Below are positions 1-64,000 of a stretch of 64,000 bases of DNA, piece after piece. Below the pieces are notes generated by a model that had not been told where the DNA came from, did not search any database, and saw only the letters and a list, made by a program, of their open reading frames with translations. The DNA lies in contig NZ_JBBMXV010000002.1 in assembly GCF_037996645.1 (NCBI RefSeq), forward strand, positions 124,001-188,000. Direction: 5' to 3'. The translations under genes were made by a program, and so were the position numbers. Within the stretch, counting starts at the first letter, position 1. Each line of letters begins with the position of its first letter. The stretch comes from Halalkalicoccus tibetensis (GTDB lineage Archaea; Halobacteriota; Halobacteria; Halobacteriales; Halalkalicoccaceae).

Positions 1-572
1 GCGCGGGTCGCCTTCGCGCGCAGCCCCGAGCGCGAGCCGCTGCCGCCGGCGTCGATCGGCCCCGGGATCACCTTCTTGACGTGGGGATGGCCCGCGACGT
101 GGTGGATGGCCTTCACCCCTCCCCGTCCCCCGATCAGCGTCGAGTGGCTCCCGCCGATCTTCTCCTTCGGGGGCGTGTCGACGACCGTGAGCGCTGGCTC
201 GCCGATCCGGCCGCGCACGGCCTCGACGGGGTCGTCGTCGGAGACGCGATAGAAGTCGTAGTGCAGTTGTGCGCGGATCTCGCGAAGGACGTCCCGGTCG
301 CCGGCGGCGTAGACCTCGTTGGGGCGTTTTCGCTGGATCTCGTCGGCCACCCGTCCCGCGAAGTTCCGGCGCTCGACGACCTCGGCGGGGTCGCCCGACT
401 CGGGGACCGTCGTGATCGTCGTCTCGCCGAGCACCTCCTCGCCGTCGAGCATCGTCAGCGTGACCCGGTCCCGGGAGATCTCGCAGACCACGCCGTCGGT
501 GTTCGCGGAACGACAGACCAGGCAGTAATCGCCCGGTTTGTCGAGCTCCGAGTGGCACTCGCGACACCGCAT
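1..572 (-). CDS. DUF2103-like predicted metal-binding protein (partial)
   Basis: Reads leftward from an ATG at 570-572 and runs off the left edge, so the C-terminus is missing (190 codons seen). The N-terminus has two CxxC pairs (Cys3, Cys6, Cys17, Cys20), a zinc-ribbon pattern. The rest is charged and ends in a conserved-looking stretch with GGSHSTL and HHVAGHPHVKKVIPG. This combination resembles the archaeal DUF2103 (COG4031) predicted metal-binding proteins; that name comes from memory of the family, and no enzyme activity is known to me. It is divergent from the aldo/keto reductase that starts at 650, so the 77 bases between them should hold both promoters. Confidence 0.65.
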   Translation of the reverse strand, partial: MRCRECHSELDKPGDYCLVCRSANTDGVVCEISRDRVTLTMLDGEEVLGETTITTVPESGDPAEVVERRNFAGRVADEIQRKRPNEVYAAGDRDVLREIRAQLHYDFYRVSDDDPVEAVRGRIGEPALTVVDTPPKEKIGGSHSTLIGGRGGVKAIHHVAGHPHVKKVIPGPIDAGGSGSRSGLRAKATR

Positions 573-649
573 CGCTTTCCCTACCCCGCCGCGGAATAAA
601 ACCCGACCGCTTCCGACAGCCATTCGGCATGGGACGTCGAGGGGGTGGT

Positions 650-1417
650 ATGGAACCGGAGCTCCCCCCGATCGGCCTCGGGACGATGGGCATCGAGGAC
701 CCCGACACGGTCGCGCGGGCGATCGAGCTGGGCTATCGCCACCTCGACACCGCACAGATCTACGAGAACGAGGACGTGGTCGGCGAGGGGATCTCCCGCG
801 CGGACGTGCCCCGCGAGGAGCTCACGGTGGCGACGAAGGTCTGGGCCGACAGCCTCGCGCCCGCGGACGTCCACCGGAGTACGGAGGAGAGCCTCGGCGA
901 ACTGGGCCTCGACTCCGTAGAGCTGCTCTACGTCCACCGCCCGATCGAGGCCTACGACCCCGAGGAAACGCTGCCTGCGTTCGATTCGCTTCGTGAGGAC
1001 GGGCTGATCGAGCACGTCGGCCTGAGCAACTTCACTACTACCCAGCTCGAGAAGGCTCGTGGGATCCTCGAGGCGCCGATCGCCGCTCACCAGGTCGAGT
1101 ACCACCCGTTCTACTGGGAGGAGGAGCTCCTCGATTTCGCCCGCGAGGACGGCCACGCGCTCGTCGCGTACTCGCCGCTCGCTCAGGGAGAGGTGTTCGA
1201 CGACCCGGTCTTAGAGGAGATCGCCGCGGAGCACGGGGCCAGCGAGGCGCAGGTCGCCCTCGCGTGGCTCGCGGGGACGGAGGGCGTCGTCCCGATCCCG
1301 AAGGCGAGCAGCGAGGAGCACTTGAAGGCGAACCTCGCGGCCGCGGAGATCGAGCTCACCGAGGAGGAACGCGGGCGGATCGACGGGATCGAGGACGCGG
1401 AGAAGCTGTTCGAGTAA
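650..1417 (+). CDS. Aldo/keto reductase
   Basis: A 255-residue NAD(P)H-dependent reductase of the AKR superfamily, a soluble TIM barrel that reduces aldehydes or ketones. The catalytic tetrad is visible: Asp33 and Tyr38 in HLDTAQIYENE, Lys63 in ATKVW, and His96 in YVHRP. The C-terminal cofactor region contains VPIPKASSEEHLKAN. The length is a little short of the usual 270-300 residues but nothing essential is missing. I chose the ATG at 650, preceded by a G-rich GGGGGTGG, over the in-frame ATG at 629, because the family normally begins close to the LPPIGLGTMG strand. The substrate cannot be told from sequence. Confidence 0.9.
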   Translation: MEPELPPIGLGTMGIEDPDTVARAIELGYRHLDTAQIYENEDVVGEGISRADVPREELTVATKVWADSLAPADVHRSTEESLGELGLDSVELLYVHRPIEAYDPEETLPAFDSLREDGLIEHVGLSNFTTTQLEKARGILEAPIAAHQVEYHPFYWEEELLDFAREDGHALVAYSPLAQGEVFDDPVLEEIAAEHGASEAQVALAWLAGTEGVVPIPKASSEEHLKANLAAAEIELTEEERGRIDGIEDAEKLFE

Positions 1418-1454
1418 TAAAGCTTCAAACGGGCGCCGGGGGTAGTTCGGGAGA

Positions 1455-2855
1455 GTGGACGACGACGTGCGAGAGGGCGGGCTCCGGGCGCGGGTGTGGT
1501 CGGTCTGGCGGCGCGTCTTCGGCCTGTCGTGGCCGGTGATGGCCGAGCAGACGCTGCGGACGCTGATGCGGACGACCGACATCGTCGTCGCCGGCTTCTT
1601 CTCGCCGGCGGCGGTGGCCGCGGTCGGCCTGGCGGACGTCTACGCCCGCCTGCCGCTGTGGCTCGGGCTGGGCGTCGGCGACGGCGCGATCGCGCTGTCG
1701 AGCCAGGACACCGGCAGCGGCGCCGACGCCAACCGGGATCAGGCGGTCACCTGGGCGATCACGATCGGGATCGTCGTCGGCCTGCCGTTCGTGCTGTTCG
1801 GCCTGCTCTTTAGTTATACGGCGATCGAGGTGCTCGGCGCCGAAAGCGAGGTCGTGCGGATCGGCGGGCTGTATCTCGCGGTCGTGCTGATCAGCGCGCC
1901 GGCCTACCACCTCACGCTGATCGGCGCGCGCTCGATCCAGGGGACCGGCGACACCCGCACCCCGATGTACGTCAACGGGGCCGCGAACGTCCTGAACATC
2001 GTCGGGACGGTGAGCCTGGCGTTCGGGCTGGGCCCGCTGCCCGAGCTCTCGGTGATCGGGATCGCGGTCGCGACCGCCGTCTCCGACACGCTGGCGGCGC
2101 TGGCGCTCGTGGCGGTCATCGCGCGCCCGAAGGGCGAGCTCTCGCTGGTGCGCCCGGCCGACCTCACGATCGCGAAACAGCTCATCGTCATCAGCGCCCC
2201 GCGGGTCGCCGAGGGCCTCACCGAGGTCGTCGCGGAGTTCCCGTTCAACGCGATCCTGCTGGCGTTCGGCACCGAGGTCAACGCCGCCTACCACATCGGT
2301 CGACGGATGGAACAGCAGATCGCCTCGCCGCTCGCACGGGGGTATGCCACCGCCGCGAACATCATCGCCGGCCAGTCGCTCGGCCGTGGCGAGCCCCGCA
2401 AGGCCTACTTCGACGGCTGGGCGGCCGCGGGCCTCGCGACGCTGACCGTCGGCGGGCTCGGGCTCGCCCTCGTGGCCGGCGCCGAGTGGTTCGTCCTCGT
2501 CTTCACGCGCGACCCGGCCACCATCGAGTACGCCGTCGGCTTCGCGCGGGCCTACGGGATCGCGGCGGTCTTCATCGCGCTGTACGTCGTGATCGCCGGC
2601 TCGCTGCGGGGCGGCAGCGAGACCGTCTCGCCGTTCCTCGCGAAGCTCTCGGGGATGGTGGTCTTCATGCTGGGGATCTCCTACGTTTTCGGCATCCGCC
2701 TGGAGTACGGCGTCGTCGCGGCCTACGTCGCGCTCGTCGCCGACTACGCCTGGCGAAACCTCGTCGTCGGCGCGGTCTACTACCGGCGCAACTGGCTCGA
2801 CCGGGGCACCCGGATGATGTCCGATCGGGGCAGCATCGGGGGCGACGAGGACTAG
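1455..2855 (+). CDS. MATE family efflux transporter
   Basis: A 466-residue polytopic membrane protein of the multidrug and toxin extrusion family, a cation-coupled exporter of small organic molecules. It starts with GTG and has about twelve hydrophobic segments in two similar halves. MATE-like features include the early SWPVMAEQTLRTLMRTTD segment and the GTGDTRTPMYVN loop between the halves, with a matching RGGSETVSPF near the end. A second, distinct MATE protein is encoded at 38467. The stop overlaps the tspO stop on the other strand by 4 bases. The substrate is unknown. Confidence 0.9.
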   Translation: MDDDVREGGLRARVWSVWRRVFGLSWPVMAEQTLRTLMRTTDIVVAGFFSPAAVAAVGLADVYARLPLWLGLGVGDGAIALSSQDTGSGADANRDQAVTWAITIGIVVGLPFVLFGLLFSYTAIEVLGAESEVVRIGGLYLAVVLISAPAYHLTLIGARSIQGTGDTRTPMYVNGAANVLNIVGTVSLAFGLGPLPELSVIGIAVATAVSDTLAALALVAVIARPKGELSLVRPADLTIAKQLIVISAPRVAEGLTEVVAEFPFNAILLAFGTEVNAAYHIGRRMEQQIASPLARGYATAANIIAGQSLGRGEPRKAYFDGWAAAGLATLTVGGLGLALVAGAEWFVLVFTRDPATIEYAVGFARAYGIAAVFIALYVVIAGSLRGGSETVSPFLAKLSGMVVFMLGISYVFGIRLEYGVVAAYVALVADYAWRNLVVGAVYYRRNWLDRGTRMMSDRGSIGGDED

Positions 2856-3355
2856 TTCAGCGCCCAGATCGAGTAGTTGAGGACGGCCGCGAAGCTGACC
2901 CACGCGAGATACGGCACCAACAGCGCCGCGGCACGCCGGTCGACCCGCGCGAAGGCGGCGATGGTCGCGACGATCAGGACCCAGAGGACGACGATGACCC
3001 CGAGCGCGAGCAGCAGCTCCTGTGCCGCAAAGAACGTCGGCGACCACGCGACGTTGACGACCATCTGGACGGCGAAGACGCCCAGCGCGAGCTTCACCGC
3101 GCGGTTCTCCGTCCCTTGACGGTAGACGAGGTAGGCGGCGATCCCCATGAGGGTGAACAGCAGCGTCCAGACGATCCCGAACGTCGCGCCCGGCGGGTAG
3201 AACCACGGCTTCTCGAGCGCCTGGAACCACGCGCTGTCGGGGGTGGTGAACGGGACGCCCAGCGCCCCGATCAGGTTGATCAGGACGGCCGCGGCGATCG
3301 CGCCGAGGACCTCGCGGCGGCTGATCCGAACGCCGGCGACCGAGAACTCCGTCAT
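2852..3355 (-). CDS. tspO: TspO/MBR family membrane protein
   Basis: A 167-residue protein with five hydrophobic segments, the size and topology of TspO / peripheral benzodiazepine receptor homologues, which bind porphyrins and tryptophan-derived ligands. Typical features are aromatic-rich loops, including ALEKPWFYPPGATFGIVWT, VNVAWSPTFF and the C-terminal LNYSIWALN. Conserved tryptophans and the PPG motif are present. It is monocistronic and convergent with the MATE gene, overlapping its stop by 4 bases. In haloarchaea the role is usually inferred to be in stress or tetrapyrrole sensing; nothing in the neighbourhood refines that. Confidence 0.92.
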   Translation of the reverse strand: MTEFSVAGVRISRREVLGAIAAAVLINLIGALGVPFTTPDSAWFQALEKPWFYPPGATFGIVWTLLFTLMGIAAYLVYRQGTENRAVKLALGVFAVQMVVNVAWSPTFFAAQELLLALGVIVVLWVLIVATIAAFARVDRRAAALLVPYLAWVSFAAVLNYSIWALN

Positions 3356-3395
3356 ACTCGTCGTAGGATCGCCACGGGGATGAAGCTACCCCGTT

Positions 3396-4727
3396 TCAGC
3401 CCAGTTCGCGGGGGTCGCACTTCAGGTACTCGCGGAGCAGGACGGTCGCGTACGAGCCGCTGGGAAGCGCGAAGTCGAAGGTGAGGGGGTCGCGCTCGAC
3501 CGAGAGGTCGGTCGTCAGCAGGATCGCCCTGCGGGTGCCCGTCGAGCCGAACTCGCCGGGCAGCTCGAAGTCGGTGGGGGAGATCCCGGCCGCCGAGAGG
3601 ACGTCGCGTTCGATCTCGCCCGGCTCGCCCTGCCCGAGCTCCGTCCCGGTGCCCACGAGCGGCGCGGTGACGAACGCCCGCCCCCGTTCGACGTGGCGGT
3701 TGATCGTCTCGACGCGCTCCTCGGTGACGCGCTGGGTCCTGTCGGTGTCGGGACGGGCGAGCCCCTCGGAAGCCTCCGAATCGGCGAAACAGACCACGTC
3801 GCCGGCGACCGCGCGGTCGAACGGCAGGCCGCGCTCGAGGCGCTCGCTCAGGATCCGGTTGAACAAGTACGATTGGGCGGCGTTGACGAACAGCCGCTGG
3901 AGGTTCGTCGGGACGGTCTCCAGAGCCTCCCGGAAGTCCTCCTCGCTTCCCGCGCTGCCCTCGACCAACCGGTGGAGCATCGAGCGCTCGAAGCCGAGTT
4001 TCCGAGGGAAGCGTTCGAGCGCGCCCGCCCAGTCCTCCGTCTCGCCGACGTAACCCCTGGCCGCCTGCGTGTCCTCGGGCTCGGCCTCGCGGGGATTGGC
4101 GAGATACTCCATGACCGCCCCGCGCCAGTCGCCGCGGGCGATCGCCAGCCCGACCTCGTGGGTGACCGGCCGCCTGCTCCCGAAGCGCTGCTGGCCGAAG
4201 TAGTTGGGAACTCCCGCCCGACCCCCGCCGAACGCCCGGAGCTCCTCGGTGATCGCGTCGACCCCCTCGGGATCGGCCTCCCTGACACGGATCTCGAAGG
4301 CATTGCCCGCCAGGTCGCCGAACTCGATCGCGCGGCCGGCTCGGCCGAGCACCTCGATATCGACGTCTCGGATCTCGGGAAGCTCGTCGGGGTCACCCTT
4401 CGCGACGCTGAACAGCTGGGTCGTCACGGCCCGCTTGTCCTTCGTCCCAGCCCACGAGACGCGCTCGCGGCTGATCCCCATCGCGTCCGAGAGCCGCCTC
4501 GCGAAGTCGTTTGTGTCCCAGCCCCGGAGGGTGGCCCGGAGCACCAGATGGGGGTAGGCGTCGGGGTCGGCGTCGAGCGGCTGGGCCTCGAACGCCTCGA
4601 TCTCGCTGACCCGGAAGTCCGCGTCCCGATCGCGGATCCGCCCGCCGATCCCGTCGGCAGCGCTGACGTAGTAGGCCATGCCGACCTCGCGCTCGACGGG
4701 GTGGGCGGACCTGAGACGGTCGTCCAT
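3396..4727 (-). CDS. truD: tRNA pseudouridine(13) synthase TruD
   Basis: A 443-residue soluble RNA-modifying enzyme that makes pseudouridine at position 13 of tRNAs. The TruD active-site motif [11 protein letters not shown] is present with the catalytic aspartate at Asp97, and the family's NYFGQQRFG motif follows about 85 residues later. The length fits archaeal TruD. The frame stays open far upstream, but the ATG at 4727 starts the recognisable N-terminus ([11 protein letters not shown] follows about 38 residues in). It is divergent from the FAD oxidoreductase at 4821, leaving a 93-base shared promoter region. Confidence 0.93.
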
Positions 4728-4788
4728 ACCCGTCCTCGTCCCGGCCGCCGGATAACCCCCTCGAAGCGGGCGGTCGCGATCGGGGAAA

Positions 4789-4797
4789 CGGTATATG
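4789..4797 (+). promoter_or_regulatory. TATA-like box before the FAD oxidoreductase gene
   Basis: GGTATATGG lies about 28 bases before the ATG at 4821, the usual distance for a leaderless haloarchaeal transcript. A GGGAGGT directly abuts the same ATG, so an initiator with a Shine-Dalgarno-like sequence is also possible. Confidence 0.5.
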
Positions 4798-4820
4798 GGG
4801 GCGGCCGGCGCATGGGAGGT

Positions 4821-5888
4821 ATGCACGTGGCGATCGTCGGCGGCGGGGTGGTCGGGACCGCGCTGGCGGCCGAGCTCGCCGGGCGCGCGGAGGTGACGCT
4901 GCTCGAACGCGGGTCGCTCGGCGGGGGGACCACCGCGGCCTCGATGGCGATGGTCCACCGCCAGCAGCCCGCCCCCTCGGGGTACGACCAGCACCTGCGC
5001 GATCTGGCGTGGGAGCGCTACGAGCCCCACCTCCCCGACCTCACCCACACGAAGGTCGGCTCGCTCTACGTCGCCGAAAGCGAGGCGTTCGCCGAGCAGC
5101 TCGGCGAGGCCGCACCCGCCCTGTGCGAGTTGGGCGTCGAGACCGAATACGTCGGCCCCGGGGAACTGTCGGAGTTCGGGGTCGAGGAGGGACTCGGCGC
5201 GCTGTACACGCCCGATGAAGGCTACTTCGAGCCCGACGAACTCGTCGAGCACTTCTCGACCCGCGCCCGCGAGCGCGGCGCGCGGATCGAGACGGGCGTC
5301 GAAGTGGTGGGGATCGATCCCGGCGAGAGGGTCGGGATCGACACCACCGAGGGGAAGCTCGCGGCCGACGCGGTCGTCAACGCCGCCGGCCCGTGGGCAC
5401 CCGAGATCGACCGGCTGGTCGGCCTCGAGTTCCCGCTTCGTCACACCCGCGGGCCGATCCTTTCCTTTTCGTGTCCGAGAAATCCCGAGCCGTTCACGCT
5501 GTTCGAGCGCGGGCTCTACTGTCGGAGCCACCCCGAAGGACTTCACGTCGGCCGGTTCGCCACCGACTTCGAGGCGGGCGAACGGCTCGATCCCGACGAG
5601 GCCCTGCCGGTCCCCGATTCGTTCCGCGAGGAGGTCGGGGAGCTCGCCGGGACGGTGCCGGCGATCGCCGGGGCGAAGGGGATCGACGAGTGGGTCGGGA
5701 TCCGGACCGTCACCCCCGACGGCCGGCCGCTGGTCGGTGCGACGGGAGTCGAGGGCTATCACGTCGCGACGGGCATGAGCGGGCTGGGCGTGACGCTCGC
5801 GCCCGCGGTTTCGGACCTGCTGGCGGACCGGTTGCTCGGGAACGACAGAGAACTCCTGGAGCCGCTCTCGCCCGCCCGGTTCGGGTAG
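4821..5888 (+). CDS. FAD-dependent oxidoreductase (DAO family)
   Basis: A 355-residue flavoprotein of the glycine / D-amino-acid oxidase-like (DAO) family. It opens with the dinucleotide-binding strand [17 protein letters not shown] and an acidic residue at the end of the second strand (LLERG). The C-terminal FAD motif is also present: [14 protein letters not shown] followed by a [17 protein letters not shown] segment. These proteins oxidise amino or imino acids such as sarcosine, glycine or proline; the substrate here is not predictable. An in-frame ATG lies 9 bases upstream at 4812, but 4821 fits both the TATA spacing and the Rossmann strand. Confidence 0.88.
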
Positions 5889-5897
5889 CCACGGAGG

Positions 5898-5904
5898 TTT
5901 ATAC
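5898..5904 (+). promoter_or_regulatory. TATA box of the gene at 5928
   Basis: TTTATAC is centred 27 bases before the GTG at 5928. This supports a separate leaderless transcript and decides the GTG start over an ATG in another frame at 5908. Confidence 0.55.
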
Positions 5905-5927
5905 GCGATGACGGGGCCAAGGGGCGC

Positions 5928-6356
5928 GTGGCCCGCAGAACCCTCGTCGCCGACCGGCTCGAAAACGGCGCCTACGCCGTCTCGGAGCACCGCGATCCCT
6001 CCGACCGGGAGCCCGAGCCGGTCGCCAGCGCCCTCTCGCGGCGCGCGGTCTTCGAGTCCGTCGACTTCCGGACCCACGAGGCGGTCGTCGTCCGCGAGGA
6101 CCGGGAGACGACCTACTTCGTCCTCCCGTTCTCGATCCCGACGGCCGACTCCCTGACCTCATCAGGAGGGGCCTGCATCGGTCTCAGGCCGGAGGCGGGG
6201 CTGAGCGAGCCCTATCTCCGCGGGTGGACCCACGCGATGAAGGGCTCGCTCGGCGACGCGATCGAGGCGGGGCTGCTCGACGAGCGGGCCGCGCGGATCT
6301 ATCTCGAGAGCCGGGTTCGGGGGTTCGACGATACAACGGAACTGATCGTCCCATAG
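5928..6356 (+). CDS. Conserved hypothetical haloarchaeal protein
   Basis: A 142-residue soluble protein starting with GTG, whose position is supported by a TATA box 27 bases upstream. I do not recognise a domain. It is acidic and mixed alpha/beta in look, with no membrane segment and no obvious catalytic motif. One notable stretch is [20 protein letters not shown], followed by [20 protein letters not shown]. It ends 35 bases before nucS on the same strand, so the two could be co-transcribed, although both can be read from their own start signals. Confidence 0.75.
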
Positions 6357-6391
6357 CGTGGCTTTTACCCGCGGAGCCGGTAGGGGAGGCA

Positions 6392-7120
6392 GTGACAGCG
6401 ACCGAGGAGACCGTCGCGCTCTCGGAGCCGAGCGTCGAGGAGGCCTACGGCCGGCTGGCGGGGGCGATCGACCGGGGCGCGCTGGCGACGCTGTTCGGCG
6501 AGTGTACCGTCGAGTACGACGGCCGCGCGGCGAGCAGTCTGGGGCCGGGACGGCGCCACGTCATGTGCAAACCCGACGGAACGGTGCTGGTCCACACCGA
6601 CGAGGGCCAGAAGCCAGTCAACTGGCAGCCGCCGGGCAGCGAGCAGGAGGCGCGGCTCGAGAACGGGGCCCTCGAACTCCACAGCCGGCGCGAGAACCCC
6701 GACGAGGAGCTCGTGGTGCGGTTCACCGACATCGCTCATCTGGCGGTCTTCGAAACGGGAGACGACGGCGCGAACCTCTCGGTGGCGGGCACCGAGGAGG
6801 ACATGAAACGCCGGATCCTCGAGGAACCGGAGCTGATCGAACCGGGCTTTCGGCCGCTCGCGACCGAGCGGAGCACCCCGGCTGGCGCGGTCGACGTCTA
6901 TGGGGAGGACCGGGAGGGACGGGTCGTGATCCTCGAGCTGAAACGCCGGCGGGTCGGCCCCGACGCCGTGGGCCAGCTGAACCGCTACGTCGAGGCGCTC
7001 GAACGGGACCTCCACGCGGGCGTCGAGGTCAGGGGGATCCTGGTCGCGCCCTCGGTGACGGACCGGGCCCGCCGGCTGCTCGCGACGAACGGACGGGAGT
7101 TCGTCTCGCTCTCCCCTTAA
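6392..7120 (+). CDS. nucS: Endonuclease NucS / EndoMS
   Basis: A 242-residue nuclease. The family cleaves both strands at mismatches or branched DNA, and in archaea and actinobacteria acts with the sliding clamp in a MutS-independent mismatch repair route. The N-terminal DNA-binding/dimerisation half includes [15 protein letters not shown]. The C-terminal RecB-like nuclease half has GAVDVYGED, then [12 protein letters not shown], giving the D...ExK catalytic pattern, and [11 protein letters not shown]. The frame is open further upstream, but the GTG at 6392 after a GGGGAGG gives the usual family length. Its stop overlaps the mutS stop on the other strand in a shared TTAA. Confidence 0.92.
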
Positions 7121-9732
7121 TCCTCGTTGACCTCGCGCTTCAGCCGATCCAGCGTCGTCAGCGCCTCGATCGGCGTCATGTTCGCGACGTCGAGCTCGCG
7201 CAGCTCCTCGATGAGGGGATCGGACATCGGTTTCGAAGGGGCCGGGGGCGACCCCGCACGGTCGTCGTCGACGGTGCGGCCGCCGTCGGTCGCGTTCTCC
7301 GGAGCGCCCTCCGCGACGAGCGCCCGCGAGCGCTCGACGACGCTGTCGGGCACGCCCGCGGCGCGGGCGACCTCGATCCCGTAGGACGCCGTGGCGGCCC
7401 CCCGCGAGACGTCGTGGCGGAAGGTGACGCCGTCGTCGGTCTGCGTGGCCGCGAAGTGGAGGTTGAACGCGCCCGGGAGTTCGTCCGCAAGGTGGGTAAG
7501 CTCGTGGTGATGGGTCGCGAAGAGCGTCAGCGCGCCGACCTCGCTATGGACGTACTCGGTGATCGCCCGCGCGATCGCCAGCCCGTCGGCGGTGCTCGTT
7601 CCCCGTCCCACCTCGTCGAGCAGGACCAGCGATCGCTCGGTGGCACCCCTGAGGATGGTCGCGAGCTCGCTCATCTCGACCATGAAGGTCGACCGGCCGC
7701 CCGCGATGTCGTCGCTCGCGCCCACGCGGGTGAACACCCGGTCGACGATCCCGATCCGGGCCCGGCTCGCGGGCACGAAGCTCCCGATCTGGGCGAGGAT
7801 CGCGATCAGCGCGACCTGGCGCATGTAGGTCGACTTCCCGCTCATGTTCGGGCCCGTCAGCACCGCGAGGCGGTCGTCGGGCGCCAGTTCGATCCCGTTG
7901 GGGACGAACGACTCCTGGGCGCGCTCGACGACCGGGTGTCGGCCGCCCTCGATGTCGATTCCCGGTTCCTCGGCGATCTCGGGACGGACGTAGCCGTACT
8001 TCGCGGCGACCTCCGCGAGCGAGACGAGGACGTCGAGGGTCGCGAGCGTCTCGGCGACCGCCTGCACCCGCTCGGACTCGTCCGCGACCTCCTGGCGTAC
8101 CTCGACGAATAGTTCGTACTCGAGGTCGTCGGCGCGCTCCTCGGCGGCCATGATCTCGTCCTCTCGCTGCTTGAGTTCGGGCGTGTAGAAGCGCTCGGAG
8201 TTCTTCAGCGTCTGTCTGCGGGTGTAGTCCTCGGGTACCCGATCGAGGTTCGGGTTCGTGACCTCGATGTAGTAGCCATGCACCTGGTTGAACCCGACCT
8301 TCAGCGAGTCGACCCCGGTTCGCTCGCGTTCGCGGGCCTCGAGCGAATCGATCCACTCCTTGCCCTCGCGCTCGGTCTCGCGCAGCTCGTCGAGGTCCGC
8401 GTCGTAGCCCGGCGCGATCACGTCGCCCTCGGTGATCTCGATCGGCGGGCTCTCGCCGATCGCCCGGTCGATCAGCTCCCGTACTTCCTCGAGCTCGTCG
8501 AGATCCCCCCGCAGCTCACGGAGGGTGTCGCTCTCGACGCCCTCCATCGCCGCGCGGATCTCCGGGACCCGGTCGAGGGTGTCCTTCAGCGCGCGCAGGT
8601 CCCGGGCGTTCGCCCGACCCCGCGAGACCCGCGCGATCAGGCGCTCGATGTCGTAGACGTCGGAAAGGAGGGCGTGAACCTCCTCGCGGGCTCCCACGAG
8701 CGTCGTCCACTCCTCGACGGCATCGAGGCGAGCCTCGATCCGACCCGGGTCGAGCAGGGGCCGGCGCAGCCAGTCAGTGAGCTTTCGCCGGCCGAGCGCG
8801 CAGGCGGTCTCGTCGAGCACGCCCAGGAGGGTGTGTTCGCTATCGCCGCCGACCGCCCGGGGCTCGAACAGCTCCAAACTACGGAGCGCGACCCGATCCA
8901 GCAGCATGTACTCGCGGGGCTCGTAGCGGGTGAGGTGGTTGAGGTAATCGAGATGGCCGTCCTGCCCGCCACGGGCGTACTCGGCATACGAGAGCAGCGC
9001 GCCGCAGGCGCCGATCTCGGCGTCGCTCGCCAGGCGTTTTTCAGGAACGCCGAAGTACGAATCGAGCAGCGCGCGGGCCTCTCCGAGGTCGAACGCCGAG
9101 GGGTCGTACGGCGTGACCATACAGTCGCCGTCGAACCCGTCGAACCCCTCCAACTCGGGGCCGACGATCGCCTCCGCGGGGGCGAAGCGGCTGATCTCGT
9201 CGCGGATCGTCTCCTCTGAGTCCGAGCCCGTGGCGACGAAGTCGCCAGTCGAAACGTCGAGGAAGGCCAGCCCGTACTCGTCCCCGCCCCCGCTTCCGTG
9301 GGCGAGCGCCGCGACGTAGTTGTTGTCCTCGCTTCTGAGCAGTTCGTCCTCGGTCAGCGTGCCCGGCGTGACGATCCTCGTCACCGCGCGATCGACCACG
9401 CCGCTCGCCTCCTCGGGGTCCTGGACCTGGTCGGCGACCGCCACGCGGAACCCGGCGTCGAGCAGCGTCTCGATGTAGGATTCGGCGCTGTCGATCGGGA
9501 TCCCCGCCATCGGATATTTTCCAGTACTGTCCTCGCGTTTGGTCAGCGTGATCTCCAACAGTCGGGCCGAGAGCTCGGCGGCCTCGCAGAACGTCTCGTA
9601 GAAGTCGCCCACCTGAAAGAGCACCAGCGACCCGTCGTACTGCGCACAGAGGTCGCAGTACTGGCGCATCATCGGCGTCAGCTCCTCGTGGCGCGCTCGC
9701 ATCTTCTCGGGTGCGCCGAGCGCCGCGTCCAT
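7117..9732 (-). CDS. mutS: DNA mismatch repair protein MutS
   Basis: An 871-residue MutS1-type protein. The mismatch-recognition domain carries the Phe-Tyr-Glu wedge in [10 protein letters not shown] near residue 50. The connector, lever and clamp domains follow. The ABC-type ATPase has the Walker [15 protein letters not shown] at about residue 625, then [14 protein letters not shown] (Walker B and signature region) and the FATHHHEL switch histidines. A short acidic linker leads to a C-terminal helical tail ending in [10 protein letters not shown]. The ATG at 9732 starts the recognisable N-terminus; the frame stays open to 9933. No mutL is visible in the window. It converges on nucS. Confidence 0.95.
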
Positions 9733-9820
9733 GGGAGAGGGGTGGTCCCGCGCGTGGAAATACCCCTCGGAACCACGAGCCGGCGATCGATAGGGGCTAA
9801 AACGATCGGGGCCTGAGACG

Positions 9821-10402
9821 ATGACGATGCGTTCCACGCCGATCCCGAGCGGCAGGTCCCTATCCTGGTCCGTCGCCGTGGTCGTACTGACCACCCTGAT
9901 CGCCATCGAACCCGCTTTCGCCCGTTCGGCCACCGATCTGTTCGTCGAAACGGGTGGGCCGCTGAGATACGCGCTGGTCTTCCTGTTCGCCGCGATCCCG
10001 TGGTTCGAGATCTTCCTCGTGATCCCGGTCGGGATCGGCCTCGGGATGAACGCCGTCGCCGTCGCCGCCCTCGCCTTCCTCGGGAACGCGCTGTCGGTCT
10101 ACGCGGTCCTCGTCTTCCACGACCGGACGCGGTCCTGGTTGGCGAGACGCCGGCGACGGGAGGCGACGCCGGGGATCCGCTCGCGGGGCCGGGCACGGGA
10201 CGTCTGGGACCGCTACGGGCTGGCCGGGCTGGCGCTGTCCGCGCCGCTGATCACCGGGGTCCATCTCGCCGCGCTCATCGCGCTCACGGCCGGCTCCGGA
10301 AAGCGGGCCGTCGGGACGTGGCTGACCGCGAGCATCGCCCTCTGGACGGTAGTCCTGACCGCTGCCTCCTACTACGGCTTCGGGTTCCTCGCGGGGCTCT
10401 GA
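9821..10402 (+). CDS. Small multidrug export protein-like membrane protein (COG2426)
   Basis: A 193-residue membrane protein with an N-terminal hydrophobic segment, then three or four more. It has the family-like [19 protein letters not shown] and, late in the protein, [22 protein letters not shown]. These match COG2426 / small multidrug export proteins (PF06695) as I remember them. Actual transport activity is poorly established for the family. A second ATG lies 6 bases downstream of the chosen one. It is divergent from mutS, 88 bases away, and faces the DsbA-like gene tail to tail with a 1-base gap. Confidence 0.75.
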
Positions 10403-10403
10403 G

Positions 10404-11039
10404 TCACGTCCCCTCGACGAGCCGTTCGAGCTGTTCGGGCGGCACCGCCCCTCGGGCGGCGTACCCCTCGTACGCGAACGTCGGCACGCCCGTCACGCCC
10501 CGCTCGCGCGCCTCGGCGAAGCGCCCGTCGAGGCGTTCGCGAAGGTCCTCGTCGTCGATCGCGTCGAGCACCGCCTCCGGATCGAGCCCGACCTCCTCGG
10601 CGAGCTCCGAAAGGACGTCCCGGTCCCCGATGTCCCGCCCCTCCTTCCAGAGCGCCGCGTAGATCGCCCCGTCGAACGCCTCCCACCGGTCGGGATGGGC
10701 CTCCTTGACGTACAGCGAGGCGGCCTGTGCGGGAAGCGAGTCGACCTCCGTCGCGATCTCCTGGGCCATCTCGACGCCGTACTCCTCCTGTAGGCGCCGG
10801 ACGTTCTCGCGTGCCTGTTCGAAGTACTCCTCGTCCTTGCCGTCGGGTACCGAGTGGTCGATCTCGCCGTCCGGCCCCCGCTTGTCGCTTCGGAGGTCGA
10901 AGGGCTGCCAGTCGATCTCTACCCTGTTCTCGCGGCTCTCCCGATACTGTTCGAGGGACTGGCGGCCGAGATAGCAGAACGGACAGACGTAGTCGGCGTA
11001 GACCGTGAGCCGCTCCTCCCGGGAAGTGGTTTCGCTCAT
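10404..11039 (-). CDS. DsbA family oxidoreductase (FrnE-like)
   Basis: A 211-residue thioredoxin-fold protein with an inserted helical domain, the layout of FrnE / 2-hydroxychromene isomerase-like DsbA proteins. The redox motif CPFC is at Cys19-Cys22, and the cis-proline loop is GVTGVPTF near residue 185. There is no signal peptide, so it should act in the cytosol as a thiol-disulfide oxidoreductase. It is convergent with the membrane protein before it, and its start is 52 bases from the pth2 stop, which suggests pth2 and this gene could share a transcript. Confidence 0.9.
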
Positions 11040-11091
11040 GGTTCCAGTTGGGGAGCGAGCCGGTAAAGCGGGCGGGTCGCGGCGAGCCGGA

Positions 11092-11430
11092 TCAGAACAG
11101 CGAGAGGTGGCCCGTCACCCGATCCACCCGGTCGTCGGCGGCGGGCCCGACCGCCAGCGCCGTTACGGTCCCCGACTCCAGTTGGGTATGACCCGCGTCG
11201 CGGATCACCGCGTGGGGGACGCCCTCGCGCTCGGCGCGATCCGCGAGCTCGAAGATCTCCCTCTCGCCGGAGGCCTTCAGGACGACCTTCTTCTGGCCGC
11301 CGCCCTGCCAGTCCTTTCGTGCCCCCGGATCGGTGTCCTGGTAGGCCGACAGCGAGGCGTGGGCGACCTGCGCGGCGAGTTTCCCCTGTCCCATGCCGAT
11401 GTCCGTCCGGGCGACGATCGCCTGTTTCAT
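11092..11430 (-). CDS. pth2: Peptidyl-tRNA hydrolase, archaeal type (Pth2)
   Basis: A 112-residue enzyme that releases peptides from peptidyl-tRNA lost by the ribosome. The family N-terminus [21 protein letters not shown] and the following HASLSAY are clear. The middle KVVLKASGE and the late [21 protein letters not shown] also fit Pth2 closely. The length is normal. The frame extends upstream to 12084, opposite dcd, but the ATG at 11430 is the family start. It is divergent from dcd. Confidence 0.95.
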
Positions 11431-11485
11431 ACCCTCACTCGGTGGCGCGGGGGTTATAGCGGTGGCTACTCGCTCCCCAAGAGAA

Positions 11486-11493
11486 GATTTACA
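11486..11493 (+). promoter_or_regulatory. TATA-like box of dcd
   Basis: GATTTACA is centred about 28 bases before the dcd ATG at 11518, consistent with a leaderless dcd-thiR transcript. Confidence 0.5.
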
Positions 11494-11517
11494 CCCTATC
11501 GCCCGATCCGTTGGGGT

Positions 11518-12177
11518 ATGATCCTCTCGGACGCCGATATCCTCCGCCGACTGGAGGAGGGCGACCTCGTGGTCGAACCCCTCGACGACCCCGACCTGCA
11601 GATCCAGCCCGCGAGCGTCGACCTCAGGCTCGGCCACGAGTTCCTCGAGTTCCAGCGCGCGAACATCCCCTGCATCCATCCCGGCAGCGAGCAGGAGGTC
11701 TCGGAGTACGTCTCCGAGACCGTGATCGACGAGGGCGAGGAGTTCGTCCTCCATCCCGGCGACTTCGTGCTCGGCACCACGAAGGAGCGCGTCGAGATCC
11801 CGCCCGACCTGCTCGCGAACGTCGAGGGGCGCTCCTCGCTCGGCCGGCTCGCGATCGTGGTCCACGCGACTGCGGGGCTGTGCGATCCCGGGTATCGCGG
11901 CCAGATCACGCTGGAGCTCTCGAACCTGGGGACCGCGCCCGTCGCGCTCACCCCCGGCATGCGGATCAGTCAGCTGGTCTTCACCGAGATGAAGAACGCC
12001 GCCGAACGGCCCTACGGGAGCGATCGGGGCTCGAAGTACCAGGACCAACGCGGACCCCAGGCCTCGCGGATCCAGGGCGATCACGAGTTCGGAGGTGATC
12101 AGCGGGCGTCCGAGCGCCGCGAGGACGCGCGAGTCTCGCCGAGGAACTCGGAGGAGTTCGGGGGTGAGGGGCGATGA
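11518..12177 (+). CDS. dcd: dCTP deaminase
   Basis: A 219-residue enzyme of the dUTPase/dCTP deaminase fold that deaminates dCTP to dUTP for dTMP synthesis. The family core is intact: the N-terminal [41 protein letters not shown] (nucleotide-binding loop with the catalytic region), [20 protein letters not shown] and GMRISQL. Archaeal enzymes usually end near residue 195; here about 24 charged residues are added, ending EEFGGEGR, and the stop overlaps the thiR start by 4 bases. A related dUTPase-like gene is at 61827. Confidence 0.93.
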
Positions 12178-13076
12178 AGTTCGTCGAGGAGGTCGTCGTC
12201 GAGGAGTTCCTACCCACGTTCCGGTCGATGCTCGCCGAGGACCTCCGCGATCGGGGACTGACCCAGAGCGAGGTCGCGGAGCTGCTGGGGATCAGCCAGA
12301 GCGCCGTCTCGAAGTACGCCCACGGCGAGGTCGCCCGGCGCGAGGCGTTCCTTGAGGACGAGCGCGTCGTGGAGCTGATCGAGCACGTCGGGGAAGGCCT
12401 GTCGACCGGCGACATGAGCCGGGTCCAGGCGCTCGTCGAGGCGGAGGTGCTGATCCGCCGCCTCGAGACCCGCGGGGACCTCCTCGCGACGCTCCACGAG
12501 GAGGCGATGCCCGAGCTCGCCGAGTACGACGGCGAGTTCCGGATCCACGACCCCGAGAGCGACCTCCGGACCACCGAACGGGTGCTCTCGTCGGTCCGCC
12601 GGGGGCTTCGGGGCCTCGAGAACGCGAGCGGCTTCGCGGGCCTGATCCCCAACGTCGGCTCGAACCTCGTCGAGGCGACCCCCGAGGCCGTGACGATCGA
12701 CGACGTCGCGGGCGTGCCGGGGCGGATCTTCGACGTGAAGGGCCGCGCGACCATCCCCGGCGACCCCGAGTTCGGGGTCAGCGAGCACGTCGCGAGCGTC
12801 CTGCTCGCCGCCCGCGAACACGGCAGCGACGCGAACGCGGCGCTGAACGTCCGCTACGAGCCCTCGCTGTCGGCGCTGCTCTCGGAGGCGGGCCACACCG
12901 TCGTCGAGTTCGACGGCGAGGACGACCTCGAGGAGGCGATCACGGAGGCGCTCGGTTCGGAGCCCGAGGCGACGGTGCTCGCCCAGACCGGCGGGTTCGG
13001 GATCGAACCCGTGATCTACGTCCTCGGCGAGGACGCCCCCGCGGTGGTCGAGTCGATCAAACCCCTCCTGCGATGA
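12174..13076 (+). CDS. thiR: ThiR-type regulator: HTH plus ThiN domain
   Basis: A 300-residue two-domain protein. Residues 1-65 are an XRE-like helix-turn-helix ([20 protein letters not shown]). After a helical linker, the C-terminal half from about 130 is a ThiN-like domain ([38 protein letters not shown]), which in other proteins is thiamine-phosphate synthase. HTH-ThiN fusions are known archaeal thiamine regulators (ThiR), which sense a thiamine phosphate rather than make it. It overlaps dcd by 4 bases and the methyltransferase by 4 bases. The thiamine gene thi4 lies 2.9 kb away and is a likely target. Confidence 0.88.
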
Positions 13077-13723
13077 GTGCCGCCGACTTCTACACCCGGT
13101 GGGCGGAGCTCTACGACCACGTCTCCCGATCGATCCCCGGGATCGCCGGACTGCGGAAACGGACCGCGGAGGCGCTGGAGCTCGAGCTGGGAGACACGGT
13201 AGTGGAGATGGGCTGTGGGACCGGCGCGAACCTCGCCTACCTCAGGAAGGAAGTCGGCCCCGAAGGGACGGTGATCGGCGTGGACTTCTCGGCGGGCGTG
13301 CTCGACCGGGCACGCGAGCACGTCGAACGGGAGGGGTGGGAGAACGTCCACCTCGTACGCGGGGACGCGATTCAGCCCCCTCTACGGGAAGCGGACGCGG
13401 TCGTCGCCACGTTTGTCGTCGGGATGTTCCCCGATCCCGAGGCGGTGGTCGAGAGCTGGTGTGAGTTCGTCGGGCCCGGCGGGCGGGTCGCCCTGCTCAA
13501 CGCCGCCCGGAGCCGACGGGCCTACGGTCCGCTGGTGAACCTCCCCTTCCGGGCGTTCGTCTACGCCTCGACGCCCCACAAGCGCCGGTTCGACGATCCC
13601 ACCGGGGTACTCGACGAACGGGTCGCGGCCGGACACGGCGCGCTCGAACGCCGGTGTGAGCGCACGGTGCACGACGACGGCGCGCTGGGGTTAGTCCGAT
13701 TGACCGCCGGCCGCGTCGTCTAA
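13073..13723 (+). CDS. Class I SAM-dependent methyltransferase
   Basis: A 216-residue soluble methyltransferase. The SAM-binding motif I is VVEMGCGTGAN near residue 42, followed by IGVDFSAGVLDRA and the acidic motif in HLVRGDA. It has UbiE/Coq5-like features (N-terminal YTRWAELYDHVSRSIPG), so a small lipophilic substrate such as a quinone or lipid is possible but unproven. Its start overlaps thiR by 4 bases, so it is translationally coupled. Its last 33 bases overlap the end of the thioesterase gene on the opposite strand. Confidence 0.88.
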   Translation: MSAADFYTRWAELYDHVSRSIPGIAGLRKRTAEALELELGDTVVEMGCGTGANLAYLRKEVGPEGTVIGVDFSAGVLDRAREHVEREGWENVHLVRGDAIQPPLREADAVVATFVVGMFPDPEAVVESWCEFVGPGGRVALLNAARSRRAYGPLVNLPFRAFVYASTPHKRRFDDPTGVLDERVAAGHGALERRCERTVHDDGALGLVRLTAGRVV

Positions 13724-14113
13724 GTCCTCGAACGCCGCGATGCGCTCGCGAAAGCGATCGGGGATCGGGTGGGGCTTCTCCGTCTCGGGGTCGAGGAAGA
13801 CCTGGACCGACTCGGCGGTCGCCGCCCGCTCGCCGTCCGCGAAGATCTCGTACTCCATGGGGAGGCTCGAGCGACCAATCTCGGGGACGTCGATCTCGAC
13901 GGTCACCGACTGCTCGAGGAGGATCGGGCGCTCGTAGGAGAGCTCGAGGGTCGCGAGCACCGTCGAGACCGAATCGAGGCCCGTCTCGAGGACCTCCTTG
14001 AAGTACTCGGTGCGCGCCTGCTCGACGTAGGTCGCGTAGACGGCGTTGTTCACGTGGCCCATCGCGTCGATGTCGCGGAACCTGACCTGGATGTCCGAGG
14101 AGAACTCGCCCAT
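13691..14113 (-). CDS. Acyl-CoA thioesterase, 4HBT (hotdog) family
   Basis: A 140-residue hotdog-fold protein. The family motif is early: VRFRDIDAMGHVNNAVYATY, where the aspartate and HVNN loop correspond to the active-site region of 4-hydroxybenzoyl-CoA-type thioesterases; ARTEYF follows. It should hydrolyse an acyl-CoA in the cytosol; the chain length is unknown. Family members are about 130-150 residues, so it is complete. It ends inside the methyltransferase reading frame on the other strand (33-base overlap). Confidence 0.88.
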   Translation of the reverse strand: MGEFSSDIQVRFRDIDAMGHVNNAVYATYVEQARTEYFKEVLETGLDSVSTVLATLELSYERPILLEQSVTVEIDVPEIGRSSLPMEYEIFADGERAATAESVQVFLDPETEKPHPIPDRFRERIAAFEDLDDAAGGQSD

Positions 14114-14183
14114 TGGATGAGTCGAAACGGACCGGCGAGATAACTCCCGCGATCCGATCCCCCCGAGTCGACTCGGTCTCAGA

Positions 14184-14291
14184 CCTCGTAGGACTCGGCG
14201 TGCCTCGCACAGAACGGCGCAAACGCTAAACCGCGTTTGCTGGCGCTGTACTCGTCACGCCTCGTAGGACTCGGCGTGCCTCGCACAGAAC
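14184..14291. repeat. 32-base direct repeat flanking a hairpin at a gene end
   Basis: The same 32 bases occur at 14184-14215 and 14260-14291 (76-base period). Between them is a perfect 8-base hairpin, GCAAACGC (14219-14226) against GCGTTTGC (14233-14240), loop TAAACC. The right copy is the last part of the gene at 14255; the left copy is the same gene end repeated past the stop, even encoding the same final residues and a stop codon. The hairpin could serve as a terminator, but the duplication points to an insertion or repair event. Confidence 0.85.
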
Positions 14292-15019
14292 TCGGGCTCG
14301 CGCAGCTGGGCCTCGATCAGCTCGGGCTGGCGATGCGCGTTGTAGAGCCGACAGCCCGGATCCTCACAGAAGGCCTCGCCCGTCTCGAGGTAGTGATACG
14401 CGCTCAGGGCGTAGCCCGCCAGCGCCTCCGTCGTCCGGGGATCCTCGTTGACGAGGAACTCTCCCTCGACCTCGTTTTCGAGCACCTCCCGGGGCGGGGT
14501 GTCGCCCGAGAGCATCGCGTGGCGCTGCTGTTCCTTGTAATATGCTTCGGGTTTCGCGGGCGCTTCGTAGAGGCCCGGCACCGAGATCGGCGCGGGCTGG
14601 CCGAGGACGTTCACCCGCTTGTGCCACCGTCCGTCGTGGTCGCCCCACGTCGCGAGCGCACGATCCAGGACCGGAACGTGCAGACGCGAGAGCTCGCGCT
14701 CCTCGGCGGGCAGCGCGTCGTTGAGCGCGCGCTGGACCGCGAGGCCGTCATACAGCACGCCGCCCGCGCGCTCGGGCTCCTCCAGAGCGCGCTCCTCGTA
14801 GCGGACCGTTCCGAGCATGGTGTTTCCAGTCTCCCGGTCGTAGGGGTCGAGCACCCGCGCCTCGGCGAACCGTTCCGGGAGGTCCTCGCCCCCGTAGAGA
14901 TCGAGAAATCGGTCGCGGACCTCGATCTCGCAGGTGACCCGATCCTCGAGCCAGTCGGCGATCCCCGCGACGTCGCAGGCGGTCGTCGGCGCGCGATACA
15001 GCGTGAGGCGCTCGACCAT
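14255..15019 (-). CDS. Conserved haloarchaeal protein, putative metallopeptidase-like (DUF6775?)
   Basis: A 254-residue soluble protein. I tentatively match it to the haloarchaeal DUF6775 putative metallopeptidase family, from memory only. The C-terminus has a cysteine/histidine cluster, FCEDPGCRLYNAHRQ then FCARH, spaced like the structural zinc site of archaemetzincins. However, no HEXXH motif is present, so peptidase activity is doubtful. It starts 6 bases after the thi4 stop, so it is almost certainly co-transcribed with thi4 and may have a thiamine-related role. Its 3' end is duplicated downstream (14184-14215). Confidence 0.7.
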   Translation of the reverse strand: MVERLTLYRAPTTACDVAGIADWLEDRVTCEIEVRDRFLDLYGGEDLPERFAEARVLDPYDRETGNTMLGTVRYEERALEEPERAGGVLYDGLAVQRALNDALPAEERELSRLHVPVLDRALATWGDHDGRWHKRVNVLGQPAPISVPGLYEAPAKPEAYYKEQQRHAMLSGDTPPREVLENEVEGEFLVNEDPRTTEALAGYALSAYHYLETGEAFCEDPGCRLYNAHRQPELIEAQLREPEFCARHAESYEA

Positions 15020-15025
15020 CGCCGC

Positions 15026-16614
<1,589 letters not shown>

Positions 16615-16650
16615 GGTCGATCGTCGGGCGGCGGGCACATTAGTCGGTGT

Positions 16651-16657
16651 GTATATG
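16651..16657 (+). promoter_or_regulatory. TATA box of the lipoprotein gene
   Basis: GTATATG is centred 28 bases before the ATG at 16682. It overlaps an upstream in-frame ATG at 16655, so 16682 is the likely start. Confidence 0.55.
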
Positions 16658-16681
16658 CGTCCCGACCCCGTACCGCGCCCA

Positions 16682-17149
16682 ATGCGCCGCCGGGATCTGC
16701 TGGCTTCGACGGTCGCCGCCTGTACGCTCGCCGGGTGTGTCGGAAACGGGGACGACGAGGACGAGCCCGAGGAGCCGGAGGACCCGGACGACTCCGACGA
16801 CCCCGAGGAACCCGACGAGGAGGAACCGGAGGACCCGGAGGAGGGCGAGCGGGTGGAGATCGTCGAGAGCGAGCTCGTCCGCGAGGAGGCGGGGACCGAC
16901 GGGGAGAGCGTCGTCGTCAGGGGGGTCGTGGCTCCCCGCGACGACGTCGAGGAGGACGTCGAGGTCAACTACGTCGAGGTCCGCGCGGCCTTCCATGACG
17001 CCGAGGGCGAGACCCTCGATACGATCATCGAGCAGGTCGAGATCGACCCCGAGGTCGATCAGTGGGGCTTCGAGGTCTCCTATCCCCATATCGGCGAGCG
17101 CGCCGCCGAGGTCGAGGACTACGAGCTCGAGGTCGGCACGGAACTGTAG
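16682..17149 (+). CDS. Tat-exported lipoprotein with FxLyD-like domain
   Basis: A 155-residue secreted protein. It opens with a twin-arginine signal (RRRDLLASTVAACTLAGC), whose cysteine sits in a lipobox, so the product is expected to be lipid-anchored outside the membrane. An acidic Glu/Asp/Pro spacer follows (about residues 25-55). The folded C-terminal part resembles FxLyD domains (VVVRGVVAP, NYVEVRAAFHDAEGETL, QWGFEVSYPH). The function is unknown. The flippase gene begins directly after its stop codon, so the two are probably translationally coupled. Confidence 0.82.
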   Translation: MRRRDLLASTVAACTLAGCVGNGDDEDEPEEPEDPDDSDDPEEPDEEEPEDPEEGERVEIVESELVREEAGTDGESVVVRGVVAPRDDVEEDVEVNYVEVRAAFHDAEGETLDTIIEQVEIDPEVDQWGFEVSYPHIGERAAEVEDYELEVGTEL

Positions 17150-18664
17150 ATGAGCGGCGACGAGTCGACCGCGACGATGGCCCGCGAGGGATCGATCACC
17201 TTCGCCGGCAACATCATCGGGAAGGTCTTCGGCTTCCTCGTCGTCGCGGTCATCACCCGGCTGGTCAGCCCCTCGGTCTACGGGCTGTTCATCCTCTCGA
17301 CCTCGATCATCCTGTTCGTCCAGGCGTTCGGCAACCTCGGGCTGCCGAAGGCGATCGACTACTTCGTCCCCCAGCATCTGAGCGACGGCGACCCCGACAA
17401 GGCCAGGGGGGTGATGGTCGTCGTTTTCGGGACCGTGTTGCTCTCCTCGGGGATCGTCGCGGGCGTGGTCGTCCTGAGCGCCGGGGTGCTCGCCGACGCC
17501 TTCGAGGAGCCCTCGCTGCGGATCGCGCTGCTCATCCTGAGCGTCACGATCCCGTTTCTCGCCGTCTACAACGCCCTGCTCGCGAGCTTCAGCGCGATCA
17601 AGCGCCTGAAGTTCCGCGTCTACATGCGCGACGTCATCCGGCCAACGGTCAGGCTGCTCGCCACGGCCGCCCTGCTGCTTCTGGGCTACGGGCTGCTCGG
17701 GGTCGTCGGGGGGTATCTCGTCGGCCTCGCCGTCGCCATCGTCGCGGGCGCGTACTTCCTGTGGCGAAACGCCCCGCGGATCGTCGCCGCCGAGACGACT
17801 CGGGTCTCCCCGCGCCCGCTTTTGTGGTACTCGGTGCCGCTGGCGTTCGCCGGCATCATCTACATCTTCCTCGGCCAGATCGACTACTTCGTCATCGGCT
17901 ACTTCGAGAGCTCCGAGGAGGTCGGGATCTACCGCGTGGGCTACGCGCTCGCGGCCAACCTGATGATCTTCTCGAGCTCGCTCGGCCCGATCTTCAAGCC
18001 CCTGATCGCCGAGGCCAAGGAGGACACCGCCGCGGTGCGCACGCGCTACCGGACCGCGACCCGCTGGATCGCGGGGTTGACCCTCCCGATCACGCTGATC
18101 GTCGCCTTCGGCGCGAGCGCGTACCTCTCGGTCGTCTTCACCCCCCAGTACACCGTCGCGACCGCCGCGGTCGTGATCCTCGCGGTCGGCTGTACGATCA
18201 GCGCCTCCTGTGGCGGGCCCGACGGCACCCTGTTGCAGGGACTGGGCTACTCGCGGCTGGTCTTCATCAACACGACGGTGCTGCTGATCATCAACGTCGG
18301 CGTGAGCGTCCTGCTGGTCCCCCGGATCGGCATCACGGGCGCGGCGATCGGGACCGCGAGCGCGCTCACGGTCAACGGCCTGCTGGCGGTCTGGGAAGCC
18401 CACCGGTATCACGACGTCCACCCGCTGACTCGGGACCTCGGGAAGGTCGTCTTCGCGGCCGTCCCGGCCGGATTGGGGGCCGTCGGCGTCGTCCTCCTGT
18501 TCGACTCGGTGCTCGCGGTCGCGGCGCTCCTCCCGGTCGTCGTCGTCGTCTCGTATCTCGCCACGCTCCACCTGACCGACGCCTTCACCCCCGAGGACGC
18601 CGACATCGCCGCCCAGCTCAGCCCCGCCCTCGAACGGGCCGTGAAGATGAGTCGGCGCCGCTAG
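17150..18664 (+). CDS. Polysaccharide flippase-like membrane protein
   Basis: A 504-residue protein with about twelve to fourteen hydrophobic segments, of the oligosaccharide flippase / PST superfamily (Wzx, AglR-like). The N-terminus GSITFAGNIIGKVFGFLVVAVITR and LVSPSVYGLFILSTSI are typical. Such proteins flip lipid-linked glycans across the membrane, in haloarchaea for S-layer N-glycosylation or exopolysaccharide. No glycosyltransferase cluster adjoins it, so the substrate is unclear. It abuts the lipoprotein gene with no gap, and its stop overlaps that of the convergent PPS gene by 4 bases. Confidence 0.88.
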   Translation: MSGDESTATMAREGSITFAGNIIGKVFGFLVVAVITRLVSPSVYGLFILSTSIILFVQAFGNLGLPKAIDYFVPQHLSDGDPDKARGVMVVVFGTVLLSSGIVAGVVVLSAGVLADAFEEPSLRIALLILSVTIPFLAVYNALLASFSAIKRLKFRVYMRDVIRPTVRLLATAALLLLGYGLLGVVGGYLVGLAVAIVAGAYFLWRNAPRIVAAETTRVSPRPLLWYSVPLAFAGIIYIFLGQIDYFVIGYFESSEEVGIYRVGYALAANLMIFSSSLGPIFKPLIAEAKEDTAAVRTRYRTATRWIAGLTLPITLIVAFGASAYLSVVFTPQYTVATAAVVILAVGCTISASCGGPDGTLLQGLGYSRLVFINTTVLLIINVGVSVLLVPRIGITGAAIGTASALTVNGLLAVWEAHRYHDVHPLTRDLGKVVFAAVPAGLGAVGVVLLFDSVLAVAALLPVVVVVSYLATLHLTDAFTPEDADIAAQLSPALERAVKMSRRR

Positions 18665-19392
18665 CCCGACCGGATCGCCCGCTCCGCGTCCTCGAGGGTG
18701 GCCTCGCGGTCGAACCCCGCGATGACCGCCTCGAGGTCGGCCCCCGATTCGCGGAGCTCGCGGGCGTGGCGCGTGACGTTCGGCACCGCCCGGAGGATCT
18801 CGTCGACGATCGGCACCGTCGCGACCTGCGCCGAGCGCGAGAGGGGGTTGAGGTCGATCACGATCTCGGTCTTGCCCATCGCGCCGAGCGCTTCCGCGCG
18901 GTCGCCGTCCTCCAGGGGAACCAGCACCACATCGGCGTCGTAAATGCCGTCGGCGTCGACCTTCGCGCGCTCGTGTGAGAGCCCCGGGATCCGGGCGTCC
19001 GCGGTCAGCCCCTTGACCTCGCTCGCGCCGTGCTCGCGCAGGTGGTCGGCGATCGCCCGCACGCGCTCCTCGGTCCGGTTGAAGAGGTTGACCTCGAGGT
19101 CGGCGCCGACCGCCTCGGCGAGCTCGATGGTCTCGTCGGGACAGAGCGCCGCGACGTTGCCGTTGATCGAGAGGACGGGGTGGCGCGCCCGAAGGAGGGA
19201 CGCCGCGGCGACGCGCTCGGCCTCGTCGGCGCTCTCGGTCGTGCGCTCGCCCAGCAGGTAGTCGAAGGCCTCGCCGCGTCCCTGGGCGATCAGCCCCTGC
19301 TTGCTCGTGAGCCCCTTCTCGACGCCCTCCTCGATCCGATGGCGGGCCACCAGCGAGTCGTGGCGCGGGTGGTCCTCGGGGATCTCGGTCAT
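18661..19392 (-). CDS. Phosphopantothenate synthetase (4-phosphopantoate-beta-alanine ligase)
   Basis: A 243-residue archaeal enzyme (COG1701) that joins 4-phosphopantoate with beta-alanine using ATP, the archaeal replacement for bacterial PanC. Recognisable segments are the N-terminal HPRHDSLVARHRI, LTSKQGLIAQGRGEAFDYLLGE split over residues 27-48, and the conserved LEDGDRAEALGAMGKTEI followed by DLNPLSRSAQVATVPIVDEI. It follows pantoate kinase after 20 bases on the same strand, so the two successive CoA-pathway steps form an operon. Confidence 0.93.
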   Translation of the reverse strand: MTEIPEDHPRHDSLVARHRIEEGVEKGLTSKQGLIAQGRGEAFDYLLGERTTESADEAERVAAASLLRARHPVLSINGNVAALCPDETIELAEAVGADLEVNLFNRTEERVRAIADHLREHGASEVKGLTADARIPGLSHERAKVDADGIYDADVVLVPLEDGDRAEALGAMGKTEIVIDLNPLSRSAQVATVPIVDEILRAVPNVTRHARELRESGADLEAVIAGFDREATLEDAERAIRSG

Positions 19393-19412
19393 ACCCCCTC
19401 TCTACGGGCGAC

Positions 19413-20306
19413 TCACAAATCCCCTACGTTGTTCGCCCGCGGCGGCCGCGAGGGGGCCGTCGCCATGGTCGGCTCGTCGATGATGCTCGCGCCCGCGGCG
19501 TGGGTGTGACAGATCGCGGGGTCGTAGCCCGCGTCCGAGAGGCCCGACCCGAGCGCGAAGACCGTCCGGCCGAGCATCGCCATCGAGGCCTCGCCGCCGA
19601 CCGCCGAGACGTCCTCGATGGCCTCGCGCACCCGGTCGGTGAGCAGGTCGGCCTCCCGGGCGAACCGCCGCGAGGCGAACAGCAGCGTCGACAGGGTCGG
19701 CTCCTCGAGGAGCATCGACAGCGATTCGAGGCCCGCGTCGCTCAGGCGGTCGGTGTCCCCCGAGAGCACCGACTCGGTCGAGAGCTCGCCGAAGGTGACG
19801 TACTCGATGCGGCTGCTCGCGGGGACGCCGTCGAGGCGCCCGTATGCCGGCCCGCCGGGTTCGAGGCGGATCGGGACCCCGCCGCGCGCCTGGGCGACGA
19901 CGTCGCCCAGGCCGGTGCCCGAACGGACCTCCGCGCCGTGGGCGACGCTGATGACCTCGTTCTCGGAGAGCTGGCGGTCGAACGCCTGGTTGGCCGCGAG
20001 CGCGGTGCCCAGCGCCAGCGCCCCCGAGACGCCGAAGCCCGCCCCCAGCGGGAGGTCGGTGGTCGCCTCGATCCGCGCGGAGACGGAAAGGGCCTCGCAG
20101 ACGCGCTCGACCGGGTCGACGGTGATCTCCGCCCCGTTGAGGGTCGTTCGTGTGTGTCCGGCGGGCGTGAGCCGGACGGTCACGCCGTCGGTAAGCGTCA
20201 GTCCCGCCCCCCGTGATCCGGCCTTCGACGGGTCGTCGTCGGGATGGCTACTGAAGAAACCGGTGACGTGCCCCGGCACGAACACCGTTACCTCATCGTC
20301 GCTCAT
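19413..20306 (-). CDS. Pantoate kinase (PoK, GHMP family)
   Basis: A 297-residue archaeal GHMP-superfamily kinase that phosphorylates pantoate, the step before phosphopantothenate synthetase in archaeal CoA synthesis. The family's early VFVPGHVTGFFS and glycine-rich SRGAGLTLTDG are present. The ATP-binding GHMP motif is LPLGAGFGVSGALALGTA near residue 90, and the late GGEASMAMLGRTVFALG fits the third motif. The operon with the downstream PPS gene supports the assignment over other GHMP kinases. Confidence 0.92.
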   Translation of the reverse strand: MSDDEVTVFVPGHVTGFFSSHPDDDPSKAGSRGAGLTLTDGVTVRLTPAGHTRTTLNGAEITVDPVERVCEALSVSARIEATTDLPLGAGFGVSGALALGTALAANQAFDRQLSENEVISVAHGAEVRSGTGLGDVVAQARGGVPIRLEPGGPAYGRLDGVPASSRIEYVTFGELSTESVLSGDTDRLSDAGLESLSMLLEEPTLSTLLFASRRFAREADLLTDRVREAIEDVSAVGGEASMAMLGRTVFALGSGLSDAGYDPAICHTHAAGASIIDEPTMATAPSRPPRANNVGDL

Positions 20307-20339
20307 TGGGAAGTCGTTCGTGGGCCCGGTGGTTAAGCG

Positions 20340-21146
20340 TTATACTCTCTCGCGCATGACGCGGGCGATCCGGTCGCCCGGACCCCGTCCGAGGGCGTGG
20401 ACCGACTTCGCGGCCGACTTCCCGACCTCGGCGGCCAGGTCCCAGGCCACGCGCTGGAGCTGTTCGGACCGGCTCCGCGACCAGCGGCCCGGATGGACGA
20501 GCAGGTAGAGCTGTTCGCAACCGTCGGACTCGAGGGCCGTGATCAGGTCGTCGGTCGTGTCGATCCGGCCGAACTCCGAGATCTCCGTGTCCCAGCTCCG
20601 GCCCGTATCGGAGACGTACGACGGCTTCCCCGGATCGCTGCTGCTCGTCTCGATCGAGAGATACGCCTCGCCGGCCAGGTCGTAGCGCTCGATCCCGTAC
20701 TCGCCGTGCCACATGTCGAGGTTGTGGTGGGACGACAGCGGGCTGCCGTGGGGGCAGATCGTCGTGACGTCGGCGTGCTCGCGAAAGCGCGCGAGGTTCC
20801 GCCCGAAGCGCTCGTGGGCCGCCTCGAAGTCGCCGCGGGCCTTCACCAGGTCCTCGTAGTGGTAGCCGACCTCGTGGCCCAGCGCCTCGGCCTCGGCGGC
20901 GACCTCGGGGCTGAACGTCGACGTCCGGTAGTAGTAGGTCGTCGAGACGTCCCGTTGGGCCTCCTCGCGGGCCATCGACCGGGCCGTCCCGACCTTCCGA
21001 TCGACGTCATGGCGGACGACGATCGTCGGCTCGTCGGGCTCGGGGCCGGTCACTCGGTCGTGGACGGTCCGAAACGTGTACCCGTTGTCGAGGGCCGCGT
21101 CGAGGAGTCGTCCGTAGTGTTCGAAGGTAAAATCACGGACATTCAT
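20340..21146 (-). CDS. NodB-like (polysaccharide deacetylase-fold) protein
   Basis: A 268-residue soluble protein. The motif VVRHDVDR resembles the metal-binding Asp pair of NodB/CE4 deacetylases. The later EVGYHYED and ICPHGSPLSSHHN supply candidate metal-ligand histidines. No signal peptide is seen, so it may act on a cytosolic sugar or nucleotide-sugar; the substrate is unknown. I chose the ATG at 21146, which lies about 28-38 bases after a TATA-rich palindrome, over the in-frame ATG at 21176. The C-terminal 60 residues are basic and helical. Confidence 0.75.
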   Translation of the reverse strand: MNVRDFTFEHYGRLLDAALDNGYTFRTVHDRVTGPEPDEPTIVVRHDVDRKVGTARSMAREEAQRDVSTTYYYRTSTFSPEVAAEAEALGHEVGYHYEDLVKARGDFEAAHERFGRNLARFREHADVTTICPHGSPLSSHHNLDMWHGEYGIERYDLAGEAYLSIETSSSDPGKPSYVSDTGRSWDTEISEFGRIDTTDDLITALESDGCEQLYLLVHPGRWSRSRSEQLQRVAWDLAAEVGKSAAKSVHALGRGPGDRIARVMRERV

Positions 21147-21178
21147 TCGCGTTCTGCATCCCAATTGTTCCCTCACCT

Positions 21179-21190
21179 ACATATATATGT
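21179..21190 (-). promoter_or_regulatory. TATA palindrome upstream of the NodB-like gene
   Basis: ACATATATATGT is a 12-base palindrome, 33-44 bases before the ATG at 21146 on the minus strand. It is the only strong TATA-like element in the 174 bases between this gene and the hypothetical protein at 21321. The remainder of that gap shows no ORF; it is noticeably less GC-rich than its surroundings. Confidence 0.5.
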
Positions 21191-21320
21191 GTCGTCTAAT
21201 TGACGTTCCGTTCTGAGGGAAAAAATCCGATGGATCCGATTAGATGCCGTTTGGTCCGAGTCAGCCGAGCGATATGTAGTCGTTAAGGCCGGGCTGTGGC
21301 CCGATGGGACGCTCCGCGGT

Positions 21321-21920
21321 TCAGTAGTCGAGCCAGTCGTCGCGCATGTCCTCGGTTTCTTCGGGGAGGTAGACCCGAGCAGCGGGGTGTTGGTCCGCGT
21401 CCTGAACGAGCCCGCCGTCCCGGCGGTCGTTCTCGAGGCGCGTTTTAGCCGTCTCGCGCTCGACGCCATCGATCACGATGATCGCGTCGAGCAGCAGCTG
21501 TTCGGGGACGCCGGTCCCCATGCCACCCCGCGGGGCGTTGGATTCGGTGGTCTCGGAGGAGGTGTCGTCCTCGATGACGGCGACGTACTCCCGGACGTCG
21601 TCGGTGTCCGCGAGCCGTTCGTGCCAGACCTTCGGGAAGATGCTCACCCGGTCGTCACCCAGCGCGTAGTAGGCGTCGGTGTCGTGCCATCGCTCCCCGT
21701 CCGAGAGGTTCTCCTCGATCGACGCGACGATCTGCCCCTCCGCGAACGGCAGGGCGGCGTCAGCCGCGACCGCCTCGTCGTACGCCTCGACGGTCTCGTG
21801 GGTGATCCCCGGTCCCTCGGGCCGGTGGAACCGCTCGATCATCCGGACCAGCTCCCGGACCGTGAGCGTCTCGCCGTGCTGTCGCGCCTCCTCGAGGACC
21901 TGCTCGCTCGTATCGGTCAT
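21321..21920 (-). CDS. Conserved hypothetical haloarchaeal protein
   Basis: A 199-residue acidic soluble protein that I do not recognise. It is rich in helix-forming residues at the N-terminus (EQVLEEARQHGETLTVRELV) and has FPKVWHERLADTDDVREYV in the middle. Near the C-terminus comes AIIVIDGVERETAKTRL, a helix that could bind nucleic acid or another protein. The start at 21920 is preferred over an in-frame ATG at 21929 because a TTTTATT box lies about 28 bases upstream of it (plus-strand 21946-21952). No operon partner is evident. Confidence 0.7.
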   Translation of the reverse strand: MTDTSEQVLEEARQHGETLTVRELVRMIERFHRPEGPGITHETVEAYDEAVAADAALPFAEGQIVASIEENLSDGERWHDTDAYYALGDDRVSIFPKVWHERLADTDDVREYVAVIEDDTSSETTESNAPRGGMGTGVPEQLLLDAIIVIDGVERETAKTRLENDRRDGGLVQDADQHPAARVYLPEETEDMRDDWLDY

Positions 21921-22271
21921 CGTCCACACCTACGGGGAAACGGAGAATAAAACCTCGGCCGGCAGCCGGAGCCCACCCGACGAACCCGGGGGCCCAGCGC
22001 GTTCCGCCCGCACCGACCCACGGTCCGCGGGGGACGACGAGAGACTCGCTGTCCCCCCATCTTCGTCTATGGACTCAGACGTTGGCGATTCTGTGAGACT
22101 CGCTTCGCTCGCCTCGCTGACTCTCAACGTCCTCGTCTATGGACTCAGACGTTGGCGATCCCTCGGGAACGCGGTCACTCCGCTTCGCTCCGTTCCCTGC
22201 TCCCGCTCGACAGGTACGCCGTCGCCTACGGCGACAGGCGCTGCCTGTCTCGCGGAAACAGCGAGGGACCG
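21921..22271. repeat. Gene-free stretch with direct repeats and hairpins
   Basis: No convincing gene. A 27-base sequence occurs twice, at 22063-22089 and 22133-22159 (70-base period). GACGTTG inside the first copy can pair with CAACGTC before the second, enclosing GAGA...TCTC. Further inverted repeats: GGGAACG (22165-22171) with CGTTCCC (22191-22197); GACAGG (22209-22214) with CCTGTC (22244-22249), enclosing the hairpin GTCGCC-TAC-GGCGAC (22221-22235). The 12 bases TCCCTCGGGAAC occur here and again in the 3' end of aspS. It looks like a pile-up of short hairpin units. Confidence 0.8.
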
Positions 22272-22300
22272 TCAGGGTGACAACCGCTGACGGTCCCTCG
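22262..22300 (-). terminator. Perfect 14-base hairpin across the aspS stop codon
   Basis: CGAGGGACCGTCAG (22262-22275) and CTGACGGTCCCTCG (22287-22300) are perfect inverted copies with an 11-base loop. The right arm is aspS coding sequence and the stop codon lies inside the left arm, so part of the gene end has been copied in reverse just past the stop. It can form a strong RNA hairpin at the end of the aspS transcript, but lacks the T-run of an archaeal terminator. Confidence 0.6.
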
Positions 22301-23573
22301 GGAACAGAACCGCCTCGCGGATGTTGCCCAGGTCGAGCATCGTCATCACGAGGCGCTCGACGCCGTAGGCCCAGCCCGCGTGGGGCGGCATCCCGTATTT
22401 GAACATCTTCGTGTAGTAGTCGAACTGCTCGGGGTCGAGCCCCTGGGCCTCGAACCCCTCGACGAGGTGGTCGTAGCGGTGTTCGCGCTGCCCGCCCGAG
22501 ACCAGCTCCATGCGCGGGTGCATCAGGTCGAACCCCTTCGAGAGCTCGGGCTCGTCGTCGTAGTCCTGGATGTAGAACGGCTTGATCTCGCTAGGCCAGT
22601 CGGTCACGAAGTAGTGTCCGCCGACGTCCTGTCCCAGCGCCTTCTCGCCCTCGGTGGGCAGGTCGTCGCCCCAGACGAGCTGTTCGTCGAGCTCGCCGGT
22701 GGCGTTGATCCGCTCGATGGCCTCCTCGTAGGAGAGGCGCGGGAACCCTTCCTCGGGGACCTCGAACTCCTCGTAGCCGAGCGTCTCGAGCTGTTTCTCA
22801 CAGTTCTCCGCGACGCCCTCGTAGGCCGCGAGCAGGGTGCGCTCGCAGGCGTCCATCGCCTCCTCGTGGTCGATGAACGCGCTCTCGAAGTCGATCATCG
22901 TCGCCTCGTTGAGGTGCCGGGGCGTGTTGTGCTCCTCGGCCCGGAAGATCGGGCCGACCTCGAAGACCCGTTCGAGCCCGGAGCCGACCATCAGCTGCTT
23001 GAACAGCTGGGGCGACTGGTTCATGAACGCCTCCTGGCCGAAGTAGGTGATCGGGAACAGTTCCGTACCGCCCTCGGTCCCCGTGGCGACGATCTTCGGC
23101 GTGTTGATCTCCGTACAGCCGATCTCGCGGAAGCTCTCCCTGACTGCTCGGAGGACCTCCGCGCGGATCTCGAAGAGCGCCTTCGTCTCCTCCTTTCGGA
23201 GGTCGAGGGTGCGGTTGTCGAGCCGCGTCGAGAGCTCGGCGTCGACCTTCCCGGAGGGGTCGAGGGGTAGTTCGGGCTCGGCCTCCGCGATCACGTCGAG
23301 TTCCTCGGGCGTGACCTCGACGCCGGTGGGTGCGCGGGGCTCCTCCTCGACCGCGCCGGTCACGGAGACGACGCTCTCCCGGGCGAGATCGAGGCCCGTT
23401 TCGACGAGATCCTCGTCCATCTCCTCTTTCTCGAACTTGATCTGGATCTTCCCGCTCGTATCGCGAAGGATGAGAAAGGCGATGCCGCCGAGGTCGCGGA
23501 TCTCGTGGACCCAGCCCGCGACCGTGGCGTGGTCGCCGGGTTCGGCGTCCGCGGTGTAGGTTCGGTCCTGCAT
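22272..23573 (-). CDS. aspS: Aspartate-tRNA ligase, archaeal type
   Basis: A 433-residue class IIb aminoacyl-tRNA synthetase. The N-terminal OB-fold anticodon domain ([21 protein letters not shown]) is followed by the catalytic core. It has motif 2 ([21 protein letters not shown]) and motif 3 near the end ([14 protein letters not shown]). There is no bacterial GAD insert, which is normal for archaea. Archaeal AspRS is often non-discriminating, also charging tRNA-Asn; the presence of gatB in this window is compatible with an amidotransferase route but does not decide it. It follows the GGGP synthase gene after 48 bases. Confidence 0.95.
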
Positions 23574-23621
23574 ACGGCCCCGTTCTCCGGGCGGGACTTA
23601 AACGTCGTCGGTTCCCGCCGC

Positions 23622-24335
23622 TCAGATCCGCTGGGCCGTCGCGTCCGTCGCGCCCTCGACGGTCTCCTCGACGGCCTCACAGCCCTCCTCGTGCAGCAGG
23701 TCCCCGACCACGATCACGTCGGCGTGCTGGGCCATCGTGTTCGCCGACTCGTAGTCGTGAATGCCGCCGCCGTAGAACAGCGTCGCCTCGTCGAGCGCCT
23801 CGCTCGCGGCCTTCACTTTCTCAGGATCGCCGAAGGTGCCCGAGTACTCGATGTAGACGATCGGCTGGCCGAACATGTGTTCGGCGAGTTCGGCGTAGGC
23901 GGCGACGTCCTCGGCCGTCTGGTCGCAGTCGGCCTCGGTGAGCTCGGCGACGCTCGCGTCGGGGTTGAGCACGATGTACGCCTCGGTGAACGTGCGATCC
24001 CAGTCGATCTCGTCGAGGCGGACCCACTCCTTGTGCGCGCCGACGACCCACGAGACGTCGCCCGCGTTGAAGACGGTCGGAACGAGATAGCCGTCAAGCG
24101 CGTCGTCGTCGACGACCACCGCGGGGTTCGAGGGCTCCTGATAGAGCGCCACGTCGTACTTCGCGCAGGCGTCGATGACCGCCTGCATCTTCTCCTCGGT
24201 CATGTCGAGGGTCCCCCCGATCTCGAGGGCGTCGGTCCCGGTCCGACAGACGTCCTCGAAGCTGTCGCCCGGGGCGAGCTCCTTGTCGGGATCGACCTTG
24301 ACGATGTGATCCCAGTCGGTCCACGCTTCGCTCAT
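23622..24335 (-). CDS. Phosphoglycerol geranylgeranyltransferase (GGGP synthase)
   Basis: A 237-residue TIM-barrel enzyme of the PcrB/GGGPS family. It joins geranylgeranyl diphosphate to sn-glycerol-1-phosphate, forming the first ether bond of archaeal membrane lipids. Family features are [11 protein letters not shown] at the N-terminus, [27 protein letters not shown], and the phosphate-binding [10 protein letters not shown] and [10 protein letters not shown] near the C-terminus. Its length is normal. It leads a likely two-gene operon with aspS. Confidence 0.94.
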
Positions 24336-24461
24336 ACGGACTCAATTCAAAGGACGCGCTAAAACCCCTTCGGTGGGGTTCGGGACCCGTAACGGATCGG
24401 GGACGAATCCCCATGGTTTCTTACTTGGCCGATGTCCGGAATCGAAACGATCGCGGACCTT

Positions 24462-24599
24462 TTATTCCCGTGCGAGTTCCTCGTACAGCTCCTCGTGGTC
24501 GTCGATGTCCTTCCGGGCGAGGAACCGAACGAGACGGCGCCGATTCTCCTGCTGGGAGGGATGGTCGTCCGAATCGACGCCGCGTTCGTCGGTGGCCAT
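24462..24599 (-). CDS. 45-residue ORF coupled to doc, candidate antitoxin
   Basis: A short ORF whose ATG lies 2 bases after the doc stop codon, the classical sign of translational coupling. It encodes 45 residues: a disordered, polar N-terminus, then a basic/acidic amphipathic helix ending RRRLVRFLARKDIDDHEELY plus EELARE. I recognise no antitoxin family. Its position as doc's only neighbour on that strand, with no gene upstream of doc, makes it the candidate antitoxin. Its tail resembles that of the 30-residue ORF at 49772, next to a broken Fic/Doc gene. Confidence 0.6.
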   Translation of the reverse strand: MATDERGVDSDDHPSQQENRRRLVRFLARKDIDDHEELYEELARE

Positions 24600-24601
24600 T
24601 C

Positions 24602-25105
24602 TCAATTGGACGTACCGTCTTCGTCGACATAACCGTTGTCCTCGGACGGGAAACCGATCGAGTCGTCTAGGAGGACGGCGTATGCATCGCGATATTCCGA
24701 GGACAGGGGAGTGACGTGTGTCCGAAGATATGTGAGCACCCCCTCCCGGCCGACCGCTTCCGAATCGGTCGCGAACGCTTTGAGGATCGTCTTCACCTCA
24801 CGATCGTACTCGAACGCACGGCCGTTGAGGGCGTAGAAGACGGTCGTCGAGGCCAGTGCCGTCCGCTTGTTGCCGTCGACGAACGGGTGGTTCGAGACGA
24901 GGAGCCGGAGGAGTTGAAACGCCTTTTCGTGAATCGTCTCCGGAACCCGACCGAAGTGCCCTTCGCGGACGAACTCGATAACGTAATCGACGTCCCCGCG
25001 CGAGGACACGCCGGGTTCGGTAGCGTCGTTCGACTCGACGATGACCTCGTGGATCGTAAGCACGTCCTCGCTGGTGAGATGCTCGATCGCTTCGTCACGC
25101 GCCAT
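24602..25105 (-). CDS. doc: Doc-type toxin (Fic/DOC family)
   Basis: A 167-residue Fic-fold protein. The active-site motif HPFVDGNKRTA (about residues 73-83) matches the Doc form HxFxDxNKR, which in P1 Doc phosphorylates EF-Tu, rather than the AMP-transferring HPFxxGNGR of true Fic enzymes. No inhibitory helix motif (S/T)xxxE(G/N) is obvious in the chain, so inhibition should come from a partner. The classical Phd-like antitoxin upstream is missing: only about 98 bases separate it from the divergent DUF2237 gene. A 45-residue ORF follows 2 bases downstream. Confidence 0.85.
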   Translation of the reverse strand: MARDEAIEHLTSEDVLTIHEVIVESNDATEPGVSSRGDVDYVIEFVREGHFGRVPETIHEKAFQLLRLLVSNHPFVDGNKRTALASTTVFYALNGRAFEYDREVKTILKAFATDSEAVGREGVLTYLRTHVTPLSSEYRDAYAVLLDDSIGFPSEDNGYVDEDGTSN

Positions 25106-25203
25106 CGAGTTGCTGTCCGTCGTCGGCCGATAAGTAACTCCGCATCCTACTGATGCTGGTCACGAGTAGCCACCGTTTTCCCGCCTCGACCGAACCCACA
25201 CAC

Positions 25204-25605
25204 ATGAGCGAGGAGGACACCGAGCGCAACGTCTACGGCACCGAGCTGCGCCCCTGTGGCGGGGACCCCGAGACGGGCTTCCTGCGCGACGGCCACTGCC
25301 GACACCTCCGGCGGGACCCGGGGCGCCACGAGGTCTGTGCGGTGCTGACCGAGGGGTTCCTCCAGTTCAGCAAAGCGCAGGGCAACGACCTCGTGACGCC
25401 CCAGCCCGAGATGAACTTCCCCGGGCTGGAAGCGGGCGACCGCTGGTGTCTCTGCCTGCCCCGCTGGATCGAGGCCCGCGAGGCCGGACGCGCACCGCCG
25501 ATCGTGCTCGAGGCGACCCACGAGCGCGCGCTCGACGAGATCGAGCCCGACACGCTCCGGGAGTACGAGTACGACCCGCATACCGAAGACACGCGGGGCG
25601 AGTGA
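25204..25605 (+). CDS. DUF2237 family protein
   Basis: A 133-residue soluble protein with the DUF2237 pattern. It begins NVYGTELRPCGGDPETGFLRDG, split by a cysteine, then CRHLRRDPGRHEVCAVLT, QGNDLVTPQPEMNFPGL and GDRWCLCLPRWIEA, and ends with conserved VLEATHERALDEI. The family has no established function. Several conserved cysteines suggest metal binding or redox sensitivity. I chose the ATG at 25204 because the conserved region starts there; the frame is open from 25153. It converges on topA with a 9-base gap. Confidence 0.88.
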   Translation: MSEEDTERNVYGTELRPCGGDPETGFLRDGHCRHLRRDPGRHEVCAVLTEGFLQFSKAQGNDLVTPQPEMNFPGLEAGDRWCLCLPRWIEAREAGRAPPIVLEATHERALDEIEPDTLREYEYDPHTEDTRGE

Positions 25606-25614
25606 GAACGGTCC

Positions 25615-28182
25615 TCAGCCGGCTTTCGCCTGCCACTCGCGCACGCGGTCGGCGCTGATCCCCTCGACCTCGTCGGCGACCGCCCCGGCCTCCGCGTCCT
25701 TGAGGTCGCTGAGGCTCTCGACGCCCGCCGCGGCGAGCTTCTCGGCGGTCTTCGCGCCGAGCCCCTCGAGCGACTCGAGGTCGGTCCCCGAGTCGCTCTC
25801 CCTGGCCTGGTACTCGCGGTAGTTACAGATCGGACAGCCCAGCTCCCAGGGCTCGTCGCCCGAGTGGACGCGAAGTTCGGGAAGCCCGTGTTCCTCGCAG
25901 TGCTCGTCGGTGATCTCGATCTCGCCCCGCCGGGGCAGTGGCAGCGAGTAGTCGCAGTCGGGATAGCGCGTACAGCCCACGAGCCGCGAGCCGTTCCGGA
26001 GCTGCTTGATCGCGAGCTCCCCGCCGTCGGCCTCGACGGGCTGGCCGTCGTCGTCGCCGGCGATCGCTTCGGGGTTCTCGCCGTCGCGCTCGCTCGGCGG
26101 GATCGCACCCTCCCCACACTCGGGACAGGCGCCGATGACCCGGTCTTCCTCCTCGTCGGCCTCGTCGGCCTTACACTGTGGGCAGCCGTGGACGAACGTC
26201 CCCCGGCCCGCGAGCATCTTCACGTGGCGCAGGTCGTGCTCCTCGCAGGTCTCGTCCAGGATGAGCGGCTTGCCCGTGTTGGGCAGTGGAAGCGTGTACT
26301 CGCAGTCGGGGTAGCCGTCACAGCCCACGAAATACGACCCCCGCCGGGATCGACGAACCAGCAGGTCGTGGCCCGATTCGGGACACGGCCCCAGCGTCTT
26401 GTCGGCCTTCAGCGACTGCTGGAGGTGGTCGCCGATCTCCTCCCGGGACTCCATCAGGTCGTCGAACACCCGCTCGAGCATCTCGCGGGACTCGCCGGCC
26501 ACCTCGTCCAAGTCCTTCTCGCCGGCGGCGATCGCGGCCATGTCCTCCTCGAGCTGGGCGGTCATCGCCTCGCTCACCACGCGGTCTGCGTACTCCTCGC
26601 CGGCCTCGACGACCGCCGTCGCCAGTTTGGTGGGGCGTGGCGGGTCGTTCTCGATGTAGCCCCGGTCGTAGAGCTTCTCGATCGTGTTGTGTCTCGTACT
26701 CTTCGTGCCGATCCCCATCGACTCCATCGTCTCGATCAGGCGCGACTGCCCGTATCTCCGCGGCGGCTGGGTCTCCTTGTCGTCGATCGTGACCTCCTCG
26801 AGGGCGAGGGTCTCGCCCTCCTCGACGTCGGGCACGAAGTTCTCGTTGGTGCTGAAGTAGGGGTAGACGGCGTGGTAGCCCGGCTCGACGAGGCGTTTCC
26901 CGTTGGCCTTCAGGCGGTGCTCGCCGACCGCGAGGACGACCTTGAGGTGCTCCCAGCGGGCGTCGTCGGCGACCGTCGCGAAGAAGCGCCGGACGACCAG
27001 CTCGTAGACCTCCCACTCCGCGTCCGAGAGCTCGCCCTTCGTCGGCAGCTCCTCGGTGGGATGGATCGGCGGGTGGTCAGTCGTCTCCTCGTCACCCTCC
27101 GTGGGGCTGATGTCGTCGCGTTCGAGCAGGGTTTCGGCGTCCTCGCCGAACGTCCGGTTGCCCGTGAACGCTGAGAGCAGCTCCCGGGGGTCGAGGTCCT
27201 CCGGGTAAACGGTGTTATCAGTACGAGGATAGGTGATGTAGCCCGCGGTGTAGAGGTCCTCGGCGATGCTCATCGCGCGCTTCGCCGAGTAGCCGATCGA
27301 GCTCGCCGCGCGGATGAACTGGGTGGTGTTGAAGGGCGCGGGCGGCGCGTCGGTCCGCGTCCGCCGGGAGACCGACTCGACGCCCGCCTCGCTGGCCTCG
27401 TTCAGTGTCTCGTAGACCGTCTCCGCGCGCTCCTCGTCCCAGACGCGCTCGGCCTCGTTGCCGTCCTCGTCCAGATAGTAGTACTGGGCGTCGAAGGTCT
27501 CCTCCTTTTTGGCGACGTCGGCGAAGATCTCCCAGTAGGACTCGGGGTCGAACGCCTCGATCTCGCGTTCGCGATCGACGATCAGCTTCAGCGTGGGGGT
27601 CTGGACCCTGCCCACCGAGATGAAGTCGTCGCCGAGCTGGCGCGCCGAAAGCGAGAGGAAGCGGGTCAGTGCCGCCCCCCAGACGAGGTCGATGATCTGG
27701 CGGGCCTCGCCCGCCGCGGCCAGATCGAAGTCGATCTCGTCGGGGTCGTCGAACGCCTTTCGCACCTCGCCCTCGGTGATCGAGGAGAAGCGCACCCGGT
27801 CGATCTCGGCGTCCTCGTTGACGTCGCGGACGATCTCGTAGGCCTCCTTGCCGATGAGCTCGCCCTCGCGGTCGTAGTCGGTCGCGATCGTCACGCGGTT
27901 CGCATCGCGCGAGAGCAGGCGAACGGTTCGGACGATGTTCTCCTGGGTGGCGGTCTTCTCGACGTCGGCGCCGATCAGCTCGACGGGCTCGACGTCCCGC
28001 CAGTCGGAGTACTCCGAGGGGAAGTCGACGGCGACGACGTGGCCCGACAGGCCGATACAGCGTGTCCCGCCCCAGCGATAGACGTTCACGCCGTTCTTCC
28101 GCTCGACCTCGGCCGAGTCGCCGCTGAGGATGGCGGCGATCCGGCGGGCGGCGTTGTCCTTCTCGGTGATGATCAGGTCCAT
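25615..28182 (-). CDS. topA: DNA topoisomerase I (type IA)
   Basis: An 855-residue enzyme that relaxes negatively supercoiled DNA. The Toprim domain starts at residue 1 with Glu7 in ITEKDNAARRIA and the metal triad ATDYDREGE at about 100-108. The catalytic tyrosine is Tyr318 in GYITYPRTDNT. C-terminal zinc-ribbon repeats follow, with four CPxC/CxxH-like modules between about 590 and 790, and a final helix-hairpin-helix domain (DLESLEGLGAKTAEKLAAAG). This long C-terminus is usual for haloarchaeal enzymes. It is divergent from the PAP2 gene. Confidence 0.95.
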   Translation of the reverse strand: MDLIITEKDNAARRIAAILSGDSAEVERKNGVNVYRWGGTRCIGLSGHVVAVDFPSEYSDWRDVEPVELIGADVEKTATQENIVRTVRLLSRDANRVTIATDYDREGELIGKEAYEIVRDVNEDAEIDRVRFSSITEGEVRKAFDDPDEIDFDLAAAGEARQIIDLVWGAALTRFLSLSARQLGDDFISVGRVQTPTLKLIVDREREIEAFDPESYWEIFADVAKKEETFDAQYYYLDEDGNEAERVWDEERAETVYETLNEASEAGVESVSRRTRTDAPPAPFNTTQFIRAASSIGYSAKRAMSIAEDLYTAGYITYPRTDNTVYPEDLDPRELLSAFTGNRTFGEDAETLLERDDISPTEGDEETTDHPPIHPTEELPTKGELSDAEWEVYELVVRRFFATVADDARWEHLKVVLAVGEHRLKANGKRLVEPGYHAVYPYFSTNENFVPDVEEGETLALEEVTIDDKETQPPRRYGQSRLIETMESMGIGTKSTRHNTIEKLYDRGYIENDPPRPTKLATAVVEAGEEYADRVVSEAMTAQLEEDMAAIAAGEKDLDEVAGESREMLERVFDDLMESREEIGDHLQQSLKADKTLGPCPESGHDLLVRRSRRGSYFVGCDGYPDCEYTLPLPNTGKPLILDETCEEHDLRHVKMLAGRGTFVHGCPQCKADEADEEEDRVIGACPECGEGAIPPSERDGENPEAIAGDDDGQPVEADGGELAIKQLRNGSRLVGCTRYPDCDYSLPLPRRGEIEITDEHCEEHGLPELRVHSGDEPWELGCPICNYREYQARESDSGTDLESLEGLGAKTAEKLAAAGVESLSDLKDAEAGAVADEVEGISADRVREWQAKAG

Positions 28183-28276
28183 GACGGGGGTTGGCGTCGG
28201 TACGCCGAGGCGGGGCCTAAACGTTTCGCGTCGGGGAACCGGGAACTTATTCCGCCGAGCGGCATACGAGCGAGCG

Positions 28277-29170
28277 ATGAACTACGGGGCGGCAGTCGAC
28301 GGCGCCCGGGAGGTCCTGTTCGGGACCGGGGTGATCCGATCGGTCCGCGAGCTGCTGCCGGCCCCGCTGGTCGAGGCGGCCGGCCCCGTGACCCACCTCG
28401 GCGATGGCGCGCTGCTCGGCGCGCTCGCCGTCGTGCTCTACTGGCTGGGCGGCGACCGGCGCCGGGAGTACGCCTACGCGCTCGGCGTCGGGCTGGGCGC
28501 GTTCGCGCTCGTCAGCGGACTGAAGGCGCTGTTCGTCCACCCCCGCCCGCCCGAGAACGTCTGGCTCGCCGCCGAGGCGAACTACGGCTTCCCGAGCGCC
28601 CACGCGCTGGGATCGACCGTCGTCCTCGGCGTGCTCGCGTACGTCGGCCGGGTCGGCTCCCGACGGGCGCGCTATCTCGCCGCCGCCGGGCTCGTCGCGG
28701 TTATCTCGCTCTCGCGGGTCGTCCTCGGCGTCCACTTCCCGGGCGACGTGCTCGGCGGGATCGCCATCGGCCTCGCCTATCTCGCGCTGATGGTTCGCTA
28801 CGCCGACCGGAACCCCGAGCGGGCGTTCGCGGTCGCCTTCGGCCTCGCCGTCGTCATGGCGATCGCCGCCCCCAACCAGTACACGACGGCCACCCTCGGG
28901 GGGACCGCTGGTGCGCTGGTCGGCTGGCATCTCGTTCGCGACGGGGCGACCTCGCCCGCCGCGGTCGGCCTCGCGGGTGCGGTGGTCGTCGCGATACCGA
29001 TCGGGGTGGTCGCCGCGGGCCTCGCCAGCGGGTTCGCCCCGGTGGCGGAGACCGTCGGGTTCGCGCTCGTCGCCGCCGGCGTCCTCCTCGCGCCGGCCGT
29101 CGCGGCCAGGATCGAGGCGGTAGTCGGGATCGAGGACCGTCTCGGCCGATCGGAGCGCTCGGGACAGTGA
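28277..29170 (+). CDS. PAP2 family membrane phosphatase
   Basis: A 297-residue membrane protein of the phosphatidic acid phosphatase 2 superfamily. The three phosphatase motifs are present: KALFVHPRPP (motif 1), YGFPSAHALGST (motif 2, with the catalytic histidine) and SRVVLGVHFPGDVLGG (motif 3, nucleophilic histidine). The second half has more hydrophobic segments than a minimal PAP2 protein. It probably removes phosphate from an isoprenoid or glycerol-phosphate lipid. The next gene (YihY) begins 49 bases downstream on the same strand. Confidence 0.92.
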   Translation: MNYGAAVDGAREVLFGTGVIRSVRELLPAPLVEAAGPVTHLGDGALLGALAVVLYWLGGDRRREYAYALGVGLGAFALVSGLKALFVHPRPPENVWLAAEANYGFPSAHALGSTVVLGVLAYVGRVGSRRARYLAAAGLVAVISLSRVVLGVHFPGDVLGGIAIGLAYLALMVRYADRNPERAFAVAFGLAVVMAIAAPNQYTTATLGGTAGALVGWHLVRDGATSPAAVGLAGAVVVAIPIGVVAAGLASGFAPVAETVGFALVAAGVLLAPAVAARIEAVVGIEDRLGRSERSGQ

Positions 29171-29219
29171 GACGCCATACGCCCGCCGCGGCCCCGATGT
29201 GGCGAACGGGGGTGGCGCG

Positions 29220-29999
29220 ATGAACCGGTGGCTCGAGGTGGGGCGCGGGGTCGTCGAGGAGGGGCGCCGACAGAACCTCCCGTTTCTGGCCGGGAGCCTC
29301 GCCTTCTACGCGTTCGTCTCGCTGCTGCCGCTGCTGTTGCTCGTGTTGGTCGTGGCGACGCTGTTCGCCGGCGAGACCGTCGCGAACTACCTGCTCAGGC
29401 TGACCCGGCTGTATCTCAGCCCCGCTGGCGAGGACCTGATCGCGACCGCGCTGACCGACGCGGCGAGCTGGGTCGGGAGCTCCGCGATCGGGCTGGTCGT
29501 GCTGGTGTGGGCCGCCTTCAGGATGTTCCTCGGCCTCGACATCGCGTTCGCCTCGATCTACGGCACCGACCCCGCCGAGACGCCGCTCGGCGACCGGGTC
29601 CGTGACGGCCTCGTCGTCCTCCTGGCGCTCGTGCTCGCGATCACCGCCGCCGTCGGGACGGTCGCGCTGTTCACGTTCCTGCCGGAGTTCAGGTTCTCGG
29701 GGGTCGTCGACACGCTGTTGCTCGTCGTCGGGCTGCTGGTCGCGTTCTACCCGCTGTATCTCGTCTTCCCGGACGTCGACGTCACGCCCCGTGAGGTGCT
29801 GCCCGGCGCGGTGCTGGCGGCCGTCGGCTGGACGCTGCTCCAGTCGCTGTTCCAGTTCTACGTCTCGATAACGGCGCTCGCGGACGTCTTCGGCGTGATC
29901 AGCGGCGCGTTGCTCTTCCTGCTGTGGCTCTACTTCGGCTCGCTCGTCCTACTTGCCGGGATCGTCCTCAACGTCGTCCTGGCGGGCCGGGCTAGTTAG
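29220..29999 (+). CDS. YihY/virulence factor BrkB family membrane protein
   Basis: A 259-residue integral membrane protein with about six hydrophobic segments. YihY-family hallmarks are NLPFLAGSLAFYAFVSLLPL near the N-terminus, LVWAAFRMFLGLDIAFASIY, and the C-terminal VSITALADVFGVISGALLFLLWLY. The function of the family is unproven. The ATG at 29220 follows GGGGGTGG. It overlaps the convergent amphi-Trp gene by 8 bases. Confidence 0.9.
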   Translation: MNRWLEVGRGVVEEGRRQNLPFLAGSLAFYAFVSLLPLLLLVLVVATLFAGETVANYLLRLTRLYLSPAGEDLIATALTDAASWVGSSAIGLVVLVWAAFRMFLGLDIAFASIYGTDPAETPLGDRVRDGLVVLLALVLAITAAVGTVALFTFLPEFRFSGVVDTLLLVVGLLVAFYPLYLVFPDVDVTPREVLPGAVLAAVGWTLLQSLFQFYVSITALADVFGVISGALLFLLWLYFGSLVLLAGIVLNVVLAGRAS

Positions 30000-30243
30000 C
30001 GTTCTCCTCGACCTCCCAGTCGAGGGTGACCGTGACGGTCTCGCGCTCGCCGCCGAGCATCGGCGATCGTTCCTCGACCGTGATGTCGTACTCGATCACG
30101 GAGGCGGGGTCGAGCGCGACGCTCTTGTTGCCGACGGTGACGTCCGCCGGCCCCTCCCCGCGGAGCTCCCGAGCCAGCGTCTGTAGGTGGTCCGCGACCT
30201 CGTTTCGCGACAGGTCCTGCTCGTCGGACGTCTGGTCTGACAT
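29992..30243 (-). CDS. Amphi-Trp domain protein
   Basis: An 83-residue soluble protein. The C-terminal half (VTVTLDWEVEENAN) and the N-terminal helix (LSRNEVADHLQTLARELRGEG) match the amphi-Trp domain (TIGR04354) found in many haloarchaea and bacteria, named for an amphipathic strand with a conserved tryptophan. No function is known. It is convergent with YihY and divergent from the 37-residue ORF at 30340. Confidence 0.82.
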   Translation of the reverse strand: MSDQTSDEQDLSRNEVADHLQTLARELRGEGPADVTVGNKSVALDPASVIEYDITVEERSPMLGGERETVTVTLDWEVEENAN

Positions 30244-30307
30244 GACACCGGGAATTCGCGAGCGAGCGCCATAGTGGTTTACCCTGATGGTCCGGTCACG
30301 ACCGAAA

Positions 30308-30314
30308 CCTATTA
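30308..30314 (+). promoter_or_regulatory. TATA-like box of the 37-residue ORF
   Basis: CCTATTA is centred 29 bases before the ATG at 30340, the spacing seen for leaderless genes elsewhere in the window. Confidence 0.45.
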
Positions 30315-30339
30315 GCGCCCGCGGGGGTTGAATCGATCA

Positions 30340-30453
30340 ATGGCCGACGAAGAAGCAGTCACGACCACGGAACTGGACGTCATCGAACCGATCGGCGAGA
30401 CCTGCGTGATCTACGCACAGCAGCTCTTCGACGTCGCGACCGCGCTGTTCTGA
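30340..30453 (+). CDS. 37-residue small protein
   Basis: An ORF of 37 residues: an acidic N-terminus (MADEEAVTTTELDVIEP), then a hydrophobic, single-cysteine helix (CVIYAQQLFDVATALF) that ends at the stop. A TATA-like box 29 bases upstream supports real transcription and leaderless translation. It sits alone between the amphi-Trp gene and the end of gatB. I do not recognise it; small haloarchaeal proteins of this size are often missed by gene callers. Confidence 0.55.
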   Translation: MADEEAVTTTELDVIEPIGETCVIYAQQLFDVATALF

Positions 30454-30488
30454 AGGGACCTCGGCGCTCCGATCGCGATACCTACCCG

Positions 30489-31973
30489 TCAGCCGAGGCG
30501 TTCGCGAAGTAGCTCGTTGACCTGGCCGGGGTCGGCGCTGCCGCCCGTCTTCCCCATCACCTGCCCGACGAGGAAGTTGATCGCGCCGTCGTCGCCCGAC
30601 TCGACGTCCGCGACCGCCTCGGGGTTCTCCTCGATCGCCTCCTCGACCGCGGCCTCGACCTCGCCGGCGTCGGTCTTTCCCAGATCGTGGTCCTCGACGA
30701 CCGCGTCGGGGTCGGCCCCCGAATCGAGCATCTCCCGCAACACGGTCTCGCGGGCGTTCTTCGCGGTGATCTCCTCCTCGGCGACCAGCTCGACGAGCCG
30801 CCGGACCTCGTCGAGGCGGTCCTCGACGTCCGTGATGAGCATATCGCGGTAGTTGAGCTCTCCGAGGAGATCGTCGGCGACCCACGTCGCCGCCAGGTCG
30901 GGATCGAAGTCACTCGCGAGGTCCTCGTAGAAGTCCGCGACCTGCTTCGTGGAGGTGAGCTTCGAGGCGGCCTCCCCGCCCAGCCCGTACTCCTCGCGGA
31001 AGCGCTCGCGCCGCGTGGCGGGCAGCTCGGGGATCGAGATCTCCTCCTTCCAGCCCGAGACCCGCAACACGGGCAGGTCGTACTCGGGGAAGTAGCGGTA
31101 GTCCTTCTCCTCCTCCTTCGAGCGCATCGAGACGGTGATCCCGCGCGACTCGTCCCAGTGGCGCGTCTCCTGTTCGACCTCCCTTCCCCTTCGGACGGCG
31201 TTTCGTTGCCGGGTCACCTCGTAGGCCAGCGCCTTCTCGGCCCCTTTGTGACTCGAGATGTTCTTGACCTCCGTGCGGTTGGCTTCCGCGAGCGCCTCGG
31301 CCCCGATCGAGCCGTCCTCGCGCACCTCCTCGCCGGGCACCAGCGAGATGTTGGCGTCGACTCGCAGGGAGCCGTCGCGCTGGCTGTCGAAGATCCCCAA
31401 GTACTCCAGCACCTCCTCGAGTTTCGCGAGGAAGGCGCGGGTCTCCTTTGGTCCCCGGAAGTCGGGCCGGGTGACGATCTCCATCAGCGGGATCCCGGCG
31501 CGGTTGTAGTTCACGAGGGTGTGGTCGGCGGTCTCGATGTCGCCGCCCTCGTGCTGGAGGCTGCCGGGGTCCTCCTCGAGGTGGGCGCGCTCGATGCCGA
31601 TCTCCCGACGCTCGCCCTCGACGCTGATCTCCAGTGCGCCGTCCTCACAGAGCGGGGCGTCGTACTGGGTGATCTGGAAGTTCTTCGGCAGGTCGGGGTA
31701 GTAGTAGTTCTTCCGGTGAAAGCGGGTTTGCTGGGGGATCTCGGCGTCGATGGCCTTCCCGAGCTTCACCGCGGACTCGACTGCGGCCTCGTTGACGACG
31801 GGCAGCGCCCCCGGGAGGCCGAGACAGGTCGGGCAGGTGTGGCTGTTTGGCTCGGCGTCGGCCAGATCGGTCGAGCAGCCACAGAACACCTTGGTGTCGG
31901 TCTCGAGCTGGACGTGGACCTCCAGCCCGATCACGACCGCGAGATCGCGCTCCTGGGTCGCCTGCGCACTCAT
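30489..31973 (-). CDS. gatB: Asp-tRNA(Asn)/Glu-tRNA(Gln) amidotransferase subunit B
   Basis: A 494-residue subunit of the GatCAB amidotransferase, which corrects mischarged Asp-tRNA-Asn or Glu-tRNA-Gln by ATP-dependent amidation. The start VIGLEVHVQLETDTKVFCGC and CPTCLGLPGALP hold the zinc-site cysteines. The kinase-like core includes KNYYYPDLPKNFQITQYD and LEEDPGS. The C-terminal YqeY-like helical domain ends INFLVGQVMGKTGG. gatA and gatC are not adjacent, as is common in haloarchaea. The ATG at 31973 fits the family start; the frame is open further upstream. Confidence 0.95.
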   Translation of the reverse strand: MSAQATQERDLAVVIGLEVHVQLETDTKVFCGCSTDLADAEPNSHTCPTCLGLPGALPVVNEAAVESAVKLGKAIDAEIPQQTRFHRKNYYYPDLPKNFQITQYDAPLCEDGALEISVEGERREIGIERAHLEEDPGSLQHEGGDIETADHTLVNYNRAGIPLMEIVTRPDFRGPKETRAFLAKLEEVLEYLGIFDSQRDGSLRVDANISLVPGEEVREDGSIGAEALAEANRTEVKNISSHKGAEKALAYEVTRQRNAVRRGREVEQETRHWDESRGITVSMRSKEEEKDYRYFPEYDLPVLRVSGWKEEISIPELPATRRERFREEYGLGGEAASKLTSTKQVADFYEDLASDFDPDLAATWVADDLLGELNYRDMLITDVEDRLDEVRRLVELVAEEEITAKNARETVLREMLDSGADPDAVVEDHDLGKTDAGEVEAAVEEAIEENPEAVADVESGDDGAINFLVGQVMGKTGGSADPGQVNELLRERLG

Positions 31974-32068
31974 TGGACGGGCTTCGGCCCGGATCGCATA
32001 AAGGCTACCGGGACGGTACGGCGGGGCTGGCGAGGAGTGGTCGTATTCCTGAGATGTGTCTGACACAG

Positions 32069-32075
32069 GTTTATG
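32069..32075 (+). promoter_or_regulatory. TATA box of the smc operon
   Basis: GTTTATG is centred 28 bases before the ATG at 32100 and is the only such box before smc, so one transcript probably covers the coiled-coil gene, smc and scpA. Confidence 0.55.
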
Positions 32076-32099
32076 TCCGGCGGGCGAGGTAACGGACGT

Positions 32100-32330
32100 A
32101 TGTCGAACAGAGTCGAGGATCTCGAGACGCGGGTCGAGGAGCTCGAAGCCACGGTACGGGGACTGACCGAGGAGCTCGTCGAGGCCAACGAGCGGATCCG
32201 CGAGCTCGAGTCGCGCCACGAGACGGAGGCCGAGGCCGACGTCGAGCCCCGCGAGGTCGGAGTCGAAACCGATAGGGACGAGCAGGACGAATCGAAGGAC
32301 GACGCGGCAGACGACATCATCGTCGCGTAG
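32100..32330 (+). CDS. Short coiled-coil protein upstream of smc
   Basis: A 76-residue protein. Residues 1-40 form one continuous heptad-repeat coiled coil (NRVEDLETRVEELEATVRGL and onward); the rest is an acidic disordered tail ending DDIIVA. I recall such proteins (DUF7518-like) before smc in other haloarchaea but cannot confirm it here. Its stop is 17 bases before the smc start, and only one promoter is visible, so it is in the smc-scpA operon and may be an accessory factor. The ATG at 32100 is preferred to 32073 because of the TATA spacing. Confidence 0.75.
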   Translation: MSNRVEDLETRVEELEATVRGLTEELVEANERIRELESRHETEAEADVEPREVGVETDRDEQDESKDDAADDIIVA

Positions 32331-32347
32331 CCCGCGCCCGCCCCATC

Positions 32348-35300
32348 ATGCACATTCGAGAGCTCGTTCTAGAGAACTTCAAGAGCTTCGGCCGGAAGAC
32401 CCGCATCCCGTTCTACGAGGACTTCACCACCGTCAGCGGCCCGAACGGCTCGGGCAAGTCGAACATCATCGACAGCGTGCTGTTCGCGCTGGGCCTCTCG
32501 CGGGCCCGCGGGATCCGCGCCGAGAAGCTCACCGACCTGATCTACAACCCCGGCCACGACGGCGAGGGCGACGCCGAGGGCCCCCGTGAGGCCAGCGTCG
32601 AGGTCGTGCTGGACAACGCCGACGGCACGCTCGCGCGCGAGCAGGTCGTGAGCGCCGCCGGCAGCGACGACATCGGCGACGTCGAGACCATCTCCGTTCG
32701 GCGGCGGGTCAAACGGACCGAGGACAACTACTACTCCTATTACTACCTGAACGACCGCTCGGTCAACCTCTCGGACATCCAGGACCTGCTCGCTCAGGCG
32801 GGCGTCACGCCCGAGGGCTACAACGTCGTCATGCAGGGCGACGTGACGGGCATCATCAACATGACCGCCGGGCAGCGCCGGGAGATCATCGACGAGATCG
32901 CGGGCGTCGCGGAGTTCGACGCCAAGAAGGAGTCGGCCCACGAGGAGCTCCAGACCGTCAAGGAGCGCATCGAGGAGGCCGAGCTCCGCATCGAGGAGAA
33001 ACAGGACCGCCTCGACCAGCTCGAGGACGAACGCGAGACGGCGCTGCAGTACCAGTCGCTTCGCGACGAGAAGGAGGAGTTCCAGGGCTACCTGAAGGCC
33101 GCCGAGCTCGAGGAGAAACGTGCGGAGCTCGACGCGAAGGAGAGCCGGATCGAGGAGAAGCGGTCGGAGCTCGAGGAGCTTCGCAGGGAGCTCGATCAGA
33201 AGCAGGGGATGGTCACCCGCCTCCAGGAGGACCTCGAGGACCTGAACGCCGAGATCGAGCGGATGGGCGAGGACGAGCAGCTGGAGATCAAACGCGATAT
33301 CGAGGGGATCAAGGGCGAGATCAGCCGGCTCGAGGACAAGATCGAGAACAGCGAGGAGGCCATCAGCGAGGCCGAGAGCGACCGACAGGAGGCGTTCGTC
33401 GGGATCGACAGGAAGGAGGAGACGATCGCCGATCTCGACCGCGAGATCCGGGAGACGAAACTCGAGAAGGCCTCCGTGAAGGCCGACATCCAGGAGAAGG
33501 AGGCCGAACGCGAGGAGATCGAGGAGGAGATCGAGAACGTCGATACGGAGTTCGACGAGCTGAAGGCCGACCTCCGGGAGAAGAAGGCCGAACTCGAGGA
33601 GGCACGCGACGAACGGAACGAACATCAGCGCGAGCAGGACCGACTGCTCGACGAGGCCCGGCGTCGATCGAACGCGATAAGCGAGAAGGAAGAGGAGCGC
33701 GAGACGACCCTCGAGGCGATCCCGGAGATCGAGGCCGAGATCGACGACCTGGAGGACGAGCGCGGGCGGGCCGTGGAGAACCGCGAGCAGATCGACGCGG
33801 TCGTCGAGGACCTCAAGGAGGAGAAGCGCGAGCTCCAGGGGAAGCTCGACGAGATCGAGGACGACCTTCAGGCCAAACAGCAGGAGTACGCGGAGCTCGA
33901 GGCCAGGGCCGGCGAGAGCGGCGACAGCTCGTATGGCCGGGCGGTTTCGGCTATACTGAACGCCGGAATGGACGGCGTCCACGGCACCGTCGGCCAATTG
34001 GGTGGGGTGGACTCGCGGTACGCGACCGCGTGTGAGACCGCGGCAGGCGGACGGCTCGCGAACGTCGTGGTCGACGACGACGCGATCGGCCAGCGTTGTA
34101 TCGAACACCTGAAGTCGCGAAACGCGGGACGGGCGACGTTCCTCCCGATGACCGAGATGCGCAACCGCTCGCTGTCCTCGCCGCCGCGCGCGGAGGGCGT
34201 GGTGGACTTCGCGTACAACCTCGTCGACTTCGACGACGCGTACGCGGGCGTGTTCTCGTACGTGCTCGGCGACACCCTCGTCGTCGAGGACATCGAGACC
34301 GCCCGCGATCTGATGGGCAAGTACCGGCTCGTGACCCTCGAGGGCGAGCTCGTCGAGAAGAGCGGCGCGATGACCGGCGGGAGCCGGTCGGGCTCGCGCT
34401 ACTCCTTCTCGAAGTCGGGCAAAGGCCAACTAGAGCGGGTTGCCGAGGCGATCACCGACCTGCAGGACCGCCGCGAGTCGGTGCGCTCGGAGCTCCGGGA
34501 CGCGGAGGACCGCCTCGAGAGCGCCCGCGACCGCAAGAGCGAGGCCGCGGAGCAGGTCCGCGAGATCGACAGCGCGATCGAGAAGAAGCGCGAGGCGATC
34601 GAGGAGCGCGAGGCGAAGGCCGAGCGGCTCGCCGAAGAGATCGACGAGCTCGAGGACGCCCGCGGGGACGTCGACGAGCGGATGGGCGAGATCGAGGAGG
34701 AGATCACGGAGGCGACCGAGGAGATCGAGGGCCTCGAGAGCGATATCGAGGAGCTGGAGACCGAGCTCGCCGACTCGGAGATCCCCGAGCTGACTGCCCA
34801 GCTCGACGCGATCGACGAGGGGATCGACAGCCTCGAGGACGCGCTCGACGAGCACGACTCGCGGCTCAACGAGCTCCAGCTCGAGAAGCAGTACGCACAG
34901 AACGCCATCTCCGACCTCGACGAGCAGGCGACGAGCGCCGAGGAGCGCATCGGGAAACAGGAGGAACGCATTGAAGGGTTCGAGGACGGGATCGAGGAGC
35001 AGGAAGAGCGCCTCGAGGGGAAGCGTGAGGCCGTGGAGGAGCTCGAGGAGGAACTCACCGAGAAGAAGGAGGAGCGCCGCGAGCTCCGGGGCACGCTGGG
35101 GGAGGCGACCGACGAACGCGACGACGCGAAGGAGCAGGTCGGCTCCGTCGAGAGCCGCCTCGAGGGCCTACAGGCGAGCGCGCGCGGGCTCGAGACCGAC
35201 ATCGCGGACCTCGAGAGCGAGGTCGGCGAGTACGACCCCGAGGAGATCCCCGACCACGAGGTCGTCGAGGAGCGCATCGAGGAGCTGGCCGAGGAGATGG

Positions 35301-35926
35301 AGGCGCTCGAGCCGGTGAACATGCTCGCGATCGACGAGTACGACCGGGTCGAGGGCGAGCTCTCGGAGCTCACCGACCGCAAGGACGTCCTCGTCGAGGA
35401 ACGCGAGGGGATCACCGACCGGATCGACTCCTACGAACAGCAGAAACGCGAGACGTTCATGGACGCCTACCGGGAGATCGACGAGCAGTTCCAGGACATC
35501 TTCTCCCGGCTGTCGGCGGGGACGGGCGAGCTCCACCTCGAGGACGAGGCGGACCCCTTCGAGGGCGGGCTGACGATGAAGGCCCAGCCCGGCGACAAGC
35601 CGATCCAACGGCTGGACGCGATGAGCGGCGGCGAGAAGTCCCTGACGGCGCTGGCGTTCATCTTCGCGATCCAGCGCTACAACCCCGCGCCGTTCTACGC
35701 GCTCGACGAGGTCGACGCCTTCCTCGACGCCGCGAACGCCGACCGCGTGGGCGAGCTGGTCGACGAGCTGGCGGGGGAGGCCCAGTTCATCGTCGTTTCC
35801 CATCGCTCGGCGATGCTCGAGCGCTCCGAGCGCGCGATCGGCGTGACGATGCAGGGGAACAACGTCAGCACCGTCACCGGGATCGACCTCGCGGGAAGCG
35901 GGGAGGCCGCGACCGCGGATGACTGA
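32348..35926 (+). CDS. smc: Chromosome segregation ATPase Smc
   Basis: A 1192-residue SMC protein that organises and compacts chromosomes by extruding DNA loops. The N-terminal ATPase half has Walker A GPNGSGKSN at about residues 31-39. Two long coiled-coil arms (about 170-510 and 690-1000) flank a hinge domain (about 520-670; includes GMDGVHGTVGQL and TACETAAGGRLANVVV). The C-terminal half carries the ABC signature LDAMSGGEKSLTALAF and Walker B FYALDEVDAFLD. scpA overlaps its last 8 bases. Confidence 0.97.
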   Translation: MHIRELVLENFKSFGRKTRIPFYEDFTTVSGPNGSGKSNIIDSVLFALGLSRARGIRAEKLTDLIYNPGHDGEGDAEGPREASVEVVLDNADGTLAREQVVSAAGSDDIGDVETISVRRRVKRTEDNYYSYYYLNDRSVNLSDIQDLLAQAGVTPEGYNVVMQGDVTGIINMTAGQRREIIDEIAGVAEFDAKKESAHEELQTVKERIEEAELRIEEKQDRLDQLEDERETALQYQSLRDEKEEFQGYLKAAELEEKRAELDAKESRIEEKRSELEELRRELDQKQGMVTRLQEDLEDLNAEIERMGEDEQLEIKRDIEGIKGEISRLEDKIENSEEAISEAESDRQEAFVGIDRKEETIADLDREIRETKLEKASVKADIQEKEAEREEIEEEIENVDTEFDELKADLREKKAELEEARDERNEHQREQDRLLDEARRRSNAISEKEEERETTLEAIPEIEAEIDDLEDERGRAVENREQIDAVVEDLKEEKRELQGKLDEIEDDLQAKQQEYAELEARAGESGDSSYGRAVSAILNAGMDGVHGTVGQLGGVDSRYATACETAAGGRLANVVVDDDAIGQRCIEHLKSRNAGRATFLPMTEMRNRSLSSPPRAEGVVDFAYNLVDFDDAYAGVFSYVLGDTLVVEDIETARDLMGKYRLVTLEGELVEKSGAMTGGSRSGSRYSFSKSGKGQLERVAEAITDLQDRRESVRSELRDAEDRLESARDRKSEAAEQVREIDSAIEKKREAIEEREAKAERLAEEIDELEDARGDVDERMGEIEEEITEATEEIEGLESDIEELETELADSEIPELTAQLDAIDEGIDSLEDALDEHDSRLNELQLEKQYAQNAISDLDEQATSAEERIGKQEERIEGFEDGIEEQEERLEGKREAVEELEEELTEKKEERRELRGTLGEATDERDDAKEQVGSVESRLEGLQASARGLETDIADLESEVGEYDPEEIPDHEVVEERIEELAEEMEALEPVNMLAIDEYDRVEGELSELTDRKDVLVEEREGITDRIDSYEQQKRETFMDAYREIDEQFQDIFSRLSAGTGELHLEDEADPFEGGLTMKAQPGDKPIQRLDAMSGGEKSLTALAFIFAIQRYNPAPFYALDEVDAFLDAANADRVGELVDELAGEAQFIVVSHRSAMLERSERAIGVTMQGNNVSTVTGIDLAGSGEAATADD

Positions 35927-36746
35927 CGTCGCGCTCCCCGCCGAGGAGTCCGATGAAGTCGAGCCCGTCGAGCTGCTCGTCCAGCTCGCCGAGGACGGCG
36001 AGATCGAGCCCTGGGACATCGACATCGTCGAGGTGACCGACGCGTTCCTCGCGCGACTCGATTCGGCCGACCTCCGAACGTCGGGGCGCGCGCTCTTCTA
36101 CGCGAGCGTCCTGTTGCGCATGAAGAGCGACGAGATGTTGGGCGAGGACGAGGACGAAGAGGAGTTCGACGACTGGGAGGCCGAGATGGGGATGGGGCCG
36201 GCGGACGACCCCTTCGAGGAGGACCCGATCGCGGACCTCGAACGCGAGATGGAGCGCCGGCTCGATCGCAAGCAGGCCCGCGGGTCGCCCGAGACGCTCG
36301 ACGAGCTGGTCCGCGAGCTCCGCGACGCCGAGCGGGACTCGTGGTGGAAGGAGTCCCGGGAGTACGACACCTCGGGCTCCCCGAAGGGCTTCCAGCGGGG
36401 CACTCAGACGCTCGACTACCACTCGGCCGACGAGTTCCGTGCCGAGGAGGAGCCCACCGCCGAGGATGTGACGGGTACCGCCCACGGCGAGGACATCGAG
36501 GAGACCATCACGCAGGTCTACGACGCGCTCGACGAGCAGTACGCCGCCGGGCGCGACGAGGTGCTGTTCACCGAGATCGGCGAGGCGGGCGGCTCGCGCG
36601 TCGAGACGTTCCTCGCGCTGCTCTTTCTGGCCCACCGCGGGCAGGTCCGCCTCGAACAAGACGACCTCTTCGGCGACCTCTGGGTTCGGAACCCCGCCGC
36701 GGACGACGAGGCCAGGGACGGGGACGCGCCCAAGCCCGCCGGCTGA
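35919..36746 (+). CDS. scpA: Segregation and condensation protein A (ScpA)
   Basis: A 275-residue kleisin that bridges the heads of the Smc dimer. The N-terminal kleisin motif is PVELLVQLAEDGEIEPWDIDIVEVTDAFL. A variable acidic middle follows, and a C-terminal winged helix closes the protein (EVLFTEIGEAGGSRVETFLALLFLAHRG, split here for description, then QVRLEQDDLFGDLWV). Its start overlaps smc by 8 bases, so it is translationally coupled. No scpB is nearby. Confidence 0.93.
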   Translation: MTDVALPAEESDEVEPVELLVQLAEDGEIEPWDIDIVEVTDAFLARLDSADLRTSGRALFYASVLLRMKSDEMLGEDEDEEEFDDWEAEMGMGPADDPFEEDPIADLEREMERRLDRKQARGSPETLDELVRELRDAERDSWWKESREYDTSGSPKGFQRGTQTLDYHSADEFRAEEEPTAEDVTGTAHGEDIEETITQVYDALDEQYAAGRDEVLFTEIGEAGGSRVETFLALLFLAHRGQVRLEQDDLFGDLWVRNPAADDEARDGDAPKPAG

Positions 36747-36862
36747 TCGTCGTTCTCCTCTCCGACCCGTTTTCGCTCCGTCCTCGAGACGTCAATCCAC
36801 CCTCAGAGAGGAGTATTCTCAGAGACGGGTGTTCACGTGTTCCGTGATACCTACCAACACAA

Positions 36863-36870
36863 CTTTTATT
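36863..36870 (+). promoter_or_regulatory. TATA box of the 32-residue ORF
   Basis: CTTTTATT is centred 28 bases before the ATG at 36895, in a locally AT-rich stretch. It is a clear box in a gap where nothing else begins. Confidence 0.55.
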
Positions 36871-36894
36871 AGTAACGCCGTAGTATGATACTGT

Positions 36895-36993
36895 ATGTCA
36901 CCCACGAAAATACGTGAACGACTGACCGAGACCGAGGGTCGAGTCGATCCCGAGGAGTACGTCTCCGCGCTGTCGTACGTTCGCGGCGAATAG
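36895..36993 (+). CDS. 32-residue small protein
   Basis: A short leaderless ORF with a well-placed TATA box. It encodes a basic N-terminus and an amphipathic helix (SPTKIRERLTETEGRVDPEE), followed by YVSALSYVRGE. I do not recognise it. It lies alone between scpA and the convergent phosphorylase gene. The 148 bases before it hold CTCAGAGA twice and no other ORF. Confidence 0.5.
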   Translation: MSPTKIRERLTETEGRVDPEEYVSALSYVRGE

Positions 36994-37046
36994 CCACCGA
37001 AACGGCCCGTTTTTCCGTCGTTGTCGTCGTCAGCCGGCGTCGCTTT

Positions 37047-37901
37047 CTAGAGATAATCGCCGACCAGCGGGTCGACCCGCTCGCGGGTCTCCTCCGGGAT
37101 CGCCTCGGTCGGCGTGTTGACGGTTCCCTCGAGCGCGCTGTGGGCCTCACACTCGTGGTCCTCGGGCAGGGAGCGGATCGCCTCCTCGACGACCGATTTG
37201 ATCGCCTTCTGGTTCCGCTCCGCGTTCTCGAGCACCTCCTCGAGGGTGACCTCGCTGTCCTCCTTCCAGACGTCGTAGTCGGTGACGCCCGCGACCGTCG
37301 CGTAGGCGATCTCGGCCTCGCGGGCGAGCTTGGCCTCCGGGATCGCGGTCATCCCCACGAGGTCCCACCCCTGGCTCCGGTAGAACTCGCTTTCGGCCCG
37401 GGTGGAGTACTGGGGGCCCTCGATGCAGACGTAGGTGCCGCCCTTCGAGACCTCGGCGTCGGTCGCCTTCGCCGCGGCCCCCGTCAGGTGATCGACGAGC
37501 TCCGGACTGTAGGGGTAGGTGAAAGGCTGGTGGACGACGATTCCCTCGCCGTAGAAGGTCATCTCGCGGTGGCGCGTGCGGTCGACGATCTGGTCGGGGA
37601 CCACGAGCGTCCCCGGTTCGAGGTCCTCCTTCAGCGAACCCACCGCGTTCGAAGCGAAGATATGGGTGACGCCCACCGTCTTGAGCGCGTAGACGTTCGC
37701 CCGGTAGGGGAGGTTCGTCGGCGAGCGCCCGTGGTCCGACCCATGCCGGGGCAGGAAGGCGACTTCCCTCCCTGTGTCTCCGAACTCGCCGATCGTCACG
37801 GGCGCGCTCGGGTCGCCGTAGGGCGTTTCGATTCGCTCCTCGCGGGTGTTCTCGAGGGGGAGGGCCTCGTAGATGCCGCTGCCGCCGATGAAGCCGATCA
37901 T
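37047..37901 (-). CDS. mtnP: S-methyl-5'-thioadenosine phosphorylase
   Basis: A 284-residue purine nucleoside phosphorylase of the MTAP family that splits methylthioadenosine into adenine and methylthioribose-1-phosphate for methionine salvage. Family features are the N-terminal MIGFIGGSGIYEA, FLPRHGSDHGRSPTNLPYRAN (phosphate-binding histidines), ASNAVGSLKEDLEPG, and GPQYSTRAESEFYRSQGWD with MTAIPEAKLAREAEI. Some relatives prefer inosine or adenosine, so the exact nucleoside is not certain. It is convergent with the 32-residue ORF. Confidence 0.92.
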   Translation of the reverse strand: MIGFIGGSGIYEALPLENTREERIETPYGDPSAPVTIGEFGDTGREVAFLPRHGSDHGRSPTNLPYRANVYALKTVGVTHIFASNAVGSLKEDLEPGTLVVPDQIVDRTRHREMTFYGEGIVVHQPFTYPYSPELVDHLTGAAAKATDAEVSKGGTYVCIEGPQYSTRAESEFYRSQGWDLVGMTAIPEAKLAREAEIAYATVAGVTDYDVWKEDSEVTLEEVLENAERNQKAIKSVVEEAIRSLPEDHECEAHSALEGTVNTPTEAIPEETRERVDPLVGDYL

Positions 37902-37978
37902 GCCCCGTTCTCTCGGGGGGCGCTACAAAACCGTGCTGGATCACAACGACCATCCCTTCAGCTGGATTCTCGCGATCT

Positions 37979-38341
37979 ATGGCAACTGACGGGATCGACA
38001 TGGACGGCCGAGTGCTTCGAGCGACCTCGAACGACGCCGACGGGACCGTGAGCGACGCGACGACGTTCCGGTTCGAGCAGGACGGAGACCTGATACAGGC
38101 GCGCTATGAGGGCGGGGAGATCAGACAGGGTTTCCTCGTTGGACTGAGCGACGGTGAGGGCCTCGACTTCCGCTATACGCACCTGACGGTCGAGGGCGAG
38201 ACGGCGACGGGCCACTCGATCGACGAGATCGAGCGGCTCCCCGACGGCCGGGTCCGGCTCCACGAGGAGTGGTCCTGGGACTCGAAAGAGGGGGCAGGAA
38301 CGAGCGTACTCGAGGAAGTCGATGAGGAGACACGGGCCTGA
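37979..38341 (+). CDS. Small beta-rich protein (N-acetylglutamate-synthase-like by name only)
   Basis: A 120-residue protein with a regular pattern of short strands. The pattern GRVLRATSNDADGTVSDATTF, FEQDGDLIQARYEGGEI, GFLVGL, DFRYTHLT, GRVRLHEEWSWDS closely matches a family of about 110-residue bacterial proteins labelled N-acetylglutamate synthase in databases. That label is not credible for such a small protein without a GNAT motif, and I assign no reaction. It stands alone, divergent from mtnP. Confidence 0.75.
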   Translation: MATDGIDMDGRVLRATSNDADGTVSDATTFRFEQDGDLIQARYEGGEIRQGFLVGLSDGEGLDFRYTHLTVEGETATGHSIDEIERLPDGRVRLHEEWSWDSKEGAGTSVLEEVDEETRA

Positions 38342-38434
38342 GAACCGATGTTTCCGGGTGTCCGCACAAGCGAGGTTCACTCACGCTCCACGAGGGGATC
38401 CGATACGCTGCAAGGACCGTCCTTTTAAGAAAAC

Positions 38435-38442
38435 TCATATAG
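38435..38442 (+). promoter_or_regulatory. TATA box of the second MATE gene
   Basis: TCATATAG is centred 28 bases before the GTG at 38467 and supports that non-ATG start. A second AT-rich run, CTTTTAAG, lies slightly upstream. Confidence 0.5.
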
Positions 38443-38466
38443 CTCGACCGGTTTCGGTTCGAAGTA

Positions 38467-39885
38467 GTGTCCACGGCCCGCGAACGCTCGCTCACCGAGG
38501 GCGGTTTGGTCCGCCCGATGGTCCGCCTCGCGTGGCCGATGGTCGTCATCCAGCTGCTGCAGGTCGCGTACAACGTCGCCGACACGGCGTTTCTCGGCGC
38601 GGTCTCGGAGGACGCCGTCGGCGCGCTGAGCCTCGCCTTCCCCCTCATCTTCTTCCTCATCTCGGTGGGCGGGGGGTTTACCGCCGCCGGCGCGATCCTC
38701 GTCGCCCAGTACACGGGCGCCGAGAGCGGCCGGAGCGCCGACGTGATCGCGGGCCAGACGCTGGCGTTCGTCACCCTACTGGCCTGTGTACTGGCCGTCC
38801 TCGGCTACCTCTCGACCGATTGGCTGCTCTCGCTGTTCCCGGCGGGCGGCGGTACTGAAGAGCGGATCGTTCCGTTGGCCTCGGACTACATGCGGATCTA
38901 CTTCCTCGGCCTGCCCTTCCTCTTCGGCTTCTTCATCTTCGTCTCGATCATGCGCGGCTACGGCAACACCCGCACGCCGATGCGCGTGATGGTCGTCAGC
39001 GTCGCGGTCAACGTCGCGCTCGACCCCCTGCTGATCTTCGGGCTCGGCCCGGTCCCCCGCATGGAGATCGAGGGTGCGGCGATCGCCACCATCGCCGCTC
39101 GGGCGGTCGCCACGGGGCTCGGGCTGTACGTCCTCTTCTACACCGACGCCGGCCCGGACATCGAGGCCGGCGACCTCGTCCCCCGGTTCGGTCACGTCCG
39201 CGACATCGTCGAACTGGGGACCCCGAGCGCGATCGAGCAGTCGTCCTCGTCGCTCGCGTTCGTCGTCCTGACGGGGATGGTCGTCGCCTTCCCGCCCGAG
39301 ATCGTCGCCGCCTACGGGCTCGGAAACCGCTTGATCTCGCTCGTCTTCCTCCCCGCGATGGGGCTCTCCCAGGCGCTCGATACCGTCGTCGGCCAGAACC
39401 TCGGGGCCGACCGGCCCGACCGGGCCGCACGGGCCTCGAAGCTCGCGATGGGGTTGGTCTCGGTAGTGATGGCGGTTCTGACGGCAATCGCCTACCTGTT
39501 TCCCGAGCCCATCGTCGGGATCTTCCTCACCGCCGACACTCCCGGAGCCGCGACGACCATCGCCTACGGCGTCGAGTACCTGCGGATCGCGGCGTTCATG
39601 TTCGTCTTTCTGGGCGTTCTGCAGGTGATCCTCGGGACGTTCCGCGGGGCGGGCAACACCAAGACCGCGATGGTGTTCTCGCTGATCACGCTGTGGGCCG
39701 TTCGCGTGCCCCTGACCTACTACCTGGTGTTCGTCGCCGGCTGGGCCGAGACGGGGATCTGGGTCGCGGTCGTGATGGGCGACGTCGTCGGCTGTGTCGC
39801 GGCGCTCGCGTGGTGGGCGCGGGGGACGTGGAAGGAACGATACGTCGAGGTCGAGACCGGCCCCGCAGCGCCCGCGGAGGACTGA
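38467..39885 (+). CDS. MATE family efflux transporter
   Basis: A 472-residue exporter starting with GTG, supported by the TATA box spacing. About twelve hydrophobic segments; MATE features include LAWPMVVIQLLQVAYNVADT, IMRGYGNTRTPMRVM, PSAIEQSSSSLAF and FRGAGNTKTAMVFSLITLW. The last two mark the second half of the internal repeat. It is only distantly similar to the MATE protein at 1455 (that one has longer loops), so they probably have different substrates. It converges on the phosphoribosyltransferase gene with a 1-base gap. Confidence 0.92.
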   Translation: MSTARERSLTEGGLVRPMVRLAWPMVVIQLLQVAYNVADTAFLGAVSEDAVGALSLAFPLIFFLISVGGGFTAAGAILVAQYTGAESGRSADVIAGQTLAFVTLLACVLAVLGYLSTDWLLSLFPAGGGTEERIVPLASDYMRIYFLGLPFLFGFFIFVSIMRGYGNTRTPMRVMVVSVAVNVALDPLLIFGLGPVPRMEIEGAAIATIAARAVATGLGLYVLFYTDAGPDIEAGDLVPRFGHVRDIVELGTPSAIEQSSSSLAFVVLTGMVVAFPPEIVAAYGLGNRLISLVFLPAMGLSQALDTVVGQNLGADRPDRAARASKLAMGLVSVVMAVLTAIAYLFPEPIVGIFLTADTPGAATTIAYGVEYLRIAAFMFVFLGVLQVILGTFRGAGNTKTAMVFSLITLWAVRVPLTYYLVFVAGWAETGIWVAVVMGDVVGCVAALAWWARGTWKERYVEVETGPAAPAED

Positions 39886-39886
39886 A

Positions 39887-40585
39887 TCAGCTCTCGGTCA
39901 GTCGCCACTGGTTGGCGCCGTCGCGCGCGATCACCTCGCGCCGTTCCATCTCGACGAGCACCTCGTTCATTCGGTTGGGCTGGGCGATCTCCATCTCCAT
40001 GCGGTCGACGTCGTGGTACTCGGAGAGGTAGTGGCGAACGTCCTCGGACGAGAACGTCCCCTCGTCGGCCTTCTCCATGACGCCCGAGATCAGGTCGATC
40101 ATGTCCTCGATGAAGTTCCACGGGTAGACGACCCAGGTCCACTCCTCGAGGCGCTCGCCGATGAAGTCCGGCTCGAACTCGCTGGTCTGGAGCAGTTGAA
40201 GCGTCGCGGTGCGGACCTCGTCCGCCCCGCGTTCGCTGACGTACTCGTGGGCACGCTCGATCGACCCGCCGGTGTCGGCGATGTCGTCGATGACCAGGAC
40301 GTCCTTTCCCTGCACCGAGCCCTCGGGCATCGGGTAACGGATCTGCGGCTCGCCGCTCTTCTGTGCCGTCCCCACGTAGTGTTCCATCTTCAGGCTCGTC
40401 AGGTCGTCGAGCCCGAGGAAGTCACAGATACAGCGCCCCGCGAACCATCCCCCGCGCGCCAGCGCGACGATCACGTCCGGCTCGAACTCCGATCGTTTGA
40501 CCTCGGTGCTTACCGTCCGACAGAGCCCGTAGATGTACTCCCAGTTGGTGACCGTACAGTTGAACTCCTCGGGGAGATCGGACAT
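39887..40585 (-). CDS. Phosphoribosyltransferase with C-terminal winged-helix-like region
   Basis: A 232-residue protein. The PRPP-binding motif is VLVIDDIADTGGS at about residues 95-107, preceded by the substrate/PRPP loop VALARGGWFAGRC. It is related to xanthine/guanine-type phosphoribosyltransferases, so purine salvage is likely. The extra C-terminal 65 residues (SSEDVRHYLSEYHDVDRM, then NEVLVEMERREVIARDGANQWRL) look like a small winged helix, which could make it a purine-responsive regulator as well. The nucleobase is not determined. Confidence 0.85.
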   Translation of the reverse strand: MSDLPEEFNCTVTNWEYIYGLCRTVSTEVKRSEFEPDVIVALARGGWFAGRCICDFLGLDDLTSLKMEHYVGTAQKSGEPQIRYPMPEGSVQGKDVLVIDDIADTGGSIERAHEYVSERGADEVRTATLQLLQTSEFEPDFIGERLEEWTWVVYPWNFIEDMIDLISGVMEKADEGTFSSEDVRHYLSEYHDVDRMEMEIAQPNRMNEVLVEMERREVIARDGANQWRLTES

Positions 40586-40615
40586 GTTCTACCTGCCTGC
40601 ACGGCCGCTCCCGGT

Positions 40616-40963
40616 TTAAGTGGTCTGTCTCGGATCGGGGCCCGAGCCCCTCGAGGGAGCCGACGCCGATACGTGGACCGTCGCTCCCTCGCACCGGATC
40701 GCCACCGAACAGCCGTGATAGACGAACCCGACCCGGAGCCGGGCGTCGGGGTCCGCCCGACAGAGGGCGTCGAGGGCCTCGGTGTCGAGCGAGTCGAACA
40801 TCGGGTCGAGGTCGCCCGGGGAAACGTCGAGCAGCGACCCGACGACCTCGACGACGACGGGGTGGATCGGCCCGTCGCCGGGGCCGCGTTCGAGGGTCCG
40901 GAACGCCCGCCGCTCCTCTCCATCCGTCCTGTGCGCTGTTTCGTACTGGATATCATCTGTCAC
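40616..40963 (-). CDS. HalOD1 output domain protein
   Basis: A 115-residue protein, starting with GTG after GGAG. It consists of little more than the halobacterial output domain 1: HPVVVEVVGSLLDVSPGDLD, PMFDSLDTEALDALC, then VGFVYHGCSVAIRCEGATV. In haloarchaea HalOD1 occurs as a stand-alone protein or as the effector end of signalling proteins; its molecular action is not established. The frame stays open to 41254, but the domain and a Shine-Dalgarno-like sequence fit the 40963 start. The 262 bases upstream contain no gene; an AT-rich GAAATAAAAAGG at about 41090 may be a promoter. Confidence 0.82.
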   Translation of the reverse strand: MTDDIQYETAHRTDGEERRAFRTLERGPGDGPIHPVVVEVVGSLLDVSPGDLDPMFDSLDTEALDALCRADPDARLRVGFVYHGCSVAIRCEGATVHVSASAPSRGSGPDPRQTT

Positions 40964-41225
40964 TGATTGCTCTCCTGGGTGGTCGAAGCGATCCGTCCAC
41001 GCCGAACGCGCCGTGGGTGCCCGCCGACCGGGGAGTTGACGACACCCGCTATCGCCCGAACCGTACCGTCTATGTTCTCCATAGATCCGGTGAAATAAAA
41101 AGGTTCCCTGACGGGAGCTACCGTACGACCGAGTAGCGTGGTCGGGCGGGATCGGGCCGTGAACGTGGGGTTCGGCGCACCCGGACCGTCGTCGGGTCGA
41201 TCGGTCGCCCGCCGGAACCGTACGG

Positions 41226-41786
41226 TTACGAGTTGCCGTCCTCGTCGCCGGCATCGCCCTCGGCGCCCTCGCCGGCGGGGTCGTCGCCCTCCTCGACGGT
41301 GACCATCAGCTCCTCGTCGTCGCCGTCGATCGTGACGGTCTCCTCGAACTCGCCGTCGCCGACCTCGGCCTCGGTCGCGTCGATCTCGACCGTGTGTTCG
41401 CCGTCGCCGACCTCGAAGAGGGCCTGGCCCTGATCGTCGGTCGGCTGTTCGGCCTCGTCGTCGACGAGGTCGCCGTCCTCGTCCGTGACGGTGACGAAGG
41501 CGCCGACCGCAGGCTCGCCGTCCTCGGTCTCGACGATCACCGCCAGCTCGTAGGTCTCCTGGTCGGCGTCCTTGGTGGGCTCGTCCTCGTCGTCGGCCCC
41601 CGTCTCGCCGTTGGAGTCGCCGAGACCGTCGCCGTCGTCGGTTTCGTCGTCGGCCGTCTCGTCGTCGTCCTCCTCGGCCTCCTCGGGCGGAGCGTCCTCG
41701 TCGTCGGTACAGCCGGCGACCGCGGCGATCGCGAGCGATCCGGCCGCCGCGACGAAGCGTCGCCTGCTCGGTGACGTGCCTTGCAT
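41226..41786 (-). CDS. Tat lipoprotein with acidic linker and carboxypeptidase-regulatory-like domain
   Basis: A 186-residue exported protein. The signal is twin-arginine (SRRRFVAAAGSLAIAAVAGC), with the final cysteine in a lipobox, so the protein should be lipid-anchored on the outer face. Residues 27-75 are an acidic Asp/Glu-rich spacer. A beta-sandwich-like domain follows (LAVIVETEDGEPAVGAFVTV, TVEIDATEAEVGDGEFEETV), resembling CarboxypepD_reg/Big folds. The end is acidic again. No enzyme motif is visible. The neighbouring gene at 41872 encodes a related signal peptide. Confidence 0.8.
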   Translation of the reverse strand: MQGTSPSRRRFVAAAGSLAIAAVAGCTDDEDAPPEEAEEDDDETADDETDDGDGLGDSNGETGADDEDEPTKDADQETYELAVIVETEDGEPAVGAFVTVTDEDGDLVDDEAEQPTDDQGQALFEVGDGEHTVEIDATEAEVGDGEFEETVTIDGDDEELMVTVEEGDDPAGEGAEGDAGDEDGNS

Positions 41787-41871
41787 GGTCGAACCGAGCG
41801 CCCCGAGACGGGTTATCCTTCGGCCATCGCCTGCAAGCCCGGGCTCGGATCGCTCCGGCGTCGGGTGTCCG

Positions 41872-42186
41872 CTACCCTTCGTCGGTCTCGTCCTCGTCGT
41901 CGTCCTCGGCCGCCCCCTCTTCCTCGTCGGTTTCGTCTTCGTCGCCCTCGTCCGGACCGCCCGCGTCGTCCTCGTCCACTTCCCCGTCGTCGCCCTCGCC
42001 GTCGGCGTCGAGGGGGTCCTCTGTCTCCGTTCCCTCGGCCCCCTCCTCCTCCCCGGCGGGGTCGTCGTCCTCGTCGCCGTTCTCCTCCTCGTCGGCGTCG
42101 CCGCAGCCGGCGACCGAGGCGATGGCCGCCGTGCCGGCGAGCTGCAGGAACCGGCGTCGACTCATCGCTGGATCGGTCTCGATCAT
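41872..42186 (-). CDS. Short Tat lipoprotein with only an acidic tail
   Basis: A 104-residue protein whose only ordered part is the signal peptide (SRRRFLQLAGTAAIASVAGC). Everything after the lipobox cysteine is a low-complexity run of Asp, Glu and Gly with no folded domain. The ATG at 42186 is supported by a TATA box (plus-strand 42209-42216) at the right distance. Together with the similar signal of the protein at 41226, this looks like a paralogue that has lost its C-terminal domain, or a pure acidic surface tether. Confidence 0.65.
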   Translation of the reverse strand: MIETDPAMSRRRFLQLAGTAAIASVAGCGDADEEENGDEDDDPAGEEEGAEGTETEDPLDADGEGDDGEVDEDDAGGPDEGDEDETDEEEGAAEDDDEDETDEG

Positions 42187-42208
42187 GTCCCGTCTTTCGC
42201 CCGATCCC

Positions 42209-42216
42209 CTATAAAC
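42209..42216 (-). promoter_or_regulatory. TATA box of the short acidic lipoprotein gene
   Basis: On the minus strand GTTTATAG lies about 27 bases before the ATG at 42186, fitting a leaderless transcript. Confidence 0.5.
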
Positions 42217-42291
42217 GTGGGCCAAGCACCTCCAGGGCCCGGACGACCGGCGTGCCGGAGCACTGATTCGGGTGGCGACGCGAGCGGGTGT

Positions 42292-43209
42292 ATGAGCGAG
42301 GAGACACGGCGGCTGTCGATGGCCGTCGTCGACGCCTTCACCGACGAGCCGCTCTCGGGCAACGCCGCGGGCGTGATACCGGAGGCCGACGGCCTGGACG
42401 ACGACCAGCGGCAAGCGATCGCCCGCGAGATCGCGGCCAGCGAGACCGCCTTCCTCTCGGGTTCGGAGCGGGCGGACCGGCGGATCCGGTACTTCTCACC
42501 GACCACGGAGGTCGACCTCTGTGGCCACGCCACGATCGCGAGCCACGCCCACCTGTTCGAGAGAGGCGAGATCGAGGCCGGCACCCACACCCTCGAGACG
42601 AACGTCGGCGTCCTCGAGATCGAGCTCCGCTCGGACGGGACCGTCTGGATGACCCAGGACGAGCCGGAGATCGAGCCCGTCGACCTCGCGTACGAGGCGG
42701 TCGCCGACGCGCTGGGGGTCGACCCCGCCGCGCTCGCGGACGTCGGCGCGGATCTGCCGCCGGCGGTGGCCTCGACTGGCCTCCCCTTTCTCGTGGTGCC
42801 GGTGAACTTCCTCGAACACCTCGGGAACGCCGAGCCCGACGAGGGGGCGGTCGCGGAGCTCTGTGAATCGGTCGACGCCGCGGGGCTGTATGCCTTCACG
42901 TTCGACACCCTCACGGCGGAGGCGACCCTCCACGGGCGGCTGTTCGCGCCGCCCCTGGGGATCGCGGAGGACCCCGTGACGGGGACCGCGAGCGGCGCGG
43001 TCGGCGCGTACCTCCGGGCGGTCGACGCCTTCGGCGAGGACTTCCCCGACGAGATGGTCCTCGAACAGGGCCACTTCCTCGATTGTCCCGGGGAGGTCAG
43101 GGTTCGGGTCGGCGAGGACGTGCGGGTCGGCGGGCGGGCCGTCGAGGCGATCTCGGGGTCGATCACGATCGCCGAGGACGAGGACGAAGACGGACTGATC
43201 GAGGCGTAG
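42292..43209 (+). CDS. PhzF family isomerase/epimerase-like protein
   Basis: A 305-residue two-lobed protein of the PhzF / diaminopimelate epimerase-like fold. Family motifs are VVDAFTDEPLSGNAAGVI, ASETAFL with the catalytic-type glutamate, RYFSPTTEVDLCGHATIA, and the second-lobe FAPPLGIAEDPVTGTASG. PhzF itself isomerises a phenazine precursor, but most family members have unknown substrates; no phenazine genes are present, so that role should not be transferred. The frame is open upstream across the lipoprotein genes. Confidence 0.9.
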   Translation: MSEETRRLSMAVVDAFTDEPLSGNAAGVIPEADGLDDDQRQAIAREIAASETAFLSGSERADRRIRYFSPTTEVDLCGHATIASHAHLFERGEIEAGTHTLETNVGVLEIELRSDGTVWMTQDEPEIEPVDLAYEAVADALGVDPAALADVGADLPPAVASTGLPFLVVPVNFLEHLGNAEPDEGAVAELCESVDAAGLYAFTFDTLTAEATLHGRLFAPPLGIAEDPVTGTASGAVGAYLRAVDAFGEDFPDEMVLEQGHFLDCPGEVRVRVGEDVRVGGRAVEAISGSITIAEDEDEDGLIEA

Positions 43210-43246
43210 GCCACGGGGTTCACTCGCGAACGAATAGCTAATTCCA

Positions 43247-43256
43247 CAAACGTTTG
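43247..43256. promoter_or_regulatory. Palindrome upstream of ppsA
   Basis: CAAACGTTTG is a perfect 10-base palindrome, 49-58 bases before the ppsA ATG and about 15 bases before its TATA-like TTCTTTAC (43271-43278). This is where an activator or regulator of gluconeogenesis might bind. No TrmB-type TACT...GAGTA site is visible. Confidence 0.4.
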
Positions 43257-43304
43257 ATGGGGTCGCAACCTTCTTTACTCGCCTCGGTGTCGGTTCGGAC
43301 GTAA

Positions 43305-45608
43305 ATGGCAGTACGCTGGCTTGCGGACATCGGGTCGGACGATCTCGAAATCGTCGGCGGGAAGGGCGCCTCGTTGGGCGAGCTGACGGGGGCGGGGCTG
43401 CCGGTCCCGTCGGCGTTCATCGTCACCGCCGGAACGTACCGCGAGTTCATCGACGACGCCGGGATCGCCGACGAGATCCACGCGGCCGTCGACGTCGACG
43501 TCGAGGACTCGGCGGCGCTCGCGACCGCCCAGGAGCGTGCCGAGGAGCTCATCCTCGAGACCCCCTTCCCCGAGGAGCTCCGCGAGGAGATCCTCGCCTC
43601 CTACGGGTCGTTCGGCGACGACCCCTTCGTCGCGGTGCGATCGTCGGCGACCGCCGAGGACCTGCCCGACGCCTCCTTCGCCGGCCAGCAGGAGACGTTC
43701 CTCAACGTCACCGAGGAGGACCTCTTAGAGCGCGTCAAGGAGTGTTGGGCCTCGCTGTTCACCCAGCGCGCGATCTACTACCGCAAGCAGCAGGGCTTCG
43801 ACAGCGAGGACGTCAACATCGCGGTCGTCGTCCAGCGGATGGTCGACGCCGAGAAGTCGGGCGTGATGTTCACGAGCCACCCCTCGACGGGCGACCCGCG
43901 GATCATCATCGAGGCCGCCTGGGGGCTCGGCGAGGCGGTCGTCGCGGGCTCGGTCTCCCCGGACAACTACGTCGTCGACCGCGAAAGCGGCGAGATCGAG
44001 GAGGAGACGATCGCGACCAAGAAGGTCATGTGCGTCCGCGACGAGGAGAGCGGCGAGACCGTCGAGCGGGAGGTCCCCGAGGAGCGGCGCGACGAGCGCG
44101 TGCTCGAGGACGGGGAGATCGAGCAGCTGATCGCGCTGGGCGAGCGCGTCGAGGACCACTACGGGACGCCCCAGGACGTCGAGTGGGCGATCGTGGAGGG
44201 AGAGGTGTTCATGCTCCAGTCGCGCCCGATCACGACGATCAGCGAGGGCGAGGCCGAGGAGTCCGAGTCCGGGCTGATGGAGGGGATCGCCGACGGCAAC
44301 GGCGGCTCGATGGAGTACGAGGAACGGGAGGGCGACGGCGAGGAGCTGGTCCACGGGCTGGGTTCCAGCCCGGGACGGGCTAGCGGCGCCGCCCGCATCG
44401 TCACGAAGCTCGACCAGCTCGACAAGGTCGAGGAGGGCGACATCATCGTCACCGAGATGACGACGCCCGACATGGTGCCCGCGATGAAGCGCGCCTCGGG
44501 GATCGTCACCGACGAGGGCGGGATGACCTCCCACGCGGCGATCGTTTCCAGGGAGCTGGGCGTGCCCGCCGTCGTCGGGACGAGCAACGGCACGAAGGTC
44601 ATCGAGGACGGCCAGCAGATCACGATCGACGGCGAGCGCGGCAGCGTCGAGGCCGGCCGGACGAGCGACGAGCCGGATCACGAACCCGTCGAGGACGTCC
44701 GCCCCGAAACGCCCGTCAAGCCGATGACCGCGACCGAGGTGAAGGTCAACGTCTCCATCCCGGAAGCCGCCGAACGGGCCGCCGCGACCGGCGCCGACGG
44801 CGTCGGCCTGCTGCGGATCGAGCACATGATCCTCTCGCTGGGGAAGACCCCCCAGAAGTTCGTCGCCGACAACGGCGAGAAGGCCTACGTCGACGAGATC
44901 GTCGACGGGATCCGGGGCGTGGCCGACGAGTTCTACCCCCGCCCGGTGCGGGTGCGGACCCTCGACGCCCCGACCGACGAGTTCCGCCAGCTCGAGGGCG
45001 GCGAGGACGAACCCCACGAGCACAACCCGATGCTCGGCTATCGGGGGATCCGCCGGAGCCTCGACCGTCCGGACGTCTTCGAGTACGAGCTGCGGGCCTT
45101 CTCGCGGCTCTACGAGATGGGCTACGACAACGTCGAGATCATGTTCCCGCTCGTCAACGACGCCGAGGACGTGCTCGCCGCACGCCGGCTGATGGAGGAG
45201 GCGGGGATCGACGCCGAGCGCCGGTCGTGGGGCGTGATGATCGAGACGCCCGCGAGCGCGCTCTCGATCGAGGGGATGGCCGAGGCCGGCATCGACTTCG
45301 CCTCCTTCGGCACCAACGACCTCACCCAGTACACACTGGCCGTCGACCGCAACAACGGCAACGTCGCCGACCGGTTCGACGAGCTCCACCCCGCAGTGCT
45401 GGAGCTGATCGAGAGCACCATCGACACCTGTCGGGAGCACGACGTCGACACCAGCATCTGCGGGCAGGCCGGCTCGAAGCCCAAGATGGTCCAGCACCTC
45501 GTCAACACCGGCGTGAGCTCGATCAGCGCGAACATCGACGCCGTCCGGGACGTCCAGCACGAGGCCAAGCGGGTCGAGCAGAAGCTGCTGTTGGACTCGA
45601 TTCGCTGA
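43305..45608 (+). CDS. ppsA: Phosphoenolpyruvate synthase
   Basis: A 767-residue enzyme that makes phosphoenolpyruvate from pyruvate and ATP, the entry to gluconeogenesis. The ATP-grasp N-terminal domain begins IVGGKGASLGELTGAGLPVP and includes VRSSATAEDLPDASFAGQQE. The phosphohistidine swivel domain has the catalytic histidine at about His410 in GGMTSHAAIVSRELG. The C-terminal TIM barrel binds pyruvate (MLGYRGIRRSL, MIETPASAL, FGTNDLTQYTLAVDRN, and the catalytic cysteine in SICGQAGS). Pyruvate kinase, the opposing enzyme, is encoded 5.3 kb downstream on the same strand. Confidence 0.96.
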   Translation: MAVRWLADIGSDDLEIVGGKGASLGELTGAGLPVPSAFIVTAGTYREFIDDAGIADEIHAAVDVDVEDSAALATAQERAEELILETPFPEELREEILASYGSFGDDPFVAVRSSATAEDLPDASFAGQQETFLNVTEEDLLERVKECWASLFTQRAIYYRKQQGFDSEDVNIAVVVQRMVDAEKSGVMFTSHPSTGDPRIIIEAAWGLGEAVVAGSVSPDNYVVDRESGEIEEETIATKKVMCVRDEESGETVEREVPEERRDERVLEDGEIEQLIALGERVEDHYGTPQDVEWAIVEGEVFMLQSRPITTISEGEAEESESGLMEGIADGNGGSMEYEEREGDGEELVHGLGSSPGRASGAARIVTKLDQLDKVEEGDIIVTEMTTPDMVPAMKRASGIVTDEGGMTSHAAIVSRELGVPAVVGTSNGTKVIEDGQQITIDGERGSVEAGRTSDEPDHEPVEDVRPETPVKPMTATEVKVNVSIPEAAERAAATGADGVGLLRIEHMILSLGKTPQKFVADNGEKAYVDEIVDGIRGVADEFYPRPVRVRTLDAPTDEFRQLEGGEDEPHEHNPMLGYRGIRRSLDRPDVFEYELRAFSRLYEMGYDNVEIMFPLVNDAEDVLAARRLMEEAGIDAERRSWGVMIETPASALSIEGMAEAGIDFASFGTNDLTQYTLAVDRNNGNVADRFDELHPAVLELIESTIDTCREHDVDTSICGQAGSKPKMVQHLVNTGVSSISANIDAVRDVQHEAKRVEQKLLLDSIR

Positions 45609-45659
45609 TAAGAAGTACCGCGTCGGCCGGTTTCGGGTCTCGGTCGTGCGACGCGCGCG

Positions 45660-45926
45660 TTACCGGAACGAGAGACCGGCGTCGAGCTTCTCGGCGATCT
45701 GAAGCTGCTTCAGGTAGCCCGCGGCGCCCAGCAGCGTCGGCGCCCACAGCCCCACGAAGAGGCCGTGAACCTTGTTCTCCTGGACGTAGAACTGATACCA
45801 GGAGAACGCGACCGACGCGACGGCCGCGAGTACGACCGGCTCGGAAACCGGATCGAACGCCGACTCGGCGCTCTCTTTGACTTCCTCTAGCTCCTCCCCG
45901 TTGGTGTCGTCTTCGGATAGTGCCAC
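45660..45926 (-). CDS. Small two-segment membrane protein
   Basis: An 88-residue protein with an acidic N-terminal region and two hydrophobic segments (PVVLAAVASVAFSWYQFYV and HGLFVGLWAPTLLGAAGYL). I do not recognise a family. I chose the GTG at 45926 over the ATG at 45953: a minus-strand TATA-like TACTATGC lies about 27 bases before the GTG, and it overlaps the ATG. It sits tail to tail with ppsA. Confidence 0.7.
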   Translation of the reverse strand: MALSEDDTNGEELEEVKESAESAFDPVSEPVVLAAVASVAFSWYQFYVQENKVHGLFVGLWAPTLLGAAGYLKQLQIAEKLDAGLSFR

Positions 45927-45950
45927 GAACGGACACACGGATGCGATTCG

Positions 45951-45958
45951 CATAGTAC
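45951..45958 (-). promoter_or_regulatory. TATA box deciding the GTG start at 45926
   Basis: Minus-strand TACTATGC is centred 27-28 bases before the GTG at 45926. It covers the alternative ATG at 45953, which therefore cannot be in the transcript if this box is used. Confidence 0.45.
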
Positions 45959-46057
45959 CGGTGCAGGTACTCGCAAGGGCCCGCGGGGGCCGTAATCGGC
46001 CGTTTTACGGCCGTGGACCGGGAACGAAAGTGGCTAACCGACGGACGGGATCGTGGG

Positions 46058-46620
46058 ATGTATGCAGCGGGCAGGGGGAGGGAGCCACAGTCGTTCGACC
46101 GGGTGCTCTCCTCGATGTGTACGGAGCCCCATCCCGCGGCCCGGCGGGCCGCCGAGCGATACCTCGCGACCAACCCCGGCGACCCGGCGAGCTACCCGCG
46201 GTCGCAGACCTCGAACGCGATGCGATCGAGTATTTCGGGGAGATCGCCGGGCTCGACGATCCCCACGGCTACGTCGCCAGCGGCGGCACCGAGGCGAACG
46301 TCCAGGCGGTGCGCGCCGCGAGCACGGTCGCCGCCTGCGAGGCGCTGTGACCCGAGGGCTACCACGAGAACTACGAGCGCGCCCGGGCGAACGCCGAGTG
46401 GCTGGCGGGCGAGCTCGGGGCGCGCGGATTTTCGGTCGTCGAGCCCGAGCTCCCGATCGTCGCCGTCGAGCTCCCCCGGGAGCTCTTCGGGGCGCTTCGC
46501 GACGACGGGTGGCGGATCTCGCGGACCGGCCGGGGGGAGCTGCGGATCGTCTGTATGTCCCACGTCACCCGAGCGACCCTCGAGGCGTTCCTCGCGGCGC
46601 TCGGGAGTCACCGCAGCTAA
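46058..46620 (+). pseudogene. mfnA: Degraded mfnA-type PLP decarboxylase
   Basis: Remnant of an archaeal L-tyrosine/L-aspartate decarboxylase (MfnA, normally about 350 residues). Frame 1 gives [19 protein letters not shown] to GDPASYP (46058-46197). One G appears to be missing near 46198, and the next frame continues [30 protein letters not shown] (split here) and [10 protein letters not shown]. The codon TGA at 46348 then interrupts, and the same frame resumes with the C-terminal part [20 protein letters not shown] to SHRS. About 160 residues in the middle, with the PLP-binding lysine, are absent. It cannot be active. Confidence 0.88.
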
Positions 46621-46645
46621 ACCGGTGGAGTCGGTATGGACGGAC

Positions 46646-47035
46646 ATGTACGACATCATCGTCGGGGTGGACACGGACGCCGAACGGGCGGTCGCACAGG
46701 CCGAGGCGATCGCGGAGCTACCGGGAGGCGACGAGATCCGCGCGATCCTGATCCACGTCTTCGACGACGAGGACGGCGACGTGGAGTCGCTCGGGGCGAT
46801 CAACGAGGCACGGAGGATCCTCGAGGAGGCGGGCGTCGAGGTCGAGACCGAGGGGATCGTCGGCGACCCGGCGATAGCGATCCTCGACTCGGCCGAGCGC
46901 CACGACGCCGACTGCATCTGCGTCGCCGGCCGCGAGCGAAGCCCGGCGGGCAAGGCGATCTTCGGCAGCGTCACCCAGGACGTCGTCATCGGGGCGGAGC
47001 GGCCGACGCTGGTCTGTAGCGCCGAGGGCGAGTGA
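46646..47035 (+). CDS. Universal stress protein (UspA family)
   Basis: A 129-residue single-domain UspA protein. It opens with the family strand [15 protein letters not shown]; the ATP-binding region [37 protein letters not shown] (quoted in part: [17 protein letters not shown]) has the G-2x-G-9x-G(S/T)-like arrangement in altered form. Such proteins bind ATP or nucleotides and help in stress survival; targets are unknown. It starts 25 bases after the end of the broken mfnA. The next 135 bases before metG contain no gene. Confidence 0.88.
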
Positions 47036-47170
47036 CACGACGGGCAGAGTGGGCGGGACACGGTCACCGTCGGATCGGACGTCCCGTGAGGGGCGACGGG
47101 CGGTGGTCTCGCGAGCAGGCTGTGAACCGAAACCGGCGGGTTTAGGAGCCGCGACGAGCCAGAACCACGC

Positions 47171-49243
47171 ATGAGCCACGACGACTATCCGACGGACCAT
47201 CCCGCGGTGGTCACCTGCGGACTGCCGTACGCCAACGGCGACCTGCACATCGGCCACCTGCGGACCTACGTCAGCGGCGACACCCTCGCACGCTCGCTGC
47301 GGCGGGTCGGCCAGGAGACCGCGTTCGTCTCCGGGTCGGACATGCACGGGACGCCCGTCGCGGTCAACGCCGAGAAGCAGGGAATCTCCCCCGAGGAGTT
47401 CGCGCTGGAGTACCACGAGAAGTACGCGGCGACGTTCCCGGAGTTCGGCGTCGAGTTCGACAACTACGGCCACACCCACGACGAGACCAACACCGAACTC
47501 ACCCGGGAGTTCGTCCGCGAGTGGATCGACGAGGGCCACGTCTACGAGAAGGAGATCCAGGTCGCCTGGGACCCCGAGGTCGACCAGCCCCTCCCCGACA
47601 GATACGTCGAGGGGACCTGTCCTTACTGCGGGGAGAAGGCCCGCGGCGACGAGTGCGACGAGGGCTGTCAGCGCCACCTCGAGCCCGGCGAGATCGAGGA
47701 CCCCACGAGCACCCTCACCGGGAACCCCGCGGAGTACCGCGCCCGCGAGCACGAGTTTCTCCGGCTGTCCGACTTCCAGGAGTACCTGAAGGGCTTTCTC
47801 GGGCGCTTGGAGGGAACGAGCAACGCCCGCAACCAGCCCAAGGAGTGGGTCGAGGGCGAGCTCCAGGACCTCTGTATCACCCGCGACATGGACTGGGGGA
47901 TCGACTATCCGGGCGAGGGCAAGGAGGACCTCGTGCTCTACGTCTGGGTCGATGCGCCCATCGAATACGTCGCGAGCACCAAACAGTACTCCGAACGGGT
48001 CGGCGCTGAGGAGTTCGACTGGGCCGAGCCGTGGAAGGAGGGCGAGGGCGAGCTGATCCACGTCATCGGCCGAGACATCATCCAGCACCACACCGTCTTC
48101 TGGCCCGCGATGCTGCGCGGAGCGGGCTACAACGAGCCCCGGGCGGTGATGGCGAGCGGGTTCGTCAACCTCGACGGGAAGGCCTTCTCCACGAGCCGGA
48201 ACCGGGCGATCTGGGCCGACGACTACCTCGAGGAGGGGTTCGACCCCGACTTGCTCAGATACTACCTCGTCACCACCGGCGGCTTCCAGCAGGACATCGA
48301 CTTCTCCTGGGAGCGCTTCCAGGAGCGGGTCAACGGCGAGCTGGTGGGTAACTTCGGGAACTTCGTCTACCGTTCGTTACTGTTTGCCCACCGGAACTTC
48401 GACGGGACCCCCGAGGCGGACGTCAGCGAGGAGGTGCTCGCGGAGATCAACGACGCGATGGGCGAGTTCCGCGAGGGGCTCAACGACTACGCGCTTCGCG
48501 AGGCGGTCCAGGCGGGGATCCGCCTGTCGCGCTTCGGCAACGAGTACATCCAGCGCAACGAGCCCTGGAAGCTCGTCGACGAGGACGAGGAGCGCGCGGC
48601 AGGGGTCATCCGCGACTGCGTCCAGCTCGCGAAGGCCACGGCGGTCCTCCTCGAGCCGATCCTCCCGCACGCCGCCGAACGCCTCTGGGGGCAGCTCGGC
48701 GAGGAGGGGTCGGTTCACGGGGCTCGACTGAAGGACTGTCTCGAAGCCACTCCAGAAGAGTTCAGCGAGCCCGAAGCCCTCTTCGAGAAGGTCGAGGACG
48801 ACCGGGTCGAGACGCTCAACGAGAAGCTCGCCGAACGCGTCGACGCCGCGAGCGCGGAAAGCGAGGGCGACGGGGACGGAGACGACGAGAGCGCGGAGGC
48901 GACGGGCCTCGAACCGGTCAGTGAAGAACGGATCGGCTTCGAGGAGTTCCAGGAGCTCGACATCCGCATCGGCGAGGTCGAGCTCGCGGAGGGCATCGAG
49001 GGCGCGGACGATCTCGCGCGTCTTGAGGTGGACATCGGCGTCGAGACGCGCCAGATCGTCGCCGGGATCAAGCGGCTGCACGACCTCGAGAGCCTGCCCG
49101 GCACGCGGGTGGTGATCCTCGCCAATCTGGAGCCCGCGGAGCTGTTCGGCGTCGAAAGCAACGGAATGCTGCTCGCGGCGGGCGAGGACGCGGACCTGCT
49201 GACGACGCTCGGCGACAGCGAGCCAGGGACGAAGGTCAGGTGA
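47171..49243 (+). CDS. metG: Methionine-tRNA ligase
   Basis: A 690-residue class I aminoacyl-tRNA synthetase. The HIGH motif is DLHIGHLRTYV near residue 25. The zinc-binding insert contains CPYCGEKARGDECDEGCQRH around residues 150-170. The KMSKS-equivalent loop reads GKAFSTSRNRAIW, with lysine shifted as in several archaeal enzymes. The C-terminal 110 residues are an EMAPII/Trbp111-like tRNA-binding OB domain (EFQELDIRIGEVELAEGIEG and on to ESNGMLLAA), joined by an acidic linker. The ORF is complete and follows a gene-free gap. Confidence 0.95.
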   Translation: MSHDDYPTDHPAVVTCGLPYANGDLHIGHLRTYVSGDTLARSLRRVGQETAFVSGSDMHGTPVAVNAEKQGISPEEFALEYHEKYAATFPEFGVEFDNYGHTHDETNTELTREFVREWIDEGHVYEKEIQVAWDPEVDQPLPDRYVEGTCPYCGEKARGDECDEGCQRHLEPGEIEDPTSTLTGNPAEYRAREHEFLRLSDFQEYLKGFLGRLEGTSNARNQPKEWVEGELQDLCITRDMDWGIDYPGEGKEDLVLYVWVDAPIEYVASTKQYSERVGAEEFDWAEPWKEGEGELIHVIGRDIIQHHTVFWPAMLRGAGYNEPRAVMASGFVNLDGKAFSTSRNRAIWADDYLEEGFDPDLLRYYLVTTGGFQQDIDFSWERFQERVNGELVGNFGNFVYRSLLFAHRNFDGTPEADVSEEVLAEINDAMGEFREGLNDYALREAVQAGIRLSRFGNEYIQRNEPWKLVDEDEERAAGVIRDCVQLAKATAVLLEPILPHAAERLWGQLGEEGSVHGARLKDCLEATPEEFSEPEALFEKVEDDRVETLNEKLAERVDAASAESEGDGDGDDESAEATGLEPVSEERIGFEEFQELDIRIGEVELAEGIEGADDLARLEVDIGVETRQIVAGIKRLHDLESLPGTRVVILANLEPAELFGVESNGMLLAAGEDADLLTTLGDSEPGTKVR

Positions 49244-49277
49244 CGTGATAGTATCCGACGAAGACTGTTGGTGAATC

Positions 49278-49766
49278 ATGTGTGACTGTCCCCCGCGGAT
49301 CACCGATCTATCTTCACTGGAGGCGGAGAACTTCAAATTCAGGAACACGCAGTTCTTGACCGGGGACACCCATTATGATATACAAGCCCACGAGACCCGA
49401 CAGAGTCTTCGGCATGATATATGGGCTGTCCGGAATGGTGACATTCGTTGAATCTTAGATGAATTCCCGACTGACGAACCGGTCGTTGATCAGTGTGCGC
49501 TCTGGATGCATTCCGTCGTCGGAAAGCATTTCTTCCCCGATGCCAACCACCGAACGGCAATCGCACTGCTCAGGCGACTACTCCGCGACAATGGGATCGA
49601 TCCTGGCGACTGGTCGAGTGAGAGGACGAAAGCGGCGCGAGATGAATCCCATGAAGTGCGTGGGGAACTCCCACAGATCCGATTCGATACCATGTTCGAA
49701 CGGGATGCCCTCTATGACGTCTGGGAGAGTTACTTCGAGGACGTGTTAGACGTAGACGGCTGCTAA
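49278..49766 (+). pseudogene. Fic/Doc-family gene interrupted by an in-frame TGA
   Basis: One continuous frame encodes a Fic-fold protein except for a TGA at 49449-49451 (codon 58). Before the stop: a start MCDCPPRITDLSSLEAENF and QSLRHDIWAVRNGDIR. After it: ILDEFPTDEPVVDQCALWM, then HSVVGKHFFPDANHRTAIAL, the Fic/Doc active-site motif HxFxDANxR with the lysine of Doc replaced by histidine. The C-terminus is FEDVLDVDGC. A shorter product from the ATG at 49506 would keep the motif but lack the N-terminal half. The region has lower GC than its surroundings, a sign of transfer. Confidence 0.8.
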
Positions 49767-49771
49767 ATGAA

Positions 49772-49864
49772 CTACTCGTCGTCGCTCTCGTCGGCTAGCG
49801 CAGCATACAGGTCGTGGTTCTCTTCCACGTCCTTCGCCATGTCACGCTCGGATTCCCAGTTCAT
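49772..49864 (-). CDS. 30-residue ORF next to the broken Fic/Doc gene
   Basis: A tiny ORF with a perfect GGAGGT directly before its ATG at 49864, one of the best Shine-Dalgarno matches in the window. It encodes MNWESERDMAKDVEENHDLY followed by AALADESDDE, an acidic amphipathic helix. It faces the Fic/Doc remnant tail to tail with a 5-base gap. Its centre (DVEENHDLYAALADE) resembles the tail of the 45-residue ORF at 24462 (DIDDHEELYEELARE), which is coupled to an intact doc. Family unknown. The next 228 bases (to 50092) hold no gene. Confidence 0.5.
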   Translation of the reverse strand: MNWESERDMAKDVEENHDLYAALADESDDE

Positions 49865-50092
49865 ACCTCCAGTATCAGTTGGAACGGTATTAGCTGTTCT
49901 GGTGATAGTCTGTCCGGAGAGTACGATCGGCCTACGCCTGCCTTCGCTGGAGGTTTCGAGGGATTGATCGTCGGAAAGTCTGATCACAGAAGGGTCCGAT
50001 CCGATCGGACCCCCCGAACCGATCGGCACGAAGAATATGCTGATAGGTCAGCATGCTTAGTGTTTTTCTACTTCTGCAGCGTAGGTATCCCC

Positions 50093-50434
50093 GTGACTGA
50101 AACCACGGCTTCGGAGGTCGACACTTCGTTTCGGGTCTTCCCCCTCCTGACGATGGTGGTCGGGGCGGTGATCGTCGGGTTGGGGCTGTTGATCCTCCCC
50201 GGATCGGCGTTGGGGGGACTCCATATCGCGGCTATCGGGCTCTCGCTGTTCCTCTCCGGGACGGTCGCGACGACGTGGGCTGCCGTCCGTTTCGACCTCT
50301 CGCCGGCGGACCAACGCAGATGGACGCTGGCGTTCGCGGTAGTGGCCGGGGTCCTGCTGGTCCTGTTCATCGTCCTCAACTGGGCGACGTTCGAGGGCGG
50401 GGAGTTCGAGAGCGGAGGCTCAGGAAACGGTTGA
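50093..50434 (+). CDS. Small three-segment membrane protein
   Basis: A 113-residue hypothetical membrane protein starting with GTG. Hydrophobic segments are at about residues 17-37 (LLTMVVGAVIVGLGLLILPG), 40-60 (GGLHIAAIGLSLFLSGTVAT) and 75-97 (WTLAFAVVAGVLLVLFIVLN). A glycine-rich tail ends the protein. No family is recognised. The start is not certain, because the frame is open for 90 codons upstream, but those codons do not look protein-like. Confidence 0.65.
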   Translation: MTETTASEVDTSFRVFPLLTMVVGAVIVGLGLLILPGSALGGLHIAAIGLSLFLSGTVATTWAAVRFDLSPADQRRWTLAFAVVAGVLLVLFIVLNWATFEGGEFESGGSGNG

Positions 50435-50474
50435 GCTGCTGTAAGGGGAATCGAGTGCTGGTTCTCGCGTGGAG

Positions 50475-50762
50475 TCAGCGATCCCCGACGAGGTCGGCGA
50501 AGTGATCGGTATCGGTGGCCTCCATCGTCTGCATGTCGAGCCCGTAGCCCTGGATCGTGAGGGCGGCCTGGACCGCGCTGTCGCGATCGGGCGCCTCGAA
50601 GACGACGATGAAGTCGTACTCGCCGAGGACGGCGTACGACTCCTCGATGCGCACGTCGAAGCGTTCGAGCTCGGTGCGGATCTCGCCCCACAGCGAGGCC
50701 AGCTCCTGGACGTTCTGGAACTCCCGGTCCTCCACGTCGACGAGTCCGGCGTACGTCGGCAT
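50475..50762 (-). CDS. GYD domain protein
   Basis: A 95-residue dimeric alpha/beta-barrel-like protein matching the GYD family (PF08734). The start MPTYAGLVDVEDREFQNVQE, the middle RIEESYAVLGEYDFIVVFEAP (split) with the GxYD-like turn, and SAVQAALTIQGYGLDMQTME all fit. The function of the family is unknown; related ferredoxin-like dimers act as small regulators or metabolic enzymes. The ATG at 50762 fits the family start. It is divergent from pyk, 105 bases away. Confidence 0.87.
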   Translation of the reverse strand: MPTYAGLVDVEDREFQNVQELASLWGEIRTELERFDVRIEESYAVLGEYDFIVVFEAPDRDSAVQAALTIQGYGLDMQTMEATDTDHFADLVGDR

Positions 50763-50836
50763 GGTCCGGCGTTTGTGATCGTGCCCCAAAGTCGTTCGGC
50801 CGGCGAGGACTCACTCGCGGGCGAACTAACCGTTGG

Positions 50837-50843
50837 GCTTTTT
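50837..50843 (+). promoter_or_regulatory. TATA-like box of pyk
   Basis: GCTTTTT is centred about 28 bases before the pyk ATG at 50868, with little other AT-rich sequence nearby. Confidence 0.45.
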
Positions 50844-50867
50844 GCCGGTTTGCCGTCTACCCCCTGT

Positions 50868-52652
50868 ATGAGAAACGCGAAGATCGTCTGTACGCTGGGG
50901 CCGGCCTCCGACGACCGGCGCACGATCCGCGAGCTCGCGGACGCGGGCATGTCGGTCGCGCGGCTCAACGCGAGCCACGGCAACCTCGAGGACCGCGCGG
51001 AGCTGATCGAGCGCGTCAAAGGGGTCGACGACGGTTCCGAGAAGCCCGTCGCGACGATGCTCGACACGAAGGGACCGGAGATCCGCACCGCGCCCCTCGA
51101 GGAGCCGATCGAGCTCGAGGCGGGCTCGACGGTCCGGTTCGTCGAGGGCGACGAGGCCACCCCGGAGGAGGTCGGCCTCTCGATCCCCATCACGGGTGTC
51201 GAGCCCGGCGACACCGTGCTGCTCGACGACGGTCGGATCGAGACGACCGTCGAGGGCGTCGAGGGCGATGCCGTCGTGGCCCGCGTCGAGAGCGGCGGCC
51301 CGCTCCCGGGCCGGAAGGGCGTCAACGTCCCCGGCGTCGAGCTCGACCTCGACGTCGTCACCGAGAAGGACCGCCGGGACCTACAGCTCGCCGCCGAGAA
51401 GGGCGCCGATTTCGTCGCGGCCTCGTTCGTCCGGGACGCCGAGGACGTCCACGAGGTCGGCGCGACGATCGAGGAGTTCGGCGAGCCGATCCCCATCGTC
51501 TCGAAGATCGAGCGCGCGGGGGCCGTCGAGAACCTCGAGGAGATCATCGACGCCTCCTACGGCATCATGGTCGCCCGCGGGGACCTAGGCGTCGAGTGTC
51601 CGATGGAGGACGTCCCGATGATCCAGAAGCGCATCATCCACAAATGTCGGGACGCGGGCGTGCCCGTCATCACCGCCACCGAGATGCTCGACTCGATGGT
51701 CCACTCCCGACGGCCGACCCGCGCGGAGGCCTCCGACGTCGCGAACGCGGTGCTGGACGGCACCGACGCCGTGATGCTCTCGGGCGAGACGGCGATCGGC
51801 GATCACCCCGTCCGGGTCGTCGACGCGATGGACAGCATCGTCCGCGAGGTCGAGCGAAGCGACGAGTACGACGAGCTGCGCGAACAGCGCGTTCCGGGCC
51901 CGAGCGACTCGCGTACGGAGGGGCTGGCACGGGCGGCGCGTTATCTCGCGCGGGACCTCGACGCCAGCGCCGTCGTCGCGGCGAGCGAGTCGGGTTACAC
52001 CGCCCGGAAGATGGCGAAGTATCGCCCGGGCGTGCCGGTCGTCGCCTCGACGCCCACCGAGCACGTACGCCGCCAGCTCGCGCTGTCGTGGGGCGTCAAC
52101 GCCCAGTACGCCCCCTTCACCGACCAAGGGACGAACGACGTGATCGAGAACGCCGTCAGCGCCGCGCTCGACTCGGGGGTCGCCGAGAGCGGCGACACCG
52201 TCGTCGTGCTCTCGGGGATGATGACCGAGATCGAGGGTGCGGGTACGACCAACATGCTGAAGGTCCACGTCGCCGCCGAGACCGTCGAGACGGGCACCGG
52301 CGTCGTCTCCGGGCGGGCGAGCGGCCCGGTGGTCACGGTCGCCGACGGCGATCTCTCGGGGATCGAGCCCGGGTCGGTCGTCGCGCTGCCCGAGGGGTTC
52401 GACGCGGAGTTCACGGGCGACCTCTCGGCGGTCGGCGCGATCGTCGACGCGCGCTCTGGGATGACGGGCTATCCCGCGATGGTCGCCCGCGAGGTCGGGC
52501 TTCCGATGGTCAGCGGTGCCGACCTGACCGGCGTGCCCGACGGGACGGTCGTCACCGTCGACGCCGAGCGGGGCGTGATCTACGAGGGCGAACTCGCGAG
52601 CCCCGACGAGCGCCGCGAGACGGACGTCCCGCGACGAACGGGGTCCGAGTGA
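50868..52652 (+). CDS. pyk: Pyruvate kinase with C-terminal swivel-type domain
   Basis: A 594-residue enzyme converting phosphoenolpyruvate and ADP to pyruvate and ATP. The N-terminus RNAKIVCTLGPASDDRRT and MSVARLNASHGN carry substrate residues; the signature region KIERAGAVENLEEI with EIIDASYGIMVARGDLGVE is intact, as is MLDSMVHSRRPTRAEASDVA. After the normal C-terminal domain (ends about 470), some 120 extra residues resemble the PEP-utilising swivel domain. There GMTGYPA has Tyr535 where PpsA in this window has the phosphorylated histidine of GMTSHAA, so this domain cannot be phosphorylated in the same way. Confidence 0.95.
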   Translation: MRNAKIVCTLGPASDDRRTIRELADAGMSVARLNASHGNLEDRAELIERVKGVDDGSEKPVATMLDTKGPEIRTAPLEEPIELEAGSTVRFVEGDEATPEEVGLSIPITGVEPGDTVLLDDGRIETTVEGVEGDAVVARVESGGPLPGRKGVNVPGVELDLDVVTEKDRRDLQLAAEKGADFVAASFVRDAEDVHEVGATIEEFGEPIPIVSKIERAGAVENLEEIIDASYGIMVARGDLGVECPMEDVPMIQKRIIHKCRDAGVPVITATEMLDSMVHSRRPTRAEASDVANAVLDGTDAVMLSGETAIGDHPVRVVDAMDSIVREVERSDEYDELREQRVPGPSDSRTEGLARAARYLARDLDASAVVAASESGYTARKMAKYRPGVPVVASTPTEHVRRQLALSWGVNAQYAPFTDQGTNDVIENAVSAALDSGVAESGDTVVVLSGMMTEIEGAGTTNMLKVHVAAETVETGTGVVSGRASGPVVTVADGDLSGIEPGSVVALPEGFDAEFTGDLSAVGAIVDARSGMTGYPAMVAREVGLPMVSGADLTGVPDGTVVTVDAERGVIYEGELASPDERRETDVPRRTGSE

Positions 52653-52654
52653 CG

Positions 52655-52906
52655 ATGGCGGACCAGGACGGGGAGGACGAGTGGAAGTACTCGATCGACG
52701 AGGTCGGCGAGGACGCCGAAGACGCCGAGGACGGCGGGCTGCTTCCGGACGACGCTGACGGGGACGAGATCGGGGGAGCGGGAGAGGACCAACGCGTCGA
52801 CCGACGGATCGAGCCGGGTTCGCTCGACCCCGAGAACGTCCTCTTCGTCGTGCTCGGCGTGCTGATCGCGGTCGGCACGATCGCCTACGGGCTGGGATTT
52901 ATCTGA
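52655..52906 (+). CDS. Acidic protein with one C-terminal membrane segment
   Basis: An 83-residue protein. The first 60 residues are acidic and disordered (DEWKYSIDEVGEDAEDAEDG); the last 24 form one hydrophobic segment (VLFVVLGVLIAVGTIAYGLG). It resembles haloarchaeal DUF7312-type proteins as I remember them; the function is unknown. The ATG is 2 bases after the pyk stop, so it is translationally coupled to pyk. Confidence 0.78.
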   Translation: MADQDGEDEWKYSIDEVGEDAEDAEDGGLLPDDADGDEIGGAGEDQRVDRRIEPGSLDPENVLFVVLGVLIAVGTIAYGLGFI

Positions 52907-52913
52907 TCCGGAA

Positions 52914-52921
52914 ACATTAAT
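52914..52921 (+). promoter_or_regulatory. TATA box of the nfeD gene
   Basis: ACATTAAT is centred 28 bases before the ATG at 52945 and marks a new transcript after the pyk pair. Confidence 0.55.
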
Positions 52922-52944
52922 CAGGCCGCGTCCTAACTGTTGGT

Positions 52945-53517
52945 ATGGTAGAGATCCTCGGGGAGTCGCTGCCGCTCGTGCTCCTGGTGATCGGGGTGCT
53001 CCTCACGATCGCCGAAGCCCTCGCTCCCGGTGCCCACCTGATCGTCCTCGGGGTCGCGCTCGTCGTCGCCGGGCTGGTCGGGCTGGCGCTCGGTCCCTTC
53101 ATCGGCGGCGGCGCGCTCGCGGTCGCGCTCGCGGCGACGGTGCTGTTGGTCGGGGGCGTCTCGCTGTTCGCCTACCGCGAGCTCGACCTCTACGGCGGCA
53201 AGGGGACGGGTCGGACGAGCGATTCGGCCTCGCTCAAGGGCCGAACGGGGCGGGTCACCGAGCGCGTCTCGCCCACGGGCGGCCAGATCAAGCTCACCGG
53301 CGGCGGCTTCAACCCCTACTACACCGCCCGATCGATGGAGGGGGAGATCGAGGAGGGCGAGGAGGTGTTCGTGATCGACCCCGGCGGCGGGAACGTCCTC
53401 ACCGTCGAGTCGATGGGCGCGGTCGAGGACGAGATCGACCGCGAGCTCGATCTCGGGCGGGTGACCGACGCCTCCGAGGCCGAGCTCGAGGACGGATCGG
53501 TCGAACGCGAACGGTAG
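52945..53517 (+). CDS. NfeD family membrane protein
   Basis: A 190-residue short NfeD protein (without the serine protease part). Three hydrophobic segments (about 7-25, 28-50 and 52-75) are followed by a soluble OB-fold domain: LKGRTGRVTERVSPTGGQIK, then EGEEVFVIDPGGGNVLTVE. NfeD proteins work with SPFH/stomatin partners in membrane microdomains; the SPFH gene follows 50 bases downstream, the usual pairing. The acidic C-terminal 30 residues are a haloarchaeal extension. Confidence 0.9.
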   Translation: MVEILGESLPLVLLVIGVLLTIAEALAPGAHLIVLGVALVVAGLVGLALGPFIGGGALAVALAATVLLVGGVSLFAYRELDLYGGKGTGRTSDSASLKGRTGRVTERVSPTGGQIKLTGGGFNPYYTARSMEGEIEEGEEVFVIDPGGGNVLTVESMGAVEDEIDRELDLGRVTDASEAELEDGSVERER

Positions 53518-53536
53518 GCGGCCCGATCGGGGGAAC

Positions 53537-53544
53537 CCTTTTGG
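53537..53544 (+). promoter_or_regulatory. TATA-like box of the SPFH gene
   Basis: CCTTTTGG is centred 27 bases before the ATG at 53568, so the SPFH gene may have its own leaderless transcript in addition to read-through from nfeD. Confidence 0.45.
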
Positions 53545-53567
53545 TACGTAGTTCCTAACGTCCAGCC

Positions 53568-54758
53568 ATGTTCCCCGTGGTACCGCTGCAGGCAGCACTC
53601 ACGCTGACGTTCGTCGCGTTGTTACTCCTGTTTCTCGCCATCGTCACCGTCTGGCAGATGGTCGAGATCGTCGACGCGACCGAGAAGCGCGCGTTGACCG
53701 TCTTCGGCGAGTACCGCAAACTCCTCGAGCCGGGCATCCACTTCATCCCGCCGTTCGTCTCCGCGACCCACCACTTCGACATGCGGACACAGACGCTCGA
53801 CGTCCCCCGTCAGGAGGCGATCACACGGGACAACTCGCCCGTCACCGCGGACGCCGTCGTCTACATCAAGGTGATGGACGCGAAGAAGGCCTTTCTGGAG
53901 GTCGACGACTACAAGAAGGCCGTCTCGAACCTCGCCCAGACCACGCTGCGAGCCGTTCTGGGCGACATGGAGCTCGACGACACGCTGAGCAAGCGCGAGG
54001 AGATCAACGCGAAGATCCGCACCGAGCTCGACGAGCCCACCGACGAGTGGGGCATTCGAGTGGAGTCGGTCGAAGTCAGGGAGGTGAACCCCAGCCAGGA
54101 CGTCCAGCGCGCGATGGAGCAACAGACCTCCGCGGAGCGCAAGCGACGGGCGATGATCCTCGAGGCGCAGGGTGAACGGCGCTCGGCGGTCGAGACCGCA
54201 GAGGGTGACAAGCAGTCGAACATCATCCGCGCACAGGGTGAGAAACAGAGCCAGATCCTCGAGGCACAGGGTGACGCGGTCTCGACCGTTCTGAGGGCGA
54301 AATCCGCCGAGTCGATGGGCGAGCGCGCAGTCATCGAGAAGGGGATGGAGACCCTCGAATCGATCGGCCAGGGCGAGTCGAGCACGTTCATCATGCCCCA
54401 GGAGCTCACCTCGCTGGTCGGCCGCTACGGCAAGCACCTCACCGGCAGCGACACCAAACTCGACGAGGGCCAGCTCGACAGCCTCGACTTCGACGAGGAG
54501 ACCCGACAGATGCTCGGGCTCGACAACATCGACGAGATCCTCGGACAGATCGACGAGGAGGCCGACCTCGACGTCCAGGAGATGGAGCAGGAGGCCCAGG
54601 CGATCAAGGAGGGCGAGGACATGGACACCATCCAGGACGCAGACGAGGTCATCGGTGGGATGGACAACGAGTTCGAGGGCCGCGACGACGAGGAGTGGGA
54701 GGAGCGAGAGGAGATCGGGACGGATCCCGAAACCGAGACCGAAACGGAGACGAACTGA
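53568..54758 (+). CDS. SPFH/stomatin-prohibitin family protein
   Basis: A 396-residue membrane scaffold protein. One N-terminal hydrophobic segment (about 9-30) is followed by the SPFH domain (VDATEKRALTVFGEYRKLLE; LDVPRQEAITRDNSPVTADA; VSNLAQTTLRAVLGDMELDD). A helical region with a short repeat (EAQGERRSAVETAEGDK, AQGEKQSQILEAQGD) follows, the stomatin-type oligomerisation zone. The last 110 residues are acidic, much longer than in bacterial stomatins. With the NfeD gene before it, it probably forms ring-like assemblies at membrane microdomains. Confidence 0.93.
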   Translation: MFPVVPLQAALTLTFVALLLLFLAIVTVWQMVEIVDATEKRALTVFGEYRKLLEPGIHFIPPFVSATHHFDMRTQTLDVPRQEAITRDNSPVTADAVVYIKVMDAKKAFLEVDDYKKAVSNLAQTTLRAVLGDMELDDTLSKREEINAKIRTELDEPTDEWGIRVESVEVREVNPSQDVQRAMEQQTSAERKRRAMILEAQGERRSAVETAEGDKQSNIIRAQGEKQSQILEAQGDAVSTVLRAKSAESMGERAVIEKGMETLESIGQGESSTFIMPQELTSLVGRYGKHLTGSDTKLDEGQLDSLDFDEETRQMLGLDNIDEILGQIDEEADLDVQEMEQEAQAIKEGEDMDTIQDADEVIGGMDNEFEGRDDEEWEEREEIGTDPETETETETN

Positions 54759-54784
54759 TCCGGCCAGCCGGGGTCGGCCGAAGC

Positions 54785-54792
54785 TGTTTTAC
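54785..54792 (+). promoter_or_regulatory. TATA-like box of the wHTH gene
   Basis: TGTTTTAC is centred 30 bases before the ATG at 54819. Confidence 0.45.
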
Positions 54793-54818
54793 CTCGGCTC
54801 CGCGTTACTATCGGTAAT

Positions 54819-55430
54819 ATGGCCGAGCCGGGGCGCGAGCCCGTCGACGGGGACAAACGCACGACGCTGCGGCGCTTCGCCGCGCTGGGAGCGGCGAGCC
54901 CGCTCGCGGCGTTCGTCGGGTCGAGCTCCGACAGCGACGCCCGCTCGGCGATCGCGGGCTACGTCTCCTCGACGCCCGGCGCGCACTTCTCGAAGATCCG
55001 CGACGACCTCTCGCTGGGGACCGGCGAGACCCAACACCACCTCCGACGACTGGTCGACGCGGGCGCGATCGAGAGCCACATGGACGGGGAGTACCGCCGG
55101 TACTTCCCCGCCGAGAAGTTCTCGGAGTTCGAGCGCCGGGCGCTCGGCTACCTCCGCCGGGAGACCCCCCGAGGGATGGTGATCGCGCTGCTCGCGAACC
55201 CGACGACGACCGGCAGCACGATCGCAGAACGCCTCGGGGTCTCCTCGGCGACGGTGAGCAACACGGCGGCGGACCTCGAGGAGGCGGGCCTGCTCAGTCG
55301 CGAGGACGGATACGCGCTCGAACGACCCGAGACGTTCATCTCGCTTCTGGTCCGCTATGCCGACTCGTTCGGCGATCGGACGGCGGAGTTCGCCGACCGA
55401 GCCGACGAGTTGATCCGGTACGACCCGTAG
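54819..55430 (+). CDS. Double winged-helix transcriptional regulator
   Basis: A 203-residue protein with two tandem winged-helix domains, a common haloarchaeal layout. The first (about 45-95) contains SSTPGAHFSKIRDDLSLG and ETQHHLRRLVDAGAIESH; the second (about 110-165) contains TTGSTIAERLGVSSATVSNT and LEEAGLLSREDGY. The N-terminal 40 residues include a short hydrophobic stretch (LRRFAALGAASPLAAFVG) that might touch the membrane. Its targets are unknown; the SPFH operon just upstream is an obvious candidate. It is convergent with the small gene at 55432, with a 1-base gap. Confidence 0.85.
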   Translation: MAEPGREPVDGDKRTTLRRFAALGAASPLAAFVGSSSDSDARSAIAGYVSSTPGAHFSKIRDDLSLGTGETQHHLRRLVDAGAIESHMDGEYRRYFPAEKFSEFERRALGYLRRETPRGMVIALLANPTTTGSTIAERLGVSSATVSNTAADLEEAGLLSREDGYALERPETFISLLVRYADSFGDRTAEFADRADELIRYDP

Positions 55431-55431
55431 G

Positions 55432-55668
55432 TCAGGCGCTGACCATCCAGGTCGTCGAGGAGGAGTAGCCCCATTTCTCGACGTCGACGCCGAACTCGCC
55501 CGAGCAGAGCGCGCTCATGTTGGTGCCGACCTCCTTGGCCGTCAGCCCGAGGTCCTCGGCGATGAGCCGCGACTTGAAGTACGTCCGCGTGCCGGCGTTC
55601 TCGCGGAGATACTGCAGGATGCGCTGCTGGGTCTCGTTCAGACCGGTCGGGGCCGTCGTCGTGCTCAT
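55432..55668 (-). CDS. DUF7123-like small winged-helix protein
   Basis: A 78-residue protein with a winged-helix pattern: NETQQRILQYLRENAGTRTY, FKSRLIAEDLGLTAKEVGTN, then a wing EKWGYSSSTTWMVSA. I recall this as the haloarchaeal DUF7123 family. It may bind DNA, and its aromatic C-terminus (WGYSSSTTWMV) is distinctive. It is divergent from nothing nearby; 127 gene-free bases separate it from the DUF84 gene on the same strand. Confidence 0.8.
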   Translation of the reverse strand: MSTTTAPTGLNETQQRILQYLRENAGTRTYFKSRLIAEDLGLTAKEVGTNMSALCSGEFGVDVEKWGYSSSTTWMVSA

Positions 55669-55795
55669 ACCCGTACGTATGGAGCTATCGCCTTTAGCGG
55701 ATTTGGTACGGCTGGTTAACCCTCCGTAGTCGTGCGGTTTCGGGTCGGTTCGGAAGGGGCGTCCGCCCCCAGGGGGAGCCGGTTGGTACACCTGC

Positions 55796-56335
55796 TTAAT
55801 CCGAAATGACGGGGCCGGCCGCACAGGCGACCGCCCCCGCGAGGGCGTCCCGCCGGGTGAGCCGGCCGTCGGTGAAGACGCCGATCGCACCCTGGTTGCG
55901 CGCGAGGTCGTCGGTGCCGAGACGGTCGTCCAACAGCGGACCCAGCTCCGCGCCCGAGGCGACCTCGCGGGCGATCGGGTCGGGCAGTCGGACGGAGGGA
56001 CCGGCGCCGACCTCGACGCGCCTGCCGTCAGTGACGGCGGCCCACATGATCAGGAACAGTCCCTCGGCGCCCTCGAAGCGCTCGTCGCCCGATCCCGCAC
56101 CGTCGACGGACGCGGAGAACTCGGCGACGCCGCCCTCGAGGCCGACGGCGTAGGCCACCTCGGGCCCGAACGATCGCCGGGCGCGGGTCCGCGCGCCGGT
56201 GATCGTCTCCGCGTGTCCGACCGGCTGTTCGCTTACCCCGGTGTCGACCGGACGGGCCTCGACGCTGGCCGATTCGAAGACCCGCTCGACGGCGCTCCGT
56301 TTGACCGGGTTCCCGCTCCCGACGGCGACGTTCAT
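55796..56335 (-). CDS. DUF84 family inosine/xanthosine triphosphatase
   Basis: A 179-residue house-cleaning nucleotide hydrolase of the YjjX/DUF84 family, removing ITP and XTP. The start MNVAVGSGNPVKRSAVERVF with the phosphate-binding SGNPVK, the SEQPVGHAETITGARTRARR segment, YAVGLEGGVAEF and NQGAIGVFTDGRLTRRDAL match the family. Length is normal. Confidence 0.9.
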   Translation of the reverse strand: MNVAVGSGNPVKRSAVERVFESASVEARPVDTGVSEQPVGHAETITGARTRARRSFGPEVAYAVGLEGGVAEFSASVDGAGSGDERFEGAEGLFLIMWAAVTDGRRVEVGAGPSVRLPDPIAREVASGAELGPLLDDRLGTDDLARNQGAIGVFTDGRLTRRDALAGAVACAAGPVISD

Positions 56336-56467
56336 ACCCCAACGTGGCCCCCCACCGAGTTGCCCCTTCCGTTCCGCCTCGACTAGTTAAATAGTTCGTT
56401 ACAGACGTCCGGATCCGCCGTACGACCCGGTGTTATGCCCCCGAGGAATTCGATACCAAAACACCTA

Positions 56468-56486
56468 AGTAAGTTTCGGACTTACT
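56468..56486. promoter_or_regulatory. Hairpin/operator candidate upstream of tfb
   Basis: AGTAAGT (56468-56474) and ACTTACT (56480-56486) are perfect inverted copies around TTCGG, 69 bases before the tfb ATG. The 219 bases between DUF84 and tfb are less GC-rich and include several TATA-like runs (TTAAATAG at about 56387, GATTTTTCAG at about 56510), so tfb may have a leader or several promoters. The inverted repeat could be an operator for autoregulation. Confidence 0.4.
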
Positions 56487-56554
56487 ACATCTCAACGAGA
56501 CGACCGGGATTTTTCAGTATCCCTGCCCGGCCAGCGCCTGCCCTCTCACCAATC

Positions 56555-57517
56555 ATGAGCGAGAACATCCGCGAACGAACGCGCGAGACCGAGAACGAAC
56601 AGGAGACCGAACGCGAGGACCACAGCTGTCCGGAGTGTAGCGGCCAGCTCATCAACGACGACGAGCACGGCGAGACCGTCTGTGCGGACTGTGGGCTCGT
56701 CGTCGCCGAGGACTCGGTCGACCGCGGGCCCGAATGGCGCGCGTTCGACTCCCGCGAGAAGGACCAGAAGAGCCGGGTGGGGGCCCCGACCACCAACACG
56801 ATGCACGACAAGGGGCTCTCGACGAACATCGACTGGCGCAACAAGGACGCCTACGGCAACTCGCTCGGCAGTCGCCAGCGCCAGAAGATGCAACGGCTCC
56901 GCAAGTGGAACGAACGCTTCCGCACCCGCGATTCCAAGGAGCGAAACCTCAAGCAGGCGCTCGGCGAGATCGACCGGATGGCCTCGGCGCTCGGCCTGCC
57001 CGACAACGTCCGGGAGACCGCCTCGGTGATCTATCGCCGGGCGCTCAACGAGGACCTGCTGCCCGGCCGCTCGATCGAGGGCGTCGCCACCGCGAGCGTC
57101 TACGCCGCCGCCCGCCAGGCGGGCGTTCCCCGGAGCCTCGACGAGATCAGCGAGGTCTCGCGCGTCGAGAAGAGCGAGGTCGCACGCACGTACCGCTACG
57201 TGGTCCGGGAGCTGGGTCTGGAGGTCCAGCCCGCCGACCCCGAGAGCTACGTCCCCCGGTTCGCCTCGGGGCTTGAGCTCTCCGACGAGGCCGAGCACCG
57301 CGCACGCCAGCTCCTGCGGAACGCGAAGGAGAAGGGCGTCCACTCGGGCAAGTCGCCCGTGGGACTCGCTGCGGCCGCGGTCTACGCCGCCGCGCTGCTG
57401 ACGAACGAGAAGACGACGCAGGCTGCCGTCAGCGAGGTCGCGGACATCTCGGAGGTCACCATCCGCAACCGGTACCACGAGCTGCTGGAGGCCGAGGAGA
57501 GCGTCGGCCTCGCGTGA
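56555..57517 (+). CDS. tfb: Transcription initiation factor TFB
   Basis: A 320-residue archaeal TFIIB. The N-terminal zinc ribbon has CPEC and CADC around residues 25-48, followed by the B-reader/linker with PEWRAFD and GAPTTNTMHDKGLSTNIDW. Two cyclin-like repeats cover about 120-215 (ASVIYRRALNEDLLPGRSIE) and 225-315 (QLLRNAKEKGVHSGKSPVGL; the end carries the DNA-contacting helix SEVTIRNRYHELLE). Haloarchaea have several TFBs; which one this is cannot be told. The ATG at 56555 fits the family start. Confidence 0.95.
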   Translation: MSENIRERTRETENEQETEREDHSCPECSGQLINDDEHGETVCADCGLVVAEDSVDRGPEWRAFDSREKDQKSRVGAPTTNTMHDKGLSTNIDWRNKDAYGNSLGSRQRQKMQRLRKWNERFRTRDSKERNLKQALGEIDRMASALGLPDNVRETASVIYRRALNEDLLPGRSIEGVATASVYAAARQAGVPRSLDEISEVSRVEKSEVARTYRYVVRELGLEVQPADPESYVPRFASGLELSDEAEHRARQLLRNAKEKGVHSGKSPVGLAAAAVYAAALLTNEKTTQAAVSEVADISEVTIRNRYHELLEAEESVGLA

Positions 57518-57588
57518 GGGTCGTCGGCACGAACGCAGCCCTCTCGCCGATCGCATAGGTTAACGGACGGGCAGCCTTTCTACGGACC

Positions 57589-58263
57589 ATGCGCCTCGAG
57601 TTCGACTCCTTTACCCTCGCCGCCTCGACGGCCGATCTGGGCGACGAGCCCCGCGCCCGCGAGCACGCCGACTGCGTCGAGTTCCGGATGGACCTCTCGG
57701 ACGACCCGCTGACAGCGCTCGCCTCCTACGGCGGCGAGCTCCCGCTGATCGCGACCAACCGTGCCGACTGGGAGGGCGGGGAGGCCCGCGAGGAGAACCG
57801 GCTGGAGGACCTCGCGCGCGCCGCGGAGTTCGAGGGCGTGGGCGCGATCGATCTCGAGCTTGAGGCCCTCGAATCGGGGGCAGCGGGCGACGCCGCGGCC
57901 CACGCGCACGATCACGGGACTACGGTGATCGCCTCGGCCCACGAGTTCGAGGGGACGCCCGGCGCCGACGAGATGCGCGCGACCCTCGAGCGGGCGAGCG
58001 AGTACGGCGGGGTCGGAAAGCTCGCGGTGGCCGCCGACGACCCGGGCGACGCCCTCGCGCTGCTGTCGATCACCTACGACCTCGCAAGCGAGGGCAAGCG
58101 GGTGGCGACGATGGCGATGGGCGAGGCTGGTCGCCACTCGCGGGCGGTCGCGCCGGTCTACGGCTCGAAGATCGGCTACGCGCCGGTCGACCCCGACGAG
58201 GCGACCGCGCCGGGACAGTACGACCTGGCGACGCTCCGGGAGCTGGTCGATCGCTTGCGATAG
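57589..58263 (+). CDS. aroD: 3-dehydroquinate dehydratase, type I
   Basis: A 224-residue shikimate-pathway enzyme that dehydrates 3-dehydroquinate. It is a type I TIM barrel: VEFRMDLSDDPLTALASYGG at the substrate-binding arginine, LPLIATNRADWEGGE, the catalytic histidine region VIASAHEFEGTPGADE (His of the general base) and the Schiff-base lysine in YGGVGKLAVAADD. The later VATMAMGEAGRHSRAVAPVY and GSKIGYAPVD are diagnostic. The gene is somewhat shorter than the usual 250 residues. The carbonic anhydrase gene starts 30 bases after it. Confidence 0.92.
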   Translation: MRLEFDSFTLAASTADLGDEPRAREHADCVEFRMDLSDDPLTALASYGGELPLIATNRADWEGGEAREENRLEDLARAAEFEGVGAIDLELEALESGAAGDAAAHAHDHGTTVIASAHEFEGTPGADEMRATLERASEYGGVGKLAVAADDPGDALALLSITYDLASEGKRVATMAMGEAGRHSRAVAPVYGSKIGYAPVDPDEATAPGQYDLATLRELVDRLR

Positions 58264-58264
58264 C

Positions 58265-58272
58265 TCTTTTTC
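58265..58272 (+). promoter_or_regulatory. TATA-like box of the carbonic anhydrase gene
   Basis: TCTTTTTC is centred about 26 bases before the ATG at 58294, directly after the aroD stop. Confidence 0.45.
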
Positions 58273-58293
58273 GGCCCCGGTGGACGTAGGGGC

Positions 58294-58980
58294 ATGCCCG
58301 ACGCATCGCTCGAGTCGCTGTTCGATCGGAACCGCACGCACGCCGAATCGCTTCCCGAGGGTCACTTCGACGAGGTCCGCGACGGACAGCGGCCCGCGCT
58401 CGTCTCGATCTGCTGTTCGGACTCGCGGGTCTCCCAGGAGGGGATGTGGAGCGCCGAGGAGCCCGGCTGGGTGTTCACCCCGAGCAACATCGGCAACCGG
58501 GTCTTCGAGCGCCACGACGGCGAGCTCGTCGTCGACGGCTCGGTGCTCTACCCGATCGCCCACACCGAGACGGGGACGACGGCCGTCGTCGGCCACACCG
58601 GCTGTGGGGCCGTGACCGCGGCCTATGGGGCCGCCCGTGGGGAGCTGGGCGAGGAGCCGCCGGGGATCGAGAAGCAGGTCGAGCTGCTCGTTCCGATCGT
58701 CGACGAGGCGTTCGAGTCGGGTGCCGTCGATCCCGAGACCGACGACGCGATCAACCCGCTGGTCGAGTACAACGTCCGCAAGCAGGTCGAGTTCCTCGCG
58801 GAGGCCGAGGAGGTACCGGCCGACGAGCGGATCTACGGCTTCGTCTACGACTTCCAGGGCGTCTACGGCTCGGTCCCGGGGAAGGTGTACCTCGTGAGCG
58901 TCGGCGGCGAGACCGACCCCGAACGGCTTCGGGAGGCGGTCCCCGAGGAGTACCACGACCACGTACACAGCCTGCTGTAG
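58294..58980 (+). CDS. Beta-class carbonic anhydrase
   Basis: A 228-residue zinc enzyme interconverting CO2 and bicarbonate. The two zinc motifs are present: CCSDSR (Cys-x-Asp-x-Arg) near residue 40 and GHTGCG (His-x-x-Cys) near residue 105. SNIGNRVF and the C-terminal FVYDFQGVYGSVPGKVYLVS are also typical. There is no signal peptide, so it is cytosolic. The gene directly downstream is a broken DUF2391-like membrane protein. Confidence 0.92.
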   Translation: MPDASLESLFDRNRTHAESLPEGHFDEVRDGQRPALVSICCSDSRVSQEGMWSAEEPGWVFTPSNIGNRVFERHDGELVVDGSVLYPIAHTETGTTAVVGHTGCGAVTAAYGAARGELGEEPPGIEKQVELLVPIVDEAFESGAVDPETDDAINPLVEYNVRKQVEFLAEAEEVPADERIYGFVYDFQGVYGSVPGKVYLVSVGGETDPERLREAVPEEYHDHVHSLL

Positions 58981-58983
58981 CGG

Positions 58984-59600
58984 ATGGACGAGCCCGACGA
59001 GCCCGACGAGCCCGACGTCGACGTGCTCCTCGAACAGCTCGACAGCCTCGAGGAGACCGTCGATTCGCCGGCGGAGCGCGAGGCGGTCCGCGAGACGCGC
59101 CGAACCGCCCATCGGCTGCCGCGGGGCGTCTTCGGGCGGCGCGTCAGGATTACACCGGCCGCGACATGGCCGAGGCGTTCGTCGGGAGCGTCATCGTCGG
59201 CCTGCCGCTGCTCGTCGAGGACAGCGAGGCGTCGTAGACGCCTCTGGCAGACGGCGAAGCCGTCGACGGGGTGTACGACATCGCCGAACACTTCGCCGCG
59301 ACGACCGTGGGACCGCTGCCGGTCTTCTTCGTCGCGAACGCCGTCTTCGCGGTGGGCGTGGTCGTCGGCCTGCTCTACTACACCGACATCCAGCGCGTCG
59401 AGGTCGGCGATCGCCTTCTGGGGATCCTTCCCCACCGGCTGGTCGGCGTGCTCTCGATCTCGTTTCTCGTCGCCGCCCTCATGACCACGATGTGGGGGCG
59501 GGTCGACTGGGCCGAGCCCTGGATCGCGGTCTGTCGGATCAGCGTGATCTGGACCGGGATGGCGATCGGGGCCTCGCTCGGCGACATCCTGCCCGGCTAG
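58984..59600 (+). pseudogene. Broken DUF2391-like membrane protein gene
   Basis: The N-terminal part (VDVLLEQLDSLEETVDSPAE to GVFGRRVR) is in the frame from 58984. One G appears to be missing near 59148, after which the second frame continues DYTGRDMAEAFVGSVIVGLP and LLVED. A 39-base pair of hairpins (59226-59264) then brings in a TAG at 59235, and the same frame resumes with VYDIAEHFAATTVGPLPVFF and the remaining membrane segments to SLGDILPG. Both lesions would have to be repaired for a full-length protein. A C-terminal piece could start at the GTG at 59271. Confidence 0.8.
59226..59264. repeat. Pair of perfect hairpins inserted in the DUF2391-like gene
   Basis: GAGGCGTC-GTA-GACGCCTC (59226-59244) is a perfect 8-base hairpin. 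Five bases later GACGGC-GAA-GCCGTC (59250-59264) is a perfect 6-base hairpin. The stop codon TAG lies in the first loop. The surrounding protein reads through naturally if the segment is removed, which suggests an insertion of about 45-48 bases. Similar short hairpins occur at 14219-14240 and 22209-22249. Confidence 0.75.
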
Positions 59601-60343
59601 CGGTCCATCGAGGCGGGGACGGTCGGGACGACCGGCATCCGCGAGGTGACGAGATAGGAGGACTTGCGGACCGCACCCTTCGCGTACTGGACGGTGCTCT
59701 TTCTGATCGGGGTGCGCTTGCCCTGAATGTGAGTCGCGCCGTCGGCGAGGGCGTCGACCACGGTCTCGCCGGTGACGTCGGCGGGCGTCAACCCGCGGTC
59801 GGTCTCGATGGTGATGTCGGTGTAGGCCCGTCCGACGTTCGGGAGGTAGTGGGCGTCGCTCGCGCCGAGCTTCGGGTAGTCGTGGCGCCGCGCGAACGTC
59901 CTGGCGCGTCGGTTGCGATAGCCGGTGAAGAGCATCGAGTTGTACACCTCGACGGCGTCACAGTCCTCGATCCGGCGCTTGTGGACGCCGTGGCGCGAGC
60001 GCTGGAAGGGGTGGGGGACCGCGGCGACGCCGCCCATGTCGCGGACCGTCTCGACGGTCTCCTGAAAGGGCTGGCCCGAGTCGGGCAGCTCCTCGACGCC
60101 GAGGGCCAGCAGGTGGCCGTGGGCGGTCGAGACCTCGACGCCGGGAATGCCGATCAGCCCGTACCGGGGGGCGAGGGCGGCCGCGCGAAGCGACTCGTCG
60201 ATCTCGTCGTGGTCGGTGATCACCACGCCGTCCAGACCGATGTCCGCGGCGTGTTCGAGGATGAGCTCGACGGGCTCGTGGCCGTCGTAGGAGCCATCGG
60301 AGTGTACATGAGGATCGACGGAGACTGTGATTTCTGGAGACAT
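59597..60343 (-). CDS. PHP domain phosphoesterase-like protein
   Basis: A 248-residue metal-dependent hydrolase of the PHP superfamily. The metal-binding motifs are clear: VDPHVHSDGSYDGHEP at the N-terminus, VITDHDEID, GIPGVEVSTAHGHLL, AVPHPFQRSRHG and the C-terminal GASDAHYLPNVGRAYT. This is the short stand-alone form without a polymerase. It may hydrolyse a phosphate ester; substrate unknown. The ATG at 60343 precedes the first motif; an in-frame ATG exists at 60406. Confidence 0.87.
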   Translation of the reverse strand: MSPEITVSVDPHVHSDGSYDGHEPVELILEHAADIGLDGVVITDHDEIDESLRAAALAPRYGLIGIPGVEVSTAHGHLLALGVEELPDSGQPFQETVETVRDMGGVAAVPHPFQRSRHGVHKRRIEDCDAVEVYNSMLFTGYRNRRARTFARRHDYPKLGASDAHYLPNVGRAYTDITIETDRGLTPADVTGETVVDALADGATHIQGKRTPIRKSTVQYAKGAVRKSSYLVTSRMPVVPTVPASMDR

Positions 60344-60458
60344 ACTGAATCGGGTGCTGCAGGGGTCGACGAGCGGAGTATCGAGCGTCCATATGTCTGA
60401 AAACAAGTTAAATCCTTCTGCCAGGGTGCTACCCAGTCACACGCCCGACTCCCCGCCA

Positions 60459-61016
60459 TCAGAGGCCGATCGTCCCCTCGAGGGCGACGGCGACGACGAC
60501 CAGCCGGCCGACGCTGCCCGCGAAGGCGGCCGCCGAGAACCGCAGGTAGTCGTCCTCGAGGACCGAGAAGGCGTAGACCGAGGCAGTGTCGGGGAAGAAC
60601 GGGACCGAGAGGACGATCGCCATCCCCAGATAGCCGTAGCGCTTGGCCATCCGGATCGAGGTCCGCCGCGACCAGTCGTGGAAGCCGAACCGGGAGCTCT
60701 CGATCGCCTCCTGGACCGGGTCGGACTCGCGGACCGCGACGCTGATCCAGAGGACGATCACGCTCCCGAGCGCCTTCCCCACGCTGGCGACGAGGACGAT
60801 AAGCCCCAGCCGGGCGTTCTCGCCGAGACCGAAGTCGAGCGGCGCGAGCAGGACCAACTCGCTCGGAAGCGGGAGGACGGCGAAGCCGAGGACGAACGAG
60901 TAGACGAAGACGATCGCCAGCCCGGGCCAGCCGGTGGCGGTCGCGATGAGCCCCTCGGCGAGCGACGAGAGCCACTCGACGGCGGCGGGCAGGCCGAGCA
61001 GGATCGCGGGCTCCAT
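60459..61016 (-). CDS. VTT/DedA-like (SNARE-associated) membrane protein
   Basis: A 185-residue membrane protein with about five hydrophobic segments. The pattern FVLGFAVLPLPSELVLLAPL and ASVGKALGSVIVLWISVAV, followed by a re-entrant-type FGFHDWSRRTSIRMAKRYGY and VLSVPFFPDTASVYAF, places it in the VTT (DedA/YqaA) group, close to COG1238. Family members move or scramble lipids or support membrane potential. It is divergent from the glycosyltransferase gene; the two starts are 82 bases apart around a palindrome. Confidence 0.82.
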   Translation of the reverse strand: MEPAILLGLPAAVEWLSSLAEGLIATATGWPGLAIVFVYSFVLGFAVLPLPSELVLLAPLDFGLGENARLGLIVLVASVGKALGSVIVLWISVAVRESDPVQEAIESSRFGFHDWSRRTSIRMAKRYGYLGMAIVLSVPFFPDTASVYAFSVLEDDYLRFSAAAFAGSVGRLVVVAVALEGTIGL

Positions 61017-61066
61017 GCGACGTATAGATCGCTGGGATATCTAAGCGATCCGGCGCAAGAGATAAA

Positions 61067-61083
61067 CTTCCCGTTCCGGGAAG
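61067..61083. promoter_or_regulatory. 17-base palindrome between the VTT and glycosyltransferase genes
   Basis: CTTCCCGTTCCGGGAAG is a perfect inverted repeat with 7-base arms, 16 bases before the ATG at 61099 and 51 bases from the start of the divergent gene. GATAAACTT just before it may be the TATA region of the rightward gene. The location fits an operator controlling one or both genes. Confidence 0.45.
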
Positions 61084-61098
61084 GGACACTATGCCCCC

Positions 61099-61830
61099 AT
61101 GAGTCGCGCGCTCGTCACCGTTACGCTGCCGAGCCTGAACGAGCAGCGACGGATCGGCGACTGCCTGGACTCGCTTGCGGCCTCGATCGAGGCCGCCCCC
61201 GACGAGTACGCCTTCGAGGTGATCGTGCTCGACTCCTACAGCGACGACGCGACCGTCGAGATCGCCCAGGAGCACCCGATCGTCGACCTCGTGGACTTCG
61301 TCGAGCGAGGGATCCTACGCGCGCGCCACCGCGGGTTCGAGCTCGCCCGTGGGGAGGTCGTCGTCTCGGTCGACGCCGACAGCACCTACCCGCCGGGCTT
61401 TCTGAGCGCGCTGCTCGAACCGTTCGAGCCGGGCGTCTCGCTCACCTACGGGCCGGTGGGGGGCGAGAAGTGGGGCGGCGTCGACGCCTCGATCCGCCTC
61501 GCCCTGCAGTACGGCCTGCCCGTTCTCGGGTTGGACTGGGTCAGCGGGTCGAACCGTGCGGTCCGAACCGGGGACTACTTCGCGGCCGGGGGCTATCGCC
61601 TCGGGGTCGACGGCAACGCCCTGCTGCGCGTGATGGCCGAGGAGCAGTTACTCTTCCCCCGCCGGCTCGAGGGGCGGGTCGTCTTCGTCGGGGGCGCGCG
61701 GTCCGCCCAGAGCGCGCGGACCCTCGAACAGCTGCTGTTCCTCGGGGAGAAAGAAGGGGGCGTCGAGTGGGACGTGATCGCACCCTACGGGACGATACGC
61801 CGGTACAGGGAGAAGCTGCGTCGGGATTAG
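61099..61830 (+). CDS. Family 2 glycosyltransferase
   Basis: A 243-residue GT-A-fold enzyme. It starts TVTLPSLNEQRRIGDCLDSL (nucleotide-sugar site), then VIVLDSYSDDATVEIA (acidic UDP-contact residues) and the DxD-like VVVSVDADSTYPPGFL near residue 90. No transmembrane segment is evident. It transfers a sugar to an unknown acceptor, perhaps a dolichyl lipid. It ends 4 bases overlapped with the dUTPase-like gene on the other strand. Confidence 0.9.
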   Translation: MSRALVTVTLPSLNEQRRIGDCLDSLAASIEAAPDEYAFEVIVLDSYSDDATVEIAQEHPIVDLVDFVERGILRARHRGFELARGEVVVSVDADSTYPPGFLSALLEPFEPGVSLTYGPVGGEKWGGVDASIRLALQYGLPVLGLDWVSGSNRAVRTGDYFAAGGYRLGVDGNALLRVMAEEQLLFPRRLEGRVVFVGGARSAQSARTLEQLLFLGEKEGGVEWDVIAPYGTIRRYREKLRRD

Positions 61831-62321
61831 TCGCGCGGCGTCTCGAGGTTCTCGCCCTGGTAGGAGCCGTCGTAGCTCCCCTCGTGGTCGGCCTCGGCCA
61901 GGACGAGCTGGGCGATGCGCGCGCCGCGTTCGAGCTCGACGTCGTGGTGGACCTCCAGAAGCCCCTCGCCGCGGCCCTCGTAGCCGGCATCCCAGACCGC
62001 GGTGTCGAGCATACAGCCGTTTCGCATGAGCGACGACCGGGGGTAGACGAAGCCCACGTGGCCCTCGGGGATCTCGATGCGTTCGTCGTAGCGCACGACG
62101 TAACCGCCGGGTTCGAGGTAGTACGACTCGGGCAGCTTCCGGTCGCGCTCCATGCTTGCGACGCGCTGGCGCTCGCCGATCTCCGTCTCGTTTCGCGTGA
62201 TCCGGCCGGGTTCGAGGGGCTCGAAGATCGCATCGAGCGTGAGGTCGACCCCGTTGGGCTGGATCTGTGCTCCGGTCGTCGGCGTGACGTGTTCGCCGAC
62301 GAAGGCTCCGTCGCGGTACAT
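61827..62321 (-). CDS. dUTPase / dCTP-deaminase-like protein
   Basis: A 164-residue protein of the dUTPase superfamily. The uracil/phosphate-binding loop is VYPRSSLMRNGC, with IQPNGVDLTLD near the N-terminus and DAGYEGRGEGLLEV and ARIAQLVLAEA later. These match archaeal dUTP diphosphatase or bifunctional dCTP deaminase/dUTPase forms. A canonical dCTP deaminase is encoded at 11518, so this one probably removes dUTP, giving both steps of the dCTP to dUMP route in this window. It is convergent with the glycosyltransferase. Confidence 0.85.
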   Translation of the reverse strand: MYRDGAFVGEHVTPTTGAQIQPNGVDLTLDAIFEPLEPGRITRNETEIGERQRVASMERDRKLPESYYLEPGGYVVRYDERIEIPEGHVGFVYPRSSLMRNGCMLDTAVWDAGYEGRGEGLLEVHHDVELERGARIAQLVLAEADHEGSYDGSYQGENLETPRD

Positions 62322-62432
62322 GCCGGGCGTTCACAGCGGGCCGATAAACCCCTGACGAACCGCCGCGGTTCGCGCAATAATTGCCCACCCGCGGGCGGTT
62401 TGCAACGATTATCGGGTACACAAACACGCGGG

Positions 62433-62440
62433 ATTTATAT
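62433..62440 (+). promoter_or_regulatory. TATA box of the aconitase gene
   Basis: ATTTATAT is centred about 30 bases before the ATG at 62467, the strongest TATA match in the window. Another ATG, out of frame, lies at 62462. Confidence 0.6.
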
Positions 62441-62466
62441 CCGTGGACGGCCGACCTACGGATGAT

Positions 62467-64000
62467 ATGGGACAGACGCTAACGGAGAAGATCCTCGACG
62501 ACCATCTCCTCGACGGCGAGCTCGAAACGGGCGAGGAGATCGGCATCGAGATCGACCAGGTCCTCACACAGGACACGACGGGGACGATGGTCTGGCTGCA
62601 GTTCGAGGCGCTCGATCTGGACGAGGTCCAGACCGAGACCGCCGCCCAGTACTGTGACCACCAGACCTACCAGTTCGACTTCAAGAACACCGACGACCAC
62701 CGCTTCCTGCGGTCGGCCGCCGGTACCTTCGGCGCGCACTTCTCGCGACCCGGCAACGGCATCTGCCACAACGTCCACAAGGAGAACTTCGCCGCGCCCG
62801 GCAAGACGCTGCTCGGCAGCGACTCGCACACCCCGACCCCCGGCGGGCTCGGCCAGCTCGCGATCGGTGCGGGCGGGCTCGACATCGCCGTCGCGATGGG
62901 CGGGGGCCCCTACTACATCGAGATGCCGGAAGTCGTCAACGTCCGCCTCGAGGGCGAGCTGCCCGAGTGGGCGACCGCGAAGGACGTCATCCTCGAGATG
63001 CTGCGCCGGCTCTCGGTGAAGGGCGGCGTCGGCAAGGTGCTCGAGTACACCGGCCCGGGCGTCGAGACGCTCTCGGCCCCCGAGCGCACGACCATCACGA
63101 ACATGGGCACGGAGCTCGGCGCGACCACCTCGATCTTCCCGACGGACGAGCGCACCGAGGAGTACCTCGAAAGCCTCGGCCGCGGCGACGAGTACGTCGA
63201 GATCGGACCCGACGAGGACGCCGAGTACGACGACGAGATCACGGTCGACCTCTCGGATCTCGAGCCGCTGATCGCCGAGCCGTCGATGCCCGACAACATC
63301 GTCCCCGTACGGGAGGTCGCGGGCACCGACGTCGACCAGGTCATCATCGGCTCCTGTACGAACGGCGGCTACGAGGACATCCTGCCGACCGCGAAGATGC
63401 TCGAGGGCCGCGAGATCGACATGAAGACCGACATGATCGTCGCGCCCGCCTCGAAGCAGGCGAGCGAGATGCTCGCCCGCGAGGGCTGGACGGCCGAGCT
63501 GATGGCCGCCGGCGTCAACTTCTCGGAGTCGACCTGTGGGCCGTGCATCGGCATCGGCCACGTCCCCGGCAGCGATTCCGTCTCGGTGCGGACGTTCAAC
63601 CGCAACTTCGAGGGTCGCTCCGGTATCGAGGACGACTCGGTCTACCTCTGCTCGCCCGAGGTCGCCACCGCGGCGGCGATCAAAGGCGAGATCGTCGACC
63701 CGCGCGACCTGGCCGACGAGCTGGACGATCTGGAGGACCCCGGCTTCGAGATGCCCGACGAGTACACCGGTTCGAAGGCCGACCTCATCAGTCCCGACGA
63801 GGCCGTCGACGACGAGCTCATCAAGGGCCCGAACATCGGCGACGTCCCGCTGAAGGACCCCCTCGACGCGCACATCGAGGGTGAGGCGCTGCTGAAGATG
63901 GAGGACAACATCACGACCGACCACATCGTGCCCGCCTCCAGCGACATCCTGATGTACCGCTCGAACATCCCGAAGATCTCGGAGTTTACCCTGAGCCGGG
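62467..64000 (+). CDS. Aconitate hydratase (partial)
   Basis: The first 511 codons of an archaeal-type aconitase; the gene continues past the right edge. It converts citrate to isocitrate in the citric acid cycle using a 4Fe-4S cluster. Seen here are LGSDSHTPTPGGLGQLAIGA, IIGSCTNGG (first cluster cysteine) and STCGPCIGIGH (the other two cluster cysteines near residue 360), and the start of the swivel domain with ITTDHIVPASSDIL. Archaeal aconitases of this type run to about 655 residues, so roughly a quarter is missing. The strong TATA box upstream suggests high expression. Confidence 0.94.
   Translation, partial: MGQTLTEKILDDHLLDGELETGEEIGIEIDQVLTQDTTGTMVWLQFEALDLDEVQTETAAQYCDHQTYQFDFKNTDDHRFLRSAAGTFGAHFSRPGNGICHNVHKENFAAPGKTLLGSDSHTPTPGGLGQLAIGAGGLDIAVAMGGGPYYIEMPEVVNVRLEGELPEWATAKDVILEMLRRLSVKGGVGKVLEYTGPGVETLSAPERTTITNMGTELGATTSIFPTDERTEEYLESLGRGDEYVEIGPDEDAEYDDEITVDLSDLEPLIAEPSMPDNIVPVREVAGTDVDQVIIGSCTNGGYEDILPTAKMLEGREIDMKTDMIVAPASKQASEMLAREGWTAELMAAGVNFSESTCGPCIGIGHVPGSDSVSVRTFNRNFEGRSGIEDDSVYLCSPEVATAAAIKGEIVDPRDLADELDDLEDPGFEMPDEYTGSKADLISPDEAVDDELIKGPNIGDVPLKDPLDAHIEGEALLKMEDNITTDHIVPASSDILMYRSNIPKISEFTLSR

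Follow-up and report, generated by a model that had tools for sequence, protein, structure and literature searches.

Very likely a mobile, reverse-order toxin-antitoxin module: a small conserved partner encoded downstream of Doc in haloarchaea

The Phd-Doc module of phage P1 and its chromosomal relatives pairs a Doc-family toxin, which has the HxFxD[GA]NKR motif and the Doc fold, with a small partner gene for a Phd/YefM antitoxin located upstream of doc. A short C-terminal helical peptide of Phd neutralises Doc (PMC9207808, PMC4803016), with Phd residues 52-73 alone inhibiting Doc (PMC9207808), and the C-terminus of an Enterococcus Phd reportedly dimerises Doc while leaving the active site uncovered (PMC13034048). 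Bacterial Doc phosphorylates EF-Tu. In archaea, a Sulfolobus Doc alone cuts transformation by 3-4 orders and a small protein partner restores it (PMC11065993); the antitoxin of this Sulfolobales pair belongs to family arCOG10132, and its two genes are convergent. Fic/Doc toxins with small partners other than Phd are also found in AbrB-Doc composites (e.g., Geobacillus), in which the AbrB partner lies upstream and has a DNA-binding domain, and in Fic-YhfG, with YhfG reported in enterobacteria only. A toxin gene preceding its antitoxin gene is known from MqsRA, HicAB, and HigBA, whose toxins are unrelated to Doc and whose antitoxins bind operators. No archaea-specific toxin-antitoxin system was reported by Makarova et al. 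2009.

The window analysed here, a stretch of 64,000 nucleotides from Halalkalicoccus tibetensis, contains a pair that, like Phd-Doc, combines a Doc-family toxin with a small partner gene, but with the toxin gene first and the partner downstream. Like the Sulfolobales pair it is an archaeal Doc next to a gene for a small protein, although here the two genes are in tandem rather than convergent. Unlike Phd, AbrB, and the antitoxins of the toxin-first systems, the haloarchaeal partner has no recognised DNA-binding domain, and it has no Phd/YefM match. The layout read from sequence alone, i.e., an intact Doc followed after a 2-base gap by a 45-residue ORF with nothing upstream on its strand, held. 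The features of the locus are as follows.

24602 to 25105, minus strand: doc, encoding a Fic/Doc-family toxin of 167 aa with the motif HPFVDGNKR (TIGR01550, PF02661)
24462 to 24599 including the stop codon, minus strand: partner ORF of 45 aa downstream of doc, proposed antitoxin
24465 to 24503, minus strand: segment DDHEELYEELARE with the C-terminal motif of the partner, whose role as the Doc-binding element is proposed from motif conservation, without binding data
25106 to 25162, minus strand: stretch presumed to hold the promoter for doc and the partner, inferred by eye from an A/T-rich element
23622 to 24335, minus strand: GGGP synthase, flanking core gene downstream of the pair (TIGR04147, E 1e-133)
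25205 to 25605, plus strand: DUF2237 protein, flanking core gene divergent from doc (PF09996, E 2e-48)
24384 to 25162, no strand: insertion of ~780 bp relative to four congeners, carrying only doc and the partner

The window protein meets the expectation of a Doc-type sequence with an HxFx[DN][AG]NKR motif, scoring above the curated cut-off for TIGR01550 (58.3 bits, E 8e-16; cut-off 38.65) and above the cut-off for Pfam Fic, PF02661 (39 bits, E 1.4e-9; cut-off 24). The H, F, D, N, K, and R of HPFVDGNKR show no variation across a 51-row Doc alignment, and the PDB relatives of the protein are Doc toxins. No same-strand gene lies upstream of doc in the window; an A/T-rich element, GTTACTTATC, precedes the doc ATG, and similar elements were seen by eye at comparable places in relatives. 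The partner starts with an ATG at 24599, 2 nt from the doc TGA, and its C-terminal motif is HxxLYxxLxxE. We found no match above cut-off for it among Pfam or NCBIfam models. Ribosomal protein S15 was rejected as its identity (16.4 bits against a Pfam cut-off of 31, E 0.011; relatives without a match), as were RecX and other weak Pfam matches, which fall below cut-off and are not common to relatives. A relationship to SMV1 gp44, a member of arCOG10132, was also rejected (hhalign profile comparison, probability 0.1%).

Doc relatives are present in 197 of 392 haloarchaeal genomes, about half, and a partner profile (A1) matches 183 of the 392. The partner is conserved beside doc: in each of the 150 best Doc matches in these genomes, a partner on the same strand adjoins the 3′ end of doc. 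It is a small ORF in 148 of them, an in-frame natural fusion of Doc and partner totalling 186 aa in one (locus L165), and in one a 147-aa ORF (locus L081) that ends in LNRETYDALEHE and has the same C-terminal motif. These counts describe the best 150 matches each for Doc and for the partner and do not extend to every Doc; loci that are related also do not count as independent. Joining the two lists yielded 109 of the pairs, and 41 were added on inspection of the loci, the Doc matches in question having no counterpart among the 150 best A1 matches and being mostly paired with a 56-aa partner type beyond that profile’s reach. The pairing is not due to chance, since almost all of the haloarchaeal Doc loci examined keep the ORF in this position. 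At equivalent places NCBI also calls a protein; it usually carries the label “hypothetical protein,” and the haloarchaeal Doc next to it that of a toxin. One such annotated pair is E6P09_RS18805/RS18800 on pHME132 of Haloferax mediterranei.

The length of the partner varies by family (45, 46, 47, 56, 68, and about 40 aa), as does its spacing from doc (1, 2, 4, 25, 28-34, 78, and 105 nt), and each family is tied to a Doc subtype. What unites the families is a C-terminus that reads [HN]xx[IVLT]YxxLxxE across 93 partners. The Y, L, and E at positions -7, -4, and -1 were partly built into the search pattern; position -11 was outside it and is H or N in all 93. The window’s 45-aa sequence, used alone as a query, matched 27 plasmids, the best at E 3e-5, and the genera listed for them are haloarchaeal. 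It is rather divergent, with a pN/pS of 0.68 against other 45-aa partners at near-saturated synonymous sites. Outside the class Halobacteria, a second partner profile (A2) had no match in a sample of 295 genomes of the phylum, and phage records gave no match to the partner family and only distant bacterial Docs as toxin matches. Judging from the 295 sampled genomes, the reverse-order Doc module is likely confined to Halobacteria.

Two adjacent, co-inherited protein-coding genes are expected of a type II toxin-antitoxin system, and both properties are shown here. Within partner types the median dN/dS of the partner is 0.10-0.13, while the other two frames of the same DNA give 1.5-2.5; the constraint thus acts at the codon level in one frame only, and the ORF is protein-coding. 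Doc has a similar dN/dS of 0.05-0.13. The distance matrices of Doc and partner are strongly correlated (Mantel r 0.897 over 91 loci, with 0 of 2000 permutations as high), and the correlation persists within types at r values of 0.86, 0.76, and 0.72, again with 0 of 2000 permutations reaching each.

A further expectation of a type II system, that it moves as a unit, is also satisfied, both by the two-gene insert as compared to four empty sites and by many plasmid copies of the doc-partner module. Homology between the window and the corresponding loci of the four congeners (L183-L186) ends near 24373-24384 and restarts near 25163 (25215 in L186), with the empty sites holding divergent spacer. 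The insert is poorer in GC, at 60% for doc and 63% for the partner against 68% for the window. At the same site a fifth congener (G134, locus L211) has a different insert with a Doc of another subtype, its own partner ending in NREIYDALEEE, and one further gene.

This further gene is an 843-bp ORF with a likeness, by eye, to restriction-type proteins. The site between the GGGP synthase and DUF2237 genes therefore holds differing Doc-partner inserts in two congeners (window 24384-25162; L211 286-1859) and is empty in four, and it is possible that it is an insertion hotspot.

In a type II system the antitoxin may outlive the toxin but not the reverse. No listed Doc accompanied 41 of the 150 best partner matches, and these loci were read individually: doc was frameshifted or truncated in 22, undetectable within about 1.5 kb upstream of the partner in 18, and intact in 1. 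An intact doc is thus missing beside 40 of the 150 best partner matches; where degraded, mostly just its 3′ part is left. In contrast, none of the 150 best Doc matches was an intact doc that lacked its partner. The decay events are fewer than the loci because related sequences were counted; the one-sidedness itself is shown. On partners lacking an intact doc, constraint persists (median dN/dS 0.21 and 0.18). Retention of the partner upon loss of doc fits an antidote and not an activator.

No Phd-type antitoxin was detected in its place. The Phd/YefM model (PF02604) had no match in the window’s genome and none in 145 haloarchaeal genomes, while matching in 8 of 14 control genomes as a positive control. 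No gene is conserved upstream of doc in relatives, and an antitoxin encoded there, whether of Phd, AbrB, or another type, was rejected as a candidate. No description of the doc-partner pair was found in the literature searched.

Structural predictions were obtained with AlphaFold for two relatives and not for the window pair: the natural fusion of L165, and a read-through fusion of locus L066, where the partner is in frame with doc and stop codons were read as Gly. The L165 prediction has a mean pLDDT of 90.6 and a pTM of 0.87, with all five models at 85-91. The L066 prediction has a mean pLDDT of 86.1 and a pTM of 0.87, its five models spreading from 86 down to 55, and its partner helices (about residues 161-190) have a pLDDT of 93-97. 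With the partner forming ~1/4 of the chain, a pTM of 0.87 suggests that it is confidently placed on Doc, an inference made without coordinates. The partner is thus predicted to pack on Doc, in fused relatives only, with the interface and any overlap with the Phd site uninspected, and fusion models can favour such packing. The Doc part of the modelled relatives best matches the Doc structures 3dd7, 3kh2, and 3k33 (TMt 0.7-0.84), which satisfies the expectation of a Doc fold by way of relatives and not the window protein itself.

The partner is conserved with Doc, survives the decay of doc, and occurs in a clade without recognisable Phd, and for these reasons we regard it as very probably the missing antidote. 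Doc and the 45-aa ORF very likely form a mobile, reverse-order type II toxin-antitoxin module, in which toxicity and neutralisation are inferred, and with similarly high confidence we take the partner to represent a minimal antitoxin family, new to the Pfam and NCBIfam copies searched, its antitoxin role being inferred. “Antitoxin” is a strong inference and not a demonstration, as neither toxicity nor neutralisation has experimental support. The original prediction, that the ORF is an unrecognised antitoxin in reverse order, is supported by the conservation, the one-sided decay, and the lack of Phd/YefM. The homologues it proposed to look for beside doc in other haloarchaea were found at all 150 best Doc matches, so that lack of conservation next to doc, which would have refuted it, failed to do so; the other finding that would have counted against it, a separate Phd-like antitoxin elsewhere, was not made in this genome or in the 145 haloarchaeal genomes. 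Regarding its claim that an intact Doc would be harmful without a partner, the one-sided decay favours the antidote reading, while toxicity itself remains inferred.

In the proposed mechanism, doc and the partner would be transcribed from one promoter with the toxin gene first, their regulation being inferred. By its family, Doc is a phosphotransferase of the Fic fold; its presumed effect is a block of translation, and its archaeal target, also inferred, would perhaps be aEF1A. The conserved C-terminal helices of the partner would attach to Doc and keep it inactive, by analogy with Phd, whose C-terminal 22 residues are enough to inhibit Doc. From the sufficiency of Phd 52-73 and the action of the Enterococcus Phd C-terminus, it follows that a C-terminal helical segment alone would be enough. 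The Phd hot spots His63, Leu67, and Leu70 are spaced as His35, Tyr39, and Leu42 of the partner, a comparison made by eye that is a lead and not a test.

Three other readings were weighed against the antitoxin reading. The partner could be a positive accessory of Doc, such as an activator, targeting subunit, or substrate, with Doc needing no antidote; tight co-inheritance and predicted binding would suit any obligate partner. However, an activator would be expected to become dispensable with, or before, its enzyme, and 40 partners lack an intact doc while no doc lacks a partner, making this reading very unlikely. The antidote could instead be a separate protein of Phd, AbrB, or other type encoded elsewhere, with the small ORF merely hitch-hiking. 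AbrB is a known bacterial Doc partner, and AbrB/MazE-type domains do occur in the window’s genome (6 matches). Yet the insert has no AbrB gene, its sole contents being doc and the small ORF, Phd/YefM is undetected across the 145 haloarchaeal genomes, and the small-ORF family is under purifying selection and occurs at every Doc locus examined; we consider this reading more improbable still.

The last reading, that the small ORF is untranslated and the conserved stretch is an RNA or the 3′ part of the doc message, draws on the shortness of the ORF and on broken loci retaining mainly the 3′ end of doc beside it. It is all but excluded by codon-level constraint restricted to one frame, by the in-frame fusion to Doc, by the motif closing a 147-aa ORF, and by NCBI’s protein calls at equivalent places. 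Under the favoured antitoxin reading, the finding supplies the missing partner for the Doc of about half of the sampled haloarchaeal genomes, and the small size of the partner makes it a minimal antitoxin with which the silencing of a Fic enzyme by a short helix could be studied.

The window contains a second Fic-like gene facing a small ORF.

49278 to 49766, plus strand: second Fic-like gene (Pfam Fic) with the motif HFFPDANHRTA, broken by an in-frame stop at 49449-49451
49772 to 49864, minus strand: 30-codon ORF, MNWESERDMAKDVEENHDLYAALADESDDE, convergent to the second Fic gene and ending about 11 nt from its stop

The second Fic gene was matched by Pfam Fic in the genome scan, its 3′ part at 23.8 bits, and some relatives in other haloarchaea have a frame of about 170 aa without such a stop. 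About a dozen relatives that were read have a similar convergent ORF 6-10 nt from the Fic stop. The NxxLYxALADE of this ORF resembles the C-terminus of the Doc partners, and the ORF could possibly be the antitoxin of the second Fic family. A bolder reading, which we put forward tentatively and hold to be a little more likely wrong than right, is that haloarchaea, apparently without Phd, restrain Fic/Doc toxins with a short shared C-terminal peptide, [HN]xx[IL]YxxL[AE]x[ED]. The proteins bearing this peptide would be about 30 to 147 residues long and would be encoded in one of three ways: by a tandem gene downstream of the toxin gene, by a fusion with the toxin, or by a convergent gene behind the second Fic family (at 49.8 kb). 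Solitary partners would then be anti-addiction genes that counter incoming Doc modules, an idea that the solitary copies make testable.

Solitary partners with no doc detectable upstream are those of loci L128, L132, L133, L136, L137, L139, L140, and L142, and further ones are those of L143, L148-L150, L152-L154, and L158. When they are pooled with the partners beside a broken doc, purifying selection persists, and solitary constrained partners could possibly indicate a function beyond Doc. The Docs of loci L079 and L167 are longer (275 and 246 aa), and their partners, at about 40 aa, end in NHKKIYEDLxxE.
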